A program made the position numbers and the translations under genes. Below the pieces are notes generated by a model. It did not search any database. It worked only from the letters and a program-made list of their open reading frames with translations, and was not told the origin of the DNA. Positions 1 to 38,217 of a DNA stretch of 38,217 nucleotides are shown in pieces. The DNA is from a virus. Where the stretch lies: positions 1-38,217 of IMG/VR virus record IMGVR_UViG_3300018082_000018; one strand, given 5' to 3'. Positions within the stretch are counted from its first letter, which is position 1. Each line of letters begins with the position of its first letter.

Positions 1-2
1 CT

Positions 3-137
3 GAATTCAGTTACACTAAAGGAAGACATCTTGTTGTGAACAACTTTGACACTAATCGGTGGAAAGAATGCTCTGAAGGAATTCACTTCTTTTTGACGAG
101 AGAAGAGGCGGAGGGCTACAGGTTATGGCAATGCTAG
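3..137 (+). CDS. Pentapeptide-repeat protein, C-terminal fragment (5' end outside window)
   Basis: The open frame enters from the left edge and stops at TAG 135-137, giving 44 residues with no start. The end contains NRWKECSEGIHFFLTREEAE. This matches the C-terminal domain (RW-EC-GIHFF-TR-EA) that commonly follows pentapeptide repeats in phage and bacterial proteins, the DUF5758 type as I recall it. No pentapeptide repeats are visible here, but a pentapeptide-repeat gene on the same strand is cut by the right edge. I infer that the two are halves of one gene. Joining the last base directly to the first would read the wrong frame and stop after 12 codons, so some sequence is missing between them. 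The stop lies inside the next gene, an overlap typical of this operon. Confidence 0.65.
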   Translation, partial: EFSYTKGRHLVVNNFDTNRWKECSEGIHFFLTREEAEGYRLWQC

Positions 138-259
138 TTTTGGGGTTTTTGACTGGGTTGTGCACCGCTGTGTTGATCTACGAGAAGGCGTTAAAGCGTC
201 TGAATAAGGCGTTCAAAGCTCAGTTGGCTGCTCTTGACTCTTACAAGGGGGGGCGGTGA
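125..259 (+). CDS. Small single-span membrane protein
   Basis: A 44-residue frame starts at ATG 125, after GGAGG upstream; an in-frame ATG at 131 is an alternative. Residues 3-20 (LVLGFLTGLCTAVLIY region) form one hydrophobic helix. It is followed by a basic tail rich in K and A that should stay in the cytoplasm. It overlaps the pentapeptide fragment upstream and shares GTGA with the next gene, so it sits in a tightly coupled operon. No family recognised. Small phage membrane peptides can be holin-like, superinfection-exclusion or inner-membrane modulators, and nothing here decides between them. Confidence 0.6.
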   Translation: MAMLVLGFLTGLCTAVLIYEKALKRLNKAFKAQLAALDSYKGGR

Positions 260-447
260 TACCCGACTCCTCTAGACACATGCTGTTGCTGGAACTCCAC
301 AAGCATCTGCTGAACGCGCCGAAGGCTGCGACCATCCGGCGCTGGAGCGACTGGAAAGTCTCTGTTGTTTATGAGTGGCTGTGCAACACGTCGGAACTCA
401 AGCCGCCGTGCTTGAGACACTACGCACGGCGGGAGATTAGCCTATGA
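256..447 (+). CDS. Hypothetical protein, 63 aa
   Basis: Starts at GTG 256, overlapping the previous stop as GTGA, with a G-rich run just upstream acting as ribosome site. It is basic and probably helical (LLLELHKHLL, then an RRWSDWK segment), with two cysteines and no recognised motif. It ends in a TATGA overlap with the next gene. The coupled position in an operon of small genes ahead of DNA polymerase suggests an early accessory protein, but the function is unknown. Confidence 0.55.
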   Translation: MIPDSSRHMLLLELHKHLLNAPKAATIRRWSDWKVSVVYEWLCNTSELKPPCLRHYARREISL

Positions 448-683
448 AAGCCCGCGCAATCTCAGCCGACAACTTTCTGGAGCTTGACTTTGATATCGAC
501 ATAGAGCACACCATATTGCGAGTTTTTGTTCATGAACGGTGTCCAGTGCAGAAGAACGGCTTTGTGCAGTCTGACTTGACTCTCGATAGGACTGGTGAGG
601 TTCGAGAGTACGAATACATCGGCAAAGATACCGGAGGTGTGCGGATTTACCGTGAAGTCTACCCACCGGAGAAACAGAAATGA
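444..683 (+). CDS. Hypothetical protein, 79 aa
   Basis: ATG 444 overlaps the previous stop (ATGA), with GGGAG upstream. The N-terminal half is acidic (ELDFDIDIE) and the C-terminal half alternates charged and aromatic residues (REYEYIG, VRIYREVY) in a beta-like pattern. No membrane segment or metal motif and no family recognised. The stop overlaps the next start. Confidence 0.6.
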   Translation: MKARAISADNFLELDFDIDIEHTILRVFVHERCPVQKNGFVQSDLTLDRTGEVREYEYIGKDTGGVRIYREVYPPEKQK

Positions 684-886
684 AAATAGAACTTAGCGTT
701 GAAGACCAGGCACTTCTACGCAAAGTCTCTACTACTTTCAGAGAAGATCGACCGGTCTGGCGTGGTGAGACAGGAACAACCTACGGTGGAGCGGGCTATA
801 GCCCGCTCTATCGAAGCGTGACGTTCCTCCAACCAAAGAACCAGTTGCGGTACACAAAGCCGCTCTTCTGCACAGGAAAAGTATGA
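680..886 (+). CDS. Hypothetical protein, 68 aa
   Basis: ATG 680 overlaps the previous stop (ATGA). The short soluble protein has an N-terminal charged helix (SVEDQALLRKV) and then a glycine, tyrosine and arginine-rich part. The in-frame DNA at 790-808 holds a near-palindrome (gagcgggctatagcccgctc), which could form a hairpin in the mRNA. No family recognised. It ends in ATGA with the membrane-protein gene. Confidence 0.55.
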   Translation: MKIELSVEDQALLRKVSTTFREDRPVWRGETGTTYGGAGYSPLYRSVTFLQPKNQLRYTKPLFCTGKV

Positions 887-1188
887 AGTGGATTCTTTGG
901 GCATTGCTATTGGTCGCTCAGCAGTTCTCGCATGGAGTCGGCAGCCGGGCTAAGAACAGCAACAGTTACCTTTACAACCTCTGGGCGGCGACTCTCAGCA
1001 ACGGGGTTTGGATCTGCTCAAATTTCATTCTTGTGGACAACGCGGTGAGAATAATGAAGGATGGAGACGTAATCAAGGCGGCCTTCATCGCGGTTTTTTA
1101 CACCACGTTTTGTGTAATAGGCTCGCTGCTCAGCCAGTGGGCAGCCATCAACTACTTTGAGGTTAAAAATGAAAGATGGCTACAATAA
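883..1188 (+). CDS. Small integral membrane protein, 101 aa
   Basis: ATG 883 overlaps the previous stop. Residues 2-14 are hydrophobic, and two further hydrophobic stretches follow: around residues 36-52 (TLSNGVWICSNFILV) and 65-90 (IKAAFIAVFYTTFCVIGSLLSQWAAI). This predicts three membrane passes. The pattern with SRAKNSNS after the first helix resembles a small membrane protein I recall from other phage early regions, without known function. Its 3' end overlaps the next gene by 20 nt. Confidence 0.65.
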   Translation: MKWILWALLLVAQQFSHGVGSRAKNSNSYLYNLWAATLSNGVWICSNFILVDNAVRIMKDGDVIKAAFIAVFYTTFCVIGSLLSQWAAINYFEVKNERWLQ

Positions 1189-1696
1189 AGCCGTTCAAAA
1201 TCAGCAGGGGATCAAAGACCCGGTTTTGGGAGGGGATAAGCGCGTCCCTGTTGCGTTCCGATTCGATGGACTGAACTGGGACTTCATCAAGATGCTGGCA
1301 GAAATAGCGTTCTGCGCTGGCGAAAAGTACGGATCGGCAGAGCAGTACGCTACCAGCCGTCTTGACGGTGAAAAGTCACCAGCCAACCATATTGCTGAAC
1401 ACCTTCGGATGTACCTAACCGGAGAGCCACACGACCATTTCAAAGATCGAATCTACCACTTGGCCGCCATTGCCTATAACGCCATGATGGAGGCATTCTA
1501 CCTGCGTAGATTCGGAAGGCGTATTTCAGTCCTCAACCTTCGACAGCTAGCTCTCGTGCAGAGTGAGGAGGTCGTAGGCGCTATTAATATCGGCTCAGGT
1601 CTTCGTGTTGAGTCGGTTATCGATCAGGGCTACCGGCATTCCAGTGAACTGAGGGAACTGTGCGCCCGTCAGAAGAATGAGCGCGAAGGCAGCTAG
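1169..1696 (+). CDS. MazG-like / dATP-dGTP diphosphohydrolase-type protein (DUF5664-like)
   Basis: The protein is 175 aa from ATG 1169; a TTG 12 nt upstream in the same frame is less likely. It shows the pattern of the all-helical DUF5664 family, which is annotated as a dATP/dGTP diphosphohydrolase N-terminal family. The landmarks are GEKYGS (51-56), NHIAEHLRMYLTGE (73-86) and YHLAAIAYNAMM (96-107). If correct, it would hydrolyse or bind purine dNTPs and adjust the nucleotide pool for the polymerase two genes downstream. Related enzymes occur in phages that replace adenine by 2-aminoadenine, but I see no PurZ here. The assignment rests on remembered motif spacing only. Confidence 0.45.
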   Translation: MKDGYNKAVQNQQGIKDPVLGGDKRVPVAFRFDGLNWDFIKMLAEIAFCAGEKYGSAEQYATSRLDGEKSPANHIAEHLRMYLTGEPHDHFKDRIYHLAAIAYNAMMEAFYLRRFGRRISVLNLRQLALVQSEEVVGAINIGSGLRVESVIDQGYRHSSELRELCARQKNEREGS

Positions 1697-1981
1697 ATGT
1701 TCAAATCGCTTTTCGACAGGTTTAAGATCATCCGTGAGCTGTTCAGTCCTGGCGAAGCTCACGCCGCGCCCAAGAAGGCGCGGCGACCTGAGTTTTACCG
1801 GGGCGACCGGATCATCGGAAAGCGAGACCCAAGAGCACCGCTGAACTTCGCTGTGTTGATGGAGCGGCAGTCATTTGACGGGCGCACCAATTGGCTTGTA
1901 GGCTACAACTTGAAGCACCATCCACAGGGAATTGAGAATTGGAAGGGATTGACTTACTACCGAGTGCGGGAGACGAAATGA
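1697..1981 (+). CDS. Hypothetical basic protein, 94 aa
   Basis: Starts at ATG 1697 directly after the previous TAG. It is strongly basic (PKKARRPEFYRGDR, GKRDPR) and then beta-like (NFAVLMERQ, NWLVGYNL, LTYYRV). A small nucleic-acid-binding fold is possible but no known motif is visible. The stop overlaps the next small gene (ATGA). Confidence 0.6.
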   Translation: MFKSLFDRFKIIRELFSPGEAHAAPKKARRPEFYRGDRIIGKRDPRAPLNFAVLMERQSFDGRTNWLVGYNLKHHPQGIENWKGLTYYRVRETK

Positions 1982-2040
1982 TTTTCATAGTTATTATGAT
2001 TGTCCTTTGCGTTTTGAGTCTGTTTTTGAAGCAAGACTAA
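1978..2040 (+). CDS. Tiny membrane peptide, 20 aa, translationally linked to DNA polymerase
   Basis: ATG 1978 overlaps the previous stop (ATGA). The frame encodes 20 residues, MIFIVIMIVLCVLSLFLKQD, a single hydrophobic helix with a charged end. Its TAA at 2038-2040 overlaps the polymerase ATG as TAATG. It may be a real membrane peptide or mainly a leader that couples translation into the polymerase gene, whose own ribosome site is weak. Confidence 0.4.
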   Translation: MIFIVIMIVLCVLSLFLKQD

Positions 2041-3740
2041 TGCTCGACCTAACCGGCGTGAGGCGAATTTCAATCGACACGGAAACCACCGGGCTGGATC
2101 GGCATGGAGCTGATCGGCCCGTTGGACTTTCCGTAGCATCTCCGAAGGGAGACGATTACTATAGCTGGGGGCACCCTTCTGGCAACTCGCACGATCTAGA
2201 CGCAGTTCGACGGTGGGCCAAACAGGAGCTTCCTGGCAAGGAGGTTTCGCTGGTCAACCCATCCCTGGATCTAGGGATGCTCAAAAAATCTGGGATCGAC
2301 TTAGAAGCCTTGGGCGTCATACCCAGGGGTGTACAATACAAATGCGCCTTGATCGACGAACGACGGCGTAAATATGACCTGGGATCGATGTCGAAGGACT
2401 ATCTGAATAAGACCAAGAAGGAGATTCTGTGGCACCCCCAGCACATCCATAGGCAGGCAGGCAGCGACATAAAGAACTACGCCATCCAGGACGCACGACT
2501 CACGCTCGACCTGGACAACCACTTTGAAGAGCTGTTGACAAAACAAGACCTTCAGCGCGTGGCGAAGTTAGAGGACGACTTGATCTACTGTGTCCTCCAC
2601 ATGGAGGATCAAGGCACGTTCCTGGACGTTCCTAAGCTGAAGCGATGGGACGAGGAGATAGCAGCCGAGGTTGTGAAGCGTGAGAAGGGATTACGCGGCC
2701 TGAACCCATGCTCTGAAAAGGAAATGACTGCCGCGTTCGAGAAGCTAGGATTTCATGAGTTCAGCGCGACCGAGACCGGCAAGAACTGCTTCGACAAAAA
2801 CGCTGTGAAGGCGTACAGGGCCATCGGTTCGTGGAACAGGAAGCTGGTTTCGCTCTGCAATGATCTGATGGCGCTGCGAGCTGTGAGCGGGCTCAGGACT
2901 AGATCGACAACCGCATACTTGGAGGCAATTCGTGATGGTGGAATTCTACGATACCACATGCACCAGTGCAGGGCAGATGACAACGGCACAGTTAGTGGCC
3001 GCTTCTCGGCTTCTGGAGTCAACATTCAACAAGTTTCGGCTGAGGAGAAGCAGGACGCCGCAACACTGCGCTGGATCATTCGTGAGCTGTTTCTTCCCAA
3101 GCAAGGAACCGCGTGGCTTAGCGGAGACGCGAGTCAAATTGAGTTCCGTCTCTTTGCTCACTATTCCCAAAGCGAAGCCTTGATCCGTGCTTACCTGGAT
3201 GATCCAAACTGTGACTTCCATGCTGTAGTCGCCGTGATGGTCAACCTGATTCGCAAGCTGGCCAAGAACGTGAACTTCGGCATGGTCTACGGAATGGGCC
3301 AGCGCAAGATCGCAAACGACCTTGGCCTGAGTCCCGAGAAGTCAGACGCATTCTTCACCGACTATCACGCTCGATTCCCGGAAGCCAAGACCCTGATGAG
3401 CCGTTGCATGAGGGTTGCCCGCGAGCGTGGCTTCGTCAGGACGCTCTTAGGCCGTCGCAGGCGGTTCCCGGGCGGGCGTCAGCTACACGCGGCCCTGAAT
3501 GCCGTGCTGCAAGGCTCAGCCGCTGACCTGATGAAGCTGAAGCTGGTGAAACTGTACCGAGAAATGAAGCATCTTGAATTCAATCTACGCTTTACAGTGC
3601 ATGATGAAGTCGATGGAGACCTGCTGAACCCGTACAGGGAGAAGGATATCCAGGCATTGTTGAACGAGCAGGAAATTCCACTCAAGGTGCCGATTGTGTG
3701 GAAGGTGCAAACCGGCATAAACTGGAGGGTAGCCGCATGA
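2040..3740 (+). CDS. DNA polymerase, family A with 3'-5' proofreading exonuclease
   Basis: The protein is 566 aa from ATG 2040; a TTG at 2007 would add 11 residues. All hallmarks of a PolI-type replicase are present. The DnaQ-like exonuclease has Exo I DTETTG (D13, E15), Exo II NPSLDLGML and Exo III YAIQD. The polymerase has motif A GDASQIEFR (D363), motif B R405-xxx-K409 to Y417-G418, and motif C VHDEVD (H521, D522, E523). It is shorter than T7 gp5 and lacks a 5' nuclease domain, as is usual for phage enzymes. It would copy the phage genome with the prim-pol and SF3 helicase of the same arm. The start overlaps a 20-codon membrane peptide. Confidence 0.97.
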   Translation: MLDLTGVRRISIDTETTGLDRHGADRPVGLSVASPKGDDYYSWGHPSGNSHDLDAVRRWAKQELPGKEVSLVNPSLDLGMLKKSGIDLEALGVIPRGVQYKCALIDERRRKYDLGSMSKDYLNKTKKEILWHPQHIHRQAGSDIKNYAIQDARLTLDLDNHFEELLTKQDLQRVAKLEDDLIYCVLHMEDQGTFLDVPKLKRWDEEIAAEVVKREKGLRGLNPCSEKEMTAAFEKLGFHEFSATETGKNCFDKNAVKAYRAIGSWNRKLVSLCNDLMALRAVSGLRTRSTTAYLEAIRDGGILRYHMHQCRADDNGTVSGRFSASGVNIQQVSAEEKQDAATLRWIIRELFLPKQGTAWLSGDASQIEFRLFAHYSQSEALIRAYLDDPNCDFHAVVAVMVNLIRKLAKNVNFGMVYGMGQRKIANDLGLSPEKSDAFFTDYHARFPEAKTLMSRCMRVARERGFVRTLLGRRRRFPGGRQLHAALNAVLQGSAADLMKLKLVKLYREMKHLEFNLRFTVHDEVDGDLLNPYREKDIQALLNEQEIPLKVPIVWKVQTGINWRVAA

Positions 3741-3958
3741 AACTGGAAGAAAGCACCAGAAGAACTGAGTACAGCCGTGGTTTCCGGCAAGGGCGGTACG
3801 AGTCAAAATTCGTTGAGCATCAGACAGGAGAAAAGATTGTACGGCTTAAAAGTCTGCTTCTTGAGGCTGTGAAAGAGGCAGTCGAAGGTCGGACGGATGG
3901 GGTTATCAACGTGAATTATGACTGGATTCCAAAGGTCAGGAAGGAGCTGGGGGTATGA
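3737..3958 (+). CDS. Hypothetical charged protein, 73 aa
   Basis: Starts at ATG 3737 (ATGA overlap with the polymerase stop), with GGAGGG eight bases upstream. The N-terminal half is highly charged (ESTRRTEYSRGFRQGRYESK). The centre is an amphipathic helix (LKSLLLEAVKEAVEG). No motif recognised. It sits between DNA polymerase and a nuclease and overlaps both, so a replication or repair accessory role is plausible but unproven. Confidence 0.65.
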   Translation: MKLEESTRRTEYSRGFRQGRYESKFVEHQTGEKIVRLKSLLLEAVKEAVEGRTDGVINVNYDWIPKVRKELGV

Positions 3959-4344
3959 ACGAGTCGGCTTTTGCAACAGAGTTTCGGATAGTGGTGAAGG
4001 CTTTGGAGCCCAAAGCAGTGGTTTTCCGGCACGTTGAGCAGTTCAGCAGGGACGTGCCGGATATCTCTATAACCCTAAATGGTAAAACATTTTGGGTCGA
4101 GTGTAAGAGAGCCTGGGATAGTAGCCTAGATGATTTCGAGTGGACGCAAGAAAAAACCCATCGGAAGATGGGTAATGTCTGGCTGTTGGTTTTCGGTATT
4201 GATATTGATGCTACGCTGTCAGTGCTGAGCCTCTACAGGCCCGTCTCCAACTTTCCGATCCTCTGGGGTGTGCTGAGCGGCCTGAAGGGCAGGAAAGAGG
4301 CGTACAGGGCAGCCTGGAGCGAAATACGACCTTCGTTTTTCTAG
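3955..4344 (+). CDS. PD-(D/E)xK nuclease (VRR-NUC / resolvase-like)
   Basis: ATG 3955 overlaps the previous stop. The 129-aa protein has the minimal nuclease core: E9 in the first helix, VPD (D36), then WVECK (E49, K51), then Q65 in the following helix (WTQEKTHRKMG). This E-PD-ExK-Q order is typical of VRR-NUC and Holliday-junction-resolvase-like phage nucleases that cut branched DNA or host DNA. It is the last gene of the rightward arm and converges on the late operon. The C-terminus (after about 110) is basic. Substrate unknown. Confidence 0.75.
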   Translation: MNESAFATEFRIVVKALEPKAVVFRHVEQFSRDVPDISITLNGKTFWVECKRAWDSSLDDFEWTQEKTHRKMGNVWLLVFGIDIDATLSVLSLYRPVSNFPILWGVLSGLKGRKEAYRAAWSEIRPSFF

Positions 4345-4429
4345 CCTCATACCCAAGCAGGTCGGAGACGGCATTTTCATCATCTTCGACCATGCTTGGC
4401 CCCTCCCATCCCCACATTGGATTACTCAT
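4211..4429 (-). CDS. Possible small protein at the 3' end of the late operon, antisense to the nuclease gene
   Basis: A 72-codon frame starts at ATG 4429 (ATGA overlap with the 35-aa gene upstream), with AAGGA about ten bases before it. The first 35 residues look protein-like and acidic (MSNPMWGWEG, VEDDENAVSDLLG). The rest is antisense to the nuclease gene for 134 nt and is composed like a shadow frame. Either it is real with a fortuitous extension, or only the coupling signals are chance. Confidence 0.3.
   Translation of the reverse strand: MSNPMWGWEGPSMVEDDENAVSDLLGYEARKTKVVFRSRLPCTPLSCPSGRSAHPRGSESWRRACRGSALTA
4353..4399. terminator. Inverted repeat between convergent operons (possible bidirectional terminator)
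   Basis: CCAAGCAGGTCG (4353-4364) pairs with CGACCATGCTTGG (4387-4399): 12 bp with one bulged A and a 22-nt loop. It lies just where the rightward and leftward arms meet. There is no clear U-run on either strand, so factor-independent termination is not assured. Confidence 0.4.
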
Positions 4430-4533
4430 GACTTTACCGTCCTTGGGGGCTTGACTGCTGGGGCTTTCTTTGCTGCTTCATCAATTGCTTTCCACCAAAT
4501 TCGGATTTCTTTTAGCGTTCGGTAATGTCTCAT
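4426..4533 (-). CDS. Small basic protein, 35 aa
   Basis: ATG 4533 overlaps the metallophosphoesterase stop (ATGA), and the frame ends at TGA 4428-4426. The residues form one amphipathic helix with two tryptophans (IRIWWKAIDEAAKKA) and a proline and lysine-rich tail. Codons look like the neighbouring coding DNA, and the gap would otherwise be unexplained. No family recognised. Confidence 0.45.
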   Translation of the reverse strand: MRHYRTLKEIRIWWKAIDEAAKKAPAVKPPRTVKS

Positions 4534-5525
4534 CTAAGTGTCAGCTCCCACCTGCCTGTCGGCTCAAGGATGGCTCTTGCCATGAGCGTATCGCTAGGCG
4601 TCAAACCAGCGCGTTCAGCATACCCTCCCCAGAAGTCTTGAAAGCTGCTGCTCATCACTCCGGCAATCTTCTCCAGGTAGATGTCGTCTCCGCGCCTCGA
4701 CTGTCTCCAATCGTAAGTCAAAACCACGTCATGCAAATGGCCCACCAGGTAGAGCTGAGAGTCTCCCTGTCCCATGAACCTATGCAACATCATGAGTTTC
4801 GCGCCCTTGGTCTTTGCGCTTCCCGTACCGTGCCAGAGGGAAACCCGAAAGGGCTTGTGCAACCCGAAGTTGATGTCAACGAGCTGAATCCCGCTGCTGT
4901 AGGGAATGCCCAGAAGTGTCGCAATGATCGAGCCAGCCTCACCAAACGTTTTGCTCGTTCTTGATTCATGGTTTCCTCCCACGTATCCAAGCACCCTGTG
5001 GCGCATTGGCATTGCGATTTCGACGAACCTCAAAAGCTGTTCTTTCGGCTCAAACTTGTTCTCAAAGGGCGAGCCAACCGACAGAACTGTCGCCGCGTCG
5101 ATCATGTCCCCACCGAAAAGAACGAACCTGTTAGGACTCGCCAGAACCCAGTCCCGGAACTCTATGAACCGTTCTTCCTGGCAGGTGATGGCCCCGAATT
5201 GAACGTCCGTAATGTGGAGCAGTTCAATCGTCTTGAAGATCTTCGGGTCAAAAATAACTGAGACTCTCTTGGCCTGACCCTGGATGATCTTTGACTCTTT
5301 AATCTTGAACACATCAGCCGGGCGCTTGTCCAGCAGTTTCAACAGCCGGTTTGATGTGGTCTCAACTGTCTGCCCGTTCAAAGTCAGACTCATGCCGTTT
5401 CGTCCCCCATCCATAAAGCAGTTGCTTACGTTTTTTACGCCTCCACTCAGTAGTGAAAACGGTGTGGTATCCAGAATCTTTGCTCTTCTGAGAGTGCCGC
5501 GTATTCGCCGGTCGGAGCGCGCCAT
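4530..5525 (-). CDS. Calcineurin-like metallophosphoesterase
   Basis: The protein is 331 aa. Metal-site motifs of the calcineurin-like phosphoesterase fold appear in order: DVQ (107-109, where DxH is usual), GGD (D140), GNHE (184-187), WHG (H232) and GHLH (262-265). The enzyme class hydrolyses phosphomono- or diesters with two metal ions. Phage members include polynucleotide phosphatases and Mre11-like nucleases, and the substrate is not evident here. The first 40 residues are basic and poorly conserved-looking, so a start at Met38 or Met45 is possible. It sits at the far end of the late operon and may act on DNA or nucleotides during or after packaging. Confidence 0.85.
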   Translation of the reverse strand: MARSDRRIRGTLRRAKILDTTPFSLLSGGVKNVSNCFMDGGRNGMSLTLNGQTVETTSNRLLKLLDKRPADVFKIKESKIIQGQAKRVSVIFDPKIFKTIELLHITDVQFGAITCQEERFIEFRDWVLASPNRFVLFGGDMIDAATVLSVGSPFENKFEPKEQLLRFVEIAMPMRHRVLGYVGGNHESRTSKTFGEAGSIIATLLGIPYSSGIQLVDINFGLHKPFRVSLWHGTGSAKTKGAKLMMLHRFMGQGDSQLYLVGHLHDVVLTYDWRQSRRGDDIYLEKIAGVMSSSFQDFWGGYAERAGLTPSDTLMARAILEPTGRWELTLR

Positions 5526-5678
5526 CTGATTTCCTGCCCCAACATGAGCTGCACCGTCTAGTTCCGCTGTGAAGCCAAGGGAAGCGCTGGGCTAGTCTAT
5601 CCGGGTGCCTTTTACACCTCGGACGATTTCCTTCAGCCCACCGAACCAAGTTGCGCTTATACCGTTTCCAATATCGAC

Positions 5679-5834
5679 TTACTCCGACACCCCCTTCTCT
5701 GATTTGAAGTTTGCCCACAACAAATTCAGCTTGAATTCCAGCACCCCGAGCTTCTTTGCTCCGGCGAACGCCACTATGCATAGGCTCACTGCGTTCAGAA
5801 TGCTTCCAAGATCTATTTGCCACGAGAACATCAT
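5679..5834 (-). CDS. Small holin-like membrane protein, 51 aa
   Basis: Starts at ATG 5834, one base after the stop of the large internal protein, with a perfect AGGAGGT seven bases before it. The sequence has a short N-terminus (SWQIDLGS), one hydrophobic helix at residues 11-26 and a tail with LEFKLNLLW. This plan is common in small phage membrane proteins (DLG-x-LN, helix, then a K-x-LLW motif), sometimes annotated holin. The 144 bases between its stop and the metallophosphoesterase start hold no gene I can support. The same frame continues open for 28 codons past the TAA. Confidence 0.6.
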   Translation of the reverse strand: MMFSWQIDLGSILNAVSLCIVAFAGAKKLGVLEFKLNLLWANFKSEKGVSE

Positions 5835-5835
5835 A

Positions 5836-8346
5836 TCACTCACCTCCTATTTCTGGAAGGGGTTTTTCTGCCTTGAACCTCGGAAGTTTCATTCCAGTCC
5901 GCTCAGGCGCTCTCTCATAGAATCGAGGAGCGAACCTCTTCATTAGAGCCTCAACTTTGTCCGCGCCATGCTTGGCAGTCAACTGCTCAAGGATGTCACC
6001 AAGCAATTGCAGGCCCTCTACTCGGGTGAGTCCCATGCGCATGGGATTCCCTGTGGCAAGGTCAGCAAAGACCTCCTCCGCCTTTCGTCCAGACGCATAC
6101 CCACCCTTAGTTCTCAGCGCCGCTCCGTAGACTATTCTGCCCTCTGCGCCCCCTTCGGTCAGAGCTTTTCCGTGGATTTCCCCAAAAATCTTTCTTCCTT
6201 TTACCCCAAGTTTTATTGGGTTGATCTCCAGTTTTTCCCCAAGAACTTCGTTCACAGCCCGATGCAGCCCCTCATGCCTGGCTTCCTGCTTAAAGTACCC
6301 GCTGTCCCCGACGCGCTGAATCGTTAGCGGTTTATTGGTTGGAACCATTGCAAACTCTTTCGGGAACTCGCGTTTCAGGCTCTGAATAAATATCCTGCCT
6401 GCAGCATCAGCCCCGCTTACGCCGGTGCCGGAGAATACTTCAGCTCCATTGAGTTTTTTTGCTCCAATCATGTTCGTTAATTTATCCATTGCCGCATCAT
6501 TCAGAACGATCTTTCCGCGCTTCGGGCTGTAGCCGGAATACTTCTCTGTGGTGGGGTTCTTCAGCTCGCTGACTGACTCCGGCCAGTTGAACTCTTCTTC
6601 TTTGAATGTTCCCCGTGGTTCCTTACGACGCTCCGGCCCCTTATATGTGGATTGAACAGTGCCAGGCATTTCAAATTCCTGCTCGGTGAACGTTCCAACC
6701 TGTTCGCTACGCTTTACCGGCCCGAATCCTTTTGGAAGTCTGGAAGGAGCATCCGGGCCGTATCTCCTAGTTATTTCATTCTTTAGATCGGAGCGTTCAT
6801 CTAAGGCATCTTTGAGTCGTTGTGATAAAGGATCTGATTTGGCGAGTATCTCACTGGTCTTTTCACTGCCACGTCCGGCTGCTATTAAGTCGTCGGTGAT
6901 CTTGCTTTGTGTCTGATCGTTCCTGTCAAGCGCCTTGTTTATTTTCCCGGCAGTCATTTCTGACACCTGGCTCAGCTTTATATTCGCCTCAACAGGTAAC
7001 TTGCCTCCGGTTTCGCTGACTAATTCGCCGGTAGGGGCGAATTCCACAGCCGCTGTTTCTCCTCCACTGAGCTTGTGGAGTCCTTTCGCAGCCCGGCTCT
7101 TGACTGCCGTGCTTCCAAGCGCGTGCCGGGCTGCCAAGCCGGTCAACGCACCTGTCCCGGGGACGCCAGCGCCCTGCGCCAATACTTCGCCAAGCACCCC
7201 AGCGGCAATATCCCCCGGCCCGCCGAACCCCGCATTTCGTTGTCTGTTGGCCTGCCGCTCCAGAGCCTCCTTGGCGCTAAGCAGCTCCGACTCCTCCCTC
7301 ATCCACTTCTCGACTTTCGGCTCCTGGTTGCGGATCAATTTGTTGATTCCGGAGCGAGCCGCGTATTTTGAAGCGTTCGCTCCCTGCTCGACTGCGTCCA
7401 TCGTGAATCGGGTGATGCTGGAGTCGATCTCTTTTCGCAGCGCGTGCAGCTCCCGGAGCGAGATGCTCTGCCCACCGTACCGGCCCAGAATGTCGCTCTG
7501 CAACTCTTCTATCCTCGATAGCAGCGCCTCTTTGTTGCTGATGCCGACGCTACCTTTTATGCGTTTAACCTCATCATCGAGCAGCGCCGTTACATCATTG
7601 ACCGGCACAGCCTTCGTGCTTTTGGCGAGCTGTGCATCAGTCATGCCGTGGAACTCGTCGATCTTCGCCTGAACGTTGGCAGCGAACTGCTCATCAGTGT
7701 TACCGACGATCTTGTTTCTGAGAATCGCGCCTGTCGGATCTTTCTTGAATGCCTGATCCTTGAGGCTGGGCTTGATAATCGTGTTGACGAGCTTCCGCGC
7801 ACTGACGCCAGCGGCCCCTTGAACAGCCCTGCCAGCAATTCCGACAGCAGGCCCGGCGGCCAAGGGTACGACATTCTCTCCGATCACTTCTCCCGCTTCT
7901 TTCGGTGTGCCAAACAGTAATTTCCCGAACTGATCCACAGGATAGTTCGCTAGATCGCTTCCCATTTCCAGGAGCGCACCCGGAACGGCCTTCACCGCGC
8001 CGAGAGGATCGGCGACAGTCTGGCGCACGGACTCAACCAGCGCTCCGGGGATCGCGGCTGCGCCCTGTGCCAGTCTCCCGATCCCACCATAGATTCCCTC
8101 AGTGAGCTGATCGAGCTGCTGGCCGACGGTGGGACTGGATTGAGCGAGGTTTGCGACGTGCTCAGCCTGGAGGACTTCTTTAGGTCGATTCAAACGCGAT
8201 TCAGCAGCGAGTCGATTTTGCTCTCTGGCTCGCTTGTCCCAAGGGGTCTCTTCGGATTCATCGAAAGGCTTTATGCTTGTTTCAACAACCTCGGTGTCGC
8301 CCGTCCCAGACACAGCGGCGGCGCGCCGTTCCCAGGGTGTGCTCAT
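5836..8346 (-). CDS. Large internal virion (ejection) protein with C-terminal zincin-type peptidase motif
   Basis: The protein is 836 aa from ATG 8346, which has GGAG seven bases upstream and an ATGA overlap with the preceding stop; a TTG four codons earlier is weaker. The N-terminus carries two TPW-x-x-RA motifs. Gly/Ala-rich hydrophobic stretches follow (about 75-165), then coiled-coil-like segments (about 225-330), then a charged linker with two GTF-x-E-x-EF repeats. The C-terminal domain has RHEGLH at 690-695, an HExxH zinc motif, and EE near 757 as possible third ligand. The size and position, last of four large leftward genes after the tail genes, fit a P22 or T7-type ejection protein that crosses the envelope during DNA entry. 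The peptidase could cut cell wall or scaffold-type partners; this is inference. Confidence 0.7.
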   Translation of the reverse strand: MSTPWERRAAAVSGTGDTEVVETSIKPFDESEETPWDKRAREQNRLAAESRLNRPKEVLQAEHVANLAQSSPTVGQQLDQLTEGIYGGIGRLAQGAAAIPGALVESVRQTVADPLGAVKAVPGALLEMGSDLANYPVDQFGKLLFGTPKEAGEVIGENVVPLAAGPAVGIAGRAVQGAAGVSARKLVNTIIKPSLKDQAFKKDPTGAILRNKIVGNTDEQFAANVQAKIDEFHGMTDAQLAKSTKAVPVNDVTALLDDEVKRIKGSVGISNKEALLSRIEELQSDILGRYGGQSISLRELHALRKEIDSSITRFTMDAVEQGANASKYAARSGINKLIRNQEPKVEKWMREESELLSAKEALERQANRQRNAGFGGPGDIAAGVLGEVLAQGAGVPGTGALTGLAARHALGSTAVKSRAAKGLHKLSGGETAAVEFAPTGELVSETGGKLPVEANIKLSQVSEMTAGKINKALDRNDQTQSKITDDLIAAGRGSEKTSEILAKSDPLSQRLKDALDERSDLKNEITRRYGPDAPSRLPKGFGPVKRSEQVGTFTEQEFEMPGTVQSTYKGPERRKEPRGTFKEEEFNWPESVSELKNPTTEKYSGYSPKRGKIVLNDAAMDKLTNMIGAKKLNGAEVFSGTGVSGADAAGRIFIQSLKREFPKEFAMVPTNKPLTIQRVGDSGYFKQEARHEGLHRAVNEVLGEKLEINPIKLGVKGRKIFGEIHGKALTEGGAEGRIVYGAALRTKGGYASGRKAEEVFADLATGNPMRMGLTRVEGLQLLGDILEQLTAKHGADKVEALMKRFAPRFYERAPERTGMKLPRFKAEKPLPEIGGE

Positions 8347-9671
8347 TTCTTTCTCCAATTCTCTTGCTTGGTATCATCGCCGCCCATGAAGATGTACCCA
8401 TCCTCCACGGTGCCGATGGGGGTTTTGGATTTCACCGATTCCTTTGGTGCTCCTCCCTTCCTTGGTTCTGCTCCACCCAAGCGGACTACGTTGCGCGGTT
8501 GGAATCCGTACCGGCCAGCGAGTTCGGAATAGAAGTCAACCTGCGACTCGTATCCTTCCTTTGCCACACGCCCAAAATTCTGAATCATGTCGTACAGGGC
8601 TGTGCGATCCTCGTCAGTCAAACCCGCGCCGCCTGCCGAGAATTTTTCGAATTTTCCTCGGATCTTGTTAAACCAGGGAGCATCAGAAGCAGTCCTGGCG
8701 TATTCCGACTCACGAACGACTGAAGACTCATCCATCATTTTGTTAAAAGCCGTTACCAAAGTTTGATCCACGGCGATTTTGTTGGGTGCCCCGCGCTTAA
8801 CCTCATCGAAGGCAGCCTGAACTCTGCCGAGCTGCTTTTCGACCACAGGGAATTCTTTCACTTCAGGAAGGGATAGAAACTCCTTCCTCATGTCCATCTC
8901 GTTTCGGAACTCGCGCTGAGCCCGTTGTGCATTGGCAATTACAACTGATCCGGGAGACGGCACAGAGCGAATCTCTTCAGTTCTGCCGCCTTTGTACCAC
9001 AGTTTCGTTACCGGCTGTCCATCCTTGCCCCGCAGATTGTGCTCCGACTTCACAGGAACATTCGCGTCGTCGGCTACACCCTCAACAATTACCTTCCCTA
9101 AAGTTGGATCGTACAGCCTGGATTTCTCACCAACCGATATGAGTTTTGGCCTGCCAACCGTCCCCCTATCAGTCAGCTTCCCGCCCTGCGGCTCGTATTC
9201 GACAAGCTGGGTCGTGCCATCCTCATTCTTGATCTGCAACAATGTACCTTTGAATCCTGCGAACTTGTCTGTGCGTCCAGTGACTGAGTTGGTGTAAGCG
9301 ATCATCTGTTCGGGATCTCCGGTGCGCTCCAGAACCTCCTTGGCTCGCTTTGCTACGTTGTCAAGAACCAAACTGGCCTTGACCGGATCGGGGGCAATCT
9401 TCGTGTAGTATTCAAATGCGACCTTATCAGGATCTGGTGACGGAGCCTCTACCGGAGCCTCGCCCATCGCACCGGGCGCACCTGGGCCAGCGACTCCACC
9501 GAGAGGCGCTGCAAACTGCCTCAGCGCATTCGCTTCGTTCTGCTGATCTTGGACTTGCTGAAATGTGTTCTGCCCGATAGCGAGGTTCAGCTCACGTTGC
9601 TTTTGCTCAGTGGCACGCTGATTTGCGGTTCCAGCGTACTCGATCATGTTAATCAAATCAGAGTAGGCCAT
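8343..9671 (-). CDS. Putative internal virion / ejection protein, 442 aa
   Basis: ATG 9671 forms TAATG with the upstream stop and follows AAGGGG. The N-terminal 60 residues are rich in Q, N and E and look coiled-coil (ATEQKQRELNLAIGQN). A Pro/Gly/Ala linker follows, then a mixed domain rich in K and E. No catalytic motif recognised. It is one of four consecutive genes for large, low-complexity proteins between the fibre genes and the end of the late operon, where P22-type phages carry their ejection proteins. The role is inferred from position and composition only. Confidence 0.6.
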   Translation of the reverse strand: MAYSDLINMIEYAGTANQRATEQKQRELNLAIGQNTFQQVQDQQNEANALRQFAAPLGGVAGPGAPGAMGEAPVEAPSPDPDKVAFEYYTKIAPDPVKASLVLDNVAKRAKEVLERTGDPEQMIAYTNSVTGRTDKFAGFKGTLLQIKNEDGTTQLVEYEPQGGKLTDRGTVGRPKLISVGEKSRLYDPTLGKVIVEGVADDANVPVKSEHNLRGKDGQPVTKLWYKGGRTEEIRSVPSPGSVVIANAQRAQREFRNEMDMRKEFLSLPEVKEFPVVEKQLGRVQAAFDEVKRGAPNKIAVDQTLVTAFNKMMDESSVVRESEYARTASDAPWFNKIRGKFEKFSAGGAGLTDEDRTALYDMIQNFGRVAKEGYESQVDFYSELAGRYGFQPRNVVRLGGAEPRKGGAPKESVKSKTPIGTVEDGYIFMGGDDTKQENWRKK

Positions 9672-11209
9672 TATTTACCCCTTGATGCCATGTAGTCAGC
9701 AACCGCTTTACCGCCCATTGCAGAAAGGCTAGTCCAGAAATTGTAATTCTCACCACCGTGCTTATCAAGAAGCGCACCGATTGGAGTGCCCTTCCACATT
9801 GCCGCTGCGCCTTGCTGTGTGCCGAGTCCCAGAACGTTCGATCCTTCCCTTTCCCCGTACCGTGCAATCAGATCCGCAATGTTTCCCCCATACCGTTCCG
9901 ATCCTCCCGCCGCCTGTCCGCCCAACTGAGCGTATAGCTGCGCCAGTTGCTGAGAGGAGGCCCCCGCCTGGGCCGCCTGAGCCAGTGCAGCTTGCAGCCC
10001 AAGCTGCTGCTGCTGGAAGGTTCGAGTGTATTGCTTGTCCGCCTCACCCGCCCCGAGCTGGTTGTAGAAATTCGCCAAAGTGTTCAAACCCACGGAGGAG
10101 TTCTTCCGGCCTCGAGCCGCGAGCGCCCTGTTGATGGACTTCTCGCCCTGCTTTAATTGCCACTGGTACATGGGTGAAGTCTCATAAGCCGCGCCGGTAG
10201 CCGGATTCGTGGCAAATGTGGTGCCTTCGCCGCCCGAATCGAGTCCTGGCGCGTTGTTGATGTTCCAGTTGGAAGGATAGCCCCTTCCAGCACCCACGCC
10301 TGTTGCTGGCCCCGGTGCGCCGCCACCCGGCTGTCCAGCTTTGAACTGAGCGGCTAATGCGACTCGATAATCGCCCTGCTGTTGCGGGGTCAGAGCGAAA
10401 AACTGCTCTTTGTTAGCGATACCGGGGAATCCAGGCAGATTGCCCGGAAAATAGTTCTCCCCATATATCTGCCTGTTTACTGCCGGGTCTTGTGATCCAG
10501 CTCGAACATCAAAACCAGCAGGTACAGGTGGAAGGATTGATTCACCAGCTCCTATTGTTGGAAGGGTAGCTGCAAACTGTCCGGGATTCCTTGCTCGATA
10601 CTGTTCTGGTGTTTCCCCCGGAAGAAACGGGGCGCGGTCGCCTTCTACAGCTCGGGGGCCGGTGGGGGCGGGCGGCGTGTACACTGGATTGTTGAACACA
10701 TCCGCATTTCGAGCTGCGTTGCCGTTGGCTACCTGCATCGGAGGCGCGGCGGGCGTGCTCTGTCCGGTCAGCGCGTTGAAACTTACAACCCGGTCTTTTC
10801 CCTGCTCCATTACCGGACTCACCCGGCTTACTGGAACCTGATCGCTCCACTGCTGTTGACCGGCGGCCTGACCGGCGGCCTGACCGGCTGTCCCGCCAGT
10901 CAGAGCGTTGAACGGAACCCCTCCGCCGCTACCCTGATATGCGTTTGGGTTAGTCCGCGCTTGGTTCGAGTCTCCGGCAGCGGTTGCAAATGCATTAGTT
11001 CCTCTAGGCCCGTAAAGAGGATTCTGCCCGGTTGAAACCCAGTCGGCCCCCAAAGAGCCACCTTTTTCCCAATCCCCGGCCTTGGAAACATTCGGGTCGA
11101 GCCAAGCTGGGCCGGTTCGGTCGACTCCGGGTGCCCCGTAATAAAGGGGATTTCCCTGAGCATCCTTCTTCGGCTTTCCGGCCCCCCAATCAGTCATGTC
11201 CATTGCCAT
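9671..11209 (-). CDS. Putative internal virion / ejection protein, Gly/Gln/Ala-rich, 512 aa
   Basis: Starts at ATG 11209 after AGGAG. The first 330 residues are low complexity with many G, P, N and Q. The C-terminal part (about 370-470) is helical with QQQLGLQAALAQAAQAG and QLAQLYAQLGGQAAG, and ends near a short hydrophobic stretch. This composition is typical of internal virion proteins. It contains AARGRKNSSVGLNTLANFYN-like segments found in many podophage internal proteins, to my recollection. No enzymatic motif. The stop overlaps the next start. Confidence 0.6.
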   Translation of the reverse strand: MAMDMTDWGAGKPKKDAQGNPLYYGAPGVDRTGPAWLDPNVSKAGDWEKGGSLGADWVSTGQNPLYGPRGTNAFATAAGDSNQARTNPNAYQGSGGGVPFNALTGGTAGQAAGQAAGQQQWSDQVPVSRVSPVMEQGKDRVVSFNALTGQSTPAAPPMQVANGNAARNADVFNNPVYTPPAPTGPRAVEGDRAPFLPGETPEQYRARNPGQFAATLPTIGAGESILPPVPAGFDVRAGSQDPAVNRQIYGENYFPGNLPGFPGIANKEQFFALTPQQQGDYRVALAAQFKAGQPGGGAPGPATGVGAGRGYPSNWNINNAPGLDSGGEGTTFATNPATGAAYETSPMYQWQLKQGEKSINRALAARGRKNSSVGLNTLANFYNQLGAGEADKQYTRTFQQQQLGLQAALAQAAQAGASSQQLAQLYAQLGGQAAGGSERYGGNIADLIARYGEREGSNVLGLGTQQGAAAMWKGTPIGALLDKHGGENYNFWTSLSAMGGKAVADYMASRGK

Positions 11210-11218
11210 CGGAGACTC

Positions 11219-12208
11219 CTATTTATAGTACTGTGACGTGTAGGGATTTGACTTCAGACCCTCGTCGAAAGATTTCTTCTGTGATGCTAGTGAGCTTGCG
11301 GCTACACCCTTGTCCTTGATGTTTGAACCCACCCAATTTGAATAATCGTTCCATCCAGAGTCCGCAGTCTGTTTCAACTGCTCCCCGCTCCACCCCTCTC
11401 GCTGCGCGGTCGGAACAACTTCATTCCAAAACCAGTCGGAGTGCTCATTCACGGCACCCGATGCTGCTTCCTTTTCACGGCCCTTGCGCGTCAGTCGGCT
11501 GATAAGTCCACCTGCCAAAGCCCCAGCAGTAGACCCAACCATCGGCCCGACCCCAGGAATTAAGCTGCCAGCAATTCCTGCGCCGGTTCCGACTACACCG
11601 GCTGCTCCTGATGGCCGAACTCTGTTGTCAGCCAGGTTCGGGGCGAAACTCGTCAGCGCGTTCGGGACACCTCCGCCGGGGGCTGACGGCCCGCCACCAG
11701 ATCCGGGCGGGGGTGTGATATTAAACCCACCACCAAAATCTGCCGGTAGTTGAAACCCACCGGCGGAAGGTGTGGACGGCACCGCTGGGGCACCTGGGGG
11801 CGCTCCTGGGCTTCCCGCCCCTGGCCTTTGTCCATAAAGCAGGAAGTTGGTTTCTTCTGCGCCACGCCGTCCAGCCGAAGTATACGGCCCAAGAATGTCA
11901 GCAATCGCAGACTGTCCACCGGACAGTCCCTGCTGTCCCATCATCAGCGCGTTTGTAAGATCAGCCCTCGATTGCCCATACCCAAAGTTCAGAGGTGCAA
12001 AACTGGACTGGAGCATCCAATTGTTGATGTCCGTCGCCCGCCCGTGGGCCGTGTTATAGGCTCCTAAGGCTTCCCTGTATGCAGCATCAATCGCTTGACG
12101 GGATTGAATGTTGCCTGCAGATTGCGCCTTTTTTCCAGCGATTGCACCAGCAACACCGATCCCCGCAGGAATTGCAGTCTGAAGGAAAGCCTTAATATCA
12201 AATGCCAT
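11219..12208 (-). CDS. Putative internal virion / ejection protein with glycine-zipper segment, 329 aa
   Basis: ATG 12208 follows AAGGG, just after the tRNA-like element. The N-terminal region has a Gly/Ala helix (IPAGIGVAGAIAGKKAQ) and then a long helical stretch (QAIDAAYREALGAYNTAH). A Gly/Pro linker leads to a glycine zipper near residues 205-240 (GAGIAGSLIPGVGPMVG, AGALAGGLIS), which could insert in a membrane. The C-terminus is a soluble helical domain. P22 gp7, gp20 and gp16-type ejection proteins have similar composition and position. No sequence family is asserted. Confidence 0.6.
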   Translation of the reverse strand: MAFDIKAFLQTAIPAGIGVAGAIAGKKAQSAGNIQSRQAIDAAYREALGAYNTAHGRATDINNWMLQSSFAPLNFGYGQSRADLTNALMMGQQGLSGGQSAIADILGPYTSAGRRGAEETNFLLYGQRPGAGSPGAPPGAPAVPSTPSAGGFQLPADFGGGFNITPPPGSGGGPSAPGGGVPNALTSFAPNLADNRVRPSGAAGVVGTGAGIAGSLIPGVGPMVGSTAGALAGGLISRLTRKGREKEAASGAVNEHSDWFWNEVVPTAQREGWSGEQLKQTADSGWNDYSNWVGSNIKDKGVAASSLASQKKSFDEGLKSNPYTSQYYK

Positions 12209-12226
12209 TGTCGTTGCCCTTTAAGA

Positions 12227-12298
12227 TGGGGTGCAGCGTCGGAATCGAACCGACTCCAGGCGGGTCACAACCGCCCGTGCCTACCAAGGCTGCCTCAC
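12227..12298 (-). tRNA. tRNA-His(GTG)-like gene with degenerate D arm
   Basis: The minus strand shows a canonical T arm (GTCGG TTCGATT CCGAC) and a five-pair anticodon arm (GGCGG TTGTGAC CCGCC) with anticodon GTG. It ends GCTGCAC-C-CCA, with an encoded CCA and discriminator C as in tRNA-His. The acceptor 5' strand GTGAGGC pairs in six of seven positions (one A-G mismatch). The D arm is only GCC-TTGGTA-GGC, making a 72-nt molecule. Position -1 is A, not the G expected for tRNA-His. It may be functional, decaying or repurposed. It lies on the transcribed strand between a virion gene and the ejection genes. Confidence 0.6.
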
Positions 12299-12313
12299 TC
12301 CCAGTATTATATC

Positions 12314-12673
12314 TTACGCGATCCTGTTGATGAACCCTGTGATGTTCAGAGCTGAAGCTGTCCCCGAGAACGCCCGAACAATCACGGTTCCATTCACAGG
12401 AACACCAAAAGAAATTTGGGTCGGAGGACTGTTAGCCGGAACAACCACGGCTTTTGTCATCAATCCGCCAGGATCGACCACTGATCCCCACTCGATTGTC
12501 AGCGTAGCATCAGAAGCCGTGACATTCGACACCCAGAGGTATACCTCATCAAAGCTCGCGGTTCCCGCAACGGCGGTATGGATAAGAGTTCCGGGAGTGG
12601 CGGTTGCAACAACGATAATCGGGATTCCACCCGCCCCAGCGCCCGAGAGTAAAAGTCGTGTGTAGGTTGCCAT
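12314..12673 (-). CDS. Small beta-rich virion protein, 119 aa
   Basis: ATG 12673 follows AGGAG. The sequence is Ala, Thr, Val and Gly-rich with alternating beta pattern (IPIIVVATATPGTLIH, TLTIEWGSVVD, GTVIVRAFSG) and no long helices. Such proteins decorate capsids or form head-fibre or tail knobs. It belongs to a run of four small beta-rich genes downstream of the fibre gene. No family recognised. Confidence 0.6.
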   Translation of the reverse strand: MATYTRLLLSGAGAGGIPIIVVATATPGTLIHTAVAGTASFDEVYLWVSNVTASDATLTIEWGSVVDPGGLMTKAVVVPANSPPTQISFGVPVNGTVIVRAFSGTASALNITGFINRIA

Positions 12674-12682
12674 TGTTTTCTC

Positions 12683-13048
12683 CTAGGCCAAGTAGTCGTA
12701 AGTCACTTTCTCAAGATCTGGATATTTCGCAACGAGGGAAATCAAAGCCGTTCTCAACGTTCGCTGCGCTGAAAATTCAGATAATCGCCAAAAATCAACA
12801 ACATCAAACGTCATCAAAGGGTTTGTCCCAATGTCAAAAGTAATATTCTGCTTCCAAAGCCGTGCATCTGCCGCCTCTAGTTTATACAGAAAAACTTTTG
12901 GTTCCACACCCAAAGGGGTGAGCTTATTTAGCGTGAGCTTTGCCATCGGAACAGCGGTATCCAGCGTTTCAGACAGACTAGAAATCTGAGCTAAGTCGTT
13001 CGGGGATACCACCAAAGTTGCGGGGAATACATTAAGAGTTCTTTTCAT
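12683..13048 (-). CDS. Hypothetical virion-associated protein, 121 aa
   Basis: ATG 13048 follows GGAG at good distance; an upstream in-frame ATG would add eight residues but lacks support. Mixed alpha/beta, with the centre TNPLMTFDVVDFWRL and a C-terminal helix (RTLRTALISLVAKYPDLEKV). Context is structural, but no motif points to a function. Confidence 0.6.
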   Translation of the reverse strand: MKRTLNVFPATLVVSPNDLAQISSLSETLDTAVPMAKLTLNKLTPLGVEPKVFLYKLEAADARLWKQNITFDIGTNPLMTFDVVDFWRLSEFSAQRTLRTALISLVAKYPDLEKVTYDYLA

Positions 13049-13059
13049 GATTTTCTCCT

Positions 13060-13350
13060 TTAGGGAAAACACTCAACTGTGTAAGCCGTTGACAGACCGT
13101 TTGAGATAAGCCGGATTTCTGGAAAATTAGGGTCGGGAGTTCCAAACTGGCGAGACGCTCCAGGTAGAACAACTCTGGTGCCGTCTCCCGCCACCGTTGG
13201 GTTAATCCCATCTAACCGCACGAAGATCGAGTCAGTCAAAGACCGATTGAACACCTGAATTGTACTGCAAAGTACATTAATCTGAATGGTGTCCCCGGCA
13301 CCCCCGGCAAGGATGGAACTAATGCTGTCATTGACGATAGAAATTGCCAT
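13060..13350 (-). CDS. Small beta-rich virion protein, 96 aa
   Basis: Chosen start ATG 13350 has AAGGAG seven bases before it; a longer frame would overlap the preceding gene. The protein alternates beta strands (DTIQINVLCSTIQVF, DSIFVRLDG, TRVVLPGASRQF) and resembles short capsid decoration or fibre-tip proteins in composition. No family recognised. Confidence 0.6.
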   Translation of the reverse strand: MAISIVNDSISSILAGGAGDTIQINVLCSTIQVFNRSLTDSIFVRLDGINPTVAGDGTRVVLPGASRQFGTPDPNFPEIRLISNGLSTAYTVECFP

Positions 13351-13364
13351 CTTTGAATCTCCTT

Positions 13365-14045
13365 TTAGTAGGCAGTAACTTCTGCCCAAACAACTGTAAC
13401 ACCAAGAGCCCAAGTCATCGCCGCTGGCCAAGCCGTTGCGCCATTCTTAATCACGAAACCCTCATTTTGAGCAAGTATTAACGGATGTACCGACCCGTCT
13501 GCATCAACTTCTAGCAGATCCGTTTTTTCCATCAGATCAAGACGGTGAGACGTGGTAATAGCTCCGGTACCAATTCCGAGAGTTTTATTGCCTACACCCT
13601 GAGAATCAAGGGTTTTAGTTCCCGCTCCCAGAGCGGCAGTAGTAGCGATTCTGACCTCTCCCAGCAGAGTGGTTCCCATGCCGGTCGTTCTGACCTTTTG
13701 ATTATTTGCTGTCAGAGTAGCGGTAGCACCCCCAGTTCCGGCTACCGTCCAAGATCGAGCAATAGTAGCCTCTAGAGTTACTAGAGCCGCCCCTGTTGCG
13801 GCTGCATTGGCTCCGGCGCCGATCAAGATTTTCTGTACCACCGCAAACCGCGTGGCATCCGTCCATCTAAACTGGAAAAGCTCAGCGTTCGCCGCTAGAG
13901 CCGCGCCAATTGTTCCGGTTGCCATTGAGATCCGATAATGCCCCAGTGATCCGTAGTCCAATGGTCGGCTGCTAACCCGTGCAGCTCTGAACGTTGGATC
14001 AATTGCCTGTAAAGCTAACGTGATTGGATCTTGAATAACTGCCAT
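13365..14045 (-). CDS. Putative virion structural protein, 226 aa
   Basis: Starts at ATG 14045 after AGAGGA. It is rich in Ala, Gly and Thr, with a low-complexity centre (GTLGGATATL-type segments). The C-terminus IKNGATAWPAAMTWALGVTV-VWAEV looks like the conserved end of phage head or tail structural proteins where a beta strand closes the fold. It is next to the fibre gene. Role inferred from context: tail or capsid accessory protein. Confidence 0.55.
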   Translation of the reverse strand: MAVIQDPITLALQAIDPTFRAARVSSRPLDYGSLGHYRISMATGTIGAALAANAELFQFRWTDATRFAVVQKILIGAGANAAATGAALVTLEATIARSWTVAGTGGATATLTANNQKVRTTGMGTTLLGEVRIATTAALGAGTKTLDSQGVGNKTLGIGTGAITTSHRLDLMEKTDLLEVDADGSVHPLILAQNEGFVIKNGATAWPAAMTWALGVTVVWAEVTAY

Positions 14046-14058
14046 GATGATTTATCCT

Positions 14059-16191
14059 CTAGGCGCTCACTGCATAGCCAAATTTCACGTTTCCCACCAT
14101 CGGGCCGCCGTGGGGCATACAGGCCCAGTAAGCACGGATTGTGGTGGCGTCAACGACGTATCCAGTGATGTGAACCTGATCCATTTCTGCCTCATCCTGC
14201 CGGTCGCCTTTACCGGTATAAGGCCCGGCTTTCTGCTGAATCAGCACTTGCTTATTAGCCGTGAGACCTGAAAGCCCGGCGATGTCGAAAGTTCCAGAAT
14301 ATTGCGCGGGGCTCGCCCCAAAAGTCATCACCCGATTTCCGATTCCACTAGAAGAGACCGCGACAAAAAGGCTGTTTCCGAAGGTGACTCCAAAGGTGAC
14401 TGATTCCCAGGTATTATCAATTGCGCTCGTTTGAATCGTCCAGGTGATCCCATCTGGACTGGTCATCACCCGATTTCCGATTCCACTATCAGAGACCGCG
14501 ACAAAAAGGTTGTTTCCGAAGGTGACTGATCGCCAAGCATTATCAGCCGCGCTTACTCTACTAGTCCAGACGATCCCATCTGGACTGGTCATCACCCGAT
14601 TTCCGATTCCATTAGCAGAGACCGCGACAAAAAGGTTGTTTCCGAAGGTGACTGATTGCCAGGTGTTATCAACGGCGCTTACTCTACTAGTCCAGATGAT
14701 CCCATCTGGACTGGTCATCACTCGATTTCCGATTCCATCAAGAGAGACCGCGACAAAAAGGTTGTTTCCGAAGGTGACTGAGAGCCAGAGATTATCAACG
14801 GCGCTTACTCTACTAGTCCAGGTGATCCCATCTGGACTGGTCATCACCCGATCTCCGATTCCACTAGAAGAGACCGCGACAAAAAGGTTGTTTCCGAAGG
14901 TGACTGATTGCCAGTTATTATCAACGGCGCTCGTTTGAATCGTCCAGGTGATCCCATCTGGACTGGTCATCACCCGATTTCCGATTCCACTATCAGCGAC
15001 CGCGACAAAAAGGCTGTTTCCGAAGGTGACTGATCGCCAGTTATTATCAACGGCGCTTACTCTACTAGGCCAGGTGATCCCATCTGGACTGGTCATCACC
15101 CGATTTCCGATTCCACTAGAAGAGACCGCGACAAAAAGGTTGTTTCCGAAGGTGACTGATTGCCATGTGTTATCAACGGCGCTTACTCTACTAGTCCATA
15201 TTCTATACGCTTGGCCTAGTTCTATTTCTACTTCTGTAAACGATGTTCCACCCGACGCGGTTGACGCAATCGTCACCTGCCCTGCCTTTCGAGTGAGCGT
15301 AACATTTGTCCCGGCCTTCAGATTATCGACTCTATCGGCCCTCTTTCCAAAGACCTGTCCTGCCTCAATCATGTTCTGATCGTCAACCGCTGTTCCTCCT
15401 CCGGTCGAAGCAATCGTAACCTCACCCAATTTTCGGGTCAAGGTGACGTTCGATCCGGCCTTTAATCTATCCACTAGTTTATCACTGGTTCGGAAAGACC
15501 GGCCCGCTAGAATCAGGTTTGACTCCTCGACAATTACTGCAAGAATCCTCTGCCCAAGTTTCTTGGTGATACCGACTGCCGTCCCTGCTGCAACCTCGAA
15601 AAAGTCGCGCACTCTGCGGGAAAAGACCTGCCCGGGCTCAATGATTTGCTGATCGTCTCCGGAAACAGTTGCTGGGGCAGAGATCGTGGTTTCACCGAGC
15701 TTTCGGGTCAGCGTAATGCTTGTCCCCGCTTTCAGGCGATCCTGCTCTTTGGTGCGCTTGCTGAATGCTTGTCCGGAAAGAACTGAGCTGGAGTCATCGA
15801 CTACGGCATTTATGACTCGCTGCCCAAGTTTCCGGGTGACTGTAATAGCAGTTCCTGCCACAATCTCAAATGAGTCCTTAACGCGAATGGCAAATATCTG
15901 AGCCGCGAGAATCAGATTACGCTCCTCGACGATCAATGAAATGACTCTCAACCCTAGTTTTCTTGTTAGGGTTAAGGCGGAATTGGCCGATCCTACAGCA
16001 ACCTCGAAAAACGACCTGGCGTGATCCAAGAATGCCCGTTTTGAATTGATATCGTTCGATGTGCCGACGAAGTTATCCGTCAGAGAGTCAAACGTGCGTT
16101 GAATTCCGTGCACGATCTGATAAAAGCTGTTCTGAAATGCTTTCGTGTAGCTGCCAGCCTCTCTGTTGTTTGGGTTGCCGTGCAGACTCAT
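14059..16191 (-). CDS. Tail fibre / receptor-binding protein with repeat shaft and seven-bladed beta-propeller
   Basis: The protein is 710 aa; ATG 16191 overlaps the previous stop. Residues 1-60 likely anchor it to the tail. Residues about 60-330 hold six degenerate repeats of the form LKAGTNVTLTRKLGEVTIAS followed by a variable linker, like shaft repeats of trimeric fibres. Residues about 333-625 contain seven 42-residue repeats (SAVDNxWxSVTFGNNLFVAV, then RVMTSPDGITW), matching a seven-bladed beta-propeller. The last 85 residues (QVLIQQKAGPYTGKG to MPHGGPMVG) form a separate C-terminal domain. It would recognise the host surface. Blade seven contains a four-residue duplication (VTFGVTFG). 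Confidence 0.8.
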   Translation of the reverse strand: MSLHGNPNNREAGSYTKAFQNSFYQIVHGIQRTFDSLTDNFVGTSNDINSKRAFLDHARSFFEVAVGSANSALTLTRKLGLRVISLIVEERNLILAAQIFAIRVKDSFEIVAGTAITVTRKLGQRVINAVVDDSSSVLSGQAFSKRTKEQDRLKAGTSITLTRKLGETTISAPATVSGDDQQIIEPGQVFSRRVRDFFEVAAGTAVGITKKLGQRILAVIVEESNLILAGRSFRTSDKLVDRLKAGSNVTLTRKLGEVTIASTGGGTAVDDQNMIEAGQVFGKRADRVDNLKAGTNVTLTRKAGQVTIASTASGGTSFTEVEIELGQAYRIWTSRVSAVDNTWQSVTFGNNLFVAVSSSGIGNRVMTSPDGITWPSRVSAVDNNWRSVTFGNSLFVAVADSGIGNRVMTSPDGITWTIQTSAVDNNWQSVTFGNNLFVAVSSSGIGDRVMTSPDGITWTSRVSAVDNLWLSVTFGNNLFVAVSLDGIGNRVMTSPDGIIWTSRVSAVDNTWQSVTFGNNLFVAVSANGIGNRVMTSPDGIVWTSRVSAADNAWRSVTFGNNLFVAVSDSGIGNRVMTSPDGITWTIQTSAIDNTWESVTFGVTFGNSLFVAVSSSGIGNRVMTFGASPAQYSGTFDIAGLSGLTANKQVLIQQKAGPYTGKGDRQDEAEMDQVHITGYVVDATTIRAYWACMPHGGPMVGNVKFGYAVSA
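14330..15205 (-). repeat. Seven 126-bp tandem repeats encoding propeller blades
   Basis: The block ggtcatcacccgatttcc recurs at 14461, 14587, 14713 (one change), 14839 (one change), 14965 and 15091, exactly 126 bp apart. DNA identity between copies is very high, with substitutions clustered at a few codons, pointing to recent expansion or ongoing gene conversion. Confidence 0.9.
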
Positions 16192-17204
16192 TTCCGTTTT
16201 CCCCTCAACTTGGCTGCAAGGTGATCCAGTCCCCGGTACATGCCTGACTGACGCTGCGCGAGTTGACCGCCTTTTTGGCCGCCTCTACTGCCCTTGATGC
16301 CCATGCTTCCCCAATCAGGGGCTTGAACTATCCGGGCATTCCCCGTAGTTGGGTCGAGATGTGCCGGGCCGCCATCATCGAAGCTGAGCGTCGGAATTTG
16401 TAACCCGCCGCCGGGGCCGCCTGAGAAATGGGGGAGTCCCGGAGAAACAATCGAGGGATTCCCAGGAGGAATTGCTACTGCTTCTGATCCACCTGTGCAA
16501 AGGTCGGGGCCGAGCGGTAGGCTTCCAACAATCGTGGCCCCACCCCCACCCAGACCGGTGTTTGGCTCTGGGCTTGCTCCGGTCATTTCGTAGAAAAATG
16601 TGTTTGATGCTGCAAAGGGAGGCGTAGCCCCACACACTGCCACCGCCTTTAGTTCGGCCAGTGTCAGATTCAGTCCACCCCATCGTCCAACCCTTTGCAG
16701 CTTTCCATTAAAGGCTTCCTCTGGTGTTCCAATATTGTTTACGGCCCCGACAAACACCTTATCGGCAGAATTGCTGAGTATCACTCCCCCACCGCTAGAT
16801 GTCCCCAAAGAAACAACACCGCTAGGGATCAAACCGACAAAAAACTCGGCAGACGGCGGGGGACTGGTGCTTGTTATGTTTACCGCCACAAACAGCGATA
16901 ATCCAACTTGCAGCCAGTCTTGGGATGCCCCGCCGAGTATGATAAGTGGCTTCGACAACTCCCATGCTGAACCGCCGCTGATCCACTTTATAGAGAGTTG
17001 ACTACTCCCGGTTATTACAAGTCGGTAGCCTCCGGGTGGCGATGTTCCAGCCTGAAAGTGCTTGTTCCCAAAAATTACTTTCTCACCGGTCAACGATGCA
17101 ACTCTAATCCAAGCGCATTGAGCCGATGCACCGTCAAACAAAAACCTGTCAACAGTGTCCAAATAATTGGACACTGACCCGTTAAAAGTTCGTGATACTC
17201 CCAT
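16188..17204 (-). CDS. Tail protein with LamG / concanavalin-like domain
   Basis: The protein is 338 aa; ATG 17204 overlaps the stop of the gp10-like gene (TGATG). Residues 1-205 follow the LamG or ConA-like jelly-roll order: FNGSVSNYLDT, then CAWIRVASLTGEKVIFGNK, a central GGYRLVI and LSIKW strand pair, and VGAVNNIGTPEEAFNGKLQRVG, ending WGGLNLTLAELKAV. Such domains bind glycans or mediate fibre attachment. The C-terminal 130 residues are Gly/Pro-rich, then basic. Its place between hub and fibre suggests a tail-spike or adaptor that binds surface sugar; this is inference. Confidence 0.65.
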   Translation of the reverse strand: MGVSRTFNGSVSNYLDTVDRFLFDGASAQCAWIRVASLTGEKVIFGNKHFQAGTSPPGGYRLVITGSSQLSIKWISGGSAWELSKPLIILGGASQDWLQVGLSLFVAVNITSTSPPPSAEFFVGLIPSGVVSLGTSSGGGVILSNSADKVFVGAVNNIGTPEEAFNGKLQRVGRWGGLNLTLAELKAVAVCGATPPFAASNTFFYEMTGASPEPNTGLGGGGATIVGSLPLGPDLCTGGSEAVAIPPGNPSIVSPGLPHFSGGPGGGLQIPTLSFDDGGPAHLDPTTGNARIVQAPDWGSMGIKGSRGGQKGGQLAQRQSGMYRGLDHLAAKLRGKRK

Positions 17205-18967
17205 CAGTGCATCCCCACTTCATACCATTCTTCGGCTTCCATCAGGATGAACGGCTCGTTAGCTTCATGCACCACTTGATACTGCCTGTTGATGTACTCC
17301 CCGAACATGATTGCGTTGGAATAGCCGTCAGCAACCGTGTAGAAGAACTCTTCGAAGGCTACTCCGGGCTCACGGAACCTGATGCGCGAAGATCCGACTT
17401 GATCGAATACCAAGGTTCCCTCGAATTTCTTGTGGAGACTTCCTTTCTGGTGCACGTTCGAATCAAGCTGCATTCTGATCGTGGCCGCACCGTCAAGCCC
17501 ACCCGCGTAGGAGTACATCTTGCCGTTGGCTCTGCGGTCGCCCACAAGATATTTCTGCTGTTCTACCCAAAATTCTGAGCACTGCCCCGCGAAGGCTCCA
17601 TAAGACTCTGTGCCGCCCGTGAGCGTAGCTGCCCCGAAGCTGAGAACTATTGAGGCCTCCGTAGTGGCAACACTGTTTCCAAACGTTCCTGAGTAGAAGG
17701 AAACGAAGAGCTGCGTCGTGTCAGTGTTCGTTGTGGCCGTCGCTTGATCGTTTGTAAGCGTCCCGTCTCCGTAGGTCGTTCCGGCCCCCGCCGTCCCATT
17801 GACAGCACTCTTTAAATTGTCTAAGGCTGCTGCTGCGGATGCGCCTATGAGAACCTCTCCCGCAACAGCGGGCGAAGTGAGCGCTGTTTTGAACGTGTAC
17901 GTGTACGTTCCAACAGTAACCGAGTCACCATCTGCCGGAGCCACGCCGGTGCTCGTGAGCGTCCCACTAGCTGAGGCTCCGGCCCATAGACCAAACTGGC
18001 TCCACTGACGAGTTCGGAGGTTGAATGCGAAAGTGATATCGTCCGCGATGAAGGACACGCAATAGAACGGTTTTCCATCATCAACGATAAGGAATGCGCG
18101 CCCATCGCTGGGAGTCGTGAGGGCTTGAAGTTGTCTGTCATAGCTTTCTGACGCTACGACTGGCCGTCGTCCTTCAATCCGCATGAGCCGAATTGCACCA
18201 TCGACACGGCTGAGAAAGTAAAGCGTATTATCGACGTTAAGCAAGGAGTCGGGGGCCACGATTCCGTAGGGACTAATCCCGCCATCAATGCGGGCAAACG
18301 GCGAATCTCCATCGTTGTAGCTGGCCTCCATCGACTCAGGCCCAAAGCAGTAGATTTCCTGCCATTGCACGGCCACGGCGGTACAACTATCCCCGAGAGC
18401 TTCATTATTGAAAACTTCCCAAGAGTCGCTAGCGATGTAGCCATTGGCTTTGTCATCTGAGAAATTCAGGTCTCCCGGAACCCCACCACCGCCGATCTCT
18501 CCATCGCAGACGAGGAACCCGTCCAGATATGCGATGAATGTCACGCCGGTGGGCGCGTTCCCCCCGGTGAGAGCTGTCACAGTCAGCGCCACGGTGTCCA
18601 CTTTAGCGATGGTGCCGCCGTGCGCGATGAATACGTTCGTGCCGTCTTCAGTGAAATGTGGCACAGTCCCGACTGTGAGCGTGGCCCCAGTGTAGGCCGT
18701 GAATGTGCCGTTCGAGTTGATCTGGTACACTACGCCGTTCGTGACGCCGAGGATGGCCGTTACCGGCAGTCCCTTCGTGCGGTAGATGCCGTCCCATTTG
18801 GCCGAACCCTGCGTTCCGAAGTCGGTCAACCCCTTGCGCTTAACGTAGTGCTTCAGCTCGTTGACATAGCCATCAATTATTTTCCCGAGCATCTTCTCGT
18901 TTAATTCGGCGTTCGATTTGGCGGTCGGATACGCCATGTCACCGAATGAGATCAAATGAGACGGCAT
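17204..18967 (-). CDS. P22 gp10-like packaged-DNA stabilisation / tail hub protein with inserted Ig-type module
   Basis: The protein is 587 aa from ATG 18967, with GAGGGG upstream. Its overall order fits the P22 gp10 tail-hub family: a repeating strand pattern with GTVPHFTEDGTNVFIAHGG near 99-118, SDDKANGYIASDSWEVF near 170-187, and late VGDRRANGKMYSY. Residues about 334-455 are an extra module (GTLTSTGVAPADGDSVTVG to FGAATLTGG), identical in design to those in the 510-aa protein at 21125-22657. It is placed after QWSQFGLW, inside the gp10-like body. The hub closes the portal channel after packaging and carries the tail parts. Neighbours are the gp4-like gene and the LamG and fibre genes. Confidence 0.75.
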   Translation of the reverse strand: MPSHLISFGDMAYPTAKSNAELNEKMLGKIIDGYVNELKHYVKRKGLTDFGTQGSAKWDGIYRTKGLPVTAILGVTNGVVYQINSNGTFTAYTGATLTVGTVPHFTEDGTNVFIAHGGTIAKVDTVALTVTALTGGNAPTGVTFIAYLDGFLVCDGEIGGGGVPGDLNFSDDKANGYIASDSWEVFNNEALGDSCTAVAVQWQEIYCFGPESMEASYNDGDSPFARIDGGISPYGIVAPDSLLNVDNTLYFLSRVDGAIRLMRIEGRRPVVASESYDRQLQALTTPSDGRAFLIVDDGKPFYCVSFIADDITFAFNLRTRQWSQFGLWAGASASGTLTSTGVAPADGDSVTVGTYTYTFKTALTSPAVAGEVLIGASAAAALDNLKSAVNGTAGAGTTYGDGTLTNDQATATTNTDTTQLFVSFYSGTFGNSVATTEASIVLSFGAATLTGGTESYGAFAGQCSEFWVEQQKYLVGDRRANGKMYSYAGGLDGAATIRMQLDSNVHQKGSLHKKFEGTLVFDQVGSSRIRFREPGVAFEEFFYTVADGYSNAIMFGEYINRQYQVVHEANEPFILMEAEEWYEVGMH

Positions 18968-18968
18968 C

Positions 18969-19286
18969 CTATTTCCCCTCGAAGATCCTCACCAGTCCCG
19001 CGTCTACCGAAAGCTCGGGCACCATCAGAACGATATAAGCCCCATCTTCACCTCTGAAGCGGGCAATCCGCAACTCAGAAATTCCTTGTGACCGAAGTAT
19101 CAGCAACGGCTCAGTGTTCCACTTCTCGTTGTCGAGCACTTGAATCTGACGAACCAAAGAGAAGCACTTGGGGTCTTTGCCGCACTGCTTGATGATCTCT
19201 TTCACGTCCTTGTTAACTCTGTCCTTACCCAACAGCGAGATCCCCAGGACTAAAACCATAAGTAAAGCCCTCCCCAATTTCCTCAT
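18969..19286 (-). CDS. Small exported or membrane-anchored protein, 105 aa
   Basis: ATG 19286 overlaps the gp4-like stop (ATGA). Residues 1-20 form a signal-like or anchor helix (RALLMVLVLGISLLG) behind a basic start. No lipobox cysteine is present. The rest is soluble with two cysteines close together (CGKDPKC). It could be a periplasmic factor such as superinfection exclusion or a virion-associated membrane factor. Family not recognised. Confidence 0.6.
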   Translation of the reverse strand: MRKLGRALLMVLVLGISLLGKDRVNKDVKEIIKQCGKDPKCFSLVRQIQVLDNEKWNTEPLLILRSQGISELRIARFRGEDGAYIVLMVPELSVDAGLVRIFEGK

Positions 19287-20008
19287 GAGCTAAAACCTCC
19301 ATCCATTATATTGAATCGCCTGCTCGCGGCCCGCAGCATCGGCGCCACATCCGCGAGGGGCGGGGGCGTGGAGTGTAGAGATGTTATGCTGTCCAGCTCT
19401 TCCTGAGCCATCAGGATGACGTTTCTGCTGGGCTGTCTGCCCACGTCATCGGAAATCTCAAGGACAAGGTTGTAGAGCAACGCAGCGTGGTACTCGATAG
19501 GAAACGCAATCGGGTTCGCAATCGAGGTATACTCTGCCAGCGCCTCAAGCGTGCTCAGGTTGAGCTGGAGAGCCGTGCTCGGCACGAAGTACGGAAACAG
19601 AGTCCAGTTCGTCAGGCCGAACTGGCAGAACAGTTGAAACGGGTAGCCCTGTGTTGACGGCACCTGCTTCATGTCGAAGTCAACCTTCGTGATAATGTCT
19701 ACGGGATACGTGACGCCAGCGCCGGTGTCTTTGAACGAGCAGCCCTCCAGGAACTTCAGCGGGCGCGCGTTCGTGAAGTCGGCACCGGTCGGCCCAAGTG
19801 TCTTGGACGCGGCTACTGCGTCCCAGGTGAATTGGCGCGTGTACTGGACAGCCTGGAGTCCGGGACGCTTCGACCACTTCCTGAGCATCAGGTTGAGAAG
19901 GTCGAGGAAGTCCTGATTCTGTTGGTTCGTGGGGGTTCCACCCGAGCGCAGAACACCGCTCTTTCTCATCGCCGCTTTGATTAGATCCCCGGCTGTAGCG
20001 AGTGCCAT
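19283..20008 (-). CDS. P22 gp4-like head-to-tail connector protein
   Basis: The 241-aa protein begins ATAGDLIKAAMRKSGVL, followed by TPTNQQNQDFLDLLNLMLRKW. This is the characteristic N-terminal helix pattern of the gp4-type tail accessory factor that extends the portal ring. Aromatic and proline-rich beta segments follow (YPFQLFCQFGLTNWTLFPYF). It comes just before the gp10-like gene, as in P22. It would bind the portal after packaging and provide the seat for the hub. Confidence 0.8.
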   Translation of the reverse strand: MALATAGDLIKAAMRKSGVLRSGGTPTNQQNQDFLDLLNLMLRKWSKRPGLQAVQYTRQFTWDAVAASKTLGPTGADFTNARPLKFLEGCSFKDTGAGVTYPVDIITKVDFDMKQVPSTQGYPFQLFCQFGLTNWTLFPYFVPSTALQLNLSTLEALAEYTSIANPIAFPIEYHAALLYNLVLEISDDVGRQPSRNVILMAQEELDSITSLHSTPPPLADVAPMLRAASRRFNIMDGGFSS

Positions 20009-20011
20009 TGA

Positions 20012-20140
20012 CTAGTACCCCGCCATTTTTCGCTTCTTCGCGTTTTTCTTCGTGACATACTCATCCATCGACTTTGCGTCATCAGGATGAGGCTTTGTCA
20101 CTTTCTTCTCAAACTTTGTGAACTTCTTGGGATATGGCAT
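20012..20140 (-). CDS. Small basic protein, 42 aa
   Basis: Starts at ATG 20140 with AAGGAAGGT upstream and stops at TAG 20014-20012. It is extremely lysine-rich (PKKFTKFEKKVTK, VTKKNAKKRKM), so probably nucleic-acid or capsid-binding. It lies between the holin candidate and the gp4-like gene and fills an otherwise empty gap. No family recognised. Confidence 0.6.
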   Translation of the reverse strand: MPYPKKFTKFEKKVTKPHPDDAKSMDEYVTKKNAKKRKMAGY

Positions 20141-20145
20141 CTGAC

Positions 20146-20370
20146 TTACCTTCCTTTGTTCGTGAAGTACCCAATCAAGGCCAGCACGACGGCAGTTACT
20201 GCGCTCGTAATATGCTCCGTGTCGCCTTCGACCAGCTTACCGAAGTCGATGTTCGCGGACAGCAGAGCTGCACCGAGAACGCCTACCAGTGTGGTCTTAT
20301 GGTCGGCAGAGATTTTGCTGAGGACGTTCTTGATAATTCGAGTGACTGCAAATTTCTTCAGGAAGTTCAT
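20146..20370 (-). CDS. Holin candidate, 74 aa
   Basis: ATG 20370 overlaps the endolysin stop (ATGA). There is a basic amphipathic N-terminus, then hydrophobic segments at about 27-40 (TLVGVLGAALLSA) and 54-69 (ITSAVTAVVLALIGYF), and a short basic tail. Two membrane spans with charged ends fit a class II holin, and the neighbour is an endolysin. Proof of pore formation is absent. The design also resembles other small phage membrane proteins. Confidence 0.65.
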   Translation of the reverse strand: MNFLKKFAVTRIIKNVLSKISADHKTTLVGVLGAALLSANIDFGKLVEGDTEHITSAVTAVVLALIGYFTNKGR

Positions 20371-20708
20371 GTTGGGTCGTACTCCAGGTGGAGATGCTCA
20401 TTTTCCTTTCCTAGACTCTCCAAAATTACGTCGAACCCAAGAGGGCTTAGCTGCTTTTTTACTTCGTTGAACACCAACAATTTCAGGGACTCGTTCATCA
20501 GATTCTTCGTCCGAAAATCCACTGCCAGCCCCTCGTAGTGCTTCGACTTCAGTTTGTGGATCTTCAGCTTCGGGTCGTCCCAAACTGCTGTCACCACTGT
20601 TTCCATCAGCGTTTTCCCCGTGAAGATTCGCTCCACTAGCTGAATCGCCAGCACTGTCTGCGGCTGGATCTTGTTCAGGCTTACTCCCGCTTTGAATGAC
20701 AGACTCAT
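20367..20708 (-). CDS. Endolysin, M15 / VanY-type peptidase
   Basis: The protein is 113 aa from ATG 20708, with GGGAG upstream. It carries the zinc motif of LAS-type peptidases: SKHYEGLAVDF (H57, D64) and EHLHLEYD (E104, H105, H107). These enzymes cut the peptide part of peptidoglycan (D-Ala-D-Ala carboxypeptidase or L-Ala-D-Glu endopeptidase, as in T5 endolysin). There is no signal peptide, so release depends on the holin that follows. The reading frame lies almost wholly inside the frame of the 174-aa gene on the same strand. Confidence 0.85.
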   Translation of the reverse strand: MSLSFKAGVSLNKIQPQTVLAIQLVERIFTGKTLMETVVTAVWDDPKLKIHKLKSKHYEGLAVDFRTKNLMNESLKLLVFNEVKKQLSPLGFDVILESLGKENEHLHLEYDPT

Positions 20709-20922
20709 ATTTTCTCTCCCATTTGTGCTCCGCGTTGAAAAACCCCGCCGCTGCTTGCTCTGCGACCTTCTCCGGACTCCAGAAGTCACGTGGTGATTCA
20801 CACCATCCACTCACCTGAAGAACTCTCAGCTCGTGCTCTGACAACTCATCCGTATTCACTACCTTCCTCCCGCCCTGTGGATGGAACACCGCGAAAATTG
20901 GGCTCTTGATTTCACCGCTCAT
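20398..20922 (-). CDS. Hypothetical protein whose acidic C-terminal half overprints the endolysin gene
   Basis: The protein is 174 aa from ATG 20922, which overlaps the previous gene. The first 65 residues look like a genuine small phage domain (IFAVFHPQGGRKVVN, then LQVSGWCESPRDFWSPEKV); I recall similar P-x-x-R-V and GW-x-SP patterns in phage capsid-region proteins. From about residue 72 the frame runs through the endolysin gene for 311 nt. There it encodes low-complexity acidic sequence, then a basic end (RSKKAAKPSWVRRNFG). The C-terminal half may be overprinted and expressed, or may be passive extension. Confidence 0.55.
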   Translation of the reverse strand: MSGEIKSPIFAVFHPQGGRKVVNTDELSEHELRVLQVSGWCESPRDFWSPEKVAEQAAAGFFNAEHKWERKYESVIQSGSKPEQDPAADSAGDSASGANLHGENADGNSGDSSLGRPEAEDPQTEVEALRGAGSGFSDEESDERVPEIVGVQRSKKAAKPSWVRRNFGESRKGK

Positions 20923-21128
20923 TTCTTCCCCCCGAGTTTTTCCTGGACGCACTTCAGTACACCTGAAATGTCGCTGTAGATGATCTGCCTAGACTGGCCC
21001 GGCGAAGCATAGTCTTCATGGTCAACAGTTACGATGAAACCATTCTTTGCCTTGCGGATCGCAACTCCAACCACTTCAGTTTTCTTCTCGTTCTTCTTTG
21101 CTGCATACTCTTCCATTGCTTTGCTCAT
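20919..21128 (-). CDS. Hypothetical protein, 69 aa
   Basis: ATG 21128 overlaps the previous stop (ATGA). The N-terminus is a lysine/glutamate-rich helix (KAMEEYAAKKNEKK), followed by an alternating strand pattern (VVGVAIRKAKNGFIVTVDHED) and a closing helix (ISGVLKCVQEKLG). A small alpha/beta protein with no known motif, placed between the decoration-like gene and the lysis genes. Confidence 0.65.
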   Translation of the reverse strand: MSKAMEEYAAKKNEKKTEVVGVAIRKAKNGFIVTVDHEDYASPGQSRQIIYSDISGVLKCVQEKLGGKK

Positions 21129-22657
21129 GTAAGTAAAGTCCCCCCTAAACTGAATGTGAATGACGCTGCATCGACCCCACCGCCGAACGTTGTGGCGCCG
21201 AAGCTGAGCGTAACGGCGGACTCCAATGAGTCAAGCGCATCGCCGACCGTATGAGACACACCAGCGCGAGTCTCAAAGAGCTGCGTGGTGTCGGTGTTCG
21301 TGGTCGCCTCGACAAGCGTGTGGGCAACCGTCGCAGAGCTGTAAGTCGTACCTGAGCCTGCCGTTGCGTTGACAGCCGACTTGATGTTGTCCAACGCGAT
21401 GGCTGCAGTTCCGCCGATCAGCACCTGGTTAGCTATTGAATCTAGACCGCCTAACAGCGTAGCGGCACCGAACGAGAGCTGTGCACTGACCTCGGTAGTT
21501 GCAAAAGAGTTTGCGGCTGTTCCGACCAGCAGTGCCGTGAACACCTGCGTGGTGTCAGTGTTCGCCTCGGCTGAGATCGTGGTGTGGACTACGGTTGCCG
21601 TGCTGTAGGTCGTACCGGCCCCTGCCGTGGCGTTCACTGCGCTCTTGATGTTGTCTAAAGCTACAGCAGCCGACACACCGATCAGCACCTCGTTTGCTAC
21701 CGATGCCACACCACCCACGAAGGTAATAGATCCAAAGCTTAGATGGGTTGCGGTCTCCACCGACCGCAGGACATTCCCGCCGTCGAATGTGAAGGCTGTG
21801 GCAAGCCGACCTTGGAACAACTGCGTTGTGTCCGTGTTTGTGGTCGCTTCGATCTGCGGGTGCTGCATCACTGCGCTGTATTCAGTCCCAGGCGTCCCGC
21901 TCGCGTTGATGGCAGCCTTGATATTGTCCAGTGTAATGGCCGCCGTCGCGCCTATTTTGATCTGATTCTGAACAACACCCAGCGTAGTCTTGAGCGTGTA
22001 GACAGTCTCATACTGACCGTATCCGAGGGTGATTGTTCCACCATCATCGGGGTTCGTCGCATCACTTGTCAAAGTTACGCTCGACCGAACCTCAGTCAGC
22101 GCAGTCTTAAAGGTGTAAACCGAAGTGTTCAGAGTAACTGTGTCATTATTGGCAGGAGCAACCCCGGTACTAGTAAGCGTTCCGGTTGCCTTCGCTTCAG
22201 TCAAAGCGGTCTTGAACGTATAAACGTTCGCACCCAGAGTTACCGTATCAGCATCAGAGGGTGCAACTCCCGAACTCGTCAGCGTGGCTTTGTCTGTCGC
22301 GGCAGCAGTTCCGGCAAGCGTAGCCACAGCACGCCATACTCGAGCCAGAACGTCACTGACGCTTACATTGACCGTCTCGGCTACTCCCGGATAGACAACC
22401 AGGTCAGCGGTGCTCACGCCCGTTTTCTGGGCGAAAGACGCGCCGGGAAGATCGATCCAAGCTTTGCTGACTGGATCTTGGGTTTGGAGCTTAACGTCAA
22501 GGGTTGGGGAAGTTCCGAGGACTGCGCTAACATTCAAGAACAGCCGAACTCCGCGCCACTTCAGATTTTGTTGGTCGGGAGAAAGAAATACTCCTCCACC
22601 TGCTACAGACCGGGCGAGGGACTCAAAGGGGATTGTGTCGATGTTAAGCATTGACAT
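21125..22657 (-). CDS. Virion protein built from nested Ig-type modules (decoration or tail candidate)
   Basis: The protein is 510 aa from ATG 22657, preceded by AGGAG. Residues 1-120 form a unique N-terminal domain with beta pattern (FLSPDQQNLKWRGVRLFLNV, LDVKLQTQDP). Residues 124-496 hold parts of three Ig-type modules. Three front halves (GVAPSDADTVTLGANVYTFK-type, at 124, 158 and 193) come before three back halves (VLIG-x-SAA-x-ALDNIKSAVN to LSFGAATL-GG; starts near 231, 321 and 409). This order fits modules inserted inside one another. Related modules are common on phage capsids and tails and may help surface adhesion. It follows the coat gene and its terminator. Confidence 0.65.
   Translation of the reverse strand: MSMLNIDTIPFESLARSVAGGGVFLSPDQQNLKWRGVRLFLNVSAVLGTSPTLDVKLQTQDPVSKAWIDLPGASFAQKTGVSTADLVVYPGVAETVNVSVSDVLARVWRAVATLAGTAAATDKATLTSSGVAPSDADTVTLGANVYTFKTALTEAKATGTLTSTGVAPANNDTVTLNTSVYTFKTALTEVRSSVTLTSDATNPDDGGTITLGYGQYETVYTLKTTLGVVQNQIKIGATAAITLDNIKAAINASGTPGTEYSAVMQHPQIEATTNTDTTQLFQGRLATAFTFDGGNVLRSVETATHLSFGSITFVGGVASVANEVLIGVSAAVALDNIKSAVNATAGAGTTYSTATVVHTTISAEANTDTTQVFTALLVGTAANSFATTEVSAQLSFGAATLLGGLDSIANQVLIGGTAAIALDNIKSAVNATAGSGTTYSSATVAHTLVEATTNTDTTQLFETRAGVSHTVGDALDSLESAVTLSFGATTFGGGVDAASFTFSLGGTLLT
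21170..22288 (-). repeat. Nested module array (front-front-front-back-back-back)
   Basis: Within the 510-aa protein the motif YTFKTALTE appears twice and a divergent YTLKTTLG once, all before the first of three DNIK-A-x-N back halves. Each back half ends in LSFG-x-x-T-x-x-GG. A complete copy of the same module sits at 17603-17968 in the gp10-like gene and defines the junction (YTFKTALT, then EVLIGASAA). Confidence 0.75.
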
Positions 22658-22682
22658 GATTAGCTCCTGGGGGGATAGCCCA

Positions 22683-22720
22683 CTCTCAAAAGTTGGGGGC
22701 CGTGGCTTATTCCGGCCCCC
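22683..22720 (-). terminator. Rho-independent terminator after the coat gene
   Basis: GGGGGCCG (22695-22702) and CGGCCCCC (22713-22720) form a perfect 8-bp GC stem with a 10-nt loop. On the minus strand it is followed by AACTTTTG. It lies seven bases after the coat stop (22727) and before the next late gene, so it may partly stop transcription and keep coat mRNA high. Confidence 0.6.
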
Positions 22721-22726
22721 TGTTTG

Positions 22727-23935
22727 TTAACCTGCAAGGCGAACGGCCAGTTCCGGGTACAGAGTTTTGACGCCGTAAATTACGTCAATTCGGGTTGGAA
22801 TCGCATCATCAGTGATGGTGTACTGACGAACGATACGCATGTTGACTCCCTTGTAGGAATCCCGAGCCGCGAAATGCACGCCTTCAGGCAATTCCAGAGG
22901 CACAGTTACCAAGGCAAAGGCGTCCTTGTGGAAGGCCAGGTTCTGCGTAGAAGTCGCAGCAGAAGGGTCGAAGAGGGTGATCAGATCGTTGTCCACCGGA
23001 AGAACGGTAACGTTCTGGAAAGCACCAGTCGCATTCAACGCAGGGGAAATCGGCAGGGTTGCCATAGCTCCACCACCAGTTGCAGTGGTGTCCGCAGTGA
23101 CTACGATCTGACGAAGCACTCCGGTGCTCTGACGGCTTTGTGGGTTCACAGCGAACACACCGGCAATGGTGAAGGTGTCACCTTTCTTCAGGGTCACTGA
23201 AGCGTCCAATCCGTCAATAGAAATGGTGGAAGCGTTGGCAACGTAAGCAAGCACGGCGGGAGTGCTGTTGTCAGAGGTTCCCGTGGTGTGCAGGTTCACG
23301 TTCTGATCCATGCTCCAACCAATCCCACCGACTCGACCAATTTCAGCGTCCTCATACTGATCAGAAATCGCCCGGTTCGGATTGAAGAAAGCCTTGAAAG
23401 CATCGGCCAAGGTTACTTCAGCCGCCGGATCGATGATTCCGTGCCGGTCTCTATCCTTGGGGGCCGCTTCCTCGTTCAATCGACGAGTCGTCGCAGCCAG
23501 CGCTGCGAACGTAGCAGGTGTGGTTCGAGGGACTCCGACCTGGTTGTAGATGTCTTTGTAGAGTGACAACAGATCAAAGTCGATCTTGTTGGCAATCGTC
23601 GCCATTGCAGGCTTCAGATACCGTTCCGAGAACTCCTCAATGTTCAGAGTCAGCTCACGAGAGGTGAAAGAGAAGTCAACGCCCGCAACTTTATCAATAA
23701 CAATCGATGTGCTCGGCTCGACGATATTCTGTGGGGACAGAGTGCTGTTGGTGCGAACGGTAAAACGGTTTGGCTTGCGGATAGTAAGTGTGTCGCCGAT
23801 CTTGCCGACAGTGGGAAGAGACTTCCCGAAATACTTGTCATAGTCCCGGCGAACTTTCTTGGCCATGACGAGGTTATTTTCCAAGATTACCAGAGCTTCC
23901 TTGGTAATCAGGGAGGGGGTTAAAAGGGTGTTCAT
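22727..23935 (-). CDS. Major capsid protein, P22 gp5-like
   Basis: The protein is 402 aa; ATG 23935 is preceded by AGGAG. It begins MNTLLTPSLITKEALVILEN, continues RRDYDKYFGKSLPTVGKIGDTLTIRKPNRF, and ends with VIYGVKTLYPELAVRLAG. This is the recognisable plan of P22-type coat proteins (HK97 fold with an inserted domain) and of their relatives in soil and marine podophages. The centre (about 215-300) is a beta-rich part where the P22 inserted domain lies. It follows the scaffold gene and portal gene in the standard order and is followed by a terminator hairpin. Confidence 0.85.
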   Translation of the reverse strand: MNTLLTPSLITKEALVILENNLVMAKKVRRDYDKYFGKSLPTVGKIGDTLTIRKPNRFTVRTNSTLSPQNIVEPSTSIVIDKVAGVDFSFTSRELTLNIEEFSERYLKPAMATIANKIDFDLLSLYKDIYNQVGVPRTTPATFAALAATTRRLNEEAAPKDRDRHGIIDPAAEVTLADAFKAFFNPNRAISDQYEDAEIGRVGGIGWSMDQNVNLHTTGTSDNSTPAVLAYVANASTISIDGLDASVTLKKGDTFTIAGVFAVNPQSRQSTGVLRQIVVTADTTATGGGAMATLPISPALNATGAFQNVTVLPVDNDLITLFDPSAATSTQNLAFHKDAFALVTVPLELPEGVHFAARDSYKGVNMRIVRQYTITDDAIPTRIDVIYGVKTLYPELAVRLAG

Positions 23936-24045
23936 TTAGATCGCTCCTAAGTTTGGGATGGGTGGGTTCCCAAGCTTGATCGATCTAAAGGAGGAAGGGG
24001 AGGGACAACCTCAAGCAGTCGAACGCCTAAAAACCCACCATAGAG

Positions 24046-24067
24046 GCATGTTCCACGTGGAACATGC
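24046..24067. promoter_or_regulatory. parS-like ParB-binding palindrome
   Basis: A 22-bp perfect palindrome whose core, TGTTCCACGTGGAACA (24049-24064), fits the chromosomal parS consensus TGTTNCACGTGNAACA at every defined position. It lies in the 194-nt gap between scaffold and coat genes. No other copy was found in the window and no ParA or ParB gene is visible. It could bind the host ParB protein, or be an unrelated hairpin in the mRNA between the two genes. Confidence 0.7.
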
Positions 24068-24129
24068 TGGACAAAAACATTTGTCACTCTCTTGGGTTTC
24101 CCCGGCGCTTCGTGACGAGCGAGGTAAAA

Positions 24130-25053
24130 CTATTTCTTGGCGCGCAACTCTCTGTTCCGACGAGTTGCGTATGCTTCCATGCTTTCTTTCTCAGGCGATA
24201 CCCGTTGCTGGCCGGGAGCCTTGCCTGTAAGAACCTGCCGGGCTGGTGCCGGTGCTTGGCTCACCTTCGACGCCGGTGTCGGCGTCGGTAACGGCTGAGC
24301 CGTTGGCGTCGGCGTTCCGCCCGCTTCAAACTTCGCTTCAAGTTTCAAAATCTCTTTTGCCTGAAGCCGTGATGGCAGCGCATAAATTCGAGCTGCTTCC
24401 TGCAAATTGTTGGATAGGAAGTAGGCCACCTCGACAAACTCCGGCGACTCAAACAGCGCTTGGTACGCTTCCGATCCCGGTTCTAGTATACGCCCTAAAG
24501 TTGCGGCCTTCAATCCAAAGTCGGCGTATCGTTCCATCCCATCGTGCATTTTTGCTGTCTGCACTTCTTTATCGGTTCGCTGAATGTCGTTTATCGACTC
24601 TTGCACCTGTCCAGTCTTCAGCTCGATGGCTTCAGCTTTCGCTGTATACCTCGTGATGGCCTTAACATAATCGCCATACTTCTCAAAGTCGTCTTCTTTA
24701 GGCTCCGGCCCCAGCTTCCAGAATTCTGTTTTTAAGGACTGTAATTCCGCCTCAGACCTATACGCCCGGGTCTCTGCATCGCCTCGTTGCCGCGTCAGAG
24801 TGTCAATCCGATCCTGGAAGCGCGAAGGCCCCTTGATCTTCGGCGTTTCGGCAACTGGATCAGCGGGTGTCTCTTCAGGGAGAATCCCAAGCTCTTCGTT
24901 GAGTTGGTCACTGTTCGAGGGGTTTACCGTTCCCTCGTTGGTAAGCTCCGGCTCTAAGCCTTCGCCCACCGCTACTAGCTCTGCTGCGCTGGCATCAGCG
25001 TCTGCTGTACCCTGCGCCACTTCGGTGTTTACGTCTGGATTCAGTTCAGCCAT
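24130..25053 (-). CDS. Scaffolding protein
   Basis: The protein is 307 aa; ATG 25053 follows GAGAGGG. The acidic N-terminal 75 residues are followed by a long charged, coiled-coil-prone helical centre (DRIDTLTRQRGDAETRAYRS, QESINDIQRTDKEVQ). After a Pro/Thr linker comes a basic C-terminus (ATRRNRELRAKK), where scaffold proteins bind the coat. Composition, length and position between portal and coat genes identify it as the assembly scaffold of a P22-type head. Confidence 0.8.
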   Translation of the reverse strand: MAELNPDVNTEVAQGTADADASAAELVAVGEGLEPELTNEGTVNPSNSDQLNEELGILPEETPADPVAETPKIKGPSRFQDRIDTLTRQRGDAETRAYRSEAELQSLKTEFWKLGPEPKEDDFEKYGDYVKAITRYTAKAEAIELKTGQVQESINDIQRTDKEVQTAKMHDGMERYADFGLKAATLGRILEPGSEAYQALFESPEFVEVAYFLSNNLQEAARIYALPSRLQAKEILKLEAKFEAGGTPTPTAQPLPTPTPASKVSQAPAPARQVLTGKAPGQQRVSPEKESMEAYATRRNRELRAKK

Positions 25054-25148
25054 TTCCCTCTCCCACTTTAGTGTGCTGGCCGCGCTTCCACGTTTCCGCT
25101 CAGCTGACCGGCCTATAAAAACTATATCACAGTAATTTTCGTCCCCAT

Positions 25149-27134
25149 CTAAGCGAGCAATTTATCGACGCTCTGCTCCTGTGCTGCAGGCCCTGCTACT
25201 GGGCCGCCGCCCGGTGCTCCAGGAGGCATACCTGGGGCCATCGGAATCGGCTGACCCGTTGCTGGATCTACCGCCATAGGAGGCTGAGCACCTGGTGGAA
25301 GAGGATCGGGCGGAATAGCCCCCTGTCTGATGCCGAGCTGCTTCAGCTCCTCTGCGATCTCCTCCGCTCCGTCCCAATCCATAGACTTAGCCAGACGTGG
25401 GCCAATGATCGGAGCCGCCGCCGGGTAGATCCGCAAGAATTCAAGCTGGCTATTCGCGGATTCCTGCCGACGGGTTGCGTAAGACGGGCCGCTGGTCACG
25501 CGCACGCCGTACTTTCCCTGTCGCAGGTCGTATATTTTGTTCACGCCCTCAGCATCGAAATGCTTATTGACCGTGATCTGTTGCGGTGCATCCTCGTCGT
25601 CGAGGATCATGAGAACTCTTTCCGTGTCGAAAATCTTTGGTACAAGATCCACAATGATTTGTCCGGTGAACTGCACAGAAAACAGCCAGTTTGCAATGTA
25701 GACATAAGATCCTGTATCGCCTTCTTTTTGTCTGGCAAGGATAGCTCTTCCGCTAGTCTCATTAGATTCTTGGCCCAGTGAAGGCTTAAAGATTCCGCTG
25801 GTGTCATTCAGCGCCCCCTGTGCAATCTGCAACATTTGTGCATATCCCTGCGAGAGCTGCGCGGGTAGTGGCCTTTGCGGGCCGCCCGGCTGGGCCGGAT
25901 CGGGCTTGAAGCGAACGTAAGGATAGTTCGCATTGTTCATGCTGTCCCATTCTTGCTTGTAGTCCGCAATCATCGCGTCTGTGACCATCCACGGAATCTT
26001 AGGCGCGAGTGCTACCTGCTCCGTCAGCATAGTCATCCAGTAGTTGTAGGCGCGCTGCGGATCTTTCATGTCACGGATTACGCCAGATAAATAATCCCTT
26101 CCATCAATGTGAACCTCTTCACCGAGCACAGGGATAATTGGAATGAATCGCCCAGGCCATTCGCGCTTATGAAGAACCTCGGTGCCAGTGATCGTATAGC
26201 AGACAACCTTGGAACGCTTCATCAAGCGCTTCCGCTTCACTACGATATTGACGTTGGGATACTTCTCAAGCATCACGGATTCTTTGATGACCGTGGTGAA
26301 GGGCTTCGGAGCCTCAGCGCCTTCGACCGCAGGAGCGGGGAATACCTGAACTTCAAGCAGCGTCTCATTGACCGGCTCCCGTCTCCAATACTCAGCAATA
26401 CACACTGCATCTTTGCCGTACCAGTCTGAGTGGTTCCCCGGAGCATCCTCTAAAGCTGTAGGCTGTCCGCTCTTGCCTGGGTTCTCGCGCTCAAACGCCT
26501 TCTTGTTCTGCCACTGCCGCACGATGTACCACTCGGCATTCGAGTAGGTAGGCCCGACGGCGGCTGGATCAACGTAGACCGCGAGTGAGTTTATAATCGG
26601 CAGGATTTTGATGTTCTGATCGAACGATTCATCATCGTCATACTCAACATCGACTCTCCACCAGCCACGGCCTGAAGCTGCGCTTTGGTCAAGGCCCTTA
26701 GAGTAGATGTAAGCGGCAACTGAGCTGTGCTCAATATACCGGATGATCCCCTTGAGAATGTCGGCCACTTCCTTCGAAGCCTGTGAATTCTCTGGCACCA
26801 CGTTCACGCCTGGGACGTTCTGTCGTGCGTCGCCTGTGATTTGACGCAAGAACTTAGGCAGCATATTGAACTGAAGGCATGGCTGTTTGGATGCTTCCCT
26901 AGCAGTTCTAATGTCGGAGGGCCATTGGTTGCCAACGCGGAACTCAAGATCTTCGACTGCCTTGTCCCTGAAGTCATTCTCAACGCTGATGCATGAAACC
27001 ATATTCTCGCGCGCCTCTGCGACAATGGCTGCGCCTTCCTCTTCAGTCACGCCCGATTCTAGGACGGGATGGACTTCAGCGTCGATCTTGGTGTCCTCGT
27101 TCGTTGCCGATTCTGATGTCATCATGTCAGGCAC
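25149..27134 (-). CDS. Portal protein, P22 gp1-like
   Basis: The protein is 661 aa; GTG 27134 is preceded by GAGGA, and ATG 27125 is an alternative. The order of features is that of P22-type portals: an acidic N-terminus, RVGNQWPSDIRTAREA and NMLPKFLRQITGDARQN near 70-105, SAASGRGWWRVDVEYD near 150-165, and a core with GRDYLSGVIRDMKDPQRAYN near 345-365 and SGRAILARQKEGDTGSY near 470. The C-terminal 55 residues are Pro/Gly-rich. Twelve copies would form the DNA-entry ring and bind the terminase, then gp4-like connector. It lies between terminase and scaffold genes, as expected. Confidence 0.9.
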   Translation of the reverse strand: MPDMMTSESATNEDTKIDAEVHPVLESGVTEEEGAAIVAEARENMVSCISVENDFRDKAVEDLEFRVGNQWPSDIRTAREASKQPCLQFNMLPKFLRQITGDARQNVPGVNVVPENSQASKEVADILKGIIRYIEHSSVAAYIYSKGLDQSAASGRGWWRVDVEYDDDESFDQNIKILPIINSLAVYVDPAAVGPTYSNAEWYIVRQWQNKKAFERENPGKSGQPTALEDAPGNHSDWYGKDAVCIAEYWRREPVNETLLEVQVFPAPAVEGAEAPKPFTTVIKESVMLEKYPNVNIVVKRKRLMKRSKVVCYTITGTEVLHKREWPGRFIPIIPVLGEEVHIDGRDYLSGVIRDMKDPQRAYNYWMTMLTEQVALAPKIPWMVTDAMIADYKQEWDSMNNANYPYVRFKPDPAQPGGPQRPLPAQLSQGYAQMLQIAQGALNDTSGIFKPSLGQESNETSGRAILARQKEGDTGSYVYIANWLFSVQFTGQIIVDLVPKIFDTERVLMILDDEDAPQQITVNKHFDAEGVNKIYDLRQGKYGVRVTSGPSYATRRQESANSQLEFLRIYPAAAPIIGPRLAKSMDWDGAEEIAEELKQLGIRQGAIPPDPLPPGAQPPMAVDPATGQPIPMAPGMPPGAPGGGPVAGPAAQEQSVDKLLA

Positions 27135-27330
27135 GATTTCTTTCCTCTAACTTAGCTCTGACAAAACAGTCCTTTGCTTCTAAAAGCTTCCTAAGACCCG
27201 CCGTCTTCTCAGCACTTTCAGTTATGAGATTGTCGGCAGTTAAAGCCAACTCGCGGCAGTGCGCTGAAATTTCTTTAAGGCCTGACGGAAGATGTTCGAA
27301 CTGGAAAAACTGGATTAGTCTGTGAGGCAT
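27127..27330 (-). CDS. Small conserved phage protein, helical hairpin type, 67 aa
   Basis: Starts at ATG 27330 and overlaps the portal start. It ends with ESAEKTAGLRKLLEAKDCFV, a pattern (E-x-x-A-x-LRKLLEAKD-x-x-VRA) that I recall from many short phage proteins. The two-helix form resembles the hairpin of the Acb2/Tad1 anti-defence group, which sequesters cyclic nucleotide signals. The resemblance is partial, and the family is more often left as unknown. Function open. Confidence 0.6.
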   Translation of the reverse strand: MPHRLIQFFQFEHLPSGLKEISAHCRELALTADNLITESAEKTAGLRKLLEAKDCFVRAKLEERNRA

Positions 27331-27355
27331 TGTTTATTTCCCCCTACTCAAAAGT

Positions 27356-27598
27356 CTACCACGTCTTCAAGCGTAGAGCTGCCGCGCACAGTGCTTGGAT
27401 CGCGGCCCACGATTGCACACGCTCTATCTGCCCGCTCCGTCCGTCGAAATACGGCGCAAGTGTTTCCTCTCGAATAGCGTCCAGTGCCTGTCTCAGGAGT
27501 TTGTTCTTGCGCCTCAGCCGAAACCAAAGCCATGTACTGATGACCGAACACAGAATCTTCGCTGCAAATATTTCCGGGCCGCCGATGAGCGTATTCAT
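27356..27598 (-). CDS. Small membrane protein, 80 aa
   Basis: ATG 27598 overlaps the terminase stop (ATGA); a GTG three codons upstream is possible. Residues 8-25 are hydrophobic (EIFAAKILCSVISTWLWF), followed by RLRRKNK and an amphipathic C-terminal half. One membrane span with the positive side inward. No family recognised. Placed between terminase and portal genes. Confidence 0.55.
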   Translation of the reverse strand: MNTLIGGPEIFAAKILCSVISTWLWFRLRRKNKLLRQALDAIREETLAPYFDGRSGQIERVQSWAAIQALCAAALRLKTW

Positions 27599-28920
27599 CG
27601 CATCCACCCACCCCTGCTGCCCATGTTCTCTTCTGTTAATGTGCGAGGCATGACCTTCTTAACTTCCTCAAAACTGTTGGCAAATTCTCTAAATGAATCC
27701 GCGCCGTGACTCGCAGCGTCATGCTTCGGATGATCCTTCCAAATCTCATTCTTATCATCCCAATCCCGCTTGTAGTCCCACATGTGCCGGATACCCTTCG
27801 CGCATTTCTCCTCGTCAAACCAGCATAGGCCAAGCACACCTCGCGCTGCGTTTATCCCGTCTATGACACTCAAACTGCGGCCTACGATGATGTTTCGGAC
27901 GCCCAGATCTTCTAGCGCCTGCTTGCGGCTCTTGGCCTGATTTCCCAACTCACGCACCGCAACGTCATGTGGTAGGTGATGCGCGGCATACGTGTACGGC
28001 CTGTCCCTGAGGATCTTCACATAGGAGTCAAGTCCCTTGCCGGTGTCCTCCAGGTATTCTATAAAGCGGAACTCGCGCTGTGAATACTGCATGAACCAAA
28101 TCGTAGTACAGTCATCAAGGCCAAGATCCCAGAACGTGTAGACCGGGAGCCGCCCATCATGCGGAACGCGACTGATGCGCCCATCTTGCCGGGCATTCTC
28201 CATCCATCGCCCATAGTAGGAGCCCTGATTCGGCCCCTCGAAGCTCACCATGTATTCTTGTTTTAGCAAGTCCTCATCCTCTCCCTCTGCCAGCTCTCGA
28301 TCATACTGTTCCTGCGACACAACTGCCCGGCCATCATCCCTCTTCGTGTCGCACATCGACAGGAGCGAGCAGAACCAGTCAGACGACTTCAGCGCAACAT
28401 TCCACAGATCATAAGCGTGATTGTGTCCGCGCGGCGTAGTAAGGATCGCTTCCCAACCGCCGTTCTCCACCAGGATCGGACGCATGATCTTGCGGGCATT
28501 CGGATCTTGCAGCGCGAATTCCGACCACACAATGCCCACAGGGTTTGTGCCGACCATCGAATCGTAATTGTCTGAGCCAATGAGCTGAATGATTGATCCG
28601 TTCTTCATGCGGATCTTCATTTCTGTGTCGTTCGGCTTTCCGAGTCTAACTGCCTTTGGAACGTAGTCTAAATAGCGAAAGCCAGTATCTGAAATCCCGT
28701 CCCAAACGACTTTTCTTGCTTGCCGGTAAGTTGGAAGAACGTAGTAATACACGCCACACCGCTGCCAACTCTTCTTGATGGTCTGGTTGAACCATGTCAC
28801 ATCCTTTCCAGAACGCCGGTGCCACACATCGAAAATGCGCTTAAAGCCTTGGTCATGAGCTGCGAGGCTTGGAAGTTGATACCGACGCGGCTGGAAATTA
28901 TACGGTAGGCGGACGCGCAC
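27595..28920 (-). CDS. Terminase large subunit (ATPase and nuclease)
   Basis: The protein is 441 aa from GTG 28920, which has GGAGG just upstream; a TTG at 28974 would add 18 residues with no ribosome site. The ATPase shows the adenine-binding QPRRYQLP, Walker A WHRRSGKD (about 33-40), Walker B IVWSE and the coupling segment LTTPRG. The C-terminal RNase H-type nuclease shows FWDLGLDD (about 260), LPHDV and late DHPKHDAASHGADS. It packages DNA through the portal with the small subunit. Headful packaging, as in P22, would agree with circular permutation but is not shown directly. Confidence 0.9.
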   Translation of the reverse strand: MRVRLPYNFQPRRYQLPSLAAHDQGFKRIFDVWHRRSGKDVTWFNQTIKKSWQRCGVYYYVLPTYRQARKVVWDGISDTGFRYLDYVPKAVRLGKPNDTEMKIRMKNGSIIQLIGSDNYDSMVGTNPVGIVWSEFALQDPNARKIMRPILVENGGWEAILTTPRGHNHAYDLWNVALKSSDWFCSLLSMCDTKRDDGRAVVSQEQYDRELAEGEDEDLLKQEYMVSFEGPNQGSYYGRWMENARQDGRISRVPHDGRLPVYTFWDLGLDDCTTIWFMQYSQREFRFIEYLEDTGKGLDSYVKILRDRPYTYAAHHLPHDVAVRELGNQAKSRKQALEDLGVRNIIVGRSLSVIDGINAARGVLGLCWFDEEKCAKGIRHMWDYKRDWDDKNEIWKDHPKHDAASHGADSFREFANSFEEVKKVMPRTLTEENMGSRGGWMR

Positions 28921-29113
28921 CTCTCCTCCGATTGCCGGCAGTCGCTCTCTTATTTCGCACCATTCGTAGCTCAAGCGGTAATCCGCTGTCTGTCACATTG
29001 CTATTAAATTCAACATCGTGCGCCAGTCCACAGTCGCAGCACACGAGCCGGAATGCGTCGCCAGGCTCAAACCATTCGTGATCTCTAACCTGAAAATACT
29101 TAGGTCGGATCAT
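28898..29113 (-). CDS. Small zinc-binding protein, 71 aa
   Basis: ATG 29113 is chosen because the family starts MIRPKYFQVRDHEWFEPG; an upstream ATG in the same frame adds 28 residues overlapping the terS gene. It has CCDCGLAH (a Cys/His cluster) and a basic end (RMVRNKRATAGNRRRG). I recall similar short proteins next to terminase genes in many phages, with no known function. It overlaps the small terminase at its start and the large terminase at its end. Confidence 0.7.
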   Translation of the reverse strand: MIRPKYFQVRDHEWFEPGDAFRLVCCDCGLAHDVEFNSNVTDSGLPLELRMVRNKRATAGNRRRGARPPTV

Positions 29114-29447
29114 TTGGTTTCCCTCCAAACTTTGAATAGTCCACCAGCTCAACCCCACAAAGTTTATCCTCTGGTTTCTCTTCTTTCTCTGGATCACGCA
29201 TCCCGAGATACTGTTTGCTCAACCACACAGCAACAGAAGGAGCCAGCCCGGACTTCGCCACATTAAACATAGCCTCTCTGATCGCACGCTTTCCAAGGGC
29301 GCGCTGCCTCGCCATCATCGGCCCGAAAGTCTCCTGAATATTCTCCAACGGAATTCCGCAGATCTCAGCGATCTCCTGGTCTGTGCACTGAATTTTTGCA
29401 CTCGATGCAATCAGGGTTTCGTCCAGGATGGGTAAAGACTTATTCAT
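29100..29447 (-). CDS. Terminase small subunit (putative)
   Basis: The protein is 115 aa from ATG 29447, four bases after the previous stop. Residues 20-45 form a helix-turn-helix-like motif (CTDQEIAEICGIPLENIQET). A helical pair follows (MMARQRALGKRAIREAMFNV, then APSVAVWLSKQYLGMRDP), as in DNA-binding small terminases. It is one gene from the large subunit. It would recognise the packaging site. Confidence 0.7.
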   Translation of the reverse strand: MNKSLPILDETLIASSAKIQCTDQEIAEICGIPLENIQETFGPMMARQRALGKRAIREAMFNVAKSGLAPSVAVWLSKQYLGMRDPEKEEKPEDKLCGVELVDYSKFGGKPNDPT

Positions 29448-29451
29448 GCCG

Positions 29452-29760
29452 CTATTCTAGCATGGAGTGATACTCACATATTTTACCCGGTCTCTTCCGG
29501 CAGTCGGCGCACGCTGCCGTATCTTCCAGCCTCTGCTCGGGGGTTTTGTGACCATCAGCGGCAGGTTTTGGCTTAAATTCAGGCTTAACTCCCTCCAGTA
29601 CACCTATGCCTAGTTTAAGAAGTACATAGTCTGTGATACTAAGTCTCATCTGAAGGGCACAAAGTTTAACTTCGTGGTGTTCGTCAGTTGTAATCTTGAC
29701 CACGAGACGCTTGCACTTTACGCCCTCTTTTAGTACACCTTTCTGTACGAGCTTACGCAT
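29452..29760 (-). CDS. Ribbon-helix-helix DNA-binding protein with C-terminal Cys/His cluster
   Basis: The protein is 102 aa; ATG 29760 follows GGAGGT. The N-terminal half fits a ribbon-helix-helix fold: strand KRLVVKIT, helix TDEHHEVKLCALQMR, helix SITDYVLLKLGI. The C-terminus CADCRKRPGKICEYH (C-x2-C-x7-C-x2-H) looks like a zinc knuckle. As first gene of the late arm, facing the control region with several inverted repeats, it may autoregulate or control the early-late switch. Such a pairing could equally serve packaging. Confidence 0.6.
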   Translation of the reverse strand: MRKLVQKGVLKEGVKCKRLVVKITTDEHHEVKLCALQMRLSITDYVLLKLGIGVLEGVKPEFKPKPAADGHKTPEQRLEDTAACADCRKRPGKICEYHSMLE

Positions 29761-29801
29761 GTTTGTTACCTCCGTCAGTGAACGTTTACACCACGATTTC
29801 T

Positions 29802-29810
29802 AGTGTAGCA
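29802..29810 (-). promoter_or_regulatory. Possible leftward extended -10 promoter
   Basis: The minus strand reads TGCTACACT, an extended -10 (TGn) with TACACT, some 42-50 bases before the RHH gene start. No convincing -35 is seen, so strength or activation by a phage factor is uncertain. Confidence 0.35.
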
Positions 29811-29853
29811 CAGGAAAAAGCGTGGACACTTGACCCCACCAAACTGCAGTCCC

Positions 29854-29870
29854 CGACATTTGACATGTCG
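29854..29870. promoter_or_regulatory. Operator-like inverted repeat
   Basis: CGACAT and ATGTCG flank TTGAC: 6-bp arms with a 5-bp centre, size and symmetry typical of a dimeric repressor site. It lies about 45 bp upstream of the proposed leftward promoter. Confidence 0.4.
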
Positions 29871-29935
29871 CCAAGGGTCGCGCAGCGCAAGGATCGGCTG
29901 GAATGCATCGGTGGGGTAAGGCTCGGTGTACCGTA

Positions 29936-30011
29936 TCTGTCTATGGTGATACTGTGTAATGAGGAGGATTAATACTAATTGCCCTATAATTAAACTACCA
30001 CCATAGACAGA
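29936..30011. repeat. 13-bp perfect inverted repeat with 50-nt AT-rich loop
   Basis: TCTGTCTATGGTG (29936-29948) is repeated in reverse complement at 29999-30011. The loop contains AGGAGG and CCCTATAATTAAAC. It may be paired operators, an origin or a cruciform. Neither arm lies in a gene. Confidence 0.7.
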
Positions 30012-30133
30012 CGGCGTACTCCTCTGCCGTTCACACCATCGGAGCGTCTGAACCTCCCGCTGCTCTAGGCACGAGCCGCCAAGTCAAATGTCCCAAAATG
30101 TGCATCTATAACCGAGAAAGTCCATAATATTCC

Positions 30134-30162
30134 TTGACATTCAAAAGATGCTCTGGTATGCT
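30134..30162 (+). promoter_or_regulatory. Sigma70-type promoter of the early arm
   Basis: TTGACA (30134-30139), exactly 17 bases, then TATGCT (30157-30162). The start would be near 30169, only 17 bases before ATG 30186, with AAGGAGG between. The near-consensus -35 and ideal spacer imply use of host RNA polymerase at once after infection. Confidence 0.75.
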
Positions 30163-30185
30163 CAGGTTGCTTTAAGGAGGTTGAG

Positions 30186-30662
30186 ATGAAAATAGGAGTT
30201 CGAAAAGCCCGGCAATCAAGGCAGGCCCAAGACTGGTTGATGAACAGGTATCTCAGTATCGACCCCCAGGCACTCAAGAACAGCGGAGACTTTCAGAAGT
30301 TCAAAATGGTGTGTCTAGACGCCGGGCTTGAAGAAGAAGAGATCCCATGTTTCAAGACTTTCACTCGGTGGCTTGAAGCACGAAAGCCGGGTAATCCAAC
30401 ACGAGTTTCTGCCGCTTCTTTCACAGGAGCAAAGAACATGGATGAATCGGAGCTGCTTCAGCAGCTTTTAAAGAACACGGTCAACTATGATGAGGTCGAG
30501 GGTTGGATGTTTTTCCACAAACTTGATGGGCTGCGGATTGACGAAAAGAAAATTTGGGATGCTATAGGCCCGTTCTATCCTGCCACTCACACGACCGCTG
30601 CAACAAAAGAAATCAAAGCCTTCATCACAGGATACCTCTACGCACGGAGGAACAAATCGTGA
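30186..30662 (+). CDS. First early-arm gene, hypothetical, 158 aa
   Basis: ATG 30186 follows AAGGAGG and the sigma70-type promoter directly. The protein starts basic (MKIGVRKARQSRQAQDW), has acidic and helical parts (DAGLEEEEIPCFKTFTRWLE) and ends basic (AFITGYLYARRNKS). No domain recognised. The first gene behind a strong host-type promoter often encodes a host-takeover or regulatory protein. The region FKTFTRWLEARKPGN might be a helix-turn-helix, but this is weak. Confidence 0.7.
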   Translation: MKIGVRKARQSRQAQDWLMNRYLSIDPQALKNSGDFQKFKMVCLDAGLEEEEIPCFKTFTRWLEARKPGNPTRVSAASFTGAKNMDESELLQQLLKNTVNYDEVEGWMFFHKLDGLRIDEKKIWDAIGPFYPATHTTAATKEIKAFITGYLYARRNKS

Positions 30663-30883
30663 AGTATGAACTGGCACCAATCAAAGTAGAAATTGCTGAG
30701 AACGGAATCCTCATTGAGGTTTCCAACGACAGCTTGGGTGATCCACGGAACCACGTATTCACCGACGTAAAGCTCGCTGACGAGTTTCTTGAACAGTACT
30801 TCAGGCAGCAGCGCAAGAAGCTGGCAACCACATTCTGCAAAATACTCCAGAGATCAGAGGGCTCTGTATCATATAAATTATGA
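30659..30883 (+). CDS. Hypothetical protein, 74 aa
   Basis: Starts at GTG 30659, overlapping the previous stop (GTGA), with GGAGG upstream. A longer frame exists but would lie inside the preceding gene. The protein has a strand pair (LAPIKVEIAENGILIEVSN) and a basic helix (FLEQYFRQQRKKLATTF). No family recognised. Confidence 0.65.
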   Translation: MKYELAPIKVEIAENGILIEVSNDSLGDPRNHVFTDVKLADEFLEQYFRQQRKKLATTFCKILQRSEGSVSYKL

Positions 30884-30922
30884 AACACCGCGTGAATAAG
30901 AGCACCATTTCAGGAGGCATAT

Positions 30923-32446
30923 ATGAACGAAATTATGAGGCATCAAGAAGAGGGCGTCCGCGCTCTGAGTGCCAAGGCTGAGTTCGCACTGTTCGACGAG
31001 CCGGGAATTGGAAAGAGCCGCCAGGTGCTCGAGGCAGCGAACACCCTGTTTCAGAACGGTAGCATTACTCTTGTTCTCATAGTATGCCCCGCGCAGTGCG
31101 TGTTTCAGTGGTTTGATAAAGATCTGGGAGAGATTGCTCGGTGGAATTCACTGCCCGTCAAGGTGCTGCACCCTGGATCAGGAGAATCGTGGATTACCGA
31201 GAAGTATGCGGGACACCCCGCCGTGTATATCATTTGCTCTTATGAATGGCTGAGGAGCGGCACTCACGCTGAAGAAGTGGCGCAGATGCTCAAAGGCCAA
31301 AAGACATATTTAGTCCTTGACGAATCCAGCTTCGTCCGCAACAGAAAGACAAAGCAGTTCAAGGCAACACTCGCCCCGCGATACGGTCGCGTAAAGAAGA
31401 GGGGCGAGAAGAAGTGGAGCACCATCGGCCCCGGCGCGGTGCGCTGCACTATTCTGAACGGAACTCCGGTTGCAAATGATCTGTCTGATCTGTGGGCGCA
31501 GTTTTACATTCTCAACAAGCAGATACTGGGCTGCACGTTCTGGCAATGGCGAGAGAAGCATTGCGTGATGGGCGGATGGATGAAGAAAGAAGTCATATCT
31601 TACCGGGATCTAGACGGTAAGGTGTACCCGAAGAAAGAGGGCATTCCGCCACTGCTGCTTGACTCTCTAAGCCCGTATATCCTGTGCCGACGCAAGAGAG
31701 ACGTGCTCGATCTCCCGCCGCTGACACACTCAGTAATCACGGTGCCGATGGACGAGGAGACGTGGAAACACTACCGCAAGATGCGCGAGGAGTTTCTGGT
31801 GTGGCTAGATTCGAAAGAGTTCACGGCTGCAAACGCGGCGGTCAAAGTGATGAGGCTCGCACAGATCTGTAACGGGTTCCTGACCAATCCTGGTTATGAC
31901 GCTTTGGGAAAGTCGGTAACTAATCCAACGTACCTGGACGATCAGCCGAAGCTGAACTGGATCGTTGCCTACCTACAAGAGCGGGCTAATACTACAAGGA
32001 CGCCCATCATAGTCTGGTGCTGGTGGCGAGCGCAGATATTCGCACTAGAGGAGAGGCTTAGGGATCAGAGCTTTGAAGTATTCACGCTGCACGGAACGAC
32101 GAAAGATGCAGACAGGGAAGAGGCGCTTAAACGCTTCCACCCGGGACACACGATAAAGCATAAGCGATCAGTTCTGATCGCACAGCACGCAGCCGGGGGC
32201 ATGGGGCTTAATCTCAGCGCAGCAGACGAGTCACTACATGCGAGCAGCAGTCATTCATTCATACTCAGGGAGCAGGCAGATGGTAGGATCGACCGGCCTG
32301 GGCAAAAAAATCCAATGATGATTACTGACGTGATTGCAACCGGCCCGAAGGGGCAGCGCACGATTGAGGATGGGATGCTGAGGGCGCGCCGGTCAAAAGA
32401 AGACTTGAGCACCTGGACTAAAGACCGGTGGAGGAAATCAATATGA
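30923..32446 (+). CDS. SF2 / SNF2-type DNA helicase
   Basis: The protein is 507 aa; ATG 30923 follows AGGAGG. Motifs in order: RHQEEGV (6-12, Q-like), Walker A EPGIGKS (26-32), motif II DESS (133-136, in LVLDESS), motif III-like NGTPVAN, and motif VI QADGRIDRPGQ (451-461). This is the SNF2-like branch used by many phages, short and without accessory domains. It would remodel or unwind DNA in replication or recombination. It is the third gene behind the early promoter. Confidence 0.9.
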   Translation: MNEIMRHQEEGVRALSAKAEFALFDEPGIGKSRQVLEAANTLFQNGSITLVLIVCPAQCVFQWFDKDLGEIARWNSLPVKVLHPGSGESWITEKYAGHPAVYIICSYEWLRSGTHAEEVAQMLKGQKTYLVLDESSFVRNRKTKQFKATLAPRYGRVKKRGEKKWSTIGPGAVRCTILNGTPVANDLSDLWAQFYILNKQILGCTFWQWREKHCVMGGWMKKEVISYRDLDGKVYPKKEGIPPLLLDSLSPYILCRRKRDVLDLPPLTHSVITVPMDEETWKHYRKMREEFLVWLDSKEFTAANAAVKVMRLAQICNGFLTNPGYDALGKSVTNPTYLDDQPKLNWIVAYLQERANTTRTPIIVWCWWRAQIFALEERLRDQSFEVFTLHGTTKDADREEALKRFHPGHTIKHKRSVLIAQHAAGGMGLNLSAADESLHASSSHSFILREQADGRIDRPGQKNPMMITDVIATGPKGQRTIEDGMLRARRSKEDLSTWTKDRWRKSI

Positions 32447-32457
32447 GGAGGAGTTAA

Positions 32458-32706
32458 GTGGACAGAAACCAGCAGGCCCGGGAGCGCAGCATCGTGGATC
32501 AAAGCCAGGAACAATTCTTGAAGCAGATCATTTTCCCTCTGCTCCAGGCAGTTCAGATTCTCGGCGACCGCGTAGCGTGGATGGAAATTCCATTCTATAA
32601 GCGATGGTATCTCAAACTCGAAAGACCTATCGGTTTGTGGTTCGCCCGCCGGAGAAAGATTCCAGTTGCACCTAAGGCTGAGGCTGTGGTAGAGTCAGAA
32701 CAATGA
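32458..32706 (+). CDS. Hypothetical protein, 82 aa
   Basis: GTG 32458 follows AGGAGGAG. The N-terminus is polar and helical (QQARERSIVDQSQEQF) and the centre has a hydrophobic helix (IIFPLLQAVQILGDRVAWM). An aromatic basic stretch follows (FYKRWYLKLERPIGLWFARR), then an acidic end. Possibly membrane-associated; no family recognised. The tRNA-like element starts eight bases after its stop. Confidence 0.6.
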   Translation: MDRNQQARERSIVDQSQEQFLKQIIFPLLQAVQILGDRVAWMEIPFYKRWYLKLERPIGLWFARRRKIPVAPKAEAVVESEQ

Positions 32707-32713
32707 ATTATAT

Positions 32714-32912
32714 GGGGCCGTCGTCTAACGGGAAGGATACCCGCGTCAGCGGACAGCCAACTAATCGGGAGTCATGACCCGACCTGGTTTGGTCGTATGG
32801 TGCCAGTGAAGTTCACGGCCCTGTGTTGCTGAGAGTCCTCGTAACGGGCAACAGACGGCGCAAACGTAGTAAAGCTGGCAAAGAGACGGGAGTTCGAGTC
32901 TCCCCGGCCCCC
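32714..32912 (+). ncRNA. tRNA-like RNA with about 120-nt insertion in place of the anticodon arm
   Basis: The 5' end GGGGCCG (32714-32720) pairs perfectly with CGGCCCC (32905-32911). Between these lie TC, a D arm (GTCTAACGGGAAGGAT, 32723-32738) and, at the other end, a canonical T arm (GGGAG TTCGAGT CTCCC, 32888-32904). No CCA is encoded. Where 17 nt of anticodon arm are expected there are about 149 nt. They can form CCGC-GTCA-GCGG (32741-32752) or GTCAGC/GCTGGC (32745-32750 with 32874-32879), and also TCGGG/CCCGA (32765-32782). It could be an intron-bearing tRNA, a very reduced tmRNA-like RNA, or a tRNA mimic. It is too short for a standard group I intron or tmRNA, and I cannot assign an anticodon. 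Confidence 0.7.
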
Positions 32913-32930
32913 GCTCACAAGGGGTGGTAC

Positions 32931-33431
32931 ATGAATTTACCCCAGTTTCAGAATGAACCGGATTACGCATCCAAGATCAAAGAGGCGCAGCTCAAATACA
33001 ATGAGTTCAAGGACGATCATGGAACACTCGCCACCAAGTTCTTCCACTGGAAGAAACTGAAGAAGGTGAAAGAGGCGCAGCTCGCGTTTATTAATCTTCA
33101 TATTGCAGCCCTTGAAGGTCTGCTGCTGGCCAATTTTGAGAATCAGGAAATCACGTCTATCAAGAATGAGGACGGGACAACTATTTTCAAGAAGTCCACC
33201 GCATATCCGGTCGTTAAAGACAAAAAGAAACTCTTCGCCTGGATCAAGGCGCACAAGGCTGTGCATCTGCTTGGCGTCGCACATCAGTCACTCAAGGCTT
33301 TCGTCAACGAGCGGCTTCAGAACGGAGAGGCCCCTCCTCCGGGAGTAGAGTGCTTCTTGAAAGATTCAATTGGACATCGCGGCGGGGTTCAGAATCTGGG
33401 CAAAAACACATACGGAGGAGAAGATGACTAA
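32931..33431 (+). CDS. Hypothetical early protein, 166 aa
   Basis: ATG 32931 is chosen, with AAGGGG upstream; a longer in-frame extension would read through the tRNA-like element. It is highly charged and helical, with repeats of KEAQL (ASKIKEAQLKYNEFKDDHG, KKVKEAQLAFINLHIAAL) that could form a coiled coil. No family recognised. It overlaps the first zinc-ribbon gene by 8 nt. Confidence 0.65.
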   Translation: MNLPQFQNEPDYASKIKEAQLKYNEFKDDHGTLATKFFHWKKLKKVKEAQLAFINLHIAALEGLLLANFENQEITSIKNEDGTTIFKKSTAYPVVKDKKKLFAWIKAHKAVHLLGVAHQSLKAFVNERLQNGEAPPPGVECFLKDSIGHRGGVQNLGKNTYGGEDD

Positions 33432-33690
33432 CTTCAATCCGCCAGGAACAAGACAGTGCCACGGTAAGTATTACTCAGCAGCCATGTTGAATGAATTGCT
33501 CTTGCTCGACAGCAGACACAAGTGCGACGTGTGCGGGGCTTACTCTGGGCGTAAATTCAATGGTGGTGAAGCAGCCCGGCTGTCGGGCAATCCGCCGCTG
33601 TGTCAGGAGTGTCGAGGATGGCATTGTGACATAGGATACTCGGACACGACCGGACAGGCGAAAGCGGAAAAGGTCATGAGACATGATTAA
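33424..33690 (+). CDS. Zinc-ribbon protein A, 88 aa
   Basis: Starts at ATG 33424 with GGAGGAG upstream. It has HKCDVCGAY and, 30 residues on, LCQECRGW, a four-cysteine zinc-ribbon site. The next gene has the same pair of motifs and the same MxNF start, so the two look like paralogues. Similar small phage proteins bind DNA, RNA or polymerase, but nothing here selects one. Confidence 0.65.
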   Translation: MTNFNPPGTRQCHGKYYSAAMLNELLLLDSRHKCDVCGAYSGRKFNGGEAARLSGNPPLCQECRGWHCDIGYSDTTGQAKAEKVMRHD

Positions 33691-33916
33691 TTTCAGCGGT
33701 AAACCGCACGGGTATGAAGAGAAGGTCACTGCTGAGGATTACCGGCGAGAACTGAACCTTAGCGGGTTCGTCTGTGGATTCCGGGACAACGAGCCATGGA
33801 AATGTGACGTTTGTGGAGCACTGGACGACACCAAGAAGGAAAAGCATTTGTGCGGTGATTGCCGGGAGTGGGTTCACTACACGATTAAGCAACTAATTAA
33901 TAGATCAAATTACTAA
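33683..33916 (+). CDS. Zinc-ribbon protein B, 77 aa
   Basis: ATG 33683 overlaps the previous stop (ATGATTAA). The motifs WKCDVCGAL and LCGDCREWV give a four-cysteine site with shorter spacing than in the gene before it. Before the ribbon is an acidic helical part (TAEDYRRELNLSGF). A tandem duplication with divergence is the simplest origin. Confidence 0.65.
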   Translation: MINFSGKPHGYEEKVTAEDYRRELNLSGFVCGFRDNEPWKCDVCGALDDTKKEKHLCGDCREWVHYTIKQLINRSNY

Positions 33917-33929
33917 GGAGGTAGGAAGA

Positions 33930-34739
33930 ATGGCAAAGAGTACGAAGGCGAAGAGGGATGATGTGGCCGCGTTAGTGGGGCGGTCAGAGCAGGTTATAAT
34001 CCAAGTTCTCGGCGACAAGCCTGCGTTTCTGGCGCAGCACATAGGCCCCGCTCGGGGACTCGAACAGCTCGAACAGTCAGATCTTACACTACCGCGCTTG
34101 AGTCTCTGCCAGTCCGGAAGTCCACAACGCAAGAAGCAAAACGCCAAGTACATTTCGGGGCTAGAGGAGGGCGAGTTTTTCAACTCCATTACAAACGAGA
34201 GATACGGCGTTGAGTCCCTGTTTGTGCCCCTCTTCAGCTACAAGGCGCGGATTAAGTTCATTGCCTTTGAGGAGGGTGGAGGCATCGACTGCCAGTCGTT
34301 CAACAGTAAAACCGGCGGAAGGCATTCCCCGAAGAGTTGCACTGAATGCGTGTTCTCGCAGTTCGTTGATGAAAAGAAACCGGAGTGCGACCTGATTTAC
34401 AACTACCCCGGAATCGTTATTAGTTCCAAGGCGGGTAGGGATTTGGCGGTGCTCAGCCTGAAGTCAACAGCCATCAAGGTTGCCAAACAGTTCAACTCTC
34501 TCATGTCTCTGCGTGACGGTGCTGATGCGTTCGCGGGGGTCTACAGGCTGACAGCAGCCGGTGCCAGCGCCAAAGGCAACGACTACCAGGCGGTTCAGAT
34601 TGCAAACGCGGGGTGGACGGATGAGCGAACGTTCATGTTCGCTGAGGCAACCTACAACAATCTCCGGGGAAAGAAAATTGAGGTTGACGACCAGGAAGGA
34701 GGTAGGCGCAGCCGCGATCCCGGAGAAGATGACATCTAA
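33930..34739 (+). CDS. Putative ssDNA-binding / replication accessory protein, 269 aa
   Basis: ATG 33930 follows AAGGAGGT. After a basic start it reads DLTLPRLSLCQSGSPQ, then EEGEFFNSITNERYG and SLFVPLFSYKARIKFI. This order I recall from a widespread phage protein family near replication genes, sometimes annotated single-strand binding. A CTEC...C cluster (about 149-165) may bind zinc. The end is acidic, as in ssDNA-binding proteins (residues about 250-269). The next gene is the prim-pol. Confidence 0.5.
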   Translation: MAKSTKAKRDDVAALVGRSEQVIIQVLGDKPAFLAQHIGPARGLEQLEQSDLTLPRLSLCQSGSPQRKKQNAKYISGLEEGEFFNSITNERYGVESLFVPLFSYKARIKFIAFEEGGGIDCQSFNSKTGGRHSPKSCTECVFSQFVDEKKPECDLIYNYPGIVISSKAGRDLAVLSLKSTAIKVAKQFNSLMSLRDGADAFAGVYRLTAAGASAKGNDYQAVQIANAGWTDERTFMFAEATYNNLRGKKIEVDDQEGGRRSRDPGEDDI

Positions 34740-34753
34740 CGGAGGAATTTTCT

Positions 34754-35680
34754 ATGGGTAAAAGTTCTTACCAAATTGCACAAGAATACGCTGCAAGAGG
34801 GTGGGCTCCAATTCCCATCCCGACGCGTCAAAAGAGTCCTACCGCTGTGGGGTGGAATTCCCTTCGCCTATCCGCCCCCGAGCAGCTTTTGGAGCACTTC
34901 GGCTCCGATCCCCTCAATATAGGCATTCTCCTAGGAGAACCCTCTTCCAACCTCGTGGACATTGATATAGATGTTCACGAGGCCCTACCTTTTGCCGATG
35001 CATTCCTGCCAAACTCAGCGGTGTTCGGCAGGAGTGGAAAGCGAGATTCTCACCGGCTTTATTTCTGCCCAACGGAAACCAAAAAGTTTGGGTACAAGAG
35101 AGAGAAGCAGGCGGTATCTCTAATCGAGATCCGCTCCACTGGCTGTCAAACCGTCTTTCCGGGTTCAATACACGAGTGCGGGGAGCAGATTCAGTGGAGC
35201 AGCGACGTAGTGCCTGTCAGCGCTGACGCCGAAACACTCATCAGCCAGGCCTCTTGGATCGCAGCAGGCGCGCTCCTGGCTCGTGAATGGCCGCGTGAGC
35301 GAGGCAACAGCCGCAACGCCATGTACATGGCTCTGATTGGCGGAATGTTGAATTGCGGATGGGAGCAGGATTACACAAAGCGGTTCATAGCGTGCCTGTG
35401 CGACGTAACGGAAGATCCTGACAAGCACGACCGGCTGCTGATCGTGAAGGCAACGTTCGAGAAAGGTAAAAGAGAGAAGAAGTACACCGGTTGGAAAACA
35501 CTGGCTGAGCACCTTAACAAAGACGTTGTGATTAGAGCTAGGGAGTGGCTTGATCTGGAAGTCACGTCGGGCGCCGAGTTCGATCTGACAGACCTTGGGA
35601 CAGCCAAGAGGCTTGAGACTATCATCAGGGAGTCTCACTCACATAATTCTGATAGTGGAGATCTTTCCTTGTGGGAATAG
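34754..35680 (+). CDS. Prim-pol (bifunctional primase/polymerase N-terminal domain protein)
   Basis: The protein is 308 aa; ATG 34754 follows CGGAGGA. It begins with the family's YAARGWAPIPIP and GILLGEPSSNLVDIDID. The acidic metal site is D69-x-D71 (D73 near), and DSHRLYF (H100, R101) forms the nucleotide site. These match the archaeo-eukaryotic-type prim-pol domain that lays primers. In most phages it is fused to a D5/SF3 helicase; here it stops at TAG 35680 and the helicase starts in another frame with a 10-nt overlap. The final residues (TDLGTAKRLETII) match the linker that normally leads into the helicase. Confidence 0.88.
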   Translation: MGKSSYQIAQEYAARGWAPIPIPTRQKSPTAVGWNSLRLSAPEQLLEHFGSDPLNIGILLGEPSSNLVDIDIDVHEALPFADAFLPNSAVFGRSGKRDSHRLYFCPTETKKFGYKREKQAVSLIEIRSTGCQTVFPGSIHECGEQIQWSSDVVPVSADAETLISQASWIAAGALLAREWPRERGNSRNAMYMALIGGMLNCGWEQDYTKRFIACLCDVTEDPDKHDRLLIVKATFEKGKREKKYTGWKTLAEHLNKDVVIRAREWLDLEVTSGAEFDLTDLGTAKRLETIIRESHSHNSDSGDLSLWE

Positions 35681-36930
35681 GAAGGGCATGGCGTCCGATG
35701 GCCAATGGTACGGAGCGCAAGCTGATAGAGCTGGTGTTCATCCACATCGACCAGGAGATTGCAGACTGCACCAACGCGAAGTATAAGAAGATGCTTCAAG
35801 AACATAAGAAGGCGCTTGGAAGCAAGGGACGGATAGACGCAGTTATCGAACTGACGAAAGGACTCATCAGCGTTCGATCTGATCGCTTCGATCGAAACCC
35901 TTGGCTGTTGAATGTCGGCAATGGCACCATAGAACTGAAGTCTGGCGATCTGCGACCGGCTGAGGCACAGGATTACATCACGAAATCCTGTACTGTGGAC
36001 TTCAACCTGGAGGCTAAAGCTCCTAGATGGGAGCAATTCTTACAAGAGGTGTTTGAGGGGCGGCAAGACGTTATCAACTACGTCCACAAAGCGGCGGGCT
36101 ACTCGCTGACTGGGGTGAACACAGAGCATGTATTGTTCGTTATGTGGGGCGACGGGGAGAACGGCAAGAGCACCTTCCTTGAGGCTCTGCGGCACGTCCT
36201 GAGTGACTACGCAGCCAGTGTTGCCTCAAAGACCTTGATGGAGTCCCGGAACCAAGGCGGGGGCAGTGCAAGCGGAGACGTGGCACGGCTCAAAGGCATA
36301 AGGTTTGCAACTACCACTGAGGCAGGAGAGGGAAACAAATTCGACGAAGAGAAAATCAAACTCCTCACCAGTTCGGACACCATCACGGCGCGATTCCTGT
36401 ACCAAGACGAGTTTGAGTTTAAGCCGGAATTCAAGTTGTGGATTGCTTGCAACCACCGCCCGTACATTAGAGGAATTGACCGGGGAATCTGGAGACGCAT
36501 CCGGCTGATTCCGTTTACAGCGTTCTTTCCTGCCGAGAAGCGCGAAGTTGGACTTCAAGGGCACCTTGAAGCAGAATCTGAAGGAATATTAGCCTGGCTC
36601 GTCAGGGGGTGCAGTCTGTGGCAGTCCGAAGGACTAAACCCTCCGGCAGAAGTTGTCTCGGCTACCGAGGAGTACAAGGCAGACATGGACGCTTTGGGCG
36701 GCTTCCTCAACAGTAGGTGTCTAGTTGGAGCCAGGTATAAAGCAAATCCCGCGCAGCTCTACGTCGAGTACAAAGCGTGGGCGACAGAAGCCGGGGAGTT
36801 TCCTGTAAGTCAGAGCCGTTTGATATTGAAATTGGTGCCTCGCGGGATTCATCAAGAGAAGACCAGAATGGGAGTTCAGCTCGTTGGGGTTGGACTCAGG
36901 TCACATCGGCATACAAAGGAGGATCTATGA
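35671..36930 (+). CDS. SF3 (D5 / P4-type) replicative helicase
   Basis: The protein is 419 aa from GTG 35671, inside the end of the prim-pol; ATG 35698 is another start. The D5 N-like part has PWLLNVGNGTIELKSGDLRP. The SF3 core has Walker A GDGENGKST (160-168), a B-type acidic site TTTEAG (E217), sensor WIACNHRPY (N261) and arginine fingers GIWRRIR (272-278). It would be a hexameric helicase that opens the fork for the family A polymerase. The start lacks a strong ribosome site, so coupling or frameshifting from the prim-pol is likely. Confidence 0.9.
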   Translation: MGIGRAWRPMANGTERKLIELVFIHIDQEIADCTNAKYKKMLQEHKKALGSKGRIDAVIELTKGLISVRSDRFDRNPWLLNVGNGTIELKSGDLRPAEAQDYITKSCTVDFNLEAKAPRWEQFLQEVFEGRQDVINYVHKAAGYSLTGVNTEHVLFVMWGDGENGKSTFLEALRHVLSDYAASVASKTLMESRNQGGGSASGDVARLKGIRFATTTEAGEGNKFDEEKIKLLTSSDTITARFLYQDEFEFKPEFKLWIACNHRPYIRGIDRGIWRRIRLIPFTAFFPAEKREVGLQGHLEAESEGILAWLVRGCSLWQSEGLNPPAEVVSATEEYKADMDALGGFLNSRCLVGARYKANPAQLYVEYKAWATEAGEFPVSQSRLILKLVPRGIHQEKTRMGVQLVGVGLRSHRHTKEDL

Positions 36931-37112
36931 ACAGAGCGTACACGTCCAAAGAACTTGATCCTGCTGAGTTCTTCACGGGCTTAGGGAAACAGTTAGGAGA
37001 GAGATTAGCACAGGCCATCGACGAGTATTGTCGTGATACTGAAGAGTTGAGGCGCAAAACGAAGTGCGCAACAGACACGGAACAACCGCCGGAAAATGAC
37101 CAGACGCTGTGA
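36927..37112 (+). CDS. Hypothetical protein, 61 aa
   Basis: ATG 36927 overlaps the helicase stop (ATGA) and has AAAGGAGG upstream. It is acidic and helical (PAEFFTGLGKQLGERLAQAI, then CRDTEELRRK). No family recognised. The stop lies inside the next frame. Confidence 0.65.
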   Translation: MNRAYTSKELDPAEFFTGLGKQLGERLAQAIDEYCRDTEELRRKTKCATDTEQPPENDQTL

Positions 37113-37635
37113 AATCCGGCGAAACGATTTGTTGGCAGATGTTCGCATCAAGATGAGCTGCCACGAGCCCGCTGTATCTGTGGCTGATCTAGGCGAGGAC
37201 TGCCCGCTTTACCTCTGTGCCAGGCATACCTTAGACTTCAAATCAGCCCACCCAAAAATAAGGGTCGAAGAGAAAAATTTGTTGACAAATACAGAAGTAT
37301 CTGGGATTATATGCACCTCAAATAAGGAGGCCCTAGATATGGAAGAAGAAAAGGTCAGCCGGTTCGACGTTCAGCCCAACGCCAAGGGTGAATTTCTGGA
37401 CATCCGAGAGGCGTTCCATTATCTGATGGATCAGCACTATAAAGGCGAAGGACACAACCCGTGGGTTATTGCTGAAGTGAATCGGGGGCATTTCGAAGTG
37501 CTTACCGAAGAGCAGGCTTGGAGCCGGGAGGACGTGATTAACTGGTATATCCTGCAGTTCAATCCATCTGGCAGCGTCACACTATCTTCGTGGATGACCG
37601 GAAGAGACTTCATAACCATACTGGAGGACGAATAG
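37096..37635 (+). CDS. Hypothetical protein, 179 aa, with a likely internal start at 37339
   Basis: The frame is open from ATG 37096, but the best start is ATG 37339 (98 aa), which has GGAGG and its own promoter. The N-terminal 81 residues include CEIRRNDLLADVRIK and CPLYLCARH, a Cys/His pattern that looks like real protein. The stretch under the promoter does not. The C-terminal 98 residues (EAFHYLMDQHYKGEGHNPWV, SREDVINWYILQF) look globular. Either one long protein or two products are made. No family recognised. Confidence 0.55.
   Translation: MTRRCEIRRNDLLADVRIKMSCHEPAVSVADLGEDCPLYLCARHTLDFKSAHPKIRVEEKNLLTNTEVSGIICTSNKEALDMEEEKVSRFDVQPNAKGEFLDIREAFHYLMDQHYKGEGHNPWVIAEVNRGHFEVLTEEQAWSREDVINWYILQFNPSGSVTLSSWMTGRDFITILEDE
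37282..37310 (+). promoter_or_regulatory. Internal sigma70-type promoter
   Basis: TTGACA (37282-37287), 17 bases, GATTAT (37305-37310, four of six consensus). The start would be near 37317, with GGAGG (37325) and ATG 37339 next. It would add transcription to the 98-aa gene, the pentapeptide gene and the polymerase segment beyond. Confidence 0.55.
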
Positions 37636-37636
37636 C

Positions 37637-37837
37637 ATGGAGGATCAACCGATCACAGGCATCAAAAACATTACCGGCAGCGTGTACCACCTGCCAGCAG
37701 CCGACCTCGATGTTTCCAGGCTCAGCAAGTGCGGCATCAGCATCGACGGTCGTTTCCTGGCCATCCGATTCGAGGGGTTGAATGACGTTAACATCTGCAA
37801 GCACTGCGCGATGAAGGCTATTAGGGAGGGTGCATGA
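37637..37837 (+). CDS. Small CxxC protein, 66 aa
   Basis: ATG 37637 lies just after the previous stop, with GGAGG upstream. The C-terminus ICKHCAMKAI has a CxxC and there is one more cysteine at residue 32, so metal binding is possible but incomplete. The stop overlaps the pentapeptide gene start (ATGA). Confidence 0.6.
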   Translation: MEDQPITGIKNITGSVYHLPAADLDVSRLSKCGISIDGRFLAIRFEGLNDVNICKHCAMKAIREGA

Positions 37838-38217
37838 CTATTACGACAAAGGACGAGGATTATTATAAGGCCAATCTGTACGAGGCCAATCTGCGCGAGG
37901 CCAATCTGAACGGGGCCAATCTGAGCGGGGCCAATCTGTACAGGGCCAATCTGTACAGGGCCAATCTGTACAGGGCCAATCTGAACGGGGCCAATCTGTA
38001 CAGGGCCAATCTGAGCGGGGCCAATCTGAGCGAGGCCAATCTGCGCGAGGCCAATCTGAGCGGGGCCAATCTGAGCGAGGCCAATCTGTGCGAGGCCAAT
38101 CTGCGCGAGGCCAATCTGCGCGAGGCCGATCTGAGCAGGGCCAATCTGAACGGGGCCAATCTGAGCGAGGGCAATCTGAGCGGGGCCAATCTGTACAGGG
38201 CCAATCTGTGCGAGGCC
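37834..38217 (+). CDS. Pentapeptide-repeat protein, N-terminal part (cut by window end)
   Basis: ATG 37834 overlaps the previous stop and follows GGAGG. After 12 residues (MTITTKDEDYYK) the frame consists of 23 consecutive A-N-L-x-x units, with one D in place of N and one G in place of A, and runs off the right edge. Such repeats fold as a square beta-helix, which in some proteins mimics DNA and binds gyrase. The x positions here are Y, R, N, S or C followed by E, G or R. The C-terminal domain for such a protein is at the left edge of the window. Cell role unknown. Confidence 0.85.
   Translation, partial: MTITTKDEDYYKANLYEANLREANLNGANLSGANLYRANLYRANLYRANLNGANLYRANLSGANLSEANLREANLSGANLSEANLCEANLREANLREADLSRANLNGANLSEGNLSGANLYRANLCEA
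37870..38217 (+). repeat. 15-bp tandem repeats, 23 units and the start of a 24th
   Basis: Unit GCCAATCTG followed by six variable bases, drawn from TAC/CGC/AAC/AGC/TGC and GAG/GGG/AGG. The invariant nine bases change only twice (one GCCGATCTG, one GGCAATCTG). Confidence 0.95.

Follow-up and report, generated by a model that had tools for sequence, protein, structure and literature searches.

Layout of the locus

The window, i.e., the whole stretch of 38,217 nucleotides that was analysed, encodes on its minus strand a protein of 510 aa in which front (F) and back (B) halves of one recurring module could be delimited. Two half-module HMMs (30 positions for the front, 85 for the back), built from modules in related contigs, were used for this. 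The features are the following:

21125..22657, minus strand: gene of the nested protein, an open frame of 510 aa with an ortholog of like order in the contig L005
22664..22668, minus strand: Shine-Dalgarno sequence AGGAG, six bases ahead of the ATG of the nested gene
22286..22657, minus strand: N-terminal host domain, aa 1-124 (35% identity in L005)
22190..22285, minus strand: F1, outermost front half, aa 125-156 (F HMM 50.3 bits)
22085..22186, minus strand: F2, middle front half, aa 158-191 (F HMM 46.1 bits; 83% identity with F2 of L005)
21974..22081, minus strand: F3, innermost front half, aa 193-228 (F HMM 31.4 bits)
21698..21973, minus strand: B3, innermost back half, aa 229-320 (B HMM 94.3 bits)
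21434..21697, minus strand: B2, middle back half, aa 321-408 (B HMM 113.6 bits; nearest to B2 of L005, 61%)
21164..21433, minus strand: B1, outermost back half, aa 409-498 (B HMM 97.1 bits)
21128..21163, minus strand: C-terminal strand SFTFSLGGTLLT, kept as AFTFSIGGTYIL in L005
17516..17983, minus strand: ordinary, un-nested F-B module in the head-closure (gp10-like) protein
22727..23935, minus strand: major capsid gene of the P22 coat type, just upstream of the nested gene (PF11651, 1.6e-47; phrog_283, 6e-87)

The protein thus reads N-domain, F1, F2, F3, B3, B2, B1 and C-terminal strand, and the normal junction occurs in it only between F3 and B3, which are directly joined. Its F and B scores are far above chance; although the HMMs were trained on a set that includes the 510-aa protein itself, they also detect the halves in L005 and in about 150 other proteins. 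A preliminary description of this DNA had proposed, from the letters alone, three front halves in a row followed by three back halves at 21170-22288, with a gp10-like protein displaying the normal junction. The HMMs bear out this order, the span agrees with that of the halves (21164-22285), and the gp10-like protein, a head closure protein Hc3 (phrog_578), does carry a complete F-B module. Two predicted virion proteins of this phage hence use the module, the nested one and the head-closure one. Within the nested gene, F1 and F2 are 72% identical in amino acids (65% in DNA), B1 and B2 59% (61% in DNA), and B2 and B3 45%; judging from their sequences, the copies are old.

Other elements lie nearby. 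The intergenic region between the capsid and nested genes holds a terminator-like hairpin (22688-22720, minus strand) made of GGGGGCCG, a 10-base loop and CGGCCCCC, followed by AACTTTT. In the structural block, at 20146-20810 (minus strand), an ORF containing KSKHYEGLAVDF resembles M15 peptidases by eye and lies beside a small membrane-protein-like ORF; the two are possibly an endolysin and a holin, and no PHROG matched the ORFs of this region.

Relatives and architectures

A second FFFBBB protein was found in L005, which derives from a different metagenome and encodes 522 aa with 50% identity, the order and the open frame being kept and the gene lying, as in the window, after a P22-type coat gene (L004 is the window sequence itself, at 100%). 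The searches of viral contigs returned L005 alone as a relative of the host protein, and neither an FB nor an FFBB intermediate of it. Against the “phages” collection, the whole 510-aa protein had no match at E 1e-5 and the module had partial matches only; Pfam and PHROGs hold no family for either of them, and a profile of 8 modules found nothing relevant by sequence in the PDB.

Viral contigs were scanned with both the module and nested proteins as queries, which yielded about 150 distinct proteins that bear the module: 76 FB, about 31 FFBB, 20 FBFB, 7 FBFBFB, 2 FBFBFBFB, 2 FFFBBB and 1 FFBFBB, the remainder being fragments or weak hits. A scan of genome contigs added one FB protein, in a MAG. 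With thresholds of at least 20 bits for B and at least 10 bits for F, the brackets are balanced in all of the 61 complete multi-module proteins (FBFB, FFBB, FFFBBB, FFBFBB, etc.), none of which has unequal numbers of F and B. Some proteins appeared unbalanced (B, FBF, FBB, FFB), and these were rejected as products of contig ends, diverged F halves or the inclusion of hits of about 8-18 bits.

The nests occur in several hosts, namely the window/L005 protein, the NDSKLEQ family (25 proteins), L006/L023, L027, L088, L097, L098 and L100. Outside the NDSKLEQ family, the flanks match only their own relatives (single-module, tandem-module or module-free) and never one another (blastp, E 1e-3). In L027, two adjacent genes with unlike flanks (2704-3834 and 3922-4923) carry an FFBB nest each. 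A linker motif between consecutive F halves (AKATG/VKATG/VKASG) is common to nests in different hosts, the F1-F2 linker of the window included, and some nests may, to judge from sequence, have spread as a ready-made cassette. The FFBFBB protein of L097 (3722-5227) has a tandem pair inside an outer module, and its host relatives are FB (L049, L026) or FBFB (L073); since its outer B is degenerate and the B of its single-module relatives is nearest to the first inner B, it is a less secure nest than those of the FFBB type. A conserved protein of about 180 aa is encoded directly upstream of the nested gene of the NDSKLEQ family (STQAG.ATS..LSTTQTGFTLTNP; 2397-2933 in L142, with similar genes in L079, L144, L145, L147, L150, L152, L155 and L158), for which no PHROG match was obtained with the one member tested.

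Empty sites and candidate donor modules

The NDSKLEQ family contains members with one module (10) and with two (25), and this allows occupied and empty sites to be compared. L087 (FB) and L031 (FFBB) align over their full length, the one insertion lying between ...VYTMKTAL and ...VLIGAAATNSLDNLK, with 75% identity in the N-terminal part and 71% in the C-terminal part. In DNA, the collinear blocks are 6-226 of L087 with 3-226 of L031, and 256-564 with 661-969, so that about 434 bp in L031 replace 29 bp of L087 exactly between F and B. The F of L087 is 59% identical to the outer F of L031 and 45% to the inner one, and its B 69% to the outer and 42% to the inner one. The pair L193/L163 agrees with this, and in a second host family the B of L017 (FB) is 58% identical to the outer B of L088 (FFBB) and 40% to the inner one. 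Because the single-module F or B is nearer to the outer halves, the outer shell in these pairs can be taken as the resident and the inner module as the newcomer. There are also single-module NDSKLEQ members that are ambiguous or not nearer to the outer shell (L008, L059, L183, L211, L214). The loss of the GTAGN loop in the outer B was considered as a mark of the outer position and discarded, being largely confined to one host family, and outer and inner profiles trained on the NDSKLEQ family did not cleanly sort the B halves of the window.

Where did the newcomers come from? The inner modules are nearer to free modules elsewhere than to the shell that surrounds them. That of L006 matches a module of L019 with 73% identity over aa 117-237 (the HMM places the module at 122-236), and of the rest of L006 only the outer B matches, more weakly, that same module. 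Similarly, the inner FBFB tandem of L097 matches an FBFB block of L178 (68%, aa 119-370). Since the matches of these inner units to free modules coincide with the module edges, the modules would seem to move as complete units.

Fold of the module

The 510-aa protein itself, for which two sequences were at hand, gave an AF2 model with a pLDDT of 32 that was left unused, and the FFBB relative L079 (25 family members) was modelled instead, with a pLDDT of 85.7 and a pTM of 0.67. Foldseek found no match in the PDB below E 0.001; the chains it ranked highest were compared with the L079 model by VIA-align, whose ranges give the first and last residue only, the 79-103 aligned residues corresponding to one module’s worth. 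Most of the matches listed fall on the inner module (about 76-219 of the model): the phage sheath 8kee_A (Z 9.8, 91 residues, 2.0 Å), the Milano sheath (8foy, Z 8.6), the Mu sheath (9khy, Z 7.8) and FliD (5h5w, Z 6.6). A second group begins within the outer F and ends within the outer B (about 40-47 to 296-314) and includes 9cuy_A, of which a continuous chain (87-176) covers outer F to outer B (Z 7.8, 79 residues, 2.1 Å), and 6iwy (Z 5.8). None of the matches listed joins only an outer and an inner half. Because matches of the 9cuy type span outer F to outer B, the outer halves, split by the inner module, are predicted to form one domain in the two-level L079 model.

Each module of the model carries a 13-residue helix (125-137 and 230-242). 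The preliminary description had called the modules Ig-type, a label that the model does not support, since it is not an all-beta sandwich devoid of a long core helix. Pfam gave no match for the protein or its modules, and antibody chains appear against the model only with a Z of about 3. Over most of the domain, the modelled fold resembles instead the insertion domains of phage sheaths and FliD.

Origin and pairing of the halves

What the FFFBBB order, the empty sites and the two-level model have in common is a domain lodged within a domain of its own family, i.e., recursive self-insertion. Taken as a whole, these observations are probably best explained by recursive nesting at one and the same loop of a phage virion protein, in which F1 would pair with B1, F2 with B2 and F3 with B3. 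The 510-aa protein would then contain three copies of one alpha/beta module of about 120 residues, inserted recursively at the point where the front half, a hairpin, meets the back half, which contains the helix. To judge from the relatives, the nest would have grown as whole F-B modules recombined into the junction between the F and the B of a resident copy. With every insertion the two chain ends come back to the base, and the modules would therefore be expected to form a stalk whose tip is the innermost one. The nested pairing is favoured, though weakly, by covariation and mirror-tree tests (24/31; bootstrap 81%). Insertion into the same loop and pairing of distant halves in a predicted structure, both put forward in the preliminary description, are upheld in the relatives by the balanced brackets (61/61), the empty sites, the edge-exact inserts and the L079 model, while the three levels of the window rest on homology, given the pLDDT of its own model and the absence of intermediates from the searches.

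Other origins have to be weighed against recursive nesting. Tandem duplication could have affected F and B independently (F to FFF, B to BBB) and produced the appearance of a nest by chance, and the window on its own is compatible with this, since F1 and F2 are more alike than either is to F3, and B1 and B2 more alike than B2 and B3. However, such duplications predict FFB, FBB and other unequal counts, seen in 0 of the 61 complete proteins; the empty-site pairs exhibit instead one contiguous insertion bringing F and B together, and the inner F-B units correspond to free modules as undivided blocks, so that separate duplication is contradicted in the relatives and very unlikely. It could also be that the order is true and the chain domain-swapped, each F pairing with another B than nesting implies, as in parts of Si3, an insert of the cyanobacterial RNA polymerase, or that the F halves are packed on each other. 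Swapping has been reported for HABAS domains inserted in this recursive way (PMC11515920), and the low pLDDT of the window protein leaves room for them, but the L079 model has a compact domain made of the outer halves and a separate one made of the inner halves, and the lack of any outer-plus-inner match among those listed also speaks against a swap, which we consider unlikely. As for FFFBBB resulting from misassembly or repeat collapse in a single metagenome contig, assemblers can indeed be misled by repeats; the recurrence of order and open frame at 50% identity in a separate metagenome, together with module copies that differ by 35-50% in DNA, has already refuted it, and its probability is practically negligible.

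Host domain and likely role

With the joined flanks as the query against the “phages” collection, the N-domain is weakly similar (E 0.1) to short proteins of phages PPpW-3 and ep3 that lack the module and whose genes follow the capsid gene; the N-domain alone had no match in that collection. Because of this resemblance and of the conservation of the C-terminal strand, which is proposed to be the last strand of the host domain, the nest may interrupt the last hairpin of that domain. The host domain, small and rich in beta structure, would then probably hold the whole nest within its last hairpin and may add a fourth, outer level.

In the window and L005 alike, the nested gene is a direct neighbour of the major capsid gene, the position expected of a capsid decoration, and the nearest upstream gene of at least 150 aa encodes a major head protein for L143, L031, L087 and L100. 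From gene position, a stalk or spike on the capsid surface appears as the likeliest role of the 510-aa protein, and we hold it with modest confidence. A place in the tail or neck, or outside the virion, is less probable and still a serious alternative: the module is also present in the head-closure/nozzle-type protein of the window, and its fold is common in tail sheaths, that of XM1 for instance carrying a FliD-like insertion domain (PMC10457771). On the other side, the gene directly follows the major capsid gene in two viruses, several nested relatives come after head-protein genes, and a FliD-like domain is described on the capsid auxiliary protein of phicrAss001 (PMC10172136).

More generally, and tentatively, a shuffling module with a built-in insertion loop might recursively grow virion proteins: complete modules or tandem pairs would recombine, time after time, into the F|B loop of a copy already there and give rise to FFFBBB and FFBFBB, and to four levels when the host domain is counted. 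Surface spikes might in this way be lengthened while the chain ends stay at the base.

Comparison with known systems

Domains are rarely inserted recursively into others of their own kind, and the pattern has so far been described mainly for one insert of the cyanobacterial RNA polymerase. That well-described case is ancient, whereas here copies can still be found with one, two and three levels, together with empty sites and candidate donors, so that the insertion steps can be read and tested. This makes the module a system for asking why one loop repeatedly tolerates whole-domain insertions and how such chains fold. It also raises a question: is it by nesting, and not by tandem repeats, that phages adjust how long their surface spikes are? 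Such proteins are missed by tandem-repeat finders and by single-domain profiles, and neither Pfam nor PHROGs names the module.

Several known systems share part of these traits. Phage structural proteins also carry tandem Ig-like modules, which are mobile, exposed at the surface and of comparable size; the present module differs from them in fold, with its central helix, and in being nested, not only tandem. Closer in fold are the insertion domain of the sheaths of A-1(L), Milano, Mu and XM1 and the D2/D3 domains of FliD, which structural comparison shows to be the same fold. The sheath matches, however, correspond to one such domain only, and the profile of 8 modules found no sequence match to them in the PDB; the present module, moreover, is nested and occurs in other proteins. 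The FD domain of the auxiliary capsid protein of phicrAss001 (7qof) also matches the inner module (Z 6.2, 3.7 Å, 100 residues); the available text of its report describes one FD domain beside a PH-like domain and makes no mention of nesting (PMC10172136). Successive insertions in a phage structural protein are known from the tail sheath protein gp18 of T4, with domain I in II, II in III, and III between the two ends, which make up IV (PMC3004832), but the nested domains of gp18 are of different folds and those of the present nest are copies of one module.

The nearest parallel is Si3, in the beta' subunit of the cyanobacterial RNA polymerase, where HABAS/SBHM domains are nested recursively in up to six levels (PMC11515920, PMC10802570, PMC13114784), domains of one family being, as here, inserted into domains of that same family. 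The preliminary description knew of no arrangement of this depth, yet like-domain nesting as deep or deeper has been published (PMC11515920, PMC13114784): recursive self-insertion is already known from the HABAS domains of Si3, and the depth is not unprecedented. Si3 differs in that it has another fold, belongs to a cellular enzyme, stems from an ancient single lineage and is partly domain-swapped, whereas the present nests are found in virion proteins of phages and in several unrelated host proteins, always at the same F|B loop, with their empty sites and donors still visible. What is new is that such nesting occurs in virion proteins of phages, that one loop is used repeatedly across host proteins, and that empty sites and donors have survived.
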